Source: Mrakia gelida
Lineage: Eukaryota > Basidiomycota > Tremellomycetes > Cystofilobasidiales > Mrakiaceae
Direction of reading: 5' to 3'
Assembly (NCBI GenBank): GCA_024345305.1
Contig: BRON01000012.1
Span: forward strand, 620,001 to 684,000
Length of the DNA stretch: 64,000 nt
Shown here piece after piece: positions 1 to 64,000 of this stretch (the stretch's first letter is position 1; every line of letters starts with the position of its first letter). Under the pieces are notes generated by a model. It had not been told where the DNA came from and did not search any database. It worked only from the letters and a program-made list of their open reading frames with translations. The translations under genes and the position numbers were made by a program.

Positions 1-1697
1 CTCCTTCCCTCTCAAGCTCTCTTTCGCCAGCTCTTCGCCACTGACACATCTTCCCTATCTTCGTTTGTGATTCCAGAGGACCACTCTCTGCGGCTTCACT
101 CCATCTCCAACCTTCAGCGACCTCTTTCAGCTATCGTTGGCCTTCCATCCGAGGTCGCATCCATCGTCTTCGCGAATCCCTCAACTCAGCTCGTGGACGG
201 GGAAGGATGGGGAAACGTATGGTTCGCATGCGGTCAAGATGTAAGTATAGTCTCTTTCCATTCGTCTGTCGTCTCTCGCACCGACTTGTAGTCTTGAAAC
301 TAGACTATGAGCTGACGAGCTTGACCTTTCCTTCGTCGACTCTCGCTCGCATCAGGTTCACCTCGTCGACCTAGCTCCTACTCCCTTCCTTCGCACCTTC
401 GCCACCGCCGTCGTCCGCTCGATATCTCTGGCTGCAGACGACATCAATGATCTGACGCTGAGTGAAGACGGTAACATCTTGGGTTGGTGTGGGGACGAGG
501 GAAGAATGGGAGTTGGTGAGCTCGTCTCTTCTTCACATCCCCTCCTTTCCATCTCTTTCAATCTGACTCTGCTCTTCACTCTTATCAGTTGATCTTCGTA
601 CTGGCGTCAAGACCTGGATGAAGGGAAAGCATACCAGTGTTCGTCTCGTTCCCCTGCTCTTCTCGTCTTTCTTTGCCTGACCTCAACTCCCTCGTCGCGT
701 TGTTCGTTCAGCTCGCTGGAACGATCTCCTTTCTTCCTTCTCGAACCGATCGTGAGGCTTCATTCAAACATACTTGTTCGCGGAACCTTTGCTAATCCGA
801 TTCACTCTTCGCACCTCAGTCGTCTCAACGGGATACGACACTTCGACGCGTCTTTGGTCCTCGACCGGTTCGCTTCTCTCGACTTTCTGGCTTCGTAGGT
901 CCCTCTTTCTCCTCTGCAGACATCGCGAACCCTTTCTTCCACCATTCACAACAAACTCTCGCCCCCGTTTCCGTTCTCTTTGCTCGATCAGATCCTCCCG
1001 CGCCAGCACCTCCCTCCGCCGACCCCTCCTCGGAACCCGAACCTCCCTCTCTTTCCATGTCGCCCTCCTTCCCTCAGTCTTTCGACACGATCCTTCGTCC
1101 TCTCACCTCCGAACCCGTCATCGCCATCGGAACTGCAGACGGCATGGTCTGGCTTTCCTCTTCGCCCTCGCCGGGAGCTCCGCGGGGAGGCGAGACCGAG
1201 AAGGACAGGAAGAAGAGGGTGAAGGGTAGGTGGAGAGGGTTAGATGAAGGGGGGTTGAGGAGATGGGTTGTTGGAATGGGACCTGTTGAGGGAGTGTGAG
1301 TTGAAACTCCGTTTCTCGAGCACGAAGACGAAGACGGACGCGACGCGACGAATGCTCACCCTTGATCTTTTCCCTCTTCTTCCTTCACCTTCACTCCTTC
1401 AGCGCCTTCCTTCCACCTCCATCAACATCGTCTTCGTTGACCGCCAAGAGCGATGGCCATCTACGACTCGTCACCGTCTCGCACCTAGGGAACGTCACGC
1501 TCTGGACCGTCTCAGCGACGATGGAACTGAAGGAGGAGCGGAAGTGGTCGACTTCTGCGGTCAAGAAGTGCTCTGTCTTGGAGGTGACTCGACTGGTGCA
1601 GAGTTCAGAAGCGAAAAAGGGTGGCTGGAGAGTAGTGGTGGGTGGGTTGGGGGAGGGAGGGAAGGGAGAGGTCGAGGGTTGGGATCTTGTTTGGTGA
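1..1697 (+). CDS. WD40-repeat protein, WDR53-like (5' end missing)
   Basis: The reading frame is already open at base 1, so the N-terminus lies outside the window. Seven exons are visible, at about 1-240, 356-515, 589-638, 712-751, 820-894, 992-1295 and 1403-1697 (TGA). Frames join exactly, each intron starting GT and ending AG. Recognisable WD40 blades include SLAADDINDLTLSEDGNIL, VSTGYDTSTRLWSS, VIAIGTADGMVWL and LVTVSHLGNVTLW. The order of blades, with a stretch of divergent sequence before the last one, resembles animal WDR53, a small WD40 protein of uncertain role. A general WD40 scaffold is the safe description; the WDR53 match is from memory of the family. The next gene converges from the other strand. 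Confidence 0.75.
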
Positions 1698-2041
1698 GGA
1701 GGAGGAAGAGGGAAGAACGAAGGGATCGGGAATCGATTTGCATGAGCGGGTCAGAACCTCGATGAATGCATCTGACTTTGCTTGTGTACGGTGACTGGAA
1801 ATCCGCAAGGGGCCAGGACTAGATAGAAGTGATCCAAAGACGAGAAAGGAGTCGCGACCTTCGTCTTTTTGCTAAACGCAGACGAAGGAGCGAGTGAAAG
1901 TCGTAGATCATCGAGATCGTAGTTCGTGTAAACTAGAGTACACAGGGAAACATATCAGTGAGGTAAGAATACACGGACATGAACGTTGCGTCGTTCTTTT
2001 GGATCGTCGTCAACCCTCGTCGGACAGGCTCGTCGACAAGC
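1698..2041. other. Intergenic spacer between convergent genes
   Basis: This 344-bp gap lies between the 3' ends of the WDR53-like gene and HAP5. It should hold the two 3' UTRs and polyadenylation signals. I see no further reading frame with splice support and no RNA gene. Confidence 0.6.
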
Positions 2042-3213
2042 TCAATCATCGTCCTCCCCTCCGTTCCCTCCACTGGACTTTCTCTTCTTCCCCTTCTTGG
2101 GACCCTTGCCCTTCTCACCTCCATCGAGAGGAGCAGGAGGGACAGCCTTCCCCCCAGCGAGACCTCCAGTTCCAGCGACGTCGCCTGAGGGGAAACGAAC
2201 CCAAGGGAGCGAAGGTCAGCTTGGACGATTCAAGGGTTGGGAGAATGCGAGATGGAAGGAAGGAGGTACAAACAATCAAGGAGGAAGTCGAACTCTGAGG
2301 GAGAGGGGTATCGGAACAGGGGAAATAATGGTCGGTCAGCATGGAAGAGAAGCAATGGCAAGGTGCGGACGGACGGACGGAGGGACGAGGGAAGGAGGGA
2401 AGGAAGAATCGAGCTCACGATCTGAGCCAGCGGTTGCTTTTCCGACATCAGCTCGTTGGAGCGTCTTACGCTTCGCGGCTTCGGCGACGAGGTAGGATCG
2501 ACAGGTGAGCTCCGAGATGAAGAGCTCGCAGGCACGAGAGAAGATGATGGGAGCTGCAAAGGACCGATGTCAGATTAGATCGCGGGTGTGGAGCTGTCTC
2601 TTCCTTGATCTCGCATTCTCTGCCTTGGAACGAGAACTCACCTTCGGCTGAGATCATCTGTGGGTACGGAAGAAGGGTAGAAGACTTCAGTGCGTGAAGA
2701 CGGATGGGTTTGGAGAAACTGATCGTGAGGGATCGAAGTGGGCAAAGAAGGAGGGAGGGAGGAGCTGACCTGAACGTCCTCGTCGCTCTTCATGACCTGA
2801 CACGTGGAAAAGGTAGAGATATAGGGAGGTCGTGGAGAGAAGATCGTGGAGGGGAGATCGAGAGAGCGAAGGTTGGAGGGAAGAGCAGTGGTCAGCTTCG
2901 CCGACGACGACCTCTCTCCGTCTTGCGAGCGAGCAAGCAAGACGCCAAACCTTCTTGATCCTCGCCAACGGGAGGACGTGATGCTTGAAATCGGGATCCT
3001 CAGACTCGGCCAGCTCCATTCGAGAGGTCCAGAAGCTCTCGAGAAACTAGATGGATTCGAGGGAGGCAAGGTAAAGGGTGCAGAGGAGAAGGGAGCAGCG
3101 AGATCAGCGAGCGAAGGGGAGGAGAGGGAGAAAAGTGGCCGACTCACGTCGTCGAGAGCCATATCTGGCTGAACGAGAGGTCCCGAGGAGTTGAAGGGTG
3201 GGGAAGGGGCCAT
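2042..3213 (-). CDS. HAP5: CCAAT-binding factor subunit C (NF-YC / HAP5)
   Basis: This is a histone-fold subunit of the trimeric NF-Y/HAP complex, which binds CCAAT boxes in promoters. Seven exons (3213-3148, 3046-2951, 2796-2770, 2657-2642, 2553-2419, 2294-2274, 2184-2042) give 167 residues with an exact frame. Diagnostic NF-YC blocks are FLESFW near residue 23, LPLARIKKVMKSDEDVQ, MISAEAPIIFSRACELFISE and AAKRKTLQRADV. The protein is short: there is no long glutamine-rich activation domain, only a Gly/Lys-rich tail (KGKGPKKGKKRK) ending in acidic residues. One oddity: the usual end of the histone fold, FDFLIDIVPR, reads FDFLLD and then runs straight into the tail. Several exons are tiny (16, 21 and 27 nt). 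The start faces the F-box-like gene across 125 bp. Confidence 0.93.
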
Positions 3214-3338
3214 TTCGGGTAAAATTCAGACGAAGGAGATGATCGATGGTGGCAGAAAACGGATCGGAAGGTTGGACGAGCTCGAAAGAGGTCGCTTTCG
3301 GGCGAGCTTCGCTGCCTTCCTTCCAACGACCAGCCAAG
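3214..3338. promoter_or_regulatory. Short divergent promoter, HAP5 / F-box-like A
   Basis: Only 125 bp separate the two opposed start codons, so both genes must share promoter DNA. No clear TATA box is seen. The function is inferred from gene orientation alone. Confidence 0.45.
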
Positions 3339-4805
3339 ATGGATCTCATCCCTTCTCCCCTCCTTCATTCGACTCCCTTCGATGTCATCTACGCCATCCT
3401 ACGAGCCTCGACCTCTGCTCGGGCCCTCGCAACTTGGAGCCTCGTCTCTTACGGCTCACTCGAGATCGCTGGCCCGAGGCTGAACAGAACGGTAGGGGTC
3501 GAAGACGAGAGGTTCTGTCCGAGGATCCTGGAACGCATGGCAAGTAATACGATCTTCCTATATGCAGAGTCTTGTTCCGGGGGAACTCAACTCTGACTTC
3601 AATCTGCCCGTCCAAAGCTGTTTGACGACAAGGACCTCAATCTCCTCCCTCGCCTTCTTCCCTCCCTCTCCCTCAAGTCGACTGCATCCCTCGAACTTTG
3701 GAATCCTCCCACCGTTTCCGAGCTGCATCGTATTATCATGGATCCCAGGGTCGTGCAGTCATCCCGGCCCAGGCTCAAACTCACCCTCGGTTGGCTCAGC
3801 AGAGGTGAAGTCGACGACAACGCCAGGGTCGACCTCGCCCACCTCTACACCCCTCACCTCGTCGGACAGCTCTGCCCGGGAGTGTTCGTGGCTCCTCCGA
3901 GCCGGGACAGCTGCCAGAAGGATGTGAGTCAAACCTGAAACCGTTTCGCGACGCTTGACGACGAGTCGACGACGTCCGTTCGTCGCGTTCTGACTTGTTC
4001 TTCGTTGTTTCTGTCTCTAAAGCGGAGGCTCCTGTCATTCGGGGAACAACTCTCAGCACTTACAAAGCCATCCTCGCCACCTCGACTGACAACAGCCATT
4101 TCATACAGATTCACGCGGAGATCCAGGACGTTCAAACGCGTCAGGACAACCTCGGACGACCCGAGAAGGTGGGCCAACCTACCCCCCAGGATATGATGCT
4201 TCTCTCAACCTTCTTTTATGCTCAATCGGGTCGCTCGGACGAGATTCTCGCGTTGCAAGACCGGATCCGGAGGAACGTCGACGAGTGGAACGGCTTCGAG
4301 CTTCGAGGCGAGACGGCCTTCTGGGATGGCATCAGCCCCTATCCCGAGCAGGAAGAGATAGCGGAGAGGACCGCTCTGGGGTTGAGGTACGAGATGCTTA
4401 ACAGAATGAACAAGAGGGAGAGCGATTGGGACGGTGAGTTATCGTGGACGCCTCAGCTCTCTTTCCCCTTTGATCTTTCGTCGTCCTCTCTGACTTTTGA
4501 GTCTCGTTCGTTCTACAGACATCAAATTTGACTTTGCATCGATGATGATGTCAGGAGATTTGCTCAGGAGGGGTGTGCTGGGCGGAGAGGCGGCGTTGGA
4601 GCAGCTGGCAACCGGACTGTTAACGTACGCTGATGAGAGTCGACGTGAGTTTTCCTCTCGATCTCACTCTCCCATCTCGTCCATCAGCCCTTCGGCACCC
4701 TACTCACGCATCTACCTCCTTCCATCTGATTCCTTCTCCAACAGAGAACTCGCACAGGAACTGAGCCATCTTCTTTTTCTCGACACGTCGTTCGGCCGAG
4801 CTTGA
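3339..4805 (+). CDS. F-box-like protein, copy A of a local family
   Basis: Five exons (3339-3539, 3618-3923, 4028-4433, 4519-4644, 4747-4805) give 365 residues with an exact frame. The N-terminus has the pattern of fungal F-box-like proteins: a proline near residue 13, ALATWSLVSYGSL near residue 30, then IAGP. The rest matches no family I know. It is clearly paralogous to the gene at 57369-58559 and to the broken copy at 28966-29750: the same first block, a phase-0 intron straight after a conserved Met, and a similar second exon. The first intron uses a GC donor (atg|gcaagt) with a CTGAC branch site and an AAAG acceptor. The third-exon acceptor (4027, GGAG) and the last acceptor (4746) are the frame-consistent choices, but each has a competing AG nearby; the alternative last acceptor would end the protein at 4764. 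A role in SCF ubiquitin ligases is inferred from the F-box pattern only. Confidence 0.65.
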
Positions 4806-5143
4806 GACGCGTCGTTCTTTCGTTGTATGTTTATCTTTGAGTATTGATATCTCGCGTTCATCTTCCACCTTACCCAGTTGTATTTCGCCTCACGGTTGTC
4901 TCTTGGATCCATATCTTCTCCGTTCTCGTCTCGTCTCGTTTCTCTTCGTTGTACCCCAGCTTTCTTCTCCCTTCTTGCTCTTATCGTCTCGAGCCAAGCC
5001 ATACAACCATCTTCGTATCGTCATTATCCATAAGCCATGCAAGAAAGCTACTCGGTCGCTCTTACTCCCTTTCATCCAACCCTCGTCGTCCCAACGAACC
5101 CGTCGAACCCTCCCTCTCGACGCGTCGCCTGGCTGCCATCTCC
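4806..5143. other. Intergenic spacer between convergent genes
   Basis: 338 bp hold the 3' UTRs of two convergent genes. GACGCGTC palindromes lie near 4806 and 5119. No gene is seen. Confidence 0.55.
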
Positions 5144-6720
5144 TCACTTCCCCCTCTCCGACCCAGCCTCCCAAAGCTCATCCGCCAGCTTCCTAGCCTT
5201 CGCCGCCTTGACCTTGGCTCTCTTCCTCTGATTCGCCTTCAGCGTTTTGATCTCCTCGGACTCCTCCTCGTTCCCCGTCGCGTCGAGGCCGACAGCCTCG
5301 ATTTCGGAGGGAGAAACTCGACCGGCGTCGGGAGGGATGGAGGAGCAGGCTGAGGAGGAAGCGGAGGAGGCGTAGGAAGAGGAAGTGGAGGAGAGGGTTC
5401 GGTGGAGAGGGATGGGAGCGGTGAGGTGCTGCTGGTTCTGCTGTCGTTGTTGTTGCTGAAGGACGAGGAGGTCGTGCTGTCGAGTCGCGAGGGTCGTTGG
5501 GACGGGGAAGCCGGCGGGAGGGGTTTTGAGGAAGTTGATGTACATTTTGAAGGAGGGAGGCTGAAAGAGAGGGGTGAAGGAAGGTCAGCGAAGGGAGTTG
5601 AGGAGGAGAACGAGGTCGACGAGGGAGAGAAAACGACTCACGGGACTGATCAAAGCTCTTCCTCCTGTGCTCAACGCAGGAACGTTGAAGTCCGTCCTCC
5701 TCAACCCTTGCAACTTCCCCAGCACTCTCTCCAGCTGAGCCCACGCCGAACCGCTCCTGAGATCATCGTAGAGGAAGCACACGCGCGCTGCGACGAGTGC
5801 AAGGTCTCGAGCGACGATGGCGAGAAGAGGATCCTCGATTCCGTCGAGGCAAAGCTCCGCGATCTCGATTAGGAAGTTGACGACATCGTCCGTCGAGGTG
5901 AAGTTCGACCAATGATCTCGATGACGTCGATCCTCGACCCAAGCTGCTGCTCGAAGAACGCGCTCGTCCGAGGCGTCGCGATCCGAGGGAGGGAGGGAGC
6001 AGACTGGACAGGTGCAGGTCAAGCGGAGGGAGTGGAGTTGATGGGTACGTTCGGCGAAGGTGAGAGGGTAAGGGCTGAGGTACGAGATGAAGACTTCCTC
6101 TCCTTTGGCGATGGGAAGGCAGGCGTGAAGGACTAGACACGACGACGACGAGAGGGGGGGGAGGAAAGAGCGAGCTGTCAGTTCGAGTTTCTCGACTTCT
6201 CACCCTCTCAGCACCGTTCGCTCGAGCTTACTGAACATTCCACTTTCGTCTTGGTACCATGTAGCGTTCGGGCTGCGAGAAGGAAACGAAAAAGAGGGCA
6301 AGATGAGCTCGAGGACGGAGAGCGGCAGGGAACGAAACTCGCTCACACGCAAGAATGGTTCGCTCTTCCTATGAGAGGTAGATGTATGAAGTCGAAGTTA
6401 TTCCCGATAGAGCTGGGCAGACACTGATGGAACCTCGAGCTGAGGAGGTCCTGATTTCCGGGCACGGGAGGGATGAGGACGAGAGCAAGTTGCTCTTTGG
6501 GAGAGAGGGAGGAGAGGAAGGCGAAGGGATCGACCCCAGCATGGAAACGACGACCAGGTCCGTACTCGAAGGCGAAGGTCATCGGCTCCTGATGGATCTG
6601 GGTGCCGGAGGAGATGTTGAAAAGAGCTTGGAGGCCCTTGGTAGCTCGAGTCGAATCGAAGGGCTGAACGAGCAGGGGAAGCGAGGAGGAAGATGAAGGA
6701 GAGGAGGACGAGGAGGCCAT
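5144..6720 (-). CDS. SET-domain protein (SMYD-like methyltransferase)
   Basis: Four exons (6720-6347, 6272-6232, 6132-5642, 5560-5144) give 440 residues with an exact frame. The N-terminal part has FDSTRATKGLQALF, the usual opening of split SET domains (the 'kGrGlfA' region). The catalytic SET core RANHSCVPNATW is rebuilt exactly across the first intron, followed by GEEVFISYL (the Tyr-containing post-motif) and a Cys-x-Cys-x2-Cys cluster (CTCPVC) typical of a zinc-binding post-SET region. This layout is that of SMYD and SET5/SET6-type lysine methyltransferases, although no MYND zinc finger is seen. The C-terminus is Gln-rich, then Ser-rich, and ends in a Lys-rich helix. The substrate cannot be told. 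The gene is divergent from the taxilin-like gene, with 250 bp between start codons. Confidence 0.8.
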
Positions 6721-6970
6721 GGGGAGAATTGGTTGTTTTGAGGTGACGACGACGTGGAGGAGTAGAATGAGAGTGCGCGAATGCCGTTGATGCTGAAAAT
6801 ATGGAGTCTTTGAGGCTGTTATCGTCGGGGAGGAGGGAGAGGAAAGGTCAGCTAACTTCTCCTTCCCTTGCGTTTCGCTCTCAACTCCACCCCGACCAGA
6901 TGGACCTCTAGCCACTTTCCTTCCCGAGCTGCCCACAGATACCCCACAACATCTCTTTCTCTCTCCCCTT

Positions 6971-9896
6971 ATGACCCGACCCGACGTTCCACCTCCCAAC
7001 GGCCCTCCTCCTACGAGTCCCCTGCCTCCTCCTCCCCCTCCTCCTCCTTCGTCCTCGTCGACCTCTTCAGGAACGACCCTTCCTCGATCAACCTCATCTC
7101 CTGTCGTCAACAACACCTCATCCTTACCCCCCTCTACCTCCAAAATGGCTGCTACCAAGCCAAACGCTCCCGTCTCGTCTTCTGCGTCAGCTCCTGCTCT
7201 CGCGAGGTCGAACGCGAACGGGAAAGCGCCCAAGAAGGAACTCGATCCTGCAGTCTACGCAGACCTCGTTCAGGCTAGGATCAACGCTCTGGAGGGAGTA
7301 GAGTCAGCAGAGGATCAGGCTGAGAAAAAGAGCGGTCAGTAGAGATCTCTGATTCATCTGGCAGCAGGAAGGAGGAAGGAGGAGACGTCTGAAGGAAGGT
7401 GAGCTCGAGCTCATCATCCGTCTTCCCTTTTCTTCGTTCCCTTGCAGCCATCGAAGCTCGAAAAGCTGTCAAGGAAGCTACAGATCATGCCTCTCTTGAA
7501 GTCAAGTACATGGATCTCGTGAGTTCTCGCTCCAGGCTCGGTGACTCTCCTGCTCGAGTTTTGAGTCGAGCTCACTTTCCTCCTTCCTCCCTCCTCGTTT
7601 CCCTCCGTCTTCCTCCTTCCAGTTCCAAGAGATGAAACGTCAAGAACGAGTTCACATCCAAGAGAGATCCAGGTTCTCGAAGGAGAAGGTTCGTCCCTCT
7701 TGGCTTTAGCTGGCATGAGATCCTTCTCGGTCTTCGCCTTCTCGAAGCTGACCTTTTGTGCTTCCGACCTCTTCCCTTGATCTCTGTCGTCGCCTTCCAG
7801 GAAGCCGCCAAGCTCAATCTTTCCAAGGCTACTCAGGGAAAGACGAAGCTCGACTCGCAGGTCAAGGATCTCACGAGAGTGAGTTCTCTCGAGCTTCATC
7901 TGGTCCCTCGTCCTTCAGAAGCTGACCTCAGTCGTCTCCTCGCGTTTGAACAGCACATGAAAAGTCTTCAGGTGAGCTCTCGAACCAGTCTGGGATCAGA
8001 AACATGAAGCTGACTTTCTCCCTTTTCTGCCGCACCAGGACGAGAACAAGAAGCTCTCCGATCTCGTGGCTACAGCTCGTACCGAAGTTCGTTGCCTCCT
8101 CCTCTCCCTGCTCGTCTCCCGTCCTCTTCGTTGGCTCGCAGGACACCTTTTCGCTGACTCTTCCCCTCGCATCCCATCTTCTTTTCTCCGTCTTCTCCCC
8201 CAGAAGATCGACTCCATCAAACAAGAAGTCGCCTCTGTTCGTTCTCGACCCGGTCGACCCTTCCCTCTCCCCCAGCCCATCTCCTCCGTCCCCTCCCCAG
8301 CACCTCAACCCCCTTCTTCAACCTCTTCCACCACCACCTCCTCCAACGCTACCACCACCAACAACGCAGCCTCCTCTTCGACAGCCGTCACGCTCCGAAT
8401 CTCCTCCATCCTCCATGGCGAAATCTTCGTCAAAGTCCTTCGCAACCGTCCTCTCGAACGAGCCTTCCAGACCTTCGCCACAACCATCGCTCCTCCCCCA
8501 GCTCACCCCGTCGCCTCTTCCTCCTCTTCCTCACACAACAACCACTCCAACAACAACAAGGGCAAAGGGAAACAACAACACAAGCCTACGCCTGCTCCCA
8601 AAATCGCGACGACGACGGAAGCAGGGATGGAGTTCGTGTTCAGTCACGCTGGGAATGTGATAGAGAAGGAGAGCACGCCTGATGAGCTCGGTTTGGAGGA
8701 GAGGGATGAGATTTGGGCGGTGGAGTTCAAGGATTTGGGAGCGTTGCAGGAGCTTGAGGAGGAGGAGGCGGCAGCGTTGGCGTTGGCGAAGGAGGAGGAG
8801 GGAGGAGCAGGGACGCCTTCGGGAGGAGGAGGTGGTGGGTCGAAGAAGAAGAAGAAGGGTGGAGGAGGTGGAGGAGGTTCGAACACACCTGTTTCGTCTG
8901 CTTCGACGGTGGTGGCGGGAAGTCCGTCGTTGGGGACGTTGGTTCTGGGAGGGAGCGGGCTGAGTACGGAGGAGAGGGCGAGGTGAGTCGCGTCCGCGTC
9001 GCTTTTCTCTCTTTTGCGGCTCGAGGCTGAGCTGATCTCCACGTCTCTTCATTCCCAACTCGGCACAGATGCAAAGCCAAGCTGGAGAGCATCTTCGAGA
9101 GCGTGTGCGTCTTTGTTTCCTTTCTCTGTTTCCTCGACGCGTCTCGATCTCAACTGACTCGCCTTTCACTGCTTCGGACTCCAACAGAGTCCGAGAACAA
9201 CTCAAGACCGTCCTTCGCCAGTACGAGCTCCGTGAAACTCAGTTCGAGGCTGTCCTGAGATCGAAGGAGCTCGAGGTTCTGCTCTCGGTGGCGAGGTCGG
9301 AGGAGTGAGTCCAGCTCTCGCGTCGCTCTCTTCTCTTTAGCTTGACCGTTTTGAACTCGAGCTGACTTCGCCCTCCTTTCCCTTGCCTGAACCAGAGCTC
9401 GATGGCTGGTGGAAGAAGCTGAGCAAAAGTCTAGGGACAGGGAGAACCAGGTTCGTTTTTCGTCCCGTCGCGTCGTCGTCTCCCCCTCAACTCACGCCCC
9501 TCCCTCGCTTCTCCTTATCTCTGCAGACGGAACGCTACGCCAAATCCCTCGAAGAACTCCAACGTGCTCAAGGACAGGTACGTCGCGTCCTCCTTTCTCT
9601 TGCGCACATTCTTCCAAGACGTTCCGACGATCGCGTCCTAACTCAAGTCTCTCTCGTCGAACACCAAACAGCTCTTGGACAAGCTCGTCTCTCTCGCTCA
9701 GGACGACTCGAAGGACCAGGCGTCGAGACTGTTCGGGTTCATCAGGGAGGAGATCCAGAAGAGGAAGGAGTTCGAGTCTCACCACGTCGTCGCTCCAGCT
9801 CCATCGTCAGCTCCAGCTCCAACGACGGGAGGGGGAGGAGGAGGATCGGGAGGGGAGGCAGGAGGAGCTCCTTCAACGCAGGAGACCTCGTCTTGA
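6971..9896 (+). CDS. Taxilin-like coiled-coil protein with inserted SUMO-like segment
   Basis: Twelve exons, including an 18-nt one at 7954-7971, give 635 residues with an exact frame. A Pro/Ser-rich head is followed by coiled coil built from short exons, for example HMKSLQDENKKLSDLVATA. The 3' half has the taxilin hallmark QYELRETQFEAVLRSKELE, then further coiled coil and a Gly-rich tail. Taxilins bind syntaxins and act in vesicle traffic. Exon 7 (8204-8982) is odd: it has TLRISSILHGEIFVKVLR, then a low-complexity insert, then FVFSHAGNVIEKESTPDELG and RDEIWAVE. That series has the shape of a ubiquitin/SUMO-like (Rad60-SLD) fold. A Lys/Gly-rich linker follows. A small intron inside exon 7 near 8236 cannot be excluded. 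The start could also be the in-frame ATG at about 7145. Confidence 0.78.
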
Positions 9897-10209
9897 TACG
9901 ATGCTCTACTTCTCTTATCTTTGCTTCTAGTAGTGGCGTGATAGGGAAGGTGTATGCGAGAAAACCTTCGCAGAGACGAGCCGAGTGCGCGGGTGCTTTT
10001 GAGTTTGATCCAGTGGAGTCCTCGAAACCGAGGCTCTTTCACGCGCGTTCTTCCCAGATCCCTTGCTCCTGTTTGAATGATCTGGCTCCCAACCACCAAC
10101 GTCAACAGCCACCTTTTCTCTTCTTCCTTACCTGAATCATCCCCTCCACGAGGCAGGCAGCCCAGTCCTCTCTGCCTTCGCTCTCCTCTTCCTCTCTCAA
10201 CCTTCGAAC
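9897..10209. other. Intergenic spacer between tandem genes
   Basis: 313 bp hold the taxilin 3' UTR and the promoter and 5' UTR of the CC1-box gene. The last 100 bp are CT-rich, as in many 5' UTRs here. No gene is seen. Confidence 0.5.
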
Positions 10210-13200
10210 ATGCTTCACCAAGCTCCCCAAACTCCTCGTCCTCGTCCTCCCAACTTCTCTCGTTCGAGGTCTTCGAACAACAACCCTTCTCAAGCCGGTC
10301 ACACTCGCAAACAGTCCTCCCTCTCGCTGCTTTCCAACTCTGCTACACCGAAAGGCTCCAAGTCTGGGAGTATCACGACTACGAGTCTTCTTCTTGGACG
10401 AGTTGACGGAGGTGAGGAAGAGGACGGAACGACGAGCTCATCAAGAACAGAACCCCTCTCCCTCCTCCCTTCCCCAACGAAACGATCCTCTTTGACAGGG
10501 AAGAAGATGCAGATTCCCTTCCCAGCTTCCTCGAACCAAACCCAAACGACACCCAGCCACCTTCTCCCTCCTCCTCCTTACCCAACCTCGCCTCCCCCTC
10601 CTCCCCTTCCCGCATCAACAACCGACCAAGCAGCTCAACTTCAAGAGCCCCCTACGCCTACAACAGCAGCAGCTCAGCTCCTCGGTTTCTTACACGATGG
10701 AGCCGGAGAGGGTACGGTTGCTGGGGAGGGAGTGGGCGTGGTCGGGCTTGTAGGGGCGACGGGAGGAGGGGGAGGAGGGGAGTCGCCGATGATCAGTGAG
10801 GAGTGGGTCAAGGAGAGGTCGAGGGAGGAACTCGATAGGTTGCTCATCGAGGCGGATAGGGTCATTAGAGAACGAGAGAAGGGTGAGTTTTTCTCAACTC
10901 TTCGCGTATCAGGTTTTTCAAAGGAAGGAATCTATACGGTTCTGCCAGAGAGCAGCGGAGAAACGAAAGGGAAGGGAGGAACGAGCTCAACGTTCCCTCC
11001 CTTCCCCTCCCCTCCCTCCCGCTTCTTCTCGAATCGAACTCGAACCGTCGTCCTAACTCTCTTTCCCCTGTCCTTTTCGCGTTTCGTTTCAATAGAACTC
11101 GGCATAGCAGCAGCCATCGGGAAATCTCTCCTCGAGAACAACATCGCCCTCCGAAACAAACACGAATCCCTCCTCGCCGCTTTCCCTCTTCATTCCCCTC
11201 ACCCACCTTCCTCCCACTCCCACTCCCAACGACGAACTCCTCGCCCTTCGCTCTCCAACGCTCCCTCCTGGCTCACCGACAACGGAGACGACGAACAAGC
11301 CGCGAGGGACGCAGAGGAACGAGAGGAAGGCTTCTCTCCGAGTCGAACGCCCACCAACTCGTACGGGAGGGCTAGCGCGGCGAGGATGTCGAGAGGCGCG
11401 TCTTCAGGAGGAGGCTCAGGAGATCAAGGGTGGGTGTTTGGACGACCTTCGAGTAGGAGTTCGATGGGTTCGAATGCCTCAGCGTCAACGTCAACCTCAA
11501 ACGCCAACACCATCTCCCCACCCCGATCCAAACGCGTCCACACCCTCTCGTTCTCCTCCTCCCCAACCTCCTCTCGCCATCGTCCTCGAGCTCCCTCCCT
11601 CTCAGCCTCTCCTCAAGCGATCCTCTACCTCCGCGAACAGAACAACGACCTCGCCATCCAGCTCGAGCAGCTTCAAGCTGAAACGTCCGACGCCGACCAC
11701 GAGGGAAAGAAGAAGCTCAGGAAACTCGAGAAGGAGATTGGCGCGCTGAGAGGGAACTTGGAGAGGATGAACGAGAGGAATGGGGAGCTAGAGGAGAGGA
11801 ATGGGGAGTTGGAGGAGAAGGTTTCGAAGCGTGGCGGTTCTGGAGGAGGGGAGGGTGGGGGAGGAGGAGGGAGGGGAGCAGGGGATGGAGGGTGGGCGGA
11901 GAGGAGAAGGTTGAAGAGGGAGGAGGAGGAGGCTGAGAGGAATCGAAGAGCCTACGGGGGTCTGCTGGTGGGGAGTAACTCGACGCCTTTGCTGGGGAGA
12001 CATGGATCTGGAGCAGGAAGGAGGACTCCCTCGCCGACGGCTCATCTTCAACAACTCCCTCAACAACCCCACTCCTTCGCTTCCTCCCCTCGATCCTCCT
12101 CGCCTGGTTCATCCCAAAGCACCCTCTCCCCTCCCGCGTCACCTCGAACAAGATCCATCTCCCTCCTCGGTCCTTCCCTCTCTGCACTCTCCTCCCCGCT
12201 CAGAAACTCGACGTCCGTCAACTCGACTTCGACGACGACAGCGGCGGACGCGACGAGACCTCGAACGGCAGCCGAACTCGCTCTGGTCTCGCAGCTTCTG
12301 GGCAAGATTCGAGAGCTCGAGCAGGCCAACGAGGAGATGAGGATCAAGAGGGAAGCGATGGACAAGAGGATCAGTCGAGCCAAGAGGGAGGGAGCCGAGT
12401 TGGAAGGGGTGTACGAGGTTCTCGAAGGGGAGGTGGAGAGAGCCGGGTTGGAAGTCGTCGACGTTTCGGACAACGAGAGGGTTCGAAGACCTGACTCCTC
12501 CATGGAGATGGGTCTCTCTCCTCTTCCTCAACCTCGAACACCGAGCCGACAGACGGGAGCAGCAGGGAGGAAGTCGCTCGATCGAAGCAACAGGTCGACA
12601 CCGAACAAGTCTCCCTCGACGGCTGCTATCGAGCTGGACTTCTTCTCGACTTCACCTTCGTCGGCTAGCAACCTCACCTCGTCATTCGCATCCTCCTCTT
12701 CCCCCTCCTCTCTCCATCTCTCAACCTCCTGGCCTTCCTCTTCCTCCACTCCCCATCGACGCGTCGCTCAACACCAACAACAACGACTCTCCCCGAACCG
12801 AAACCTCCCTCCTTCCCCCTCCTCCGTCTCCGTCACATCCACCAACGACGGATCAGCCCGCTTCCGCTCAGCAACAGGCAACCGACTCATGATCGAAACC
12901 AACAAGCTCAGGAAGAAGATCTCGAGTTCGAACTTCCTCTCCCCCGACTCGCCAGCCCCAGCTCCTCTTCCCGCCGTTGGAGCAGGTCGCCAACGCCATC
13001 TTCGAGCGAGCATGACTCCCAGTCCTACGGCCATCCACTTCCGAGGAGGGAGTCCGCTCAAGCTCCGCGTCGACGTTCGAGGAGAGGAGGAAGAGAGCGA
13101 GGAGTCTGCGTCGCCGTCGAAGGGGAGGAGCAGGAGACCGAGTCGAAGTTGGGAGGAGGAGGCGAGCGAGGCTGCTGCTGCTGCGGCTTCTAGAGGGGGA

Positions 13201-14591
13201 GGAGAGTACGAGGATGAGGAGGAAGAGGAGGAGGAGGAGCAGTTCTCGAGCGGGAGAGGGGATCGTCGGGCCGAGTTGACTCCAAGGAGGAAGAGGGAGA
13301 TCCGACTCGCTGCCATGCCCTCCCTTCGCTCGCTCGGCAGCTGGGGGAAAGGCTCGACTCGAAGTCGAGCAGGAGGACGAGCAGGTGGTCAAACCCTCGG
13401 CAGCGAACTCGGATCCCAATACGCCAGCTTCTTCAACCAACCGTCCGCCGAAGAACGCGACTGGGAAGACGACGACGATCGCTCCGCCTACTCCTCCTCA
13501 GACGACGACGACGGAGGTCAATCCGTCTACCTCCCCTCCACCTCCCTCATCCAACACATCAACCCCGCCGAACTAGCCCTCCGATCCGTCCACCTCGCCC
13601 TCACCCCAACCGAAGACGGTCTCTACCTCGACACCTCCACTCCCATCCTCCCTCCCGGATCCCTCGCCATCTCCCCTCCAGCAGACTCCCACACCTTCGA
13701 CTTGCTCGATCAAGCAGTCAACCAACGACCCATTCGCTGGGCGGACGACGATGACGATCTTTACGGGACGAGCGAGAGATTGGAGCCTGCTACGACGAGA
13801 GCTTCCAGTTCGATTTGGGATTTCGTCCCTTCCCTCCTACCCAAACAAGTTACGGACCCCTTCGAAACGACCCTTTACCCCGAGCCGGACTTCCCTCCCG
13901 CGTCGGAGCACGAAGAGAGACTCAGGTTCAGGAGCAACAGGATCAGGGAAGCCGTCGAAGCAGGGGAGGATCCCCTCTCGAAGGACGTTCTGAGACCACC
14001 TACTCGGCGGGAGCTGGCTTTGCAGAGGATGGGACTCGAGCCGGGTGCGAGTTCGCCGTTTGGGACGTCGAGGCCGTTTGACGAGGAGGAGGAGGAAGAG
14101 GAAGAGGAAGAGGATTTCCTGTTGGTGGAAGGGGAGAGGGGAGGGTTCGGAGGGAGGAGGTTGCTCAGTGCTCCCACGGATGGACCGAGCGATTGGTTGG
14201 CGAGATTGAGGCCGGGGAACGTGATTGATAGGGTGGGCAGGAAGTGGGTGCAGGGGTTGTTGGATGTTTGGTTCTTTTTGCAGTTGATGTGAGTGGAACG
14301 ACGGTCGCGTTGGGTTGAGGTCGAGTTGAGGCCGTCGCTGACCGTTCGTTTTCTTTCGCTCGTTCGTTTTGCGTTTGGTTTTCGACGCGACAGTGTGGTA
14401 GCGATGGTGTTCATGAAGGAGGCTATGAAGATGGGGAGGAAACCGAGACGGTTCGTTGGCTCTTTCTATCGTCGTCTTTCGTCTTTGGTTCGCGACGCGT
14501 CGCTGACTCTCTCCCTCCCTCCCCGTTGTTCTTTGCTTCGCTTCGAAACAGAGCTGCTCTCGGTCAGCAACAACAACGACGGATCGCTTAG
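10210..14591 (+). CDS. Large coiled-coil protein with CC1-box motif and C-terminal membrane anchor
   Basis: Four exons (10210-10882, 11096-14288, 14394-14450, 14552-14591) give 1,320 residues with an exact frame. Removing the first intron joins REREK to ELGIAAAIGKSLLENN. This fits the CC1 box (AAxxG) of dynein-dynactin adaptors of the BICD/HAP1/TRAK/Spindly type, preceded and followed by coiled coil. Further heptad-like stretches lie near residues 400-450 (EQNNDLAIQLEQLQAE) and 620-660. Most of the remainder is Ser/Pro/Glu-rich and likely disordered. The last exons create a hydrophobic stretch (WFFLQLMIVVAMVFM) about 30 residues from the C-terminus, followed by Lys/Arg: a tail anchor. Taken together this suggests a membrane-cargo adaptor for microtubule motors. 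That is inference from motifs; the overall protein matches nothing I recognise. Confidence 0.75.
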
Positions 14592-15113
14592 ACGTACCAC
14601 AATTACCGCCATCACCGCCGATATATACCCAGCTTCTACAACGAACGCACGAACCACACGGCTTTCCTTTCCTTCTCGTTTCTCTCTTTCACGACGTTTC
14701 GTTTCTTTCTTCTTGGACTCTTTCTTTCATTCTTGTTCTTGGGACTTTGGTTTCGCTTCTCTACTTCGCATCAAGACTTTCTACGTACTATCATCACGGT
14801 TCCTCTCTCTCTCTCTCTCGACTGCTCAGTGCTTCCCACAACTCTCCTTAACGCCCGTCTCTCCTTCCTTCGCCTCCGTTCGTTTTTCGTTCTTCGTTTT
14901 TCGCTCCACCTCACTTTTGCTAGGTTATCTGTATCCGTTTTCACACTTCTCCACGGGATTGACGAAGATATAAAAATTAAGTCGCGTCGAACCTGCCTCG
15001 GCTCGATCGATTCGATTCGGGTCGACCTCGCACTCCCCTTCCTCTCTCCTCTCACCCACCGCCCAACTCGCCCTCTTCCCCATCCTCTCCTTACTTCCGT
15101 GGCAGCGCACACC
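14592..15113. other. Intergenic spacer, 522 bp
   Basis: This holds the 3' UTR of the CC1-box gene and the promoter of the small acidic-protein gene. It is pyrimidine-rich on the plus strand, with a short CT dinucleotide run near 14807. An open frame crosses it but has no start context or splice support before 15114. Confidence 0.5.
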
Positions 15114-16065
15114 ATGCCCTCCAACCCCGCCCTCCTCCGCGCCTCCATCCTCATCTCCTCCTTCGCCACTCAACACGCCAACCTCGCCCTGGACGCTTCC
15201 GACGAGATTCCTTCCTACCTCCTCCTCGTCCAGGAACTCCTCACCTTTGGAGAGAAGCTCAAAGCACAGGCCCAAGTTCATGAAGTCAACTCGGACGACG
15301 AGGAAGAGGAGGACGAGGATGCGGTGATGGAAGTGGATCAGGTGGAGGAAGCGGAAGAAGAGGAGGAAGAGGTGGAGGAAGAGTCGAGCGAGGAAGACGA
15401 GGAGGAGGTTCCTCCGAAGAAGAGTCACACGGAGAGGGAGCATGAAGCGAGGATTGAGAAGCTTAGGAGGGAGATGAAGGGTTGGAGGAAGGGGAGGAGG
15501 GTTAGTGATTTTGCTGAGGTACGTACGGAGGACACGGTTGAGCTTGATCGTTCCTTCCCTTCCTCTTGAGCTCGCTCCCTTCCCTTCCCTTCGCGTCTCC
15601 CTCCTCCCTCGCCCTTCTCTGACCTTTTTTCTGCGTGTCGTTTGGTGATATTAGCCCCCTCTAGACTGGGTCCAACCCCCCTCCCGACCTCGTCTCTCCC
15701 TCCCTATGCCTTCCACCTCCAATCCTTTCAAACCTCAACCTCAACCCAACGCCGTCGCCTCCTCCTCCACCAACCCCTCCCACTCAGCATCCTTCCTCAA
15801 CTTCCGCGCCCAAGCAGCCCTCTCAACCGAACCCCACGTCTTCAACCCCAACCCTCTCGATCCTCCCTCGTCCTCATCGACGTCGAGCTCGGCAGGAGCG
15901 AAGCAGAAGAAGAAGAAGCGCAAGAGCAGCTCGGGTGCGAAGGGGAAGGGGAAGATGATGGATGAGGGAGGAGGGAAGGAAGGAGAGTTTATTAGGAAAC
16001 TGAGGAGGGTGTCGAGTCAGGGTGGGGGGTTGGGTGCGGAGGATAGTGACGAGGATGACCTCTGA
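15114..16065 (+). CDS. Small acidic protein of unknown function
   Basis: Two exons (15114-15518 and 15655-16065), joined in phase 0, give 271 residues. The start has a good context (cacaccATGcc). The first about 55 residues look folded and helical (LLLVQELLTFGEKLKAQAQ). Residues 60-100 are almost entirely Glu and Asp, followed by a Lys/Arg helix (EKLRREMKGWRKGRR). The second exon is low-complexity, with a Lys-rich patch (KQKKKKRK) that could be a nuclear localisation signal, and ends acidic (EDSDEDDL). The mix suggests a nuclear or nucleolar protein, but I recognise no family. Confidence 0.65.
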
Positions 16066-16467
16066 GGGAGAGGGGAGGGGAGAGGAAGGGAGGTGGGAGC
16101 TCGCTGGTTCGAGCCGTAGAAGGAGGGTGGGATGGGTTTGGTTTTAACGTCTTTGAACGATTTTGCTTTGCTATTGCTGGGTTTGGGTGCTTTGATGGAT
16201 CTGTTTTCGCGATGCGACGAGTTGAAGGAGAGAAACAGAGAGGAGAGGGACGCGTCGCGAACGCGTTGCTTTTCATTTTTGCTCGGAGTTTTTCGAGTGC
16301 ATACTCGTTCGAAGCCTTTTCGTATCGAAGAGAGCGGGAGCAAGCGAAGGAGTGAAGTTTTTCTCGCCATCCCTTTCCTCCGACCGAAATCTCCCCATCG
16401 TCATCTCCCCGACCCCCCCTCCCTCCCCTTCCTTCCCTCCCAACCCTCACCCTGCCATCTACCAAGG
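16066..16467. other. Intergenic spacer, 402 bp
   Basis: This holds the 3' UTR of the acidic-protein gene and the ALE1 promoter. One GACGCGTC palindrome lies near 16250. No gene is supported. Confidence 0.5.
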
Positions 16468-19452
16468 ATGCTCGACCCCTTCCTCTCCATCTCCTCAGCT
16501 CTCGGAACACCGCCCGACCATATCAAGGTCAGCTCGCTCTCCCTCCCCTCCCTCTCTCGCCCTTCTTACCCCCCACCACTCTCGAAGCTGACGCTCCTTC
16601 CTTCGCTCCCTCTCAGCTCATCTTCTGCCTTCTCGCCTCCTACCCCCTCTCTTCCCTCTACGTGAAACTCCCCACGGATGCGACTCGACACTACTACTCC
16701 ATCTCGGTCGCTGCCTTCTTCCTTCTTGGAGTTCTGAGACTGTACTGGGGGACGGCTCAGCTCGTGTTCAGTATCGTGGGGACGTACCTTCTCGTCTGCT
16801 TCAACAGGACAGAGAGGATGCCTTGGTTGGTTTTCGCGTGAGTACACACCCAACTTACGTTCATCTCTCCATGGGCGGCGAGCTGACCTCTGGTGTTTGT
16901 TGTCAGCTTCGTGATGGGCCATCTAACGATCAAGTGAGTCCGGATCGATGAGCTCCTTCCTTCTTGACTCCTCCCTTCTCGTTTCGCTCGAGCTGATAAG
17001 ACTCGTCGCTCTTGCAGCCACATCTATCGAACGATCTACGCTATCGACCTCGACGTGATTGAAGTCACTGGATCCCAGATGGTCCTCGTTATGAAGCTCT
17101 CCCAGTTCGCGTTCAACGTGGCAGATGGAAGGAGGGATGTCAACGTGCGTTCACCTCCCTCTTGCTCCTTCCTTCCTTCCCTTCTCGCGCACACAACGCT
17201 AACCCACCCCCTTCTTACCCCTCCGTGTCCGTATGGTCGCTCACAGGAACTCGACCCCATCCAACTCTCCAACCGCCTAACCAAAGTCCCAGGCCTTCAC
17301 TCTTTCCTCGGTTTCTGCCTCTTCTTCCCCTCCATCCTCGTCGGCCCATCCTTCGAATTCTCCCTCTACCACTCACTCGTCAACGGAACCCTCTTCCTCG
17401 ATCCTCCCTCCACGCCCAATCAGGCGGCAGCCAAGATCGAGAGGAGAGAGAGCCTGAAGCACGAGGAGGAGCTCGAGAGGGAGGAGAAGGCGGGAGGGGT
17501 GGGAGCGATTGGTGCGAGCGTGGTGAGGAAGACGAATGCTGCTGTGGGAGCGGTGGGGTTGCCGAAGGGGAGGAAGAGGGTCGCTTATGTTCATATGGTT
17601 AGTACCGAGGCTTTGGGGGAGGTTGAGGTGGGAGCGGAGGAGGGAAGATGAGCAGGGGAGGAGATGGTTGAAGCTCACACCATCTCCTTCGTTTTGACCG
17701 GATCAGGCCGTCGGGCTCTCCTTCCTGGCGATGTACGCTGTTCTTGGAGGGAAAGCTACCTACAACGGTGTGCTAGACGATTCGTGGTGGGATTACGGAT
17801 ACGGGTTCAGGTTAGTCTCGCGCCTCTTTCGTCCCTGCCTCGCTCGTGAGGTTGTCGAGCTGACCTTCGATCCCCTTCCTCTCGTTCGTCGAGCGCCCAG
17901 ACTTCTCTACGTCCAAGCCTGTGGAGTGATGGCTCGAACCAAGTACTACGCTGTGTGGGAGCTGACGGAGGTAAGTCCTTTGTCCCTTCTTCGAAGGAAG
18001 AGTTCGAGTGAACGAAGTCGACGCGTCGAAGACCTCGAGACGCTGACTTGCGCTTCGCTGTCGTTCTTACAGGGAGCCATCATCCTCTGTGGACTCGGAT
18101 TCAACGGATACGACAGCGTCACGGGAAGGACTCGGTGGAACAGGTGCAGAAACGTAGACGTTCTCAGGATCGAGACGGCTGAAAACTATAAGGTTTTGTT
18201 CGATAACTGGAATAGTGAGCACTTCGATTCCCTCCTTCTTGCACCCCACGAGGGGCAGAACTGACCTACTTCCTTTGATACGCTTCAGTGCGAACGAGTG
18301 GTGAGTCCAAATCGATCGCTGCCTCCGAGAAACACGAGACGGAATGCTGACTTCGTTCCGCTCGCGTTCACAGTCTGGCTTCGAGAATGCGTCTACAAGA
18401 GGGTCACTCCCAAGGGGAAGAAGCCTGGATTCAGGAGTAGCATGATCACGTTCCTCACGTCGGCTTTCTGGGTGAGATTGCTTTCGAGCTCGATCTTGTC
18501 GAGTTGCGCTCGAAACCGAACCTAACGCGTCTCATCTTCGTTCGTTTTGCAGCACGGAACTCAGCCTGGATACTACAGTTTGTCCTTTTTCCGTTCTGAA
18601 AGCTCGAAGTGCTACACCCGACTGACCTCTTCGCTTCCTTTCCCAGTCGCCTTCGTCCACGGAGGAATCCTCACAGCCCTCGCCAAACAGTTCCGTCGAA
18701 ACGTTCGACCTCTCCTCCTCTCCACCCCTCCTCCCCCTCACCCCTCCTCCTCATCCTCCTCCAAACCCACACCCGCACCCACCCCTACATCTTCCTCCTT
18801 CATCCCAGGATCCATCCAAGAACTCTTCAAACGAATCTACGACCTCCTAGGTTGGCTCTTCGTCCAACTCACGCTCAACTACCTCGCCTCCTCCTTCCTC
18901 CTCCTCGACCTCTCCTCCTGCATCAAGTTCTTCAAACGAACCATGTTCTACGGAGACGTGCTCATCCTAGCTGGCTTCGGGTTCATCAAGCTCGGAGGAC
19001 CCAAGAAGCTCGGTCGAGCGTTCGGAGTGGGCGGGTCGAGGAGAGAGGAGAAGAAGAGGAGGATGTCGAAGACGGAAGAGCAGCTTTCGTGGGATCCTAT
19101 CGGAGCGGAACTGGAGGGTCCGTCGGCCTCTTCTTCCGGCACCTCGACACCAGCGGATCGATCGAATTTCAACCAGCAACAGCAGCAGCCGTCAATAGTG
19201 ATCTCGCCTCCTCCTCCACCTCAATCTTCCCTCCCTCCCGCGCCGACACTCCTCTCGACGGTCGTTCCAGGTCCGACGACCCTTCCGACGGCGTCCAAGA
19301 TCCAGTCGGCAGCTGCGTCTACGTCGGTGAGGCCGGGGTCGGATAGCAGTAGTAGTGCTGCGTCGGCTGCTTCGACGAACGAGGATTCGGAGTGGGACAT
19401 GGTTAGCGCGAAGGGGACGAGCGCCGGAGGGGAGGTGGTGGAGAGGTCGTAG
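16468..19452 (+). CDS. ALE1: MBOAT lysophospholipid acyltransferase (ALE1 type)
   Basis: This enzyme transfers acyl groups from acyl-CoA to lysophospholipids in the ER (Lands cycle). Twelve exons give 680 residues with an exact frame. Family blocks are TGSQMVLVMKLSQFAFNVADG, LTKVPGLHSFLGFCLFFPS, the Asn/His active-site region WNVMRTSVWLRECVYKR with SAFWHGTQPGYY (MBOAT catalytic His), and many hydrophobic helices. The coding sequence WN...MRTS..VWL needs a 12-nt exon at 18289-18300, and the HGTQPGYY stretch is a 25-nt exon. The C-terminus beyond the last helix is long, Ser/Pro-rich and likely cytosolic. The length is close to yeast ALE1 (about 620) plus this tail. The tandem neighbour SFA1 is unrelated in function. 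Confidence 0.94.
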
Positions 19453-20380
19453 AAGGGAGTTGGGTGTGTAGGAGTGTGCTTGCTTGCTTTGCTTTGCCTT
19501 TGATTGATTAGTGCTTTGATGGATAGGTTATTGCTACGAGCTCAAGATTTGGAAGAGGGAGGGTAGAACGGAGCGAAAGAGCGAAGATGCGTCGAGAGGG
19601 TGAATGAGCGAGGAGGACGCTCGCCGTGCTCAGAGGAAATGGAAGAGATCACCGAGTCGGAAGCTGCTCGGACTTGGTGTGTGTGTGGGTCCTCAAGGCA
19701 AGCAGGCGAGGACGGGTGAGGAAGAAGAAGACTAAGACGCGTCGTGGGGTTGGACGAACGAGGAGGAGGGCTCGACGTGCTCAGAGGACCTGGAGAGAAA
19801 GTCTGAGGCCGGCTGGAGAGCTTGCTAAAAACTGAAGCCGTAAAGGAGACCTCAAAGTGGACAGGTGAAGATGCATCGGAGGCAAAACGCGTCGCGAGGT
19901 TGGACGAGAGCGGAGCTTCGACTTGCTCGAACTTCGATGCAGAGTCTGATCTGAGGTCTGGCCCGAAGGTTTTTACAGATCAGATCTCTTCTCTTCTTCT
20001 CGAGGCACGAGGGCTGCTGGAGAGAACGAGTAGAACAAGAAAACGAAAACGAGAACGAGAGCGCGAGACGAGCGAACGAACGCCTCCTCGCCCTCCCTCC
20101 TCCACTATCTTTCACAACGGCGAACTAACTGAGTGAAATGCAAACCCTCTTACCAAGCCCTTGTTGACAGTCACAAATTCACCGTAAACAAAAGCTCACC
20201 GAGCTTCCCTTCTCGATTTGCCCTCCGCTGTCTCGCTCGACGCCTCCCAAGCTCACCTCCACTCTCCCTTCCCTTCCTTCTGCTCTTTTTCGTTTCGACC
20301 CGCCCCCCTCCCTTCCCTCTCTAACCTCCACCCACCACCCACCCAACTTAACCCCAACCACTCTCCTTCTTTCTTCAACT
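19453..20380. other. Long intergenic region upstream of SFA1
   Basis: At 928 bp this is one of the longer gene-free stretches. It holds the ALE1 3' UTR, the degenerate 150-bp repeat (19591 onward) and the SFA1 promoter. The 200 bp before the SFA1 start are strongly CT-rich, typical of highly expressed fungal genes. No coding frame is supported. Confidence 0.55.
19591..19960. repeat. Degenerate tandem repeat, 150-bp period
   Basis: Three copies start at 19591, 19741 and 19891, exactly 150 bp apart; the third is truncated. Each opens with gcgtcg directly before or at the boundary, then ggttgga/gggtgaa, gcgaggagg or similar, and a block around cgtgctcagagga (tgctcgaac in copy 3). The ends of copies 1 and 2 also match (ctcaa...gcagg/acagg...acgc). 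Copies differ by many substitutions and small indels. Confidence 0.6.
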
Positions 20381-22737
<2,357 letters not shown>

Positions 22738-22986
22738 GTGTAGCTTCTTCATTAGCCTTTGAGTCTTGACGAATCGATGAAGTAACGAAAAGCTGTCGAC
22801 GCGTTCGGTTCGCTTGAGCAGCTGCGCTCGACGACGGAAGTTCACAATCGCTCGCAAGAAAGCATGAGGGTCTATACATGATCCGATAGATAGAACAGAC
22901 GAGGACCAAACCGCAAAGAAACCAAAGCGACGAGACTAAACGACTAGAGACCGAACGCGAAACGACCCTCGACGCTCCCTCCCTCC

Positions 22987-25900
22987 TCAGCCTCCCCTCG
23001 GAGGTTTACTCCCTCCTCTTCCCCTCTTGCCTACTCCACCACCTCCCCTTCCTCCCCCTCCTCCACCTCTCGTTCCTCCCCCGATCCCTCCTCTCCCGCC
23101 GCGTCCGTTCCTCCCTCCCTGCTCCTTCCTCAAAGGCTTCAACTGGCCAGTATCCCACATGGACTTCGCAGCAGCCTCCTCCGCCGCTGCTCGACCTTCC
23201 CCTAACCCTAGAGAGGTGGCCGTTCCGACGGTAAGGCTCGAGAACCAGGTCTTGAGGCCCGCGTTGAAGGTCGTGACGAAGGAGACGGGGTCGTTGCGAT
23301 CGCGTGCGATCCGTTCGATTCGAGTTCGGAGAGACGAAGAGGAGGGACCGGTTGGAGGAGGGTGGGATGGTGCTTGAGGATTGGATGAGGCGGCTGAGGA
23401 AGTGGAGGAGTAGGAAGGGAAGAAGGAGGGGGAAAAGGTCAGCGCTCGAGAAAGACTGAGTGGACGCGCGCGTCGAGTTCGCTTCCCTCCCCTCCTCTCG
23501 ACGTCGCGGCAAGGTCGAGCGTTTCTGGTGAAATGAATCAGTGCATTCGGTGAGCCGAAGCAGACGTACCAGGGGGTTTCTGCTTCTCATCCTTGACCTG
23601 ATCAAACAACGTCTTGAAAGTCGAACCGATCCATCGAACCACCGCTTCTGATCCCGCGTCCTTCGCTGCTCCTTCGACGAGAGCGATCGTTGCATCGCGT
23701 AGGTGGAAAGATAGGAGTGGGACCTTAGTTCGAAGCTTCTCCGCGATTCCAAGTTCGGTGGCGAGGCGAGAGAGTTGGTCGGAACCGAGCGTTCGAGAGA
23801 TGAGTTTCTGAATGGAGAGAAGAGGGAGAGATGAATGGAGAGAAGAGGGAGAGAGAAAGTTGAGTTCAGGTGCTGAGGCGCAAGTTCCACGGTGTGAAGG
23901 AGAAGAAGACGAACAGCTCTCTTGGAATCCGAGATATCGGAATACCATTGGCGAGAGAAGACGGTAAGGGCGACGGAGAGGAACGAAGCTGGTGTTCCTC
24001 CTTCAACGAGGAGGGAAGCGTAGTTGTTGCTGGAGTGGACCGAGGGATGGCTGAGGGCTTTGTTGAGGGTGTTGGGGCTGACCCATGAGAGGAGAGACTG
24101 CAGCTGCTGGGGACCGAGGGAAGGAGGGTCGAAGAGCGAGGCGGCGGGAGGGTCCTCGGGTTCTGACTCGGCGTTGGATTGCAGATGAGGCTGGCCTGAG
24201 TTGGAGGGAAGAGTTGCAAGTATATGAGATGCGGGTAGACTAAGGGACGGTTGATCGAAAAGGAGGGAGAGAGGAAGGGAAAAGAGGGAGCGAGAAAGAA
24301 GAAGACTCGCCTTGTCCGATCGCGACTCGAAACAGGATGGCGTTCCCGTACAGCTCCACTGCCTTTTCGATAAGGACCGGGGCCATGAGAAGACGGACGA
24401 ACTTTTGAGCGTCCACCTCCGGTAGATCCGTTTCCACTGCTCGAAAAATAGCGAGGAGGAGGCTGCCTTGGGCCGAGACGTCGACTTGGCGACAAAGAGG
24501 ATGACGGGCGAGGTTGAGGGAGGTGGCGAGATCTTGTAGGGTGGTGGTCTTCATCGCCTTTTGGACGATGAGCTTGAATAGGGGAAAGGGGAAACAACGA
24601 TGGAGAGCATCAGGATCGGGGGTCGCGAGCGAAGCAGAGGAGAAACGAAGTGAAAGAGGGAAAGAGGACTGACATTTCTGGAAGAAGAGGGTTCTGAGGG
24701 AAAGATGTCGGCAGCCAGATCCCTCGACCCTCTCTCAGCAAAGAGACGCCCGGCTGGTACGAGGGTCTCCGGATGATTTACGAGCGTGACAACGGAGGCT
24801 GAGGTGAGTCGACCAAGGGCGTCGAAGGTCCCATCGCTCGAGAGAGCTGCAGAAGCAGACCGAACAGTACGTCAGCGAAAGCTTCGTCATAGAACGAGAA
24901 CCGAAAAGAGGTGGCATGGTTTCTAGAACAGCAAGAAGAGCACAGAACTCACGTTGGCTCGACATCTCGACATCTCCCGTCGTCGACGCGTCTTCTCCAG
25001 CTCCCAGCTCCTCGAACTTCTCCCTCACACACTCCCCCATCACCTCGATCAACCATCCTCCAGTCTGATCCTCCCCAAACGTCCTGATCATCCCTCCAAC
25101 GAGCGAGAAGAAGAGCTGATCCGTCCGTTGATCCAGAAAAGCTTCGGGAGCTCCCCTCGCTCGCCCTTGCCAGTCGAGTCTCCAGCTCTTCGCGAGAGGG
25201 ACCATGGTTTCTATGGATACGGAGGCGTCGATGAGGAGCTACGAAGGGAATGATGGGACGCGAATTGATCAGAGAAGAGAGAGAGATCGGTCGAGCGCGA
25301 AGCAAGTGGAACTGACCTCGATTCGATCCGGAGTGAGCTGAATGGGCACGTTCCGAAGCAGGATAGTGTGGACGACGGAGCGGAGGAAAGCGAGTCCAGG
25401 GAGAGCAAGGAGATCGAAGTTGTTGACTGGGTTGACGGACGGATGAGTGAAGACGGAGTTGAGGATCGGAGGAGGAAGAGACCTCATCGCGTCCTGGACG
25501 AGGTCGAAAGTAGTCTTTGGAAGGGGAAGTTGAGGGGGTAACGGATCTTCGATGGCTTGAAGTGGGACGAGGGGAGTGGGAGGTGATAGATCGATGGGTG
25601 TTGGTTCTCGAGAAGCTTCGGCTGTACGTAAAAGAAGCGATAGATCAGCGTCCAACGGGAAAGAGAGGGAGGAGGGAGTCGAGAGCTCACCGAACCGTTT
25701 CCCCTTCTCGATCTCCTCGACCTTCCTCGCACTCTCGTCGAAAGTCTCATCCAGCACAACTCTCAGCCACTGGATCGCCACTCCATCTCCCATCTCGGTC
25801 CTCAGCCCTCCTGCGATGGCGAGTACGAGAGATTCGAGCTTCTCGCCCTCCTCGTTGAAGGGACCTTGGTCGCGAGCTCGTTCGTCGAGAGCCCAGCTGA

Positions 25901-26491
25901 AGGCGAGTTCTCGAAGGCATGAATGGCGAAGGGATCGATCTACTACAGCCTGGACAGGATCCGAGAAACCAAAAGGGCGAAGAGAGTCAGGATGGGCTCG
26001 AAAGAAGCAAGGAGGGAAGGGAGTCGCATGTTGAGCTTCCTCCTCCTTCGCTCTCTTCCCTTCGTTCGTTGACTGACCTTCCTCTTCGCCGGAGACCAAT
26101 CTGGGAACTTCTCCTTCGAGATCACATCAGCGGCTAAGATGATGATCTCTATCCCCTTGACTACGAGATCGGCGTGGTTCTTGGATGGATTTGAGGAGGG
26201 AAAGGTGAAGATGAGGTCGACGAGAGAGAGCGGGAGTCGATGCAGTTGATTGACGAGGAAGGGTCCGCCGAGGAAAGAGGTCGGGTGTCTTCGATGAGGA
26301 CGCGGATGGGTGGATAAGGACATCAATGGTAGACCCGTTGGGCCTCGCTGCTGGTCGTTAAGAGCTGGAAGAAGGTCGGCCGCTCGGAGACGATTTTGGC
26401 GAGGTGGATTCGGCTCGAGCTCTTCCTCCCTTGTTTCTTCTTCAACCCTCAGCGTCTCGCCGAACACCTTTCTCGCTTTCACACAATCCAC
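22987..26491 (-). CDS. Four-module degenerate RNase III-like protein with dsRBD-like region and RGG tail
   Basis: Nine exons (26491-26078, 25949-25691, 25621-25317, 25238-24953, 24846-24674, 24572-24311, 24195-23915, 23807-23570, 23393-22987) give 874 residues with an exact frame. Four repeated modules each have a first half with an FTHPS/NN motif (FTFPSSNPSKNH, VFTHPSVNPVNN, a weak copy, ALSHPSVHSSNN) and a second half LxxLA...GG...WLxxV. These are the N- and C-halves of an RNase III domain, but the ERLEFLGD signature is lost (for example LLALPGLAFL), so cleavage is unlikely. Introns inside modules are phase 0 and between modules phase 1, without exception. Residues about 755-810 look like a dsRBD (FSSLTVGT...EEAAAKSMWD); the last 45 are Gly/Arg-rich. 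Exon 6 uses a GC donor. The start could instead be a Met at about residue 57. Role: inferred dsRNA or RNP binding. Confidence 0.75.
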
Positions 26492-26618
26492 AGCCTGGCT
26501 TCTTACTCGTCGGTATCTTTCGCCAGCAGACTCGTTCCTGAGGATGCGGATGGGCTAGGTCGACTTCCCTTCGCTTGACCTCTGGTCCCCTTCTCAATCT
26601 TCGAGCTTCGAGCTCAAC
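26492..26618. promoter_or_regulatory. Short divergent promoter
   Basis: 127 bp separate the proposed starts of the RNase III-like gene and the unknown gene at 26619. Sharing of promoter elements follows from the spacing; no specific site is recognised. Confidence 0.35.
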
Positions 26619-28472
26619 ATGGTCGCCGTTTCTTTCAGTTCGGACCGCCCAGCGACTCCTCTTCTTTCGTTGGTTCAACATCTACGTCCAGGAACCTATT
26701 CTGATCACCCAATCTTGATCCACGGCCATATCCTTCTTGATCGGTGCCTTGAACAAGCCTCCCCTGCCCCTCTGGACGAACGGAACCTCCTCCCTTCCGT
26801 CGTCCTCTCCTCCACCCATCACCTCCTTCCCTCCGTCTTCTCTTCTCAAACCATGCTCCCATACCCCTACCAGTACTTTCAAACTAGCATGCCGCTACGG
26901 GAGAGCTGGATGACCGTCACTCCTCCTCCCTCCTCGAAGAGAGTCGTCTTCCCGTCGACTCTCGCTCCTCCTCCTCGACCAAACTCTCCTCTCCCTCCTC
27001 CCCCTCCCACTCGCTCTTTGCTTCAGCCTTCACCTCACATCACGAATTCTGGTCAAGCTAAGACCTCGATCTCCACTACTCCTCTTCGGGGAGGTCCTTC
27101 GACTCGCAAAGCTGGACCTCCTCCTCCCGGCTTCTCGTCCGCGAGCGTTCCGTTCTTGATCCCTGGACTTTCGATGGATATCAAGGCGAGTTCTGTTCTC
27201 TTCGTCCCTGAGGCTTCCTGATAACTATATCTGACCCTCATTTTGCTCTTGCGTCCTCAGTACCTCATCGTCCAACCCGAAGCCATCCAAATCATCACCT
27301 CTCTCCTTCAACGCCGAGGTCGAGGAGCACTTCAGTACCACCTCCCTACTGCCTTCCCTGCTTCAACTACCCTCTTCCTTCAACTCCTCCGACTCCAACT
27401 CTCCCTCTCGCCTACCTCCTCGACTTCCACGGCCAAGTCTCTGACCTTGGAGGAACGAGGAAGCGGTGTTCTCCCTCGAGCGGCAGCTCATCGAGTCGCG
27501 AGCACTCTCGTCTCGATTCACACACTCTTCGTTCTTCGGACTGGGTCTGAGGAGCTCTGGGGAGAAATGGACTACTTGGAGGAACTTGTTGTTGAGTTGG
27601 TAAAGGAGTTGGAAGCGGTCGGGACGACGAAGGGAGGAGAGGGTGTTGAGCTTCGATTCCTGGACGAGGTCAACAACATCGAGCTCGGCGTCGACGACGC
27701 TCGACAGCAGCAACAAGGTCACCTCCGTCCTCACCCTCAAACCCTTCTTCCCAACCCCTGGTCTACCTCATCGGCCTCCCCCTCCAGCAGCCAAACCCCT
27801 CCTCTCACACCATCCTCCTCCCTCTCCTCCTTCGGCGACGACACTCCCTCCCCTGGCTTCCTCCCGTCCACTCCCACCTCCCTCCTCTCGCCAACGCCCC
27901 TCCTCGGCGCATCGCCATCCCAATCCCAGTCTTCGGAAGCAGCCAACACCACCTCCTTCCGAACCATCACCACCCAAATCATCCTCCACCTCGTCCAACA
28001 CCTTCGAGAAGTCCTCCATCACCAACTCGAACGACAGCCCGGCTCGTCCACCTCGATCCTCCCAACTCGGATCCTTATCTCAACCTCCTACCTCCTCTAT
28101 CTCCTCGCTCCCTCTCCTCCCATCAGTCACCAACACGAAACTCCATCGGCGCACTACCACCTCTCGTCAACCCTCACCTTCATTGCGGCACTTTGGACTG
28201 TCGCGTCCCAACGCGGAGGGGAAGCGCGAGCGTTCGGCGCGACTGGGTGTGCGAAGGCTAGCGAGGAGAGCTTGAGGAGGATGGAATATGTGTTGAGGTT
28301 GAGGGATACGGCGTTGAGGGTCAGGGAGAGTTTGGGTTCGTGGGAGGTTGTGGGAGGAGGAGGAAGAGGGAAGGTCGTTGGCGGTGAGAGGTTCGCGAGT
28401 GGGAGGGAGAAGAGGAGGGAGGTGGGCGAGGTTCAGGTTGTTGGAGAGGGGTTGGGGCTGAGAGGGATGTGA
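26619..28472 (+). CDS. Unknown protein, 592 residues
   Basis: Two exons, 26619-27185 and 27261-28472, join in phase 0. The donor is best read as a GC donor (aag|gcgagt), with the branch site tctgacc and acceptor ctcag. A nearby GT donor would add two residues. The protein starts MVAVSFSS, has an early helical region, a Pro-rich linker, then a helical domain (VQPEAIQIITSLLQRRGRG ... EMDYLEELVVELVKELEAV) interrupted by a Ser/Pro-rich stretch, another helical block (IILHLVQHLREVLHHQLE) and a Gly-rich tail. No family is recognised. The mix of helices and low-complexity linkers suggests a scaffold rather than an enzyme. Confidence 0.6.
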
Positions 28473-28965
28473 GTGGCGGTCGAGTGCTTGCTAGGGTCCG
28501 TTGCTGTCTAGAGTTGAGTTAAGTCGCGTCGAGTTCTCGTTCGTTTCGTGTTTTGTTTTGTTCTCGTCGCTTCGTGCGCTTTACTCTTTCTTGCCCTTTG
28601 CTTCCTCCACTTGTACGACGTATATCAATGCTCACTCTTTAGTGAACTTGACTGCTCGGTCGACTGAAGGTGGAAACGCGAGAGATGGAGAGCGAGAGAC
28701 CCGCAAATAGGACGTCCGAGCGGCCAACGACGGAGCCTGGAGGATCGTGTCCAAGTCGGAAAAGGTGTTTGATGAGATTGATGTGCTCATCGTGGACGTC
28801 TTGGGAAACGTCAACGAAGGCGAAGACATGGTTTGGGAGAGCAGGCAGCTGCGGGCGGAAAGGAGGAGGGAAGGAACGAACGCGAGCCCGAACGAACGTC
28901 ACCTTCGACGGCTTCCTTCTCCTTCCTTCCCTTCCCTCCTTTCTCCACTTATCACTTCCATCCAA
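28473..28965. other. Intergenic spacer, 493 bp
   Basis: This lies between the unknown gene and the broken F-box-like copy. It starts with a short iterated tract (gttgagttaag, gtcgagttctcg). No gene is supported in either strand. Confidence 0.45.
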
Positions 28966-29750
28966 CATGTCGACCACCTCGGATGTTTGCTTCCCCCTCG
29001 AGATCCTTCACGAGTTCATCTTCCAAGCCTCCTCCTCGCCATCGCTGGACCTCTCCTCTACCGAGTCGTCTCCATCAAGAGATCAGAGGACGTCATGTCT
29101 TTCATCAAGAGACTCATGAGTCTATGCATATATCTTTTCCGAATCATCTTTTCAAGGAAGACGAGCTGACCTCTCCATCTTCTTCGTTCGCTGCAGAGAC
29201 TCGCGAGGTCGAGCTCAACTCCTCCCTCCTCCTCCTTCCTTCATCCCTTCGTCAAGGGCGCCCAACAACTCGAGATCCTCGCGCTTCCACCCAAGGAGGA
29301 TCTTCTCGATCTCGCGCAATGAACTAGGCTGTCTCCAACTCACGGACAGCTGCTTCTTCGAGTCAACTGGAAGGGAAAGACGAGGGAGGTGATGTCGACG
29401 TTCTTCGTCCCGATCCTCCTCCTCGAGGTTCTTCCCACCTCGTACGAGGAGATCGGAGGAAGGAAGTTTGACCGTCAGTCCGACTCAATGTGCTCCAGTC
29501 CATCTGCTCTCTTCTTGCCATGCCTGACCTGTGTTCTCGATGTTCAGTCCTCCCTTTCGCTGAAATCCAGACCTGGCTCGCTCGTCTCTCCTCTCAACGT
29601 CTCGTCCCCCCTTCTTTCCGGAGCTACCTCGGTCTTGTTCGACCTCAGTCCCTTCAGCCTAGCCCGGAAGAGGGCTACGAACTGTTTGCAGACTACCTCG
29701 AGTTGCTGGGTCTCACGGATCCAGTGATGTTGAGCGGCCGGTGGGGTTAG
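28966..29750 (+). pseudogene. Broken F-box-like copy B
   Basis: The start MSTTSDVCFPLEILHEFIFQ matches the opening of copies A and C. The middle of the first exon, where copies A and C have the WSLVS/WCLVS block, is missing. The deletion shifts the frame: the next conserved block, LLAIAGPLLYRVVSIK, is in another frame. The intron after the conserved Met has lost its donor (atgagtcta instead of atg|gt or atg|gc), although branch site agctgacc and acceptor ctgcag (about 29190) remain. The second exon has TGA and TAG codons near 29320 in the conserved frame. After the next intron, an undamaged segment continues to TAG at 29748-29750. Several independent lesions argue against a sequencing error. 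Homology ends there. Confidence 0.7.
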
Positions 29751-29935
29751 TCGTCCAGCCTTTTGAGAAGCTTGCCTGCGAAACATCGAAGGATTTCCAG
29801 TCCCGTCTCGTATCTAGGTTCCTATACATCCTCAAATGAATTATTCCTTCGGTAATGACGAGCCGCGAAACGAGGGGAAAGAAGGAATGTCCATTGACGC
29901 GTCGTCCTTTTCTCCCTTCGCTTCAACCGACCGCT

Positions 29936-31609
29936 CTAGATAAACAGAACGTGCGTAGGACTCTCAAGCTGGATCTGATCCTTCACCACCTCAACCCAAG
30001 TCCCATTCGTCGTCTGACCGAACACTGAGACCCAGCCATCCGCCTGAATCGCAAACGAAAACGAGAAGAAGCGAAAGTCAGTCAGCACGATCCGACTTCA
30101 ACTTCGACTCGTCTCCCTCAGCAGTGCTCGAGCCAACTCACCTGCCCAGCAGCAACGACCCACTTCCCATCCTCCGTAGCTCCCACAGCCCTGAACTGCT
30201 TCCCCTGCCTAGGGAAAGCAAACTGCTTGAGAACGACTCCCCCGTCCTCTTTGAGATCGAAAAAGGTCAACGCGTCTGCTGGACGGTCAACGAGAGAGCG
30301 GGTCGAGGCGACGATTGTCTTGAGAGGGGAGGTGTTGAGGAGGAGGAGCTCGGCTGAGGCGGCGGTGGTGTTTTGGGGGAGGGGGATGAGAGCGGGAGGG
30401 GGCAGGACGGAGGTCTTGGAGACGAGGGTGGTGGATTGGGACGTTGAGTTGGAGGTCGCGTTGGAGGTCGAGGGGGTGATTTTGGAGTGGGTGAGGACGG
30501 GGAAGAGTTCGTTGAGGACGTAGATGTCGGTGGCTGGAAAGGGGAGAATCGAAGAGACGGCGATAAGCAGCTGGGCGAGAACGAAAACGAAAACGAGATC
30601 GACGCGTCGAGGACTCACTATCGTTCGAAACCAAAGCGTGACGAGGTCCTCCTCCCTCATCGCCCGTCAGCTCAAGTCCAGCAACAAGCTTCAAGCTCAA
30701 CGAAGCTTTCTCTCCAACCAGCTTGAGCTTCCAGACCTTGTCCTGACCCAGATCGTTCACGAGGAACTCTCGATCCGATCCGACCTCGATGAGCTGATGA
30801 GGATGGGAAGCTTCTTGACGAGCAGTGTCCCGAAGAGGGGTGGTCGTAGGAGTGAAAGGGAAGGTGTAGAGGTAAGGAGAGGTCCCGGTCGAAGTCGCGT
30901 TGACCGTCGAGTTGAGGAAGAGACCTGTCGTCGAGTCGAGAGGGATAGCAATCGCAGACCCGCTCCCGTAGTTGGCAGCGAGGAGAGCTGATCCGTCCTT
31001 GGATACGACTGCGTGAGCTCTGGAGAACAAGGAGAAGAAGAAAATGAAGGCGAAAGATCAGCAAGAGTAAGATGAAAGGGGAAACGAAACACAGGAAAGA
31101 GGGAGAGGGGTGCGACGAACGGGAACCCTCCTCCTGTCGAGATCTCTCCCAGAACGTCAAGTTTCTTCCCACCCGCACTCAACCTTCCAACCAGCACTGA
31201 TCCGTTGGTGTTCTCCTGAACGGCATAGATGATGTCCTCGAGAGTGGGGTGACGGAAGACCCAGGAGGGGTTGAGGCCAGCGGTGAGGTTCGCCCCTCGG
31301 ACGAGTTTCCCGTCCGCCGCCTCGACCGTCGTAGGAGGAGTGAAGTCTAGAGTGAAGATGGATGAGGTGTAGGATCCGAGGAGGATGGTGGTGCTTCCAT
31401 TCGAGGAGGAGTTGCCAGCAGACTGAAGAAAAGAGAAGAGGAAGGAGAGGTGTGAGCTTTTCGCGAGGTCGAAAGATCGACGAGAGATGACGAGCGGGGT
31501 GGGCTGAGAAAAGAAAAGCACTCACGACGGTGGTGCTGTTGGCGGCAGGAGCGGCCGATGCAACGCTGGCGAGAAGAGCAGAAGCGAGGAGGGAAGTCTT
31601 GAAGAGCAT
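29936..31609 (-). CDS. Secreted lactonase-type beta-propeller protein
   Basis: Five exons (31609-31526, 31422-31121, 31019-30619, 30533-30142, 30043-29936) give 428 residues with an exact frame. Residues 1-19 form a clear signal peptide, with an Ala-rich h-region and a cleavage site after SVASA. Repeated propeller blades include ILLGSYTSSIFTLDF, GLNPSWVFRHPTLEDIIYAV, GGFPAHAVVSKDGSALLAAN and HPHQLIEVGSDREFLVNDLG. These are typical of the 6-phosphogluconolactonase-like / 3-carboxy-cis,cis-muconate cyclase family (7-bladed lactonase). Many Asn-x-Ser/Thr sites fit a glycosylated secreted protein, so a cytosolic pentose-phosphate role is unlikely. The substrate is unknown; an extracellular lactone or aromatic breakdown product is possible. 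Confidence 0.8.
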
Positions 31610-31914
31610 GGTGGTTGAGGGCTGAAAGGAGAGGAGAGGAGAAGGAAGCTCTGCTCATTTCGACAGTCCAGTGCAAACCCGATCAGTGCTACGTTTCTGG
31701 GGTGATTACGAGCCGGTGTGATATCCTGTTCCTCGTCTAGTCTAGCTCGTTTTGAAGGTTCGAGATGAAGTGGGGAAAGAGGAGTGAAGGTTGGAGGGAC
31801 GTGGAGGCCAGGGATGTGTCGCGTCGTCGAAGCGGGGGCGACGGTCGCGATCTCCCGCTGCTCCTCGAGCAGTTTTGCCATTCTCGACAGAGAAAAGCTC
31901 AGGAGAACGTACAT
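31610..31914. other. Intergenic spacer between tandem minus-strand genes
   Basis: 305 bp hold the promoter of the lactonase gene and the 3' UTR of the ketopantoate reductase gene. An open frame runs through it on the minus strand but lacks support. Confidence 0.5.
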
Positions 31915-33820
31915 TTAATCCGCGTAACCATCAACCTGGACCTTCTGTACGACCTTCATCAAACCGTAGACGAGACGAAGAATCGTCATCTGCTCGTCGG
32001 TTCGTCCGACGCGTCGTCCCATTCGCAAGATAGATCCGATGGTGACCTCGATCTCTATCGGACGTCCAGTCTCGAGATCCACGAGCGCAGAGGGCTTGTG
32101 CTGTTATCGGGGCGAAGCGAGGAAAGGAGAAGTCAACGAGGCGTTCAGTTCGCTTTGTGACGCGTCGAAACGAGATGTGAACGAACCTTTCCTCCGACCT
32201 TGGTTCGGAAATCGATTGTTCCCTGGTAGATGACCTTTCCGAAGTTGGGAGGGAGGGGGAGAGATGCCGCTCGACCGATGGCTTCGACCTCGTTGCACTG
32301 TGAGAGAAGAACGAGTCAAGAAGTCAACAACGCGTCGTCCGAAAGCTCAGCGACGAGAACACGGAACCCAAACTCACGAATTCCAAAACCGAGGGTCCAA
32401 CGAACTCGAGGGCAGGCAGGAAGTCGATCAAAGGAGCTCGAACGAGGCAAGAGAGGGAAGCCCAGCAGCCTGAGATCGAACGCGAGGAGTCGACACAAGT
32501 CAGCCCTCTCTCTCTACACTGACTCATCTCGACCGAGGTTATAGAAAAAGACCGACTCACAGTTCCAAACGACCTTCTTGAACCTCACAAGCTCCATATC
32601 CTCCTCGAGCTTGATCCCTCCCTCCCCAGCCTTGACGATCTCAGCAAACTGGTTGAGAGCAGCGGTCTGCACCTCCGTGGGTTGGGGAAGAGGAGTATCC
32701 AAGGTCCTTCCCTCGGAAGGAGGGTGGTAGACTCCAATCTCGAGTCGCTCGGTGTTCTAAGAAGAAGAAGAGGCAGAAGGGTCACGCTGGTCAGGCCTCT
32801 CGCGTCGCTGTTGAACCGTCGTGGACTTGAAAGACTGACCTCGAACCGAACCTCGTCCCTGTTCCCAACCAAGTTGGTAGAGATGTAGCACACCGACGTC
32901 AAGATTGTGGCGTTGATAGCCCTAGTAGCCGCGTAGATCCCCTCCTCGATGCCCAAACCGTTTTGGATGAGCACGAAGGTCTTGCTCTTCCCGGCTTTGA
33001 TGATGGGCTCGAGCATGGCTTCGGTGGGCAGGATATCGGGAAGGGACTTGGTGGTTATGATCACGAAGGCGTAGGCGGTGTCGGCGGCTTCTTCCACGGA
33101 CTTGACGACTGAAAGAAGGGGAGGGGAGGGAAGGCAATGGTGAGCTTGGAGAGCTGGATTCGACAGAGACAGAGGGCGGTTCGAGCTAGCAGGACGTAGG
33201 ACTCACGTCGATAAGGCTTGTAGCCCTCGATGATCTTGGGCTCGAACTTGTCACTGTCGATTTTGATCCCGTTCTTGCTAGAAAACCGAGAAGGGAAGGA
33301 AAGAGGACGTGAGCTCGACGTTCCTTCCGTTGATTTGATTCATGCTCGCCCTCCCTTCCGTCCTTCTCCGAGCACACCTACCAGGAGAACCAAATCGAGA
33401 AGGAAAAAGGAGTATAGACTTACGAGATCAGATCAAAGTTTCCTCGAGCGACAGCGGTGACTCGAGCTTTGCCGCTCTGGAGGAAGAGGAAAGGAAACGG
33501 AGGAGAGGGAGGGATGAGGAAGAAGGGCTCGTCAGGACCGGCTCTTTCCTTCAGCTCTCTGACGAGAGAGTATCAACGCGAGACTCACCTTCTCGAGGAG
33601 GTAAGAGTACACGACACCGACGGCTCCGAAACCTGAAAGGAGCGAACGAAAGAAGGGGAGAGAAGAAGCGATCAGCAAGAGCGAACCAAACGAGATGGGA
33701 AGGAGAAAACGAGCTCGACCTCGAGCTCAGCTTCAGACAAAGCTGCTGCTGAAGCTCTCTTCCGAGGGTTGGGAAGAGGTTGGCCTCACCAAGAAGGAGG
33801 ATATCAACGGGATCAGACAT
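31915..33820 (-). CDS. 2-dehydropantoate 2-reductase (ketopantoate reductase)
   Basis: This enzyme reduces ketopantoate to pantoate with NADPH in vitamin B5/CoA synthesis. Nine exons give 350 residues with an exact frame. The N-terminal Rossmann motif DILLLGFGAVGVVYSYLLEK is joined across an intron, followed by VTAVARGNF, KNGIKIDS, the substrate loop ITTKSLPD, and FVLIQNGLG (the conserved QNG). The C-terminal domain carries PSALVDLETGRPIE (conserved Lys/Glu helix) and LRLVYGLMK. It resembles the ApbA/PanE family and fungal paralogues that are sometimes of unknown substrate. The usual N-ALxAL helix before the C-domain is replaced by a Cys-rich version, so an altered substrate is possible. Confidence 0.85.
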
Positions 33821-34160
33821 AGTGAAGGATGAAAGATGGGGGAGGAAGGGAAGGAGGGGGTTAGAGGAGAAGGAGAGGAAGAGGAGAGCAAAGGCGAAAT
33901 GGCGCTCCTTTCGCAGGTGGCCGCTCCGGCCAAATCGGACTGGCAGAGACGACTTGACTCCCTTCAGGTTGTAGAAGAGAGGGAGTAGATGTGTAGACGA
34001 TCTGCTGAGAAGAGACGTCTCGAAAAACCTCCGAAAGATTCGAGCAAAACGCAGAGGAAGAAGAACGACGCGCGCCTCGTCTTTTCCCGCGGCCAGCCTC
34101 TTTTCTCTCCCTCTCTCACTCAAACTACATCATCATCAGAGTCTGCTCTACTCACCTAGA
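33821..34160. other. Intergenic spacer, 340 bp
   Basis: This lies between the ketopantoate reductase start and the F-box gene stop, both on the minus strand. It carries the reductase promoter and the F-box gene 3' UTR. No feature is recognised. Confidence 0.5.
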
Positions 34161-36364
34161 CTAGATCCCCTCCCTCAAGAACCCAATCCCTCCCCCGGTT
34201 CTCGTCCCCACCCTCTCCTGCTCCTTCAACCACGGCGCGACGGCCCAGAGATCCTCCCATTCGAAGGACGCGTAGGAACCAGGTCGAGGGAGGAGGTAGT
34301 GGCCGTTCTCGTCCTTGACTAGATCGGGAGGTGGAGAGGTGGAGGAGGAGGGTGAGAAGGGTCGGTCGCCTGGGGTTCGAAGGGCGGCGATGATCCTGGA
34401 GGGAGGAAGGGAGGAAGAGGAAAGAGCGAACGACGGGAGGTCAGTTTTCGAAGCTCGAGCTCACCCGGAAGGGATAGGTCGCGACGACAGAGATGGAGCG
34501 GCTGGGCTCGAAGAGTGGCTGTGCGTTGAAGATAAGGTAGAATACGAAGCAGAGAAAAGAAGAGACGCGTCGAACTCACATCATCGGCCCAACCCATTTC
34601 TTCGTTCCCGCCACCTCCGGCCACTCTTCTTCTTCCTCCTCCTGATCGTCCACCCCATCATCCTCATCTCCACCTCTCTCCCACCACCCAACCCTCTCTC
34701 CATCAGGCCTTCTCCTAGTGTCTTCTCCTCCCGGCGTCCAATTCGGGTAGAGCCTGAATCCCTCCGTCGGTCGAGGATGCTCCATCACGCGATAGGGAAG
34801 TCGTCCTCGATCGGTCTCCACGACTGTTTGCTGTCTTCGAGGCCGAGCAGGTGAGCTTGAGGTTGACGAGCGACGGAGGGAGGGAGGAGGAGGGGAGAGG
34901 AAGGTGATCGTCGAGCTCGAAGGAGGACCTTGTTGAGACGCGCCGCCGGAAGGAGGGGTTGACGATGCTGATGAGTGATGGCCGAGAGTGGAGGAGGAGG
35001 AGATGAGGTCCCTAGAGCGAGCGTGGTGGGTTCCGATGGAGAAGGCTGAGGAGTTGGGGTGGGGTTTGGGTTTGAGGAAGGACGCGATGGAGGCGAGGGT
35101 GTTGCCGCCGCTGCTGGTGCTTCCTTCTCCTCCTCCTCCTCGACGACCGCTACTGCTTCCACTGATGGTACGACTCAAGGGTAACCCAATCTTCTTCCTT
35201 TTGCCCTCTCCTCCGAATCGTCCTCCTGAGCTCGCGACCTTGGCCAGCGGTGTCGTTGGTTCGACAACGGTCGGCGACGCGTTCTCGGTTGGCTCGACTC
35301 CTCCTTCCGACATGCTTCTCTCCCTTCCCTTCATCTTCGGGTCACCCGTCGAGTTGTTTGAGTTCCAGGGTCGAGAGTCTCGGGGAGGTTCGGCGGGGTA
35401 GCAGAGGGAAGGGTGGAGGAAGGCGTGGGCGTTGGAGGAGACGAAGAGGGAGGTTGGGGAGTAGAGGACGCCGACGGCGAGGACGTGGACGTCGGTGAGG
35501 GAGAGGACGTGGCGAACGGTCGTGGGGTGATGGTGGAGATTGTTCTGGACAGAAGCGAGAAGGAAGGAAATCAGAGGAGACGACGGAAGAGAGGAGGGAG
35601 AAGCGCACGAACCTGGAGCTTGATCTCCTGAAACACGACGAGAGGATCGAAAGCTGCTGCTCGTACTCGATTGAGCGTAGCTGATCCTCTCCTATCGAGG
35701 GTAACCCAACGAGTGTAGGACTCCTCCGTGGTGCAGGTTGAAGTCGAGCGATGAGCGACGCGGTGGATGGCCCTGAGCGAGGCGAGGTGGGAGGAGAGGG
35801 CGAAAGTGCCGGACGAATCGATATGAGCTCTCGCCTCTTCCTTCTTCAGATCCTTCTTCTATGGTCGACGAGTACTCACCTCATGAACAAAGTCCTCCAG
35901 CTCATCCCCTCTCTCTTCCAGGCATCGCCGTGCCAGCTAGGCAAGAACCGCCGACGCATCACCTCCTCCCAATCGGCTTCCCTCAACCCAACGGGCAGCT
36001 CCATGATGCTCCCTACGAAATCGGGCCTCGCCTTGACGAGGATATCGTAGAAGGCTGTCCGAGGGATGTAGGAGTAGCATCCTAGGCGTTCCAGAGATCG
36101 AGGGTAGGGCGAGAAGGGAGGAGGGCGGAGAGCTAGATCGACGGGGTTGGACCAGGGAGAGAGGAGGGAGGATGACGAGATTTGGTAGAAGAGCGAGGAG
36201 AGTTGAGAGGCGATGATGAGAGAGTCGAGGGGAAGGAAGGTGAGAATGTAGGAGAGGATCTCTATGGGTAGGTGCTGGAGGAGGAGAACGAGGGAAGGAG
36301 TAGGGGAGGGAGAGGGAGGAGGCGAAGCAAGCTCATCGTGCAAGAGCGCCTTGAGGTGAGCCAT
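34161..36364 (-). CDS. F-box protein
   Basis: Four exons join in frame; edges are near 35880 (end of exon 1) and 34580 (end of exon 3). The F-box lies near residues 25-70: LQHLPIEILSYILTFLPLDS followed by LIIASQLSSLFYQISSS. This would bind SKP1 in SCF ubiquitin ligases. The following region (CYSYIPRTAFYDILVK, WEEVMRRRFLPSWHGDAWKR, TWVTLDRR-type block) is seen in fungal F-box proteins of unknown substrate. A long Ser/Pro/Gly-rich segment, an acidic stretch and a conserved-looking end (YASFEWEDLWAVAPWLKEQE) follow. The start at 36364 is chosen because the upstream frame contains no better context; an upstream in-frame Met exists. It is not closely related to the F-box-like copies A-C. Confidence 0.75.
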
Positions 36365-36674
36365 CGACGGGATAAATCCTTCCTTTGTTGAGCGAGGGTG
36401 GGAAGGGAAGGGGTAGAGGATGATCCGCTGGAATCGAGAGAGTTTAGAACGTCGCCGTTTGGGGGTGAAGGGCGAGAAGGGAGGGAAGAGGAGGATGACG
36501 ACCTCCGGCTCGCCGAAGCTGACTTTCGTTTGGACAGACGGTTCAGCTTTCGTCTCCCCTCCGCTATCTCTGATCCTGCAACCTCCACGGCTCAACTCAC
36601 ACCCAATCTCATAAAGAGGGAATCCTCCTCTCTATCCTTCCCTTCGACCTTCTCTTCCTCTTCTCTCTGGCGCG
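36365..36674. promoter_or_regulatory. Divergent promoter, F-box gene / alpha-beta hydrolase gene
   Basis: 310 bp separate the opposed starts. An in-frame extension of the F-box gene crosses part of it, so its 5' UTR or a longer N-terminus may lie here. No defined element is recognised. Confidence 0.4.
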
Positions 36675-39603
36675 ATGAGCTCTACGACCTTCTCACCCCT
36701 TCTTCTCCTCCTCCACCAACAACCCGTCCTCCTCTCCTCCCTCGTTCTCTCCTCCCTCCTCCTCCTTCCGCTCACAATCTACCGACTCCTCCATCGCCCT
36801 TACTCTCCAACCCGCAAACCTCGCACTAGAAAGTTCTGGTTCACCATCTTCGTGCTTGTAGGACCTGTTTTCCTCTTAACGCCCATATCCTGGCTCGCTT
36901 TCGGATGGGGATGTCTCGCCAGTTTGGGATGGGGCGACTTCACCTGGCCGAGCTCGACAGGTGCTAGGATCGCATCGGGAGTAGGAGTAGGATGGGCTAC
37001 CCTTGAGGTCAGTGTCTTTTTCTTTTCGAAAATCTTCCCTCCGTCGTTTGGAAGAACGGTCGAACGTGTCGACCCGGACTTTTCACGAGGGCTGACTTTC
37101 ATATTTGGTCCGCTTGGTTTTCGCTTTCTTTATCTGCAGGTTCTCTTCTCGCTCATTCATCTATACCTCGCCTACCGAATTCAGCCCCCTACCCAACCTC
37201 TCACAGCAGATCCAGCTCAACTGAGGAGGATCTTCCTCCGTGTGCTTCAGGCGAATCTACAGAGGGCGAATCACGAGCTCGTCGAGGACGTCGACGACGA
37301 ACTGAACTCTCTACCGGAGGAGAACCTCGAGGAGGTCCTGGAGGAGGTCGAGGGTGCTTTGGATGTTCAGCATGGAGGAAAGGGTATCGAGAGGCTGGAG
37401 GAGGAGGACGAGAGAGCTGTGGCCTTCCGAGAGAGGTGAGTCGCCGTCTGTTGTCCCGCGTCGGAGTTCCGTGACTTCTAGCTTTCCCGACTGATGTCTT
37501 ATCTCCCCCGACTTCTTCCTCGTAGACTTCGGACCTGGTTCTACCACGCTGAGTGGGACTCGCTCAAGAGGGATAATATCCTCGACTGGATTTCTTGGTC
37601 GACGTTCAAGTGCGTCGTCTCCCTTTCCCTCCCTCTCCTCTCGTCGTTCCTCCTGCTCCCGTCTCTTCGCCCAGTCTAGAGCTGACCTCTCGATCTCGAT
37701 TTTTCTTTGCTTGACTCAGCTCGTCTCTCGAATACACCCTCTCGATCCCAGCCTACAAGACCGTTCTCCTCGACGCGCTCGAACTCATCGAATGTCGAAC
37801 GGGCAAGATCCTGCCTCCAGGGAGGAACCAGTCTATCCGAGTCATCAGGCTTACTCTCGGTTAGCTCCGCCTCCTACTCTCTAGTTCACTGGGCCATCTT
37901 CTCTCTCGTCGAGCTCGAGCACTGACGTCGTCTCTTCTCCCTCATTTCGGACGCGTCTCGATTCGGAACTTCAGATAAGGTCAACGTTCGACATCGCCCT
38001 CTGATCCTCTACACCCTCACTTGGCTTCTCAACTCGCTCTGTTCTGCCATCTACTGGTCGAAGGGAGTCAAGAGGGAGAAGTTCGGAGAGATCGAGTGAG
38101 TCTTCGTTCTCTCATTTCGCTCATTCGACGCGTCCGTCTCCGCGTTCGAACTACTCACGCTGCTATCCTCTTCTCTTCTCACTTCAGGTACCTCGTCCAC
38201 TTCCCAAAAGACTGGACGCCTGAGAAAGGCAGGACGGAAGCAGCTTCCTCGCCCATCCTCTACTTCCACGGACTTGTTCGTCGCGTCGCCTCCTCTCCTC
38301 GTTCGCTTCGAACTCGACTGACTCTCGTTTCCTTTTCGATACCTACAGGGCTTCGGCTTCCTTCAAAACCACTTCGTCATCTCGACGCTCCTCCGAGACT
38401 ACTCCTCGCATCCTATCCTCATCCCCATCCAGCCTGCGATCTCCATGACCCTCGTTCGTTCCTCCTCCTCTCCTCTTCTCCCCCTCTCCTCCTTTCAACT
38501 TTCTGCTCAGTCTCTCTTTCGAACGCTCTTGACTGACTTTCTGTTTTCCTTCTTTCCCTCCAGTTCTCAGGGAAGCATCTCGTCCCCTTCGACCGACCCG
38601 ACACCATCCGCTCCCTCTCCCTCGCTCTCTCCCACTACAAGTTCTACTCGCCCGACTCGGAAGACCACGCTGGAGGAGTAACGATGTTCAGCCACTCGAA
38701 CGGATCTACGAGTCACGCTTGGGTGCTGAAGGATATTCCGATCGCCATTCGTCGTTCATGTTTCGTCGATCCGGTTGTTTTCTGCCTCTGGGAGGGAGGT
38801 GAGTCGCGTCTCTTCTTTTCTTCCGCCTCGAAGGATTGCTGATGAATACGCTCTTCTCCCTCGCCCTCGCCAGACGTCTGCTATAACTTTGTTTGTGAGT
38901 CTTCTCGACCTTCGACGCGTCTCGTCTCGCTCGTTTCCTCGCCGCTTACCCGCTTCCCTTCCCCTCCTTTCTCTCAACAGACCGAGATCCCTCCACCGCT
39001 ATCGAGCTTCTCATGAGCTATTTTATCGGCTCGGAACTCGGTATCGCCAACACCATCTCGAGGAACTTTGACTGGTCGTTCGTCCTTCTCTCTTTCATCC
39101 CTTCTCGTCCCTCGCTCGTCCTGACCACCTTCCATCCCCACCTCTCCCCTTTTTTCTTCAGGAGCAACACCCTCTTCTTCGAAGATATCATCAACGGTAC
39201 CGACGCTTCCCGAACAGCGTTCTTCCTCGGAGGAAGAGACGCGATCGTTCATGCTGAGCGAGTGAAGCATTACCTTGAGCATCGTCAGTTCCCTCCCTTC
39301 CTCCCCTCTTTCTGTCGTTCTTTTCGAAGCTCCGACCGACTCGACCTCGCGTTCTTTTCTCGCTTTGCAGACGGCGTCACAAACGGAATCCACTACGACC
39401 CACACGGATCTCACGGAGAGGCGTTGCTGTGAGTCGGACGCGTCGACTTCACTTCTCCCTTCCCCTCATCGTTCTCTGACCCCTCCTCCCCCCCTTCCTC
39501 GTTCTGTTGCAGTGGTAAAACCCTAGACAAGGTTCTTCGTTGGGTTGGCGGCGAAGACCATCAGGAGGAGCCTGAGTCGTCGAAGTCAACAAAGTCGACT
39601 TGA
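36675..39603 (+). CDS. Membrane-anchored alpha/beta hydrolase
   Basis: Thirteen exons give 596 residues with an exact frame. The N-terminal 150 residues contain at least three hydrophobic segments (around residues 12-32, 55-75 and 112-125), then a soluble acidic helix region. The hydrolase part has the oxyanion motif FHGLGFGFLQNH, the nucleophile elbow MFSHSNGS (Ser between His and Asn), the acid region NGTDASRTAFFLGGRDAIV and the catalytic His in HYDPHGSHGE. The elbow departs from GxSxG, which occurs in fungal families of uncharacterised lipase-like enzymes. A 21-nt exon at 38874-38894 is supported because it rebuilds CYNFVYRDP. It is probably a membrane lipase or esterase; the substrate is unknown. 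Confidence 0.8.
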
Positions 39604-40212
39604 TCTCATATCTTTCTCTTCATCTCTTTTGTTTCAGCTTTGGGACTTCTGTTTATGCTTTGCCCTTTTTGCTTCGCCTTCGCTCTGCTCAGCCACTCTT
39701 CTTCTTTATCTTAAAATCTTCTCGAAACATAGAATAATGATCTTCGTACGAAACGGTACCGGGGGAGAAAGGACTCAGCAGCGAGACGCGTCTTGTTTCC
39801 GTGATTCGTTTCTTTCAGATCTGCTCGCGAGGTTTTCCCGACCCCGTCATCTCTATATACAGTCGGACCCGAAATCCAGTCCTCGCAGCTCTCCCTCGAA
39901 AGCTATGTACAGCGCAAACCAAACCAATCCCAACCCTGGTCGTCGCTCGAATCGAACCTCGCGAGATCGTCCCTGTCGACGCGACGAAGCAGAGGAGAAC
40001 GAAGGTCAGCGCTCATCTAGATGGAGCTTGGGTGGAATAGAAGTCCAGAACCGACGACCCTCGAAACAAACCGGCCCCACCCTCCCCTTCGCTCCATCAA
40101 AATCGTCCGAGACCGACGACGACTCTGTTGACGCGACGAGAAGGCAAAGAAGGGGGTCAGCGCTCGTCGAGATGCGCGACTGGACAGTGGAGAGGAGGGT
40201 AGACGTACACGT
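39604..40212. other. Spacer holding the duplicated 3' flank of BTB copy 1
   Basis: 609 bp. Read on the minus strand, 40020-39961 and 40180-40111 are two related copies of a block with a GCGCTGACC branch-like site and a TCGCGTCAACAG or TCGCGTCGACAG acceptor-like end. The same block follows BTB copy 4 at about 54620-54680. It may be a 3'-UTR intron. No independent gene is supported. Confidence 0.5.
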
Positions 40213-41089
40213 TTAGAGCTGTTGGAAGAGAGGAGAGAGAAGTCAGCTCTCGTTCGAGCTCGCTCGTCAAACGAAAAGGAAAAAAGGAAAACAACGAACC
40301 TTGAAGTCGTCTCCTGCCTTGAGCCACGAGTAACCAGGGGTGGTCAAGACCTTCTGGTGAAGGTTCGAGAAAATCTTGGCTCCCTCCCAAGGGATCCTCC
40401 TTCCGAGATGATCAGGCAGATCTCCCAACACAGACGGTCTCCAATCGGTGGTCGTCTTGGTTTGGTCCGACAAGTCTTTGTGGCTCAGCGTTCTCGTCCC
40501 CTTCGTTCCCAATCCCCAGACATAACTCCATCTCAAGCACCTCTTCGCGAGATCCTCCAGTCGATGGATGGAAGCGATGGCGAAAACCTCGACGGAGGGA
40601 GGGATGATGACCTCCGATCCAGCGACGGTTGTTTTCTCTCGAGCGGATTCGGCGACCAACGGATCCCTGATGAACCTTGGGAGTTGCTCGAGAAGGACGA
40701 ACCGAGCGAGGAGACCTGAGTCGTACTTGTCGAACACCTTGGAGAGGAGGAGGATGGTGGCCCAAGAGGGAGTGGGAGGTTGGTTGTCGAGGAGGAGTTT
40801 GGCGGGGTGGATGTACTTAGCGAAGGAAGATCTCGAAGAGCTCTTTGTTTTCCTCGATCTTGATGAGAGGGAGACCGTCCTTCTTCTCCTGGTCGTCTTG
40901 AATCGGGAGGGAGAGGATGTCGTCGAAAACGCTGGAGTTGGCTCGAAGATAGACGGATCGAGTTGCGAAGTTGACGGCGTCCGATGTTTGAACGACGAGG
41001 TCGGCTTCGTTGTAGAACGGGAAGAGGGGAGAGTATGATGAAGGGTCTACGTCCTCTGAGATGGCAGATGCTTTTCTCTTGGGAGCCAT
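40213..41089 (-). pseudogene. BTB/POZ-like family, copy 1 (frameshifted)
   Basis: It starts MAPKRKASAISED and has the BTB-like core ADLVVQTSDAVNFATRSVYL, SSVFDDILSLP and KIEENKELFEIFLR. Directly after FLR (about 40820) the frame ends in TAA; the intact copies continue with a Tyr there. Four extra bases (aagt) just before the conserved acatcca restore neither frame nor splice site, so translation would stop at about residue 90. The rest is well preserved in the shifted frame (TILLLSKVFDKYDSG, SVEVFAIASIH, TTPGYSWLKAGDDF), and the final two-codon exon (Leu-stop, 40218-40213) with its intron remains. The event therefore looks recent, or is a sequencing or assembly error. Confidence 0.65.
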
Positions 41090-42592
41090 GGTTGATGAAG
41101 GATAGGGAGGGAGGAGCTGACAGCGAAAGGAGGCGAGCTGTTCGACGAGGAAAGGAGGAGCAGAACGAGTCAGGATCAGGACGAAAAATTTCGATGTCTT
41201 GAGAGGAGAACTGAAGGAGCATACATGTCTGTGTATCTTTCACTGTTGAGAGAAGAAGGACGTTGGAGGTCGAAAGACGGCGAGGTTTTCCTCTTTTGCC
41301 AGCGCGACCTCTCCAAATCCAATGCTCCCTCCCTAATAGGTAAAATATGCAATAAGCTTCTGCAACTCCCTAAATGTTTACTGAGCTCTCCCTGGTCGCG
41401 TGCCCTCTTCCGAAAGAAAGAATTTGGACGAGGGAGGCGGGAGGTAGCCTCGAGAGCGAGATGCGCGCAACTTTCAATCGGTCGCCGACGTTCTGCCCTT
41501 CATCATGTCTGTATATATCTCGAATCAGACGGTGACGCCATTTCCGAAATTCTGCTGCAGATGATTGAACGAAAAATTCTTTCGAACTAAGCTCCGTTGC
41601 CGAAATGGGTGTTTTCGGCCGATCCTTGACAACGAAAAAATCTGCGGTCTTCTCTGATTGCCTCTCCCAGCTCGGATATATATACCCCACCGTCCCACCA
41701 AGTCTCAAAGCAATCGCTTGAGAGGGAAAGGAACCATGGCCATATTTCTCCCTCGCCTCCTCGACCCTCGACGCCGAACGTCCCTCCTCCCTCTTCTCGA
41801 CTCCAACTCAACCGCAACGCTCTCCCACTCGTCCATCAACAGACCATCATCCCTAAGGAGTCTCACACGGAGGCCCCACCCATCCGAAACTCGACGTTCC
41901 GTCCATTCCGAGACCGAAGAACGAGAAAACGACGACGTCCGTTGGGCTTCGACTCGGAAGAGGAGGAGTCGAGCTTGAGCTTGAGTTGGACGGTTGAGAG
42001 GACGGACGAGGCTGCGTTGGATGAAGGGTTGTAGATTAAACGGAGGTGGGATGAGGGTGGGTGTCGAGAGGAGGAGAGGAAGGGCGAGTCGAGCTGAAAG
42101 AAAGGGAGGCAAGTAAGAAAGACGCGTCGTCGGTGAGCGAGTCGAACGAGCGAGGAATTGAAAAGAAGAGGGAACGCACGAACGAGTGTAGCGACGAGAG
42201 AAGATTAGTAAAAAGTTCGTGATGTCGTTAAAGCTATCGTATCTGGTGGCAGAGACGGAGAAGGAGGAGAGATCAGACGCGAAGAAAGATCGGAAGCAGA
42301 CGAGCGAGCTCACGGATGGCGGCGAGGCGATGGAGAGAGGATGAAGATGGGAGACCGAAGGCGAGGTGATCTTATAGATAGATCAAAGCGATGAAGAGGT
42401 GTTCAGGGAGGCGAGACAGGTGCGAAAGGAGAGGACTGGTCTGACGAGGCGAAAGTCGAAGCTCGAGAGCAGAGATCAGATCGTCGCTCCTCCTTCCTTT
42501 CGAGGTCGAACGTTCTAGAAACGAGTAGGAGGAAGGAGTCAGAGAAGGATTCGATGAGTGAGATTTGAAACAAGGACTTACGGAAGAGCGTC
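41090..42592. other. 1.5-kb gap between BTB copies 1 and 2
   Basis: From 42592 down to 41692 (minus strand) this is the 3' flank of BTB copy 2, shared with copy 3, including intron-like acceptors. From 41692 to 41090 it is upstream sequence of copy 1. A TATA-like run (gatatatata, 41675-41684) lies about 50 bp before a plus-strand ATG at 41736 that opens an 80-codon frame to 41978. The same frame, without the ATG, exists in the other arm; I do not call it a gene. Confidence 0.45.
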
Positions 42593-43461
42593 TCATAGCT
42601 GGGGAGCAAAAAGAGGAAGCGAAGGTCAGTTAAGTTGAACGTCGCGCGTCTTGTCGAAGAAAGAAGAGCGAACGAATTACGAACCTCGAAGTCGTCCCCA
42701 GCCTTTATCCACGAGTAGCCAGGAGTCGAAACCACCTTCGAGTGAAGTTTGCAGAAGTCTCGAACCGCTTTGATGGGCACTCGGGAGAGAAGGTCGAGGT
42801 CCAGATCCCCTATTCCGTTGGGTCTCCAGTCGAGAGTCATCGCTTTGGGATCGGCCTCGTTGGAGTGGGAGAGCGTCAGAGTCCCTGGAGGCTTCGCACC
42901 GTAGACTTGGCTCCAGCGAATACTCCGCTTAGCGAGGTCTTCCAGCCCATGGACCGAAGCGACGGCGAAAACCTCGACGGGATAGGGAAGAGCGACGTTC
43001 GATGACCCAACGACGATCAATGCCCCTCGAACCTCTGCGGGAACGGCTGGATCCTGGATGAACCTCGGAAGGTGTTCGATGAGAAAGGATCTAGCCAGAT
43101 CTGGGGTGTCGTACTTGTCGAACAGTTTGGAGAGGAGGAGGATGGCTTCCCAGTCCGGTTTGGGGGATTGGCCGTGAACGAGGAGCCGACCTCGATGAGC
43201 GTAGCGAAGGAAGACCTCAAAGAGTTCTCCCTTTTCCTCAATCTTGATGGTAGTGAGGCCGTCTTTCTTCTCTTGGTTATCTTGAGGAGGGAGGGAGAGG
43301 ATGTCGTCGAAGACGGACGAGGCTGAAAGAAGGTAGACGGTTCGAGTTGCGAAGAGGATTTGGTCCGAGGATTCGACGACGAGGTCCGCTTCTGGGCACA
43401 GAGGGAAGTTGGTATGGTAAGGGGACTTGTCGACGTCGTCCGCTTTCCTCTTGGGGGCCAT
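42593..43461 (-). CDS. BTB/POZ-like protein, copy 2 (intact)
   Basis: Exon 1 runs 43461-42685 (259 codons), and a 6-nt last exon (42598-42593) adds Leu and TGA after an intron with donor gttcgt. The N-terminal half has BTB-like features: ADLVVESSDQILFATRTVYL (recruit of a cell-surface or substrate groove), SSVFDDILSLPPQDNQEKKD, ELFEVFLRYAHRGRLLV and ILLLSKLFDKYDTPDLARSF. The C-terminal half ends in the family signature STPGYSWIKAGDDFE. The BTB assignment rests on this order of motifs; fungal lineage-specific BTB families look like this. Such proteins often serve as CUL3 adaptors, but that role is inference. It is divergent from UTP15 with 317 bp between starts. Confidence 0.75.
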
Positions 43462-43778
43462 CGTGGCAGAGAAGATCCGAGGGAAGGGAAGGAAGGGAAG
43501 GAGGGAAGGAAGGAAGGCGAGCTCGAAGTTGAAGGTCAAACAGGCTCGGCGAGAGGCGACTCTTCTCTGGCTCCAGTTTCGCGAAAATTATCTCGTTTTC
43601 GGATCTCATCATGGATTGAGATCCATACGAAGCGTCTCTCCTCTCGAAAAGTCCCAAACCTGAGATTAGATGGAGGCAATCTTGCTTTGACTTGACGGCA
43701 GAATTGTCGAGCTCAACTTTGAATCCTCCCTTCTCTCCTTCAACCCACGACCCCTCCCCTTCCCCTCCCTCTCCCGGC
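43462..43778. promoter_or_regulatory. Divergent promoter, BTB copy 2 / UTP15
   Basis: 317 bp separate the opposed starts. The 110 bp nearest the BTB gene match the leader of BTB copy 3 (gtttgaccttcaac and CT-rich tract before ccacgATGG), so promoter sequence was duplicated with the gene. Confidence 0.5.
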
Positions 43779-45983
43779 ATGACTTCTTACGCTACCGCTC
43801 CCGTGCTGAAGCACCCGGCTCCTCCCTCCTCCTCTCGTACGAACGAGTCTCGATACTGGCGTCGGTACAAGAACCCTACTTACATCAAGGAGTACGCTCC
43901 CATAACGCACGTCCAGTTCGCTCCTCAAAAGCCTCACCGTCTGGCCGTCACCGCCAGCTCAGAGGTCAAGATCTACGCTCCCAGGACGAACAAGGTAGTC
44001 AAGACCGTCGCTAGGTTCAAGGAGACTGCTAGGAGTGGAGAGATCAGGAGCGACGGGAACCTGTTGGTCGCAGGAGACGATTCAGGTTTGGTTCAGGTGA
44101 GCTCAACCTTTCTTCTTCAAGAGCTCGTTTCGAACACACAGAAGAGATATATACTGACCGACACCTTCCCTCGATACTCCTTACTGGTAGGTGTTTAACT
44201 TGAATTCGAGAGAAATTCTCAAGCAGATCAAGGACCATCAACAGTGAGCTCAAACTTCGCTTCCCTTCCCTCCTCCGTCCCCCCCTCCCTCCCTTCTATT
44301 CGTTCGCCTGCTTCCCTACCTCCTACATCACCCTTTCAGGCTCTCCAAACTGATTCCTTCCCTTCTTCTCACCCCTCCAGACCCGTTCACGTCACCAAAT
44401 TCTCCCCTCACAACCTCTCTAACCTCCTCACCTGTTCGGACGACACCACCGCCGCCCTCTACGACCTCACCTCCCCTACCCCTCTCCTCACCTTCACAGG
44501 CCACACAGATTACGTCCGATCCGGTGCCTTCCTTCCCAACTCCCCTCATCAAATTCTCACTGGTTCCTACGACTCAACCGTCAAGCTCTGGGACACTCGA
44601 ACAGGAAACGCCGAAATGACCCTCCAATCCAACTACGCGACCGAAGCCGTCCTTCCCTACCCGTCAGGAGGACTCATTCTCAGTGCTGGAGGACCGGTGG
44701 TGAGGTGTTGGGATCTAGTGGGAGGTGGAAGGTGTCTGAGGGAGGTCAGCAATCACCAGAAGACGGTGACGTGCTTGACGTTCGATGGAGCGAACGGAGC
44801 TGGCAAGAGGAGGTTGTTGAGTGGTGGGTTGGATCAGATGGTGAAGGTTTACGATGTGGCGGACTGGAAGGTCGTGCATACGATGAGATACACGGCTCCT
44901 ATTCTTTCTATCGCTATCTCTGTGCGTATCGTCTTTCATCCTTCGTCGTCTACGTCGCACGACGAGCTCGCGACTCTCGTCTCTTTCGCTGATTCCCTCT
45001 TTCCCCCTCTCTCTCCTCTTACCTTTTCTTTACCACCTTCACTTCATCCAATAGCCCGACGACACCCACCTCGCCGCCGGTCTCTCCGACTCCACCCTCT
45101 CCATCCGTCAACGAGCTCCTCCCAAAGTCGCCGCCATCGCCTCCTCCTCTCACCCTCTCGATTCCGCTCCCCTCAACCCTTCCACCTACACCTCCTTCCT
45201 CTCCGCTGGAGCCGATCTCGGAGCCATCCTCGCTAACGCAGAGACCGATCGAGCCAAGGACAAGAAGAAGGCTCCGCTGGTCGGAGAGAAGGGAGAGGTC
45301 AGGATCAACGACGCGTCGGGTGCGAGCAAGAAGAAGAAGCTCAGGGTGTACGATCGATTCCTGAAGGAGTTCAGGTACGGAGCTGCTTTGGATGCGGCGT
45401 TGAAGAGGGTGAGTCGACCATCTATTCCTTCCGTCGGGTCGGGTTCGAGGAGAGAGAGCGAGGAAGACTCGTCGAAGCTAACTTTCGCGTTTTGTTTCAT
45501 CGCGGCTGCAGGACATCCCACCAACCACCTCCTTCTCGCTCATCACGGAACTCATCCACCGAGACGGTCTGCGGACAGCTCTCTCGGGACGAGACGACGT
45601 CTCCCTCGAACCCATCCTTCGATTCCTCATCCGAAACGTCACCGACACTCGATTCGGATCCACAGCAGCTCAGGTTTCGCTTGTTGTTATCGGTTCGTTT
45701 CTTCCCTTCACTTCTCTTGCTCCGTTTTCTCTCTCTCTTCCTTTCTCCTCGCTAACCTCACCTTTCTTCGCTCGTTCGTTTAGACCTCTACTCCCCCATC
45801 ATGGGCCAATCCCCACTGATCGACGACCTCTTCGGCAAGCTTCAGAAGAAGGTGAACGACGAGCTGAGGATGCAGAGGGATGTGCTGGTTGGACTGAAGG
45901 GGATGGTGGATATGGTGCTGGGGAACGCGATGATGGGACAGGGTGGGGAGGCGTCGGTGCTGCCGAGTCCAGTTGTGGTTTGA
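43779..45983 (+). CDS. UTP15: U3 small nucleolar RNA-associated protein 15
   Basis: A WD40 protein of the t-UTP/UtpA subcomplex of the small-subunit processome, acting in nucleolar 18S pre-rRNA transcription and processing. Six exons (43779-44096, 44191-44243, 44381-44921, 45055-45408, 45512-45692, 45784-45983) give 548 residues with an exact frame; yeast Utp15 is 513. Typical start YWRRYKNPTYIKEYAPITHV, then blades such as FTGHTDYVRSGAFLPNSPHQ, ILTGSYDSTVKLWDTR and RLLSGGLDQMVKVYD. The C-terminal UTP15 domain is LRVYDRFLKEFRYGAALDAA with ELIHRDGLRTALSGRD and the long helix at the end. The gene sits between the arms of the BTB inverted duplication. Confidence 0.96.
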
Positions 45984-46104
45984 TCTTTGATCTTGATCGT
46001 CTTACTTATTGAGAAGGGAAAGGAGAGCGTCGAAGCGAGAGAACATTGATAGAGATACAAGACAAGCGAGAGAAGAACTAGACTACAAGAGGATAGGTAC
46101 AAGA

Positions 46105-49100
46105 CTAGAGCCAGTTCGACTTCGCTTCGGCTGTGAGTCGTCTCAGCTTCTGCAGTGGATTCTCGACCACTCCTCCTCCTCCCTTCGACTGCTGAGCAAC
46201 AGGCTCGTCCTCGTCGGTGACTCTCCTCGGTCGTTTCCCGAGGCTGTTCTTGACGGGTGTAGAAGTGACGACAACGTCGACAAGCATCACGTTGGATCTG
46301 AGAATGAGAGGGCGAAGCGAAGAGAGTCAGTTCAGTTCGACGCGACAAGGAGGAACAGACGGGAGAGGGAACGAAACGAACCTCGACTCGTTCTCCTTGA
46401 GAACGGCGTCAGCTGCCTCCTGATCCTTCCGATGCTGATCCAGGACCTTCTGAAATCCTCGCTCAATGTCGCGCGTCTTGCCAGTGAACCACTCGAGGAG
46501 GTCGTCGTCTTTGAGGGACGAGAGACGGACGGGCTCGAGGGTGCTGATCTGTTCGACGACGGAGTTGAAGAGCGTTTCGAGGACGGCTCGGTAGGGCGGA
46601 GCTACAGAGAACGAAGGCGGAGGGAGTGAGGAGAGCGTCAGATGAGTTCGAAGAGAGGGAAGAAGCGAAAGAGTCGACTCACGAGATCCGGAGAGACGAG
46701 CGTCTCGAAGATCGCACCGGATGAGATCGAACGAGAAGTCGTCCACGAACCTCGAGAGTTCGAGGTATTCTTGAAGAGCTCGGGAGGCGGATCTGCGAGA
46801 AAGGAGACAAGTCAGTCTCGCGGACAGATGGGGGAGCGAGGGAAGAGTGAACATACTGATTGTCATGGATCTGAACAGCAGGAGCGAAGGGAGGGAAGCC
46901 GAGTTCTTGCTTCTCGGGAGGCTCGAGACCGTGCAGAACTCCAGACGAGAACTCGTTGAGCGAGTCCAAGAGATCGTTGAAGGTCGAGACGACGACGTCC
47001 CAGTCTGTTCTCGAATCAGAGAAGGCATGGTCAGCGAGAAGACGACGCGAGAGAAAGAGACGAAACGAAGACGACTCACCGACTGGTTCCAAGGCGAGCA
47101 CGTCGACTCCAAACGCTAGCAGGTCCATCCAAACGGGCTGGAGAGGCTCCATGTAGTCTGTGGGAAGTTCCAAAGTCAGCGAGAGTTGTCGAAAGAGAGA
47201 GAAGCAAGACGAAAAGACTGACCTTCAGGAGACACCATCCGAACCTTGATCGACCCAATCTTTCGAACGAGCTCCTTCACCGCCGACGAGAAAACTTCAT
47301 CGGTGTTTTCCACGTCGGTGTAAGCGATCTTGATCCTATCGTAGGGAATTGGGAGATTGTCGATGTCAAGCTACAGCAGAAAAGAAGAGTGCTCGAAGTC
47401 AGAACGCGTCGAAGCTGAGGAGAGAGGAAACGCGGACTCACAGCATCTTCGATGGCCTCTCGGTGGTCTGGCCTGTCCCAAGAGATGATGAGGAGGGAGG
47501 TGGCGACGAGGTTGTCCTCGGATATGACCTTGAGCGTGTCTTCGAGTCGAGCGACGTCGTCTTCGGGAGACCTGATGAACCCAACAAGTTCAGTTTCGAT
47601 CTTTTTCGAACGCGAAAGACCAAGAGATCAACGCACCAACTCTCGCCGTGACCGATCTCAAAGATCACCAGCCCAATCTCCTCCGAGTCAATCAGGTCCT
47701 CCTGAGAACGAAAGCATACCAAAAGATCAGCGATTTGTCGAAGACGATTCGATTCGACGCGTCAAAGCCGAAGGCCACTCACATCCTCTCCCACGCTGAC
47801 CTCGACCGACCTCCCACTAGCAGAAACCAGCGTCGCAGAACCTTCCAGACCAAGCTTCATCCGAAGGTAAGGAGCTGTCTTGTCGGTGGTGGTGGAGAGC
47901 AGAACGTCCCAACGAAGAAGGTCCTCGTCGATGGGTGGAGAAGGAACGAGCGACGAGAGGTGTTGGGCGAGGAAGTCGAGGAAGGTCGAAGGTTTGTGGA
48001 ACGCTGCCAAGTTCTGGGCCGACTGGTGTGTACAGTGAAGGGGCGGAGAGGAAGGGAGGGCCATAAGGAGTCAGTTGAGGTGCGAGGGAGAAAACGAACG
48101 CGTCGAGAGCGAGGGCAAGAATGGACGAACCTTCACCAACTCCTGCTCCTTCTCGTGATAATCCCCAGTCACTATCCGCTTCTCAACGTCAACCATCTCC
48201 TCATCCTCATCCTCCCCACCTTCCTCCTCGCTCTCGTCCCAGTACTCCTCCGGCTCAACCTTCATCCGACTCATCGACAACCCCATCCCCTCCTCGTCCC
48301 TCCTCCTCTTCTCTAACCTCACCCTCCTGCCCTTCCTCAGCTCCCCAACCTCCATCAACCTCTTCACAGCGTTCTTCCCCGTCCATCTCTTCCCCTGTTC
48401 ATCAGCCAGCACCTCCATCCCCACCTGCTTCACGCGTCCGTCGATCTGCTCCTCCACGAACGACGCGCTAGAGCGAGTGAGGTGTTGCGAGAGCCCGGAA
48501 GCGAGTTGAGCTGCTTGTCGGTCGAGGATTCGTTGTTGAGATGCGAGAGCGGAGGAGGAGATGGTGGAGAGGGTGGAGAGGACGGCTTCGTCAAGGAGGG
48601 CGGTGGCGAGGGAGGTGACGGTCGAGGAGGAGATGGTGGGTTTCGGTTTGGGTTTAGGAGCTGGTGGAGGGTGTCTGGGGGTCGTAGATGCTGGAGGAAG
48701 GGTGGAAGTCGAGGCTGGAACGGCGCGAGGGACGAAGGGAGTTGCTGCCGAGCTGAGAGAGGTGGATGGTGGAGGTTGGGTGAACGGAGAGGAGGAGGAG
48801 GGAGCTGGAGCGGCGGAGAAGCCGAAGGGAGAGGAAGAGGGTTGCTTCTGGGGCGGAGGGAAGGTGTTCGAGGAGGTTTGGAATGGGGAGGAGGAGGGCT
48901 GGGAGCTTGTCGAAGCCGACGAGGGAGGGAAGGCTCCGTAGGCAGAGGATCCGATGGGTTGAGTGGTTCCAAGAGGAGATGGACGAGGTTGGAAGGACGA
49001 AGCGGCTGCCGAGAGGGAAGACTTCGAAGCGATTCTCGAAGGAGCGGGACGCGAAGGAGCTGCCTTCGACTGAACTGGCGAGGTTCCTCGTCGTCGAATC

Positions 49101-51130
49101 GCGAGTCCGTTGATGATCTCGATGTTGGTCCAGCCGGATCGTTTCGAGTCGACGACGCGTCGGGAGTGACGTTGAGCGTAGTTTTGACGAGGATCTGAAG
49201 AAGCGAAGAGAGAAACAGAGCGTGAGTTTTCGAGACCACGAACGAAAGACGCGTCGAACGAAATGGAAACGCGACTCACCGACGATGACGGCCTCCCTGT
49301 TGATCTCAACCGATACAGGCATGCTCCCCTCCCTCGTAACCTTCAACCCAAACTCCTCGCACACCTCGGCCACGTCCCTGACGTCGTCGCACCCCAACAT
49401 CCCCACCAAATCCTCCACCGCAACGGCCCCATGCCTCGGCAAGAAACTCTTCTTCAACGCCAGCAGCCCCGCCTTCCTCACATCTCCAAAATGACTCTCC
49501 ACCAGACAGGCAACGAGGTAAGGAGTCGTTCCCCTCTGCACGGTCTTGAAGAACCTCGTGAAGAAGTTCTGCGAGAGCTCCGAGGTGGGTTTTGACCTTC
49601 CGGCGTGCGGATCGTTGGGTCGTTGAGCCATGTAGGTGAGGGAGAGAGCGAGTTGGACCTCAGCAGTGTAGAAGAGGTAAGGAGGAAGAGCTTCGGTTTT
49701 GCGAAGGATGTCAGTGTCCCAGATGTGGGCGAGGAGGAGGTAGGCGCAGAACTCGGCTTCGTGAGGGGAGGAGGGAGTGGTCGAGGAGGAGGTGCGGGAG
49801 GTTCGTCGATCGGTGTAGAATTGGTCGAGCGATTGGAAGACTGACCCAGGAGGTGACGAGAAGGAGCCGAGTGAGCTATGGGGGCTAAGAAGAGGCGCGA
49901 GAAGACGCGTCGAAGAAAGAAGAGGACGAGGAAAGCGACGAACCTTTCTTCATCTGCTCCATCTCCTGCTGAACACTGAATCCTTCGCCCGCACAGAGCA
50001 CGTGGAGAGCGTGGATATGGTACCTCGCCATCCTCTCGTGGCACTCGATGCTGATGTCCGACTTCTCGGACTGAACGGAGAAGTCCTGCCTGATGGAACG
50101 CGTTCGATCTCGAATGAAGGAGTGGGTCGCTTTGAGCTCGGGATCCTCGCCAAGAAGGGTGGTGAAGAGGTAGTCGAGGGTGTTCTGAAAGAGAATAAAG
50201 GGTCAAGTTAGTCTGGAGAACGAGCTGGTAGGATGGGGGGGAGTTTGAGACGAACCCTGAGAGTCTCTGGTGTTCGAACGTCGGAAGGGAGAGCTTGTTC
50301 GTTTCCTGCTGCTGGACGATGGAACATCTTGACGGCCTTGGAGTGATCTATTCGATTGGTGGTTCCGGCAAGCTGTAAATAGGAGCAAGATCAGCTTCTC
50401 AGACAATTTTGAGCGAAGCAGAAGAGATGTAGATGGGGGACTGACGAGCTCGAACTTGTCGACGTTGAACTTGTGTTCCCTCTCCTCCCTCTCGTACCTC
50501 GGACACATCTCCGTACACGTTCCCTTGAGGGATCCTATCCGTTTTGGAGCGTTAGGATTGTCTGGATCGTCGATCTCTCCGTTGGCGATGGCTTGCTTCC
50601 GCTCTTGTTCTCGGAGGACGTGAAGCTGAGGTCGGGAGAGGAAGAGAAGGAGGAGGTCAGCTCAGCTCGTTGTTCCTCCTTCGTCTGTTGAGAGCTGGTC
50701 TGACCTTCTCGAACATGTTCCCTTCGAACTTTTTGTTGAACCTCTGACTTCTAGCATGAGCCTTCCCCTCGTCGTCTTCCTCGCCTCCCAAAGCGAGCCC
50801 TTCCGAGTCTGGGCCGGCTTGATCCTCTCCTGCCTCAGGATCTCCTTCGTCAACGAGGGCTTCCATCCGACTGAGAGCGTTCCCTCCTCCTCGTCCTCCT
50901 CGGATGCCGTTCGAAGATCCTCCTCGATGAGATCCTCGATTACTGAATCCTGAGAAGGCGGGTGCTGAGGATGAAGACGAAGGTTGGGAAGGTTGGAAGG
51001 AGGAGGAGGAAGGGAAGGAGGAGGTCGTCGACGTCGAGGGAGCGGAGAGAGCATGAGCAGATCCTGGCCGGGAAGGGAGTCCACCGCGAGACCAGACTCC
51101 ATTAGGTGCTCCACCACCTCGAGAAGTCAT
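46105..51130 (-). CDS. SAC3: SAC3/GANP-family mRNA export factor (TREX-2 subunit)
   Basis: Scaffold of the TREX-2 complex, which couples transcription to mRNA export at the nuclear pore. About fifteen exons, the first 51130-50705 and the second starting at 50625. The family signature GTCTEMCPRYEREEREH is in exon 2, followed by DHSKAVKMFHRPAAG, the helical region with FIRDRTRSIRQDFSVQ, and a winged-helix end (RDVAEVCEEFGLKVTREG). A Gly/Ser-rich N-terminus (NRGSHRGG) and a Ser/Pro/Phe-rich middle with FGFSAAPA-type repeats resemble nucleoporin-binding sequence. After an acidic patch, the C-terminal third (LLRWDVLLSTTTDKT, DLIDSEEIGLVIFEIG) matches the extended domain of larger fungal and metazoan GANP proteins. 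The whole gene lies between the BTB duplication arms. Confidence 0.93.
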
Positions 51131-51291
51131 GTAGGAAGGATAAAAGAAGTGGGAAACGAAAAGAAAAGGGGGATGGGGGGTGCGAGAAACCAGAGCTCGA
51201 CCTCGAAGCTCGTTTGACCTTCAACGACATTTCGACCTCCTCCGAGTCCCTTCCCTTCCTTCCCTTCCATCCCCTCACCCCTTCTGCCACG
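51131..51291. promoter_or_regulatory. Divergent promoter, SAC3 / BTB copy 3
   Basis: 161 bp separate the opposed starts. The part nearest BTB copy 3 is the mirror of the BTB copy 2 leader. Confidence 0.5.
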
Positions 51292-52141
51292 ATGGCTCCC
51301 AAGAATCAAGCTACCGAAGCTTTAGACGAGGTCGTCAAGTCCTCTTACCACGTCAACTTCCCCCTCTACCCCGAAGCGGACCTCATCGTCGAATCCTCGT
51401 CCGGAACCCTCTTCGCAACTCGAGCTCTCTACCTTCGAGCCGTCTCCTCCGTCTTCGACGACATCCTCTCCCTCCCACCTCCAGACGACCAATCGAAGGT
51501 GGATGGCCTCCCGACCATCAAGATCGAAGAAAACGAAGTCATCTTCGAGGTCTTCCTCCGCTACGCTCATCGAGGTCGCCTCCTCGTCAACGGCGAACCT
51601 CCCTCTCCCTCCTGGCCCACCATCCTCCTCCTCTCCAAACTCTTCGACAAGTACGACTCCCCAGATCTGGCCAGATCTCTCCTCCTCGAACAACTCCCAA
51701 ACTTCTTAGGAGATCCCAAAGATGCCAGACCGCCGAGATACAACAAGGCTCTCCCGATCAGCGTCTTCGCCGTCGCCGTCGTTCATGGAATCCAGGAGTT
51801 GGCCAAGACTAGCCTTCGCTGGAGTCAAAGATCCGGTGTCACCGAGGAGGGGGCAAGAGTCTTCTTCCAGTCGCCCAAGGATAATCTTACCGAGATCAAG
51901 CAGAAGGACTGGCGACCGTCGCATCTTGGAGACCTACCTTTGGACCTCCTCGCGAGATTGCCGCTCCCAGTGGTTCAGAAGTTCTCCAACCTGTACTCGA
52001 AGGTGTTGGTGACACCAGGCTACTCGTGGATAAATGCTGGAGACGACTTTGAGGTTCGTAATTCGTTCGCTCTTCTTTCTTCAACAAGACGCGCGACGCT
52101 CAAGCTGACCTTCTCTCCCTCTTCTCGCTTCTCAGCTCTGA
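51292..52141 (+). CDS. BTB/POZ-like protein, copy 3 (intact)
   Basis: Exon 1 (51292-52053, 254 codons) plus a 6-nt last exon (52136-52141, Leu and TGA). It has the same motif order as copy 2: ADLIVESSSGTLFATRALYL, SSVFDDILSLPPPDDQSK, FEVFLRYAHRGRLLVNG, ILLLSKLFDKYDSPDLARSL and TPGYSWINAGDDFE at the end. Copies 2 and 3 are each other's closest relatives in the window and share the 5' leader and 3' flank. The middle differs (VFAVAVVHGIQELAKTSLRW; short deletion before it), so both may be under separate selection. It is divergent from SAC3. Confidence 0.75.
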
Positions 52142-53711
52142 GACCCTTACCTCGTACGTCGTTGTCTCCCTTCATTCTTTGAAGCCTTTTCTCACTCTCT
52201 TCTTCTCCTTCGTTTCCAGAACGATCGAACTCGAAAGGAAGGAGGAGCCACGACCTGCTCTCGAGTTTCGACTTTCGCCTCGTCAGTTCACTCCTCTTTA
52301 TTCGCACTTGTCTCGCGCCTCTGACCATCTCTTCTTCGCTTTCACCTATCTAGAACGTCACCTCGCTGTCGGTCTCCCATCTTCATCTCTCTCCATCGCC
52401 TCGCCGCCATCCGTGAGGTCGCTTTTCTTTCCCTCGATTTGTTCCTTGCGTCTGACCTCTCCTCCTTCTTGATCTCTCCCACCAGACACATCAACCTTCA
52501 CGACTTCACGAACCTTCCAATCTATCTTCTCCCACACCTTCACTCGTTCGTTCGTTCCCTCTTCCTTCTCCGTCGTCCTCGCTCGTTCGACTCGCTCATC
52601 GACGCGTCTCTCCCCCTCTCCTCCCTTTCTTTCAGCTCGCCTCGCCCTTCCCCTCCTCCTCTCAATACCCACCTCCATCCACCCTCATCAACTCTGCATC
52701 CTCCCATTCAAAGCACTTTCACTTCGCTTCCTTAACCGTCCAACTCATCCTCAAGCTCGTCCTCTCCTCGTCGAGTCGAAGCCCAACGGACGTCGTCGTC
52801 TTCTCGTCTCTTGACCTCGGAATGGAGGAATCGCCAGGGTTGCGATCGGTCGAGCCTACGCTAGAGATTCTGTAGGGACGATATAGTGTCGTTGGACGAG
52901 TGGGAGAGCGTTTCGGTTGAGTTGGGGGGTCGGGAAGAGGGAGGAGGGACGTTCGGCGTCGAGAGGTGAGGACGTGAGGGAGAAAGATGGCCACGGTTCC
53001 TTTCAATCTGAAGCGATTGCTTTGAAACTTGGTGGGAAGCTAGAGATAACAGATCCAAGCTTGAAGGGCGGACGGAGGAGGTGGAAACAAAACCGTAGAA
53101 TTTTCAGTCGTTGGGTAACGAACGCCTCGCCCACTCTGAGAGAATCCTCCTGTCGCGTTCGCATTTAGGCTGATCCTTCTGAAACCTCTCGTCGGGATCA
53201 AGTGGGAGTCTTTCTTTCGATATAATTTTCGTCTGAGGCGTCAGAGAGGCAGGTTGGCCTCAAGAAAGGGAAGAAACAATCGAGTTGACTCAACCTTCGC
53301 GTGAGTTGACTCAACCTCGCGCGTCCTTTTCTGACGATCCGCTGACTCCTTCCTCGCAATCCGTTTTTTCTCGCGATCCAAGAACATAGATCTACAGTCA
53401 GTAGGGTTGCAGAGCTTATCGCATTTTTTGAGTCGACAGGGAGGGACGATTGGATTTGAGCGCTCCTTTCTTGAAAGCTGCTGGCAGGGGAGGGGAGGGA
53501 TCCTTTCTGCTCTCTCACCGTCCAACGTCTTCCATACCTCTGTCGCTGAAAGTTCATCTATAGGTACGGTGATTACCTTCCCTCAGAAAGTTGCTATGCC
53601 TTCGTCATCTCTGTACTGACTCGTTTCCTCGTCCTTTGCGCCGTCCAGCTCCTCTCGCTCAAACCCTTTGGTCCCTCCTCCATCTCGCTCGCTCCCACCC
53701 TCCTCGCATCC
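52142..53711. other. 1.57-kb gap between BTB copies 3 and 4
   Basis: Up to about 53036 this is the 3' flank shared with copy 2; it contains two acceptor-like ends (tccaccag-type) after GTGAGG/GTACGT-like donors, so it may be a spliced 3' UTR. The remainder is upstream of copy 4 and holds two TGACTCA sites. No independent gene is supported. Confidence 0.45.
53286..53313. promoter_or_regulatory. Two TGACTCA (Gcn4/AP-1-type) sites
   Basis: TGACTCA occurs at 53286-53292 and 53307-53313, each inside the longer palindrome gttgactcaac, 21 bp apart (two helical turns). This is the known binding sequence of fungal bZIP factors of the Gcn4 type. They lie 400 bp upstream of the broken BTB copy 4. Use as a binding site is inference. 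Confidence 0.4.
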
Positions 53712-54574
53712 ATGCCGCCCAGAAACAGGATCCGAAAGAAGCTCATTCGACACAAGACAGACGGAGCGCCCTTCTCACCCAACTTCTAACTTTTCACGGG
53801 TTGCGACCTCGTCGTCCGTTGCTCGGACAACGTCAAGTTCGCTACTCGATCCGAGTGCGTCGCAGGCAGCTCTCTCTTCTTCAAAGAAGAGATCAGACTC
53901 GCCCTCGAGGAGAAGCAGAAGGTCGACGGACACATGCTCGTCGAAATCGAGGAGTCGAGCGAGACGTTCGAGCTCTTCCTTCAGCTCGTCCAACAACGAA
54001 TCCCCTCGGAATGCCTCGACTACGCTCAACCCTCCCTCCCCACATGGCGAACCATCCTCCTCCTCTCCAACCTCTTCATCACCTATGAAGCTACCCTCGT
54101 CGCCAAATCCTTCCTCCAAACTCACCTCCAACGATTCATGTTGACCTCGTTCTTCGATGGAGAGGTCGTCGACGCCGAACATCCTCTTCCTCTCGCCATC
54201 GAGGTCTTCGCCCTCGCTTCGATTCACGGATCGGAGGAGATCGCTAAGCAGGCTTTGAGATGGAACGAGGTCTGGGGAGTCCTGCCTTCGGGAGCGAGGG
54301 CGACTCGTCTCGATCCGAGGGGGGCGAGGGAAGGTTGGCGAGCGTCCGAGCTCGCAGATCTGTCGGAGGAGCAGGGAGAACGTCTTACGTTCAAGACGAT
54401 TCAAGACTTCTCGAACCTTCATCACAAGGTCTCTACTGTCCCTGGATACTCTTGGGCCCAAGCTGGAGATGATTTCAAGGTTCGTCGACCGCGACGCGTT
54501 TGTGTTTGGCTGTTTCGTTCCTTTGCCTCGCGAACGAGAGCTGACTTCTATCTCCTCTCTTCCACCAGCTCTAA
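53712..54574 (+). pseudogene. BTB/POZ-like family, copy 4 (in-frame stop)
   Basis: ATG at 53712 opens MPPRNRIRKKLIRHKTDGAP, which aligns in position with the start of the intact copies. An in-frame TAA at 53787-53789 cuts it after 25 codons. Downstream, the same frame continues unbroken: DLVVRCSDNVKFATRSECVA, TFELFLQLVQQRIPSE, ILLLSNLFITYEATLVAKSF, VEVFALASIHGSEEIAKQAL, TVPGYSWAQAGDDFK, then an intron and the two-codon last exon (54569-54574). No AG acceptor lies between the TAA and the conserved block, so an intron does not explain it. Translation from the internal Met at 53934 would lose the first part of the BTB fold. It is the most divergent of the four. Confidence 0.65.
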
Positions 54575-54918
54575 ACATGTAATCTATCCATCTCTGAGCT
54601 CGCATCGCTTCTCCACCAGCGCTGACCTTCGTTCTCTTCTGCTTCGTCGCGTCAACAGGAATGATCTCGCGAGCTTCGATTCGAGCGAGGTAGGGAAAGA
54701 GGAGGGTTGAGCCTGAGATCGAGGCAGATAGTGGACGAGACGAGGGATACGAGTTGCGCCTTGGGAGTTGGATGGATATAGCGATGCTGGGGTCGAGAGA
54801 ACAACGAGAGGAAGAGCAGATCCGAAAAGCCCGATCGAGAAACGCGACGCGTCTTTCGGGCACGAGCCAAAGCTCTGCTTAGCTGTCAGAGCCATGAGCA
54901 TACCCTCTATCAACCTAG
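54575..54918. other. Spacer with duplicated 3' flank of BTB copy 4
   Basis: 344 bp. The first 300 bp match, in inverted orientation, the 3' flank of BTB copy 1 at 39800-40212. The remainder is the 3' UTR of the coilin-like gene. No gene is seen. Confidence 0.5.
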
Positions 54919-57228
54919 TCAAAGAAACCTCCACTCTCCCCTCGTAACCTCCTCCTTCCCAAACACCCTGATCTCGTCCTCCTCCTTCTCCGGCTGATTC
55001 GTCGACTGCATCTCCTCTTGGGCGTCGTACATCTCCTCCTCGTCGTTCTCGAACTCGAGAGGTCGCTGTTCCATCTTGACCGCGACGTTCTCGACCCCTT
55101 CGAGGGTGGCGACGGTTCCGACGAGGAGAGAGATCTCGGGTGTGAAGGTCGAGGGATTGAGGATCAGTTCCTGAGGAGGCGAACGAACGAGGTCAGCCAA
55201 CGGCCAACGAAGCGAGGAGAAGGGCAAGAGAGCAAAGAATGAGGAAGCAGCATCGACGTACCTTCCATCCAACTCTCGCTCCAACCTTCAGCTGCTCAAA
55301 CTCCTTGACAGGCTCAGCACCTTCGAACGACGCGTCGACAGTCGTCCAATCCACCTCCTTCGAGACCACCTCTCCCTTCATGGCAGCAGAGGTGTTCTCC
55401 TCCTCCGCCCGGATGTACGCGTTCCACTCCTTACTCCCATCAGCTCCGTTCTCCTCTCGTCCCTTCCTGTCGCCTCCTCCTCCGCTGCTGGCGTCCTGCT
55501 GTCCACCTCCCTTCCCGTTCCCTCCCTTCCCGCCCTTCTTCTTCGGAGCAGCCTCCTGCTGCACCTCAACTCCCCACCCCTGCCCAGCCTCCCACTCCTC
55601 CGTCTCCACATCCACACTCGTCACGAACATTCCAGCAGGCAAACTCGTCCTCTCCGACGGAGCGAGGACGTGCTGATAAGGTCGTTTCCCTCCTCCCGTT
55701 GGCGTCGACGTAGCCGAGTTCGAGTTGGAGTTCCCTCGCTGGAGAGCGGAGACTCGAGAGGGAGTAGCTTGAGGAGGCGGAGGAGGGACGGAGGAGTAGA
55801 TGGGTGCGTTGGAGTTGGTGGGGTTGAAGAACGTCGTCTTCTGACCCACAGCCGTGGCCATAGCTTTCTTGAAGTCGCGTTTCTTGTTTCGATTGGCGTT
55901 GGCGGAGAAGGCGATGAGGACGTCGGGTTGGGAGGTTGCTTCGACGGTTTGAGAGGAGAGGAAGGGTGAAGGGGAGGCTGGAGGAGGCATGGCGGTCGAG
56001 GATGATTTGGGCGAGGAGGAGGAGAGGGTGACGGAGGAGGGGAGGGTTGTTGTTGGACCGGCGAGGAGTTTGAGAGCTGCTTTCTTCTTCCTGCGACGAA
56101 CGTTTCGCTCATGAGTGGAGGAGAGACCTTGGCCTGGTGGGACGGGAGGTTGGTCGGGGATGCTGGAGAGAGGGAGAACGAAAGGAGAGTCAGACGCGAA
56201 CGCGAGGGAGGGAGAGTCGTGAACAGCGAGGAAGAAGACGACCAACATTGGAGTGAGGTGGATGACCGTTGAGTTGGCCTCCTTTCCCTTTCCCTTGTCG
56301 GTGGTGAAAGACTTGGGAAGCAAGAGCGGTCGTCCTGCAGGGACGAGCTTGGACGAGGAAATCTCTGGTCCGCTCGACGAGTCTGAATCCGAGGAGTCGT
56401 CGCTGTCGGAGTCGGACGAGGAGGAGGAGGAAGAGCTCGAGCTCGAGCTCGAGTCTGAGTCTGACTCCGAGTCTGGAGAGTCCGAGGAGTCTGATGGAGC
56501 TGGTCGCTTGGAAGCTGCTTTGGGAGGAGGGGGAGGGGGTGCGACGGCGACTGGAGGAGGAGGGGCAGGAGGATCGGCCTTGACCTTCTTCTTCTTTAGT
56601 TTGGGAGCCTGAACGATGGGAGGAGGAGGGAGGGATTTGGATTTCTTGGCGGGAGGAGCGGATGCTGGAGTAGGTGAGAGTTTTCGCTTCTTGCGAGAGG
56701 AGGAGGAGGTGTCGAGAGTGGTCGTGGGAGGGGGAGCTGATCGAAGGAGGTGAAGGAGGAGGGGAGACGAACGGAGGTCAGCTTCAATGGAGAGAACATG
56801 GTCACTAAAAGGGGGGATATATACCTTCTGATTGAGCCTTCTTCCTCTTCTTCGATGGTGGAGCTGAGTTTTCCTGCAGTTTAACGCTGAGAAAGGGGAC
56901 GAGCGAGGCAAGAAACGAAGGTCAGAAAACGAAGCTCAACATTCCTTCCTCCCTCCTCTCCTTCCTTCCCACCTTCTCCCTGAAAGCGAAGACTTCAAAC
57001 TGACCACAAGACATCTCTCTCCTCATTCAGCACCTCGCATCTGCTCGCTCCCAGAACCTCGAATCCGTCTACCTCGAAGGCGAGCGAAGCTGGCTTGATT
57101 CCCTTGAAGGCGGGGAGGTCGAGGACGAGCTGGGCTTTGAGATCGTTGACCGTCTCCACCGAGGGAGGAAGAAGGTACCAAGCTTTTAGGGGTGGAAGGG
57201 GAAGGGAAGTGCTAATACGAATCCTCAT
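54919..57228 (-). CDS. Coilin-like protein
   Basis: About six exons; the first (57228-57005) and second (56886-56825) join in frame. The N-terminus MRIRISTSLPLPPLKAWYLL with DLKAQLVLDL and ASLAFEVDGFEVL resembles the coilin N-terminal (ubiquitin-like) self-association domain. The middle has Lys-rich nuclear localisation patches (KKRKK, KKLKKKKVK-type), a long Ser/Asp run and an Arg/Lys cluster. The C-terminus has the Tudor-like end of coilin: LKVGARVGWKELILNPST with TPEISLLVGTVATLEG. Coilin organises Cajal bodies, where snRNPs mature. The match is from domain order and short motifs; a search is needed to settle it. Its start faces F-box-like copy C across 140 bp. Confidence 0.65.
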
Positions 57229-57368
57229 GATGTCCTCACTAAAACGGCAAGTCGTCGGTTGAGGTCAGCAGATGGGGAGCGGCGACAGACGTCGAGCTTT
57301 TGAAAGCTCACTTTCAGCTTTCGTCTCCTTCCCTCCCATCTTCCATCCCCCTCCTCCTCCATCTCAGC
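57229..57368. promoter_or_regulatory. Short divergent promoter, coilin-like / F-box-like C
   Basis: 140 bp separate the opposed start codons; the two genes must share promoter sequence. No specific site is recognised. Confidence 0.4.
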
Positions 57369-58559
57369 ATGAGACTTCGCTCCTTCTCTCTCTCCAAGAT
57401 TGTCCCTGTCGAGATCATCAACTTCATCATCCACGAATCCTCTCGCTCAACCCTCCACGCGTGGTGTCTCGTATCGTTCTCCTGCCTCTCCATCGCCGGA
57501 CCTCTCCTCAACGAGAACGTTCATCTCAAGAACCAGAAGCAAATTCTTCGAGTTCTACAGAGGATGGTGAGCTCTCACCTTCCTCCTCCCTGTGCGTCGC
57601 TCAAACTTCTGGCGCTGACTCGCTCTCTCCTCTCTACAGACGCTCGACGAAACCGACCCTCTCGTTCTCCTCCTCCCTCGCCTCTCCATCCCTCTCTCCC
57701 TCAACAACCTCCGACGCCTCTTCTTCCTCGCCGAACCCGATCCCCTCCGCTTGGAAGCTTTCGTCACGTCTGCACTCTCCCCTCAACCCGAACGACCACG
57801 TCTCGAGGTCGTCTTCTCGTGGGCGGCTCGCCTCGAGGCAGTGGGGGCGAGGACGACGTTCCGCTCCTTCCTCGCTCCTACCCTCATCAAGCTTCTAAGA
57901 CCCGGCAGCTTCTCCGAAGGACCTACTGGACATCGCTTAGAAAACGCCGGTGAGCAATACGGTCCACATCTGCTTGAGTGACTTCCGGAGAAGAGCACAA
58001 AAAGCTCACTCTCGTCCTCGCCTTCCCTCCCTCTCCTCAGTTCGAGTCTCGTCTTGGGCTTTGCAATGCTACCTCCTGCTCGTCGACCAGTACCCTCCAT
58101 CAGCCCTGGGAGAATCCGAACCACGCACCACCTTCAACACAGCAACTATCCGAGAAAAGATGTACAGAAGCGTGCTCGACTTCCAGCGAGGCAAGGACAA
58201 CACTCGAGGTCTCCTTGCGCCGAAGGTCCCAGGGTTTATGGAGGCCGATGAAGAGGAGCAGAGATTGCAGTGGCTGGAGAAGATTGAAGTGCTGGATAGA
58301 GAGCAGGTTCAGAGGCTGGAGGTCCTGAGGAGAGAAGGAGGAGACGTCGAGGATGGCCTCGATATCCTCAACGACGCGTACGGCACTGCCAGAGTTCAGC
58401 TCGATGAAGTCGCTGGTGAGTCCGAGGCTTCAACTTTTACCGTGTGGGAGAACGAGCGCGCTGCTGACTCTCAGTACCCGTCTCGCTTCGTTTCTTTGCA
58501 AAGCTTTCTTGCAGCCCATCGCACAAAGACACAAGGCGAGGTACGCGTTGGGTCGCTAG
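57369..58559 (+). CDS. F-box-like protein, copy C
   Basis: Exon 1 (57369-57566) gives 66 codons with the F-box-like block VPVEIINFIIHESSRSTLHA, WCLVSFSCLSIAGPLLNENV. A phase-0 intron follows the conserved Met, as in copy A, but here with a normal GT donor. Exon 2 holds LLLPRLSIPLSLNNLRRLFF and ends in phase 1 before VRVSSWALQCYLLLVDQYPP. A last short exon encodes LQPIAQRHKARYALGR and stops at 58557-58559. It is paralogous to copy A across its whole length, with low identity outside the first exon. The F-box role is inferred; the rest matches no family I know. Confidence 0.65.
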
Positions 58560-58810
58560 TTTGATTCATGAGCTTGTCGCTGCCTTTCAGAGAACGAGCT
58601 TCTCTCTCCTTTTTTTGCCTTCTCTCGCGTTCTTCTCACAACCGAGCGGAATTCCCTCAGAGAAGCAAACGGGTGCCCTCGACGATATCCTGCTTTTCCC
58701 TACAGCTCGACTCTCGCATCGGTCAGGCCCGAAGACGAGTTCACGCTGGACCTTTCCCTCCTTCCTTCCCTCTCCCTCTTCCCTCCCCCAACCCTCACCC
58801 CGATCCCAAC

Positions 58811-61463
58811 ATGTCCTACTCTGACGACTCCAAGATCTCCCAGCTTCCTCTCTCCCTCTCCCCACCTACGAAACCCAAGTCCTCAGGCTTCTCAGCTCGT
58901 CGAATCGCCGCCTTCGGATCAGCCCTCGTCGTTGCCATCTCGCTCTCCTCCCTCCTCGCCTTCTCCTCCCTTTCCTCCCCTCCTCCCTCAGCGACTGCCA
59001 GCTCTCTCTGCGAGCAGCATGATGCAGTCCTCCCCTCCATCAACGAGCTGATCACCGAGACGTTCAAGACGCCCAAGTTCAAGGAGCAAGCGATCGATTG
59101 GTTAAGCAAGGCCGTTCAGTTCGAGACGGAGAGCTACGACGATAACGGGCTCGTTGGGGAGGATTCGAGATGGGAGAAGTTTGGAGCGTTCCACGATTGT
59201 GAGTGTGACAGCTTTCTTACTTTGGAAACCGAGAAGATGAGCTTGGATGGCTCGAGCTCGAAGCAAGGACGTTGAAGCTCACACGCTTTCCTCCGATGCT
59301 TCTTCTTTCCTTCATCTTCCCCCCCCCTCAGACCTCGAGACCGCCTACCCTCTCATCCACAAGCATCTCAAACTCGTCAAGATCGATACCTACAACCTTC
59401 TCTACGAATGGACGGGCTCGGACTCGTCCCTTCTCCCCTCCCTCCTCGCTGCTCATCAAGATGTCGTCCCCGTCGAGCCGAAAACCTTCGGGGACTGGGT
59501 TCATCCTCCTTACTCTGGTCACTACGATGGGAAGTACATCTGGGGACGAGGCAGCTCTGATGACAAGTCGTGAGTCTTCGTAGGATGAGGTGAAAGAAGC
59601 CGAAAGGAGTGCTGACTTCCGTTTTCTTCTTTCGCAGAGGGATGATTGGCATCTTGTGAGTTCGTACTCAACCTTCTTCTTCCCTTCCTCATATTATTCT
59701 GAGCTCTGTTTCTCTACAGGGCTGCCGTCGAGACCCTCCTCGCTCTTCCCGAGCCTTACCAACCCAAACGAACCGTCCTCCTCGGTTTTGGGATCGACGA
59801 AGAGAGTAGTGGTATTGGGGCTGGTCACATCAACGAGTACCTTCTCAAGACGCGAGGGGAGAACTCGATCGCTTTTTTGCTCGATGAGGGAGGAGGATAC
59901 AAGACGGAGGAGGGAGCTCAGTGGGCTACGCCTGGTGTCGCTGAGAAAGGGTGAGCTCCGCGTTCATCCTTCGTCTTTTGGACCTCGTTCGAGATCGAAG
60001 CTGATCATCGATCACGAGCTGCAGATACCTGGATGCTCGAGTCGAGGTCCGAACTCTCGGAGGTCACTCTTCCAAGCCTCCTCTCCACACTGTGAGTCGC
60101 GCTCTACCTTTCTCGTTCGACTTGACGCGTCGCGATCCTGGCTGATCTCTCTTTCCTTCCTATCGCAGTCCATCGGTCTTCTCTCTCTCCTCGTCGCCGA
60201 GATTGAAAGGAACCCCCACTCTCCCATCCTCTCTCGGAAGTCACCCGTCTATGAGCTCCTCCAGTGCCAAGCTGCGTTCGCTCAAGATACTCTTTCGTCT
60301 CGAAAGCTCGACCTCATCCTCGGATCGGTCAAGTCGGACAAGAAGCTCAAGGCTCTCGAGGAGCTCATTGTCCAAGATCAGGGTACCAAGTCCCAGCTGA
60401 GGACTACAACTGCCGTCGATTTGATCTCTGGAGGAGTCAAGGTGAGTCGCGCTCGTTGCTGCTCGCTCGTGCTTCGCTCGTTACTTCTCGCTTTCGCTTC
60501 ACACGTTCCTAACTCTCCCTCTTCACTTGGTTGCTCTTCAGGTCAATGCCCTTCCCGAACTGGTAAGCGCAAACTCCGTTCTCCCCGCGAGCGACGTTTT
60601 CTTCTCGACTCGACCTCACTCTGGATCCAACTCTGATCTCCTTTTCCTCCTCCTTCCTTCTCTTTCCGCACCTCCTCTACCTCCCTTCCTTCCCTCCATA
60701 GGCCTCAGCAGTAATCAACCACCGAATCTCCCTCGACTCCACCCTCGGCTTCGTCCAGTCCAACCTCATCTCAACCCTCCAACCCCTCATCTCCTCCCTC
60801 AACCTCTCTCTCTCCGCCTTCCCCTCCTCCAACCCCATCTGGTCCCCTTCCCTCAACGCCACCGACGGAATCGTAGTCATCACAGACGCCTGGGGGACTG
60901 GAATGGAAGCTGCTCCTCGAACTCCTACGGCGTTCGACGACAAGGCTTGGGGACTGCTCGTTGGAACGATCAAAGGAGTTTGGAAGACCTCGTTCAGGAC
61001 GGATGAGGAGGATGGGGTTATGGTTGTGGATGGGAAGAAGGAGAAGAACGAGATCATCGTGGCTCCGGGATTCTCTACTGGAAACACTGGTGAGTCAAAG
61101 GGAACAAAGGGAGATGAGACAGCTTCGACGACGCGTCGAGCTGTGTGCTTTTCTTCATCGCAAAGAACTGAACCACCTATCCTTCTCTGCCCATCCAGAC
61201 ACGAAGTCCTACTGGAAGTTGACCCGCGCTATCTTCCGATACAACCACAAGACGGCGAGCGACGGCTTCACTTCGACGGGAGTTCACTCGTTCGTCCTTT
61301 CCGTCCTTGCTTCGCTTTACCGCTCGCTCTTTCTCCCAAAGCTGACTCGGTTGTCCCCTCTCCCCGATACAGAGTCAACGAAGCCTTCTCAGCCGATGGA
61401 TTCGTCGAAGCCGCGAGGTTCTTCGCGATTTTGATCGCGAATCTCGACGAGGCGTCCCTCTAG
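58811..61463 (+). CDS. CPS1: Vacuolar carboxypeptidase S (M20 family)
   Basis: A zinc metallopeptidase that releases C-terminal residues from peptides in the vacuole. About ten exons. The N-terminus is cytosolic, followed by one membrane anchor (FGSALVVAISLSSLLAF, residues about 35-55), as in yeast Cps1. Metal and catalytic motifs are LLAAHQDVVPVEP (first His and catalytic Asp), WGRGSSDDKSGMIG (bridging Asp), GFGIDEESSGIGAG (Glu-Glu), FLLDEGGG (Asp) and, near the end, FRYNHKTASDGFTSTGVHSVNE-type sequence with the last His. A dimerisation domain (LDARVEVRTLGGHSSKPPLH) lies in between. All M20 metal ligands appear present. Start chosen at ATG 58811 after a CT-rich leader. Confidence 0.93.
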
Positions 61464-62056
61464 ATCAAGAGCGACGAAGCAACATGGAGGGGAGCGAAGA
61501 GGTGGGAAGCAGACTTTTACTTTGATTTTCGATATAGATGTGGACTTGATCTTGACTTTGGCGGACCGTTTCGGTGCTGAAAAGGAAGCAAACGAGGGCC
61601 GTCGACGTTCGACGCGTCGACCCTTTGTCTTCGTTCCCTCGTGAGCGTGTGAAAACAGTGTGCGATGCGATATGAAGAGAGCCGGAACGATACGAAGTTA
61701 CACAGAAAAGCGATCAAGAGAGAGTACGTGTGTGGTTTGAGTCGATAGAGAAGCGAAGAACGAGCAAGAAAACGAGGTCAAGACGCGTCAAAGGACGATT
61801 GGTGAAATCCTTGATTAGAGACGGAGCATAGGTAGGTATGTAAGCGTGTAGTAGAGTCTGGAGGGAGAACAGCAAGGAGAACGAAGCAAGGGAAGGGGAC
61901 GAGGACGAGGTAAAACGAGATCCGTTCGAAACGAAACGAAGAGGGGTGGATGGGGGAGATACAAGATCGAGTGGTAGTATAAGAGAGAGAGGGAAGGGAA
62001 AGGGGTGGCCCCCAAAAAAAAACAGTCAAGATAGTAGAGTATAAGGTGGAAGGAGT
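61464..62056. other. Intergenic spacer between convergent genes, 593 bp
   Basis: This holds the 3' ends of CPS1 and the PH-domain gene. GACGCGTC palindromes lie near 61609 and 61780, and a C4A9 run lies near 62015. No gene is supported. Confidence 0.5.
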
Positions 62057-63960
62057 CTAAGGAGGAGTGGAAGAAGTGGAAGTGGACGCGCTCGGGGTGG
62101 GATGAACGGGGGTGAACCCACGGAATCCTGCCCACCTGAGCGAGCTCTTCCTCCTCTTGAGGTTGATCGTGAGACCACCTCCACCGTTCCCGTCATCGCT
62201 GCTCTGAGCCGACATCGCTCCCGAGGATCCATCGGAGGAAGAGGTTCTCGACCTCGACGGACGCGTCGGGTCGTACTTCTCCTCCTCGGGCGAATCACAT
62301 CCTGGGACGTGGATGGGCGAGACGAGAGCCGTTTCCGGGAGCTGAGTGGTGATCAAGCTGTTGGAGACGCGACGAGCGTGGGCTGCCATTCCTGGGTCGA
62401 TCGAAGGGATGTTCTGAGCCGACTTGGAGCGACGACGGTTCGAGAGGGAGGAGAGGGATCGTCGGAGGAGTCCTGGACGAGAGGTGGGAGGGGTATCGCG
62501 TTTGGATTGGGAGGATTGCATAGGCGAGGAGGAGGGGAGGTTGTTAAGGGAGAGGGATGCGGCGGGGGCAAAGGAGGTAGGAGGTGGTGGAGGAGGAGGA
62601 GGAAGGTTGCTGGTGATGGTGACGGGAAGAGGAGGGAGGGGAGGAGCGACGGGAGTGAGAGGGGAGAACTCTCCGTGGTGGAAGGGTGCGTGAGAGGACT
62701 TGGAGATGGTGAGAGGGAGTGGTACCGGTCGGCGGAGGTACGTTGGCGATGCAGGGACCGACTTGGAGCAAACCGACCATCCTTCGACGAACGACGACCT
62801 TCGCTTGATCGACTCCTTCATCGTCTTGAACGAGGACGGCGGCTTGTCCTTCGAGTGCGAGTGTGAATGTGAATGGATCGGGACGATCTCGTCGGGTGAT
62901 GTTGAAGTGATGGGGAAGAGGAGTTTCCCGAGTTCCGAGGCGAGGACGTCGGAGGGAGGAGGGATGAGGATCTGACCGACCGAGGAGTTCGTCGAGTAGC
63001 CTGATTCCGTTCTCGACCTGCTGATGGCTTCCGACTGATCGTAGCTGGTCGAGTGTTGCTGTCCGAACTCGAGAGCATCGTCCTCCTCCTTCTCGACCGG
63101 GGACTCGCTCGTGGTCGTCTGGGGCTCGAAGGTCCAGAGAGGCATCATCGACGAGCGTCGTCCGTCCCTCTTGAATCCGATCTCGCTCTTGGTCCTGGTG
63201 ATTCCGACCTTGCTCGACTTCGGCGTCATCTCTCCGAACCGATCATCCTCCTTCGATACCGACGACGCGATCGACGAAGGTCGCATGTCGATGAAGCTGC
63301 TCCTCCTCGACAGACTTCCCGAGGTGTTGTGCATCTTGCGTCTGACCGTCGAGACCGCTGACCCGATGGACGATCCTGCGGTTGACTTGCTCGGCGAAGA
63401 GTAGAGGGAGCCTCCTTTGTCGAGTTGAGCGAGGTTCCTGGCCGTCGAACACGACTCCGAGAAGATGTCGGCGAGGGAGCGGTCGAGAGCTTCGCGATGA
63501 CCCAAGGAAGTTCGTCGGAAGAGATTGTTCGGGTTGGTGACGGCTGCTGAAGTCACGGCGAGCGACGAGGATTGAGATCGGCTCCTGATGGGAAGTGGGA
63601 AGGATCCTCCGTTGGGTGATTCGGTGGCCGTGGGAGTCGATTCCTCGTCGAAGACCTCCGTTGACTGGGACGCGACGAGAGGATCGTCTGGAACGTCGGG
63701 CATCGAGTGTCGCTTGAGCATCTCGACGGGGACCGAGATGCTGGTGGGAAGGTCGCCGGTGTAGGAGGACATGCGACGAGCAATCTGGCGAGGAGGGAAG
63801 ATCTCGGGAGCGGAGGTGGGAGGTTTGGATGGCCAGTTCGTTGTCGCCGCCTTGGCTGTTCGAAGCGCGTCGAGCCAGATGTCCTTCTCCTTCCGACCTG
63901 AGGTAGCGAGCTCGTAGAAGTAACCGTGACCGACGAGACGCAAGGAGTCGGGTAGGAGGA
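62057..63960 (-). CDS. PH-domain protein, probably RhoGEF-like (5' end missing)
   Basis: One long last exon: an acceptor (ctcctag) lies at 63961-63963 and the intron runs out of the window, so upstream exons are missing. The first 35 codons (SLRLVGHGYFYELA, KEKDIWLDALRTAK) are the last strands and C-terminal helix, with its Trp, of a PH domain. About 590 residues of Ser/Pro-rich, probably disordered sequence follow, with basic-Ser motifs that look like kinase sites (RRKMHN, RRSSF, KRRSS). The C-terminus is SLRWAGFRGFTPVHPTPS. Fungal Rho guanine-nucleotide exchange factors often have such a tail after DH-PH, but a DH domain is not visible here, so the RhoGEF part is a guess. Confidence 0.65.
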
Positions 63961-64000
63961 CTAGGAGAACGAAGGAGAACAGGTCAGTCGGGAGTCGATG

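Follow-up and report, generated by a model that had tools for sequence, protein, structure and literature searches.

A nine-exon gene of Mrakia gelida encodes four degenerate modules of probable RNase III ancestry

Introduction

What kind of protein is encoded by a gene of the basidiomycete Mrakia gelida in which a two-exon unit appears to recur four times, and does that unit descend from RNase III? Noncatalytic RNase III domains are found in mitoribosomal proteins. They are also known in editosome proteins, as set out in the available part of one report (PMC5770545). No description of four such domains in a single chain was found among the papers listed in text searches of the open-licence literature, in which the one occurrence of the phrase 'four RNase III domains' refers to oomycete Dicer domains taken together. 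A four-module chain, accompanied by a two-module sister gene and with its probable duplication history recorded in intron phases, would offer a tractable case of a cutting enzyme turning into a multi-domain scaffold, and would make it possible to ask, beyond trypanosomes, if inactive RNase III domains govern active ones.

Results

A nine-exon gene with strictly alternating intron phases

The assembly examined comprises 34.9 Mb in 25 contigs, and the window, the whole 64,000-nucleotide stretch that was analysed, corresponds to C12:620001-684000. Its introns, together with Dicer, Piwi and RdRP genes, mark the genome as eukaryotic. The four-module gene lies on the minus strand, with a coding sequence of nine exons running from 26323 to 22987. 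The first-pass annotation gave an 874-residue product, which would have to start at 26491, a GTG codon; the first in-frame ATG is at 26323 and yields 818 amino acids. This start is consistent with that of a paralogue on contig C14 (MSAPRPSSFLGGPFLV compared with MSLSTHPRPHRRHPTSFLGGPFLV). The features below are taken from the spliced model, in window coordinates, with the modules numbered M1 to M4 and any further evidence given in brackets.

26078 to 26323, minus strand: exon 1, start codon and first half of M1 with FPS, N and LVVKG (also matched by the first exon of the C14 paralogue)
25950 to 26077, minus strand: intron 1, phase 0, within M1
25691 to 25949, minus strand: exon 2, second half of M1 with LRELAFSW, AIAGG and QWL
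25622 to 25690, minus strand: intron 2, phase 1, at the M1/M2 boundary
25317 to 25621, minus strand: exon 3, linker and first half of M2 (HPSVNPVNNFDLLALPG)
25239 to 25316, minus strand: intron 3, phase 0, within M2; 78 nt, with in-frame stops
24953 to 25238, minus strand: exon 4, second half of M2
24847 to 24952, minus strand: intron 4, phase 1, at the M2/M3 boundary
24674 to 24846, minus strand: exon 5, first half of M3, the shortest and most degenerate (M3 scores weakly alone)
24573 to 24673, minus strand: intron 5, phase 0, within M3
24311 to 24572, minus strand: exon 6, second half of M3
24196 to 24310, minus strand: intron 6, phase 1, GC-AG, at the M3/M4 boundary; lacks CTGAY
23915 to 24195, minus strand: exon 7, linker and first half of M4 (HPSVHSSNNYASLLVEGG)
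23808 to 23914, minus strand: intron 7, phase 0, within M4; lacks CTGAY
23570 to 23807, minus strand: exon 8, second half of M4, retaining the Asp equivalent to D107 (also from alignment)
23394 to 23569, minus strand: intron 8, phase 1, at the boundary between M4 and the dsRBD-like exon
22987 to 23393, minus strand: exon 9, dsRBD-like region, tail and stop
22987 to 22989, minus strand: stop codon

It can be seen that the phases of the eight introns run 0,1,0,1,0,1,0,1, and the pattern proposed in the first-pass annotation, with phase 0 inside modules and phase 1 between them (four of each), is reproduced exactly. Assuming that the three phases are equally likely and independent, the chance of this exact order is (1/3)^8, or approximately 1.5e-4. 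Seven of the introns have GT-AG splice sites and the sixth has GC-AG, and a CTGAY branch motif is located near the 3' splice site of six of the eight, compared with a mean of 0.6 in shuffled sequences (at least six in none of 1000 shuffles). Some of the linkers of the protein are proline-rich.

The motifs by which the modules had been described were recovered in part. LA is present in all four modules. HPS is exact in M2 and M4 only (M1 has FPS and M3 has HPE), and the same two modules carry NN, which is absent from M1 and M3. GG is found in M1 and M2 only, as is WL, the corresponding residues being WI in M4 and FV in M3.

A two-module paralogue on contig C14

A paralogue (L046), which begins MSAPRPSSFLGGPFLVNVLHRLPIPLVDAIF, is located from C14:1204579 onwards. 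Its first exon is 47-48% identical to exon 1 of the four-module gene (E 2.9e-7 and 7.4e-8). The gene was modelled with two modules, N1 and N2, each interrupted by a phase-0 intron; two further introns, both of phase 1, separate the modules. The best partner of N2 is M4 (35.9), and N1 matches M1 with a score of 100. We infer that the two-module arrangement came first and that M2 and M3 would be later additions.

The modelled reading frame of the paralogue stops at L046 position 6004, soon after the second module. Two dsRBD-like stretches lie downstream, with PF00035 E-values of 0.038 and 0.035, both below the Pfam cut-off; they match the dsRBD of an RNase III gene of the same genome (L048, at C4:363k) with probabilities of 91% and 83%, respectively, and the latter of the two may be part of a different gene. 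A further stretch, at about 6080-6230, is doubtful: it contains a stop, and profile comparison did not support its identity as a dsRBD.

No convincing third family member emerged from the genome searches. A match at C2:2615831 (E 7.6e-5) covers the proline-rich linker of the paralogue. No homologue of the four-module protein was found in a set of 5.8 billion proteins, which seems to be poor in fungi; this result is uninformative because L048, a catalytic-looking RNase III, had a single relative in the same set.

Profile comparisons relate the modules to RNase III

A six-module profile, built from M1-M4 together with N1 and N2, was compared by HHalign with a profile of 120 bacterial RNase III sequences. 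The two aligned over 127 columns with a score of 46.4 and a probability of 90.9%, while 200 column shuffles averaged 12.2 (sd 2.1) and did not exceed 20.3, with 13.3 for the profile when reversed. A profile of M1-M4 only scored 49.8 against the same bacterial sequences, and the six-module profile reached 79.6 when compared with five genomic RNase III genes (shuffle maximum 17.5).

When taken singly, the modules matched the five genomic RNase III genes with probabilities of 88% for M1, 78% for M2, 65% for N2 and 56% for M4, and the weakest were N1 (5%) and M3 (3.3%). The best-scoring of the five genes was L048 for M1, M4 and N2, and L004 for M2. No single module matched the bacterial RNase III profile (best probability 2.4%), and since none passes 3%, the case from the bacterial profile rests on the combined profile. 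The modules are also similar to one another, with pair scores of 54.0 for M1-M2, 40.6 for M1-M4, 30.6 for M2-M4 and 26.4 for M1-M3, the highest of 150 single-sequence shuffles being 18.7. The scores for M2-M3 (14.0) and M3-M4 (14.9) fall within this shuffle range, and M3 is therefore the least certain module, being carried by its link to M1 and by its place in the phase pattern.

Searches with individual sequences gave less. The whole 818-residue protein had no Pfam match of any kind, neither to RNase III (PF00636/PF14622) nor to dsRBD, and pieces of it gave chance matches only, with nothing relevant among them. The top Pfam match of the paralogue is to RNase III, with an E-value of 0.024 that is short of the cut-off. 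PDB sequence searches with M2 and M4, two of the four modules, returned chance matches only. Two structure models of M2, predicted from an intron-retained sequence, were of low confidence (mean pLDDT 50.9 and 44.3). With the first of these low-confidence models Foldseek gave no match at E<=0.001, the row for Drosha being non-significant (E 5.3, prob 0.20), and VIA-align gave no RNase III chain among the matches listed.

An intron site common to the modules and several RNase III domains

In RNase III genes of this genome the domain is interrupted by a phase-0 intron, and the 12th codon after it encodes a hydrophobic residue that is conserved. Gene models were drawn by eye for 11 other RNase III domains, except that L047 was judged from its reading frame alone. 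The intron lies at the exact site in five of the 11 (L001, L004, L006, L048 and Dicer RIIIb), one codon away in two (L003 and L055), and is missing at the site in four (L002, L005, L047 and Dicer RIIIa). All six modules of the family have a phase-0 intron followed at codon 12 by L, M, L and L in M1-M4, and by L and I in N1 and N2.

The same correspondence was seen in a MAFFT alignment made without information on introns. The set used here and for HHalign consisted of the six modules and five RNase III genes, all drawn from the seven intron-bearing domains; it omitted L055 and Dicer RIIIb, along with the four domains that lack the intron at this site. Nine of the 11 sequences had the intron at column 94, and the other two, N2 and L003, at column 93. 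The evidence from the intron site is largely independent of the sequence score. Alongside the profile-profile comparisons with their controls, the similarity among modules and the sub-cut-off Pfam match of the paralogue, the shared site upholds the RNase III resemblance noted at first pass, and we consider it almost certain from these sequence comparisons that the modules are RNase III domains that have diverged very far.

A further intron of L048, which encodes an RNase III domain followed by a dsRBD, is of phase 1 and separates the two domains, by reading of the gene. Duplication of an L048-like exon pair (first half, phase 0, second half, phase 1) would give the unit seen here. The phase pattern and the two-module paralogue both favour the earlier proposal of tandem duplication of a two-exon unit, and it is likely, in our judgement strongly so, that the modules arose by exon-pair duplication.

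Nearly all catalytic acids are lost and a structural glycine is kept

Catalytic positions were read on the alignment columns of L048, the four metal-binding acids being those that we take to be E40, D44, D107 and E110 in Aquifex numbering. In the five comparison RNase III genes, E40, D44 and E110 are each kept in 5/5 and D107 in 4/5. In M1-M4, E40, D44 and E110 are kept in 0/4 and D107 in 1/4, by the Asp of M4. Neither module of the paralogue keeps any of the four, N1 having Glu at the D107 position. The absence of the ERLEFLGD catalytic signature from all four modules, as first reported, is confirmed. It is very probable, as judged from these residues, that the four-module protein has lost catalysis.

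The structural glycine of the ERLEFLGD motif is retained in all four modules here and in all five RNase III genes, and in one of the two paralogue modules, with Lys in its place in N2. According to the available portion of PMC5770545, KREPB4-10 have degenerate catalytic residues and a conserved structural glycine, and mutation of this glycine in KREPB9 and KREPB10 reduced editosome association. The four-module protein shows the same combination of lost acids and kept glycine. Retention of the glycine where its catalytic neighbours are gone suggests that a dimer surface may still be in use.

The C-terminus carries a dsRBD-like region and an RGG-rich tail

Two features were distinguished in exon 9.

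23131 to 23343, minus strand: dsRBD-like region, from its score against four genomic dsRBDs; lacks the Lys-rich RNA-contact motif (GEGRAAAEEAAAKSM)
22990 to 23127, minus strand: RGG-rich tail of 46 residues (26 G, 8 R and 6 RGG)

The dsRBD-like region scored 20.5 against four dsRBDs of the genome, compared with a shuffle maximum of 15.3 (0 of 200 shuffles reached the score), at an HHalign probability of only 15%. Against the L048 dsRBD alone there was no match (score 11.5, probability 0.4%). A bacterial dsRBD profile also failed to match the region, and was dropped as a test because it missed the L048 dsRBD as well. The region named at first pass is thus weakly supported overall, with a signal against the genomic dsRBDs and none in Pfam or against L048.

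The RNA-contact motif of dsRBDs is rich in lysine. The second helix of the region reads GRAAAEEAAAKSM, from which the usual lysines are absent; because they are missing, the region, if real, may be of a protein-binding rather than an RNA-binding type. The Arg/Gly tail described earlier is clearly present, its length being 46 residues as cut here, not 45.

Discussion

A candidate dimerising scaffold

We propose, with moderate confidence and by analogy with the KREPB proteins, that the four-module protein is a catalytically dead RNase III scaffold, produced by exon-pair duplication and using RNase III-type dimerisation. The ancestor would have been an RNase III+dsRBD gene whose catalytic domain was encoded in two halves on either side of a phase-0 intron, with a phase-1 intron leading to the dsRBD. 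Its two-exon catalytic unit would have been duplicated first to two modules, the state represented by the paralogue, and then to four. We infer that the modules would dimerise in RNase III fashion, with one another in the same chain, with active RNase III proteins of the cell (the RNase III+dsRBD protein at C4:363k or Dicer would be candidates), or both, and that the RGG tail would bind RNA. The outcome would be the recruitment, spacing or inhibition of active RNase III on structured RNA, a role that we liken to that of the noncatalytic KREPB proteins of trypanosome editosomes, as those are thought to act. The chances for and against a function as dimerising regulator or scaffold appear to us to be balanced. 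A further extension, which we regard as quite unlikely, is that pairing of the dead chain with active RNase III or Dicer would convert symmetric double-strand cutting into single-strand or position-controlled cutting, in convergence with editosome heterodimers, and that the number of modules would set the partner count or the duplex length.

Relation to known RNase III proteins

Class-I RNase III proteins with a dsRBD (Rnt1 type) are represented in this genome by L048, whose RNase III domain, with the same phase-0 intron as the modules, is followed by a dsRBD, an order that the four-module protein would share if its dsRBD-like region is real. L048 has PF00636 at E 7.9e-12 and dsrm just below the cut-off, its PDB relatives include RNase III and Drosha, and its phase-1 intron between the domains, by reading of the gene, is like the one that precedes the dsRBD-like exon here. 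It is the closest of the five genes to M1, M4 and N2, but differs in having a single domain with all four catalytic acids, and the gene closest to M2 is L004. KREPB4-KREPB10 resemble the four-module protein in their degenerate catalytic residues and kept glycine, but have an RNase III domain per protein, in the accessible text of PMC5770545, compared with four in tandem here. They act in kinetoplastid mitochondria, and in the part of PMC11033214 available, zinc fingers of KREPB4 take the dsRBD role.

If the protein were instead a plain RNA-binding or RNP scaffold, for example in rRNA processing, the folds would be rigid helical spacers and the RGG tail would bind RNA, with no nuclease dimerisation. 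This is somewhat unlikely. The loss of nearly all catalytic acids, the proline-rich linkers and the strong RGG tail would all fit such a protein, whereas the glycine linked to dimer geometry is kept in all four modules while neighbouring catalytic residues are lost, which suggests continued use of the dimer surface; N2, however, has lost it.

Dicer and Drosha have active sites together with helicase, platform or PAZ regions. Their C-terminal halves, with tandem RNase III domains followed by a dsRBD, find their nearest counterpart here in the two-module paralogue. The genome encodes a separate Dicer (Dicer_dimer gene at C3:590k), as well as Piwi and RdRP. Identity of the four-module protein with Dicer was rejected, helicase, Dicer_dimer and PAZ being absent by Pfam and the Dicer_dimer gene at C3:590k being separate. 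Since Piwi, RdRP, Dicer, L048 and mL44 are all encoded by separate genes, the four-module protein replaces none of them.

A dominant role as a regulator of RNA interference, in which the protein would bind Dicer substrates or pair with Dicer domains and so restrain or steer dicing, is unlikely. It draws on the presence of the Piwi, RdRP and Dicer genes and on the intron site common to Dicer RIIIb, and has a precedent in the RNAi of Mucorales. There R3B2, an RNase III-like protein with altered catalytic residues, works in RNAi; in the part of the report available, it has one RNase III-like domain and two dsRBDs, and its authors describe it as Mucorales-specific and infer that it cuts RNA (PMC4395119). 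Membership of the R3B2 family was rejected for the four-module protein, which has four modules and one dsRBD-like region. No direct link to RNAi was found, and the closest relatives of M1, M4 and N2 (L048) and of M2 (L004) speak against such a regulator, in a comparison of five genes from which Dicer domains were left out.

Two mitoribosomal proteins, mL44 and mL57, are noncatalytic and RNase III-like, and mL44 has a dsRBD. The protein might be a relative of these two, serving as an additional component of the mitoribosome or of mitochondrial RNA processing, which we judge improbable. Residues 1-35 of the four-module protein contain no acidic residue, and the mL44 gene of this genome indicates that the RNase III fold is used in that setting. 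Against this, mL44 is already encoded at C7:369.8k (matching chain 6ywe_5 at E 7e-21 and the mL44 chain of 5mrc at 2e-17), in a domain without the module intron, and M2 and M4, two of the four modules, match no mL44 or mL57 chain in the PDB. The four-module protein was for these reasons rejected as mL44 itself. L047 (C9:539.7k) resembles mL57 by eye, an assignment that the PDB search did not confirm.

Finally, a functionless gene in decay, which would accord with the extreme divergence of the Pfam-negative modules, with the early end of the modelled paralogue frame and with the stop in the doubtful stretch downstream of it, is highly improbable: all nine exons are open, their splice sites and the branch motifs are consistent, and the first exon is similar in the two genes.

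A two-module paralogue and other RNase III-type genes

The genome carries a paralogue of the four-module gene, and dsRBD-like stretches lie downstream of its modelled region, where the 3' gene structure is putative.

G000 C14:1204579-1206004 (L046 4579-6004), plus strand: gene model of the paralogue, with a pair of diverged RNase III modules

The dsRBDs at two loci, L046 (about 7410-7640) and L054 (about 4280-4510), closely resemble each other (HSEKGTGW...AQQKACRKMLESG), but the low-complexity regions upstream to which they are attached differ.

Additional to the RNase III+dsRBD gene L048, Dicer and mL44, G000 contains a group of small genes of the RNase III type; these feature an LPxLP-like start, and three of them have an AHPSQ motif.

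C9:1300.8k, small RNase III-type gene (L006)
C2:842.7k, small RNase III-type gene (L001)
C3:1172k, small RNase III-type gene (L004)
C3:1356k, small RNase III-type gene (L055)
C3:1425k, small RNase III-type gene (L002)
C3:1427k, small RNase III-type gene (L003)

Other observations

A candidate gene in the window, a 1360-aa open reading frame, had no Pfam match at E<=0.001.

Window 10210-14292, plus strand: 1360-aa open reading frame, candidate gene

By eye, GC-AG introns with the donor AAG|GCGAG were observed both in the four-module gene (window 24310-24196) and in the Dicer gene (RIIIb intron, L067, about 2520).
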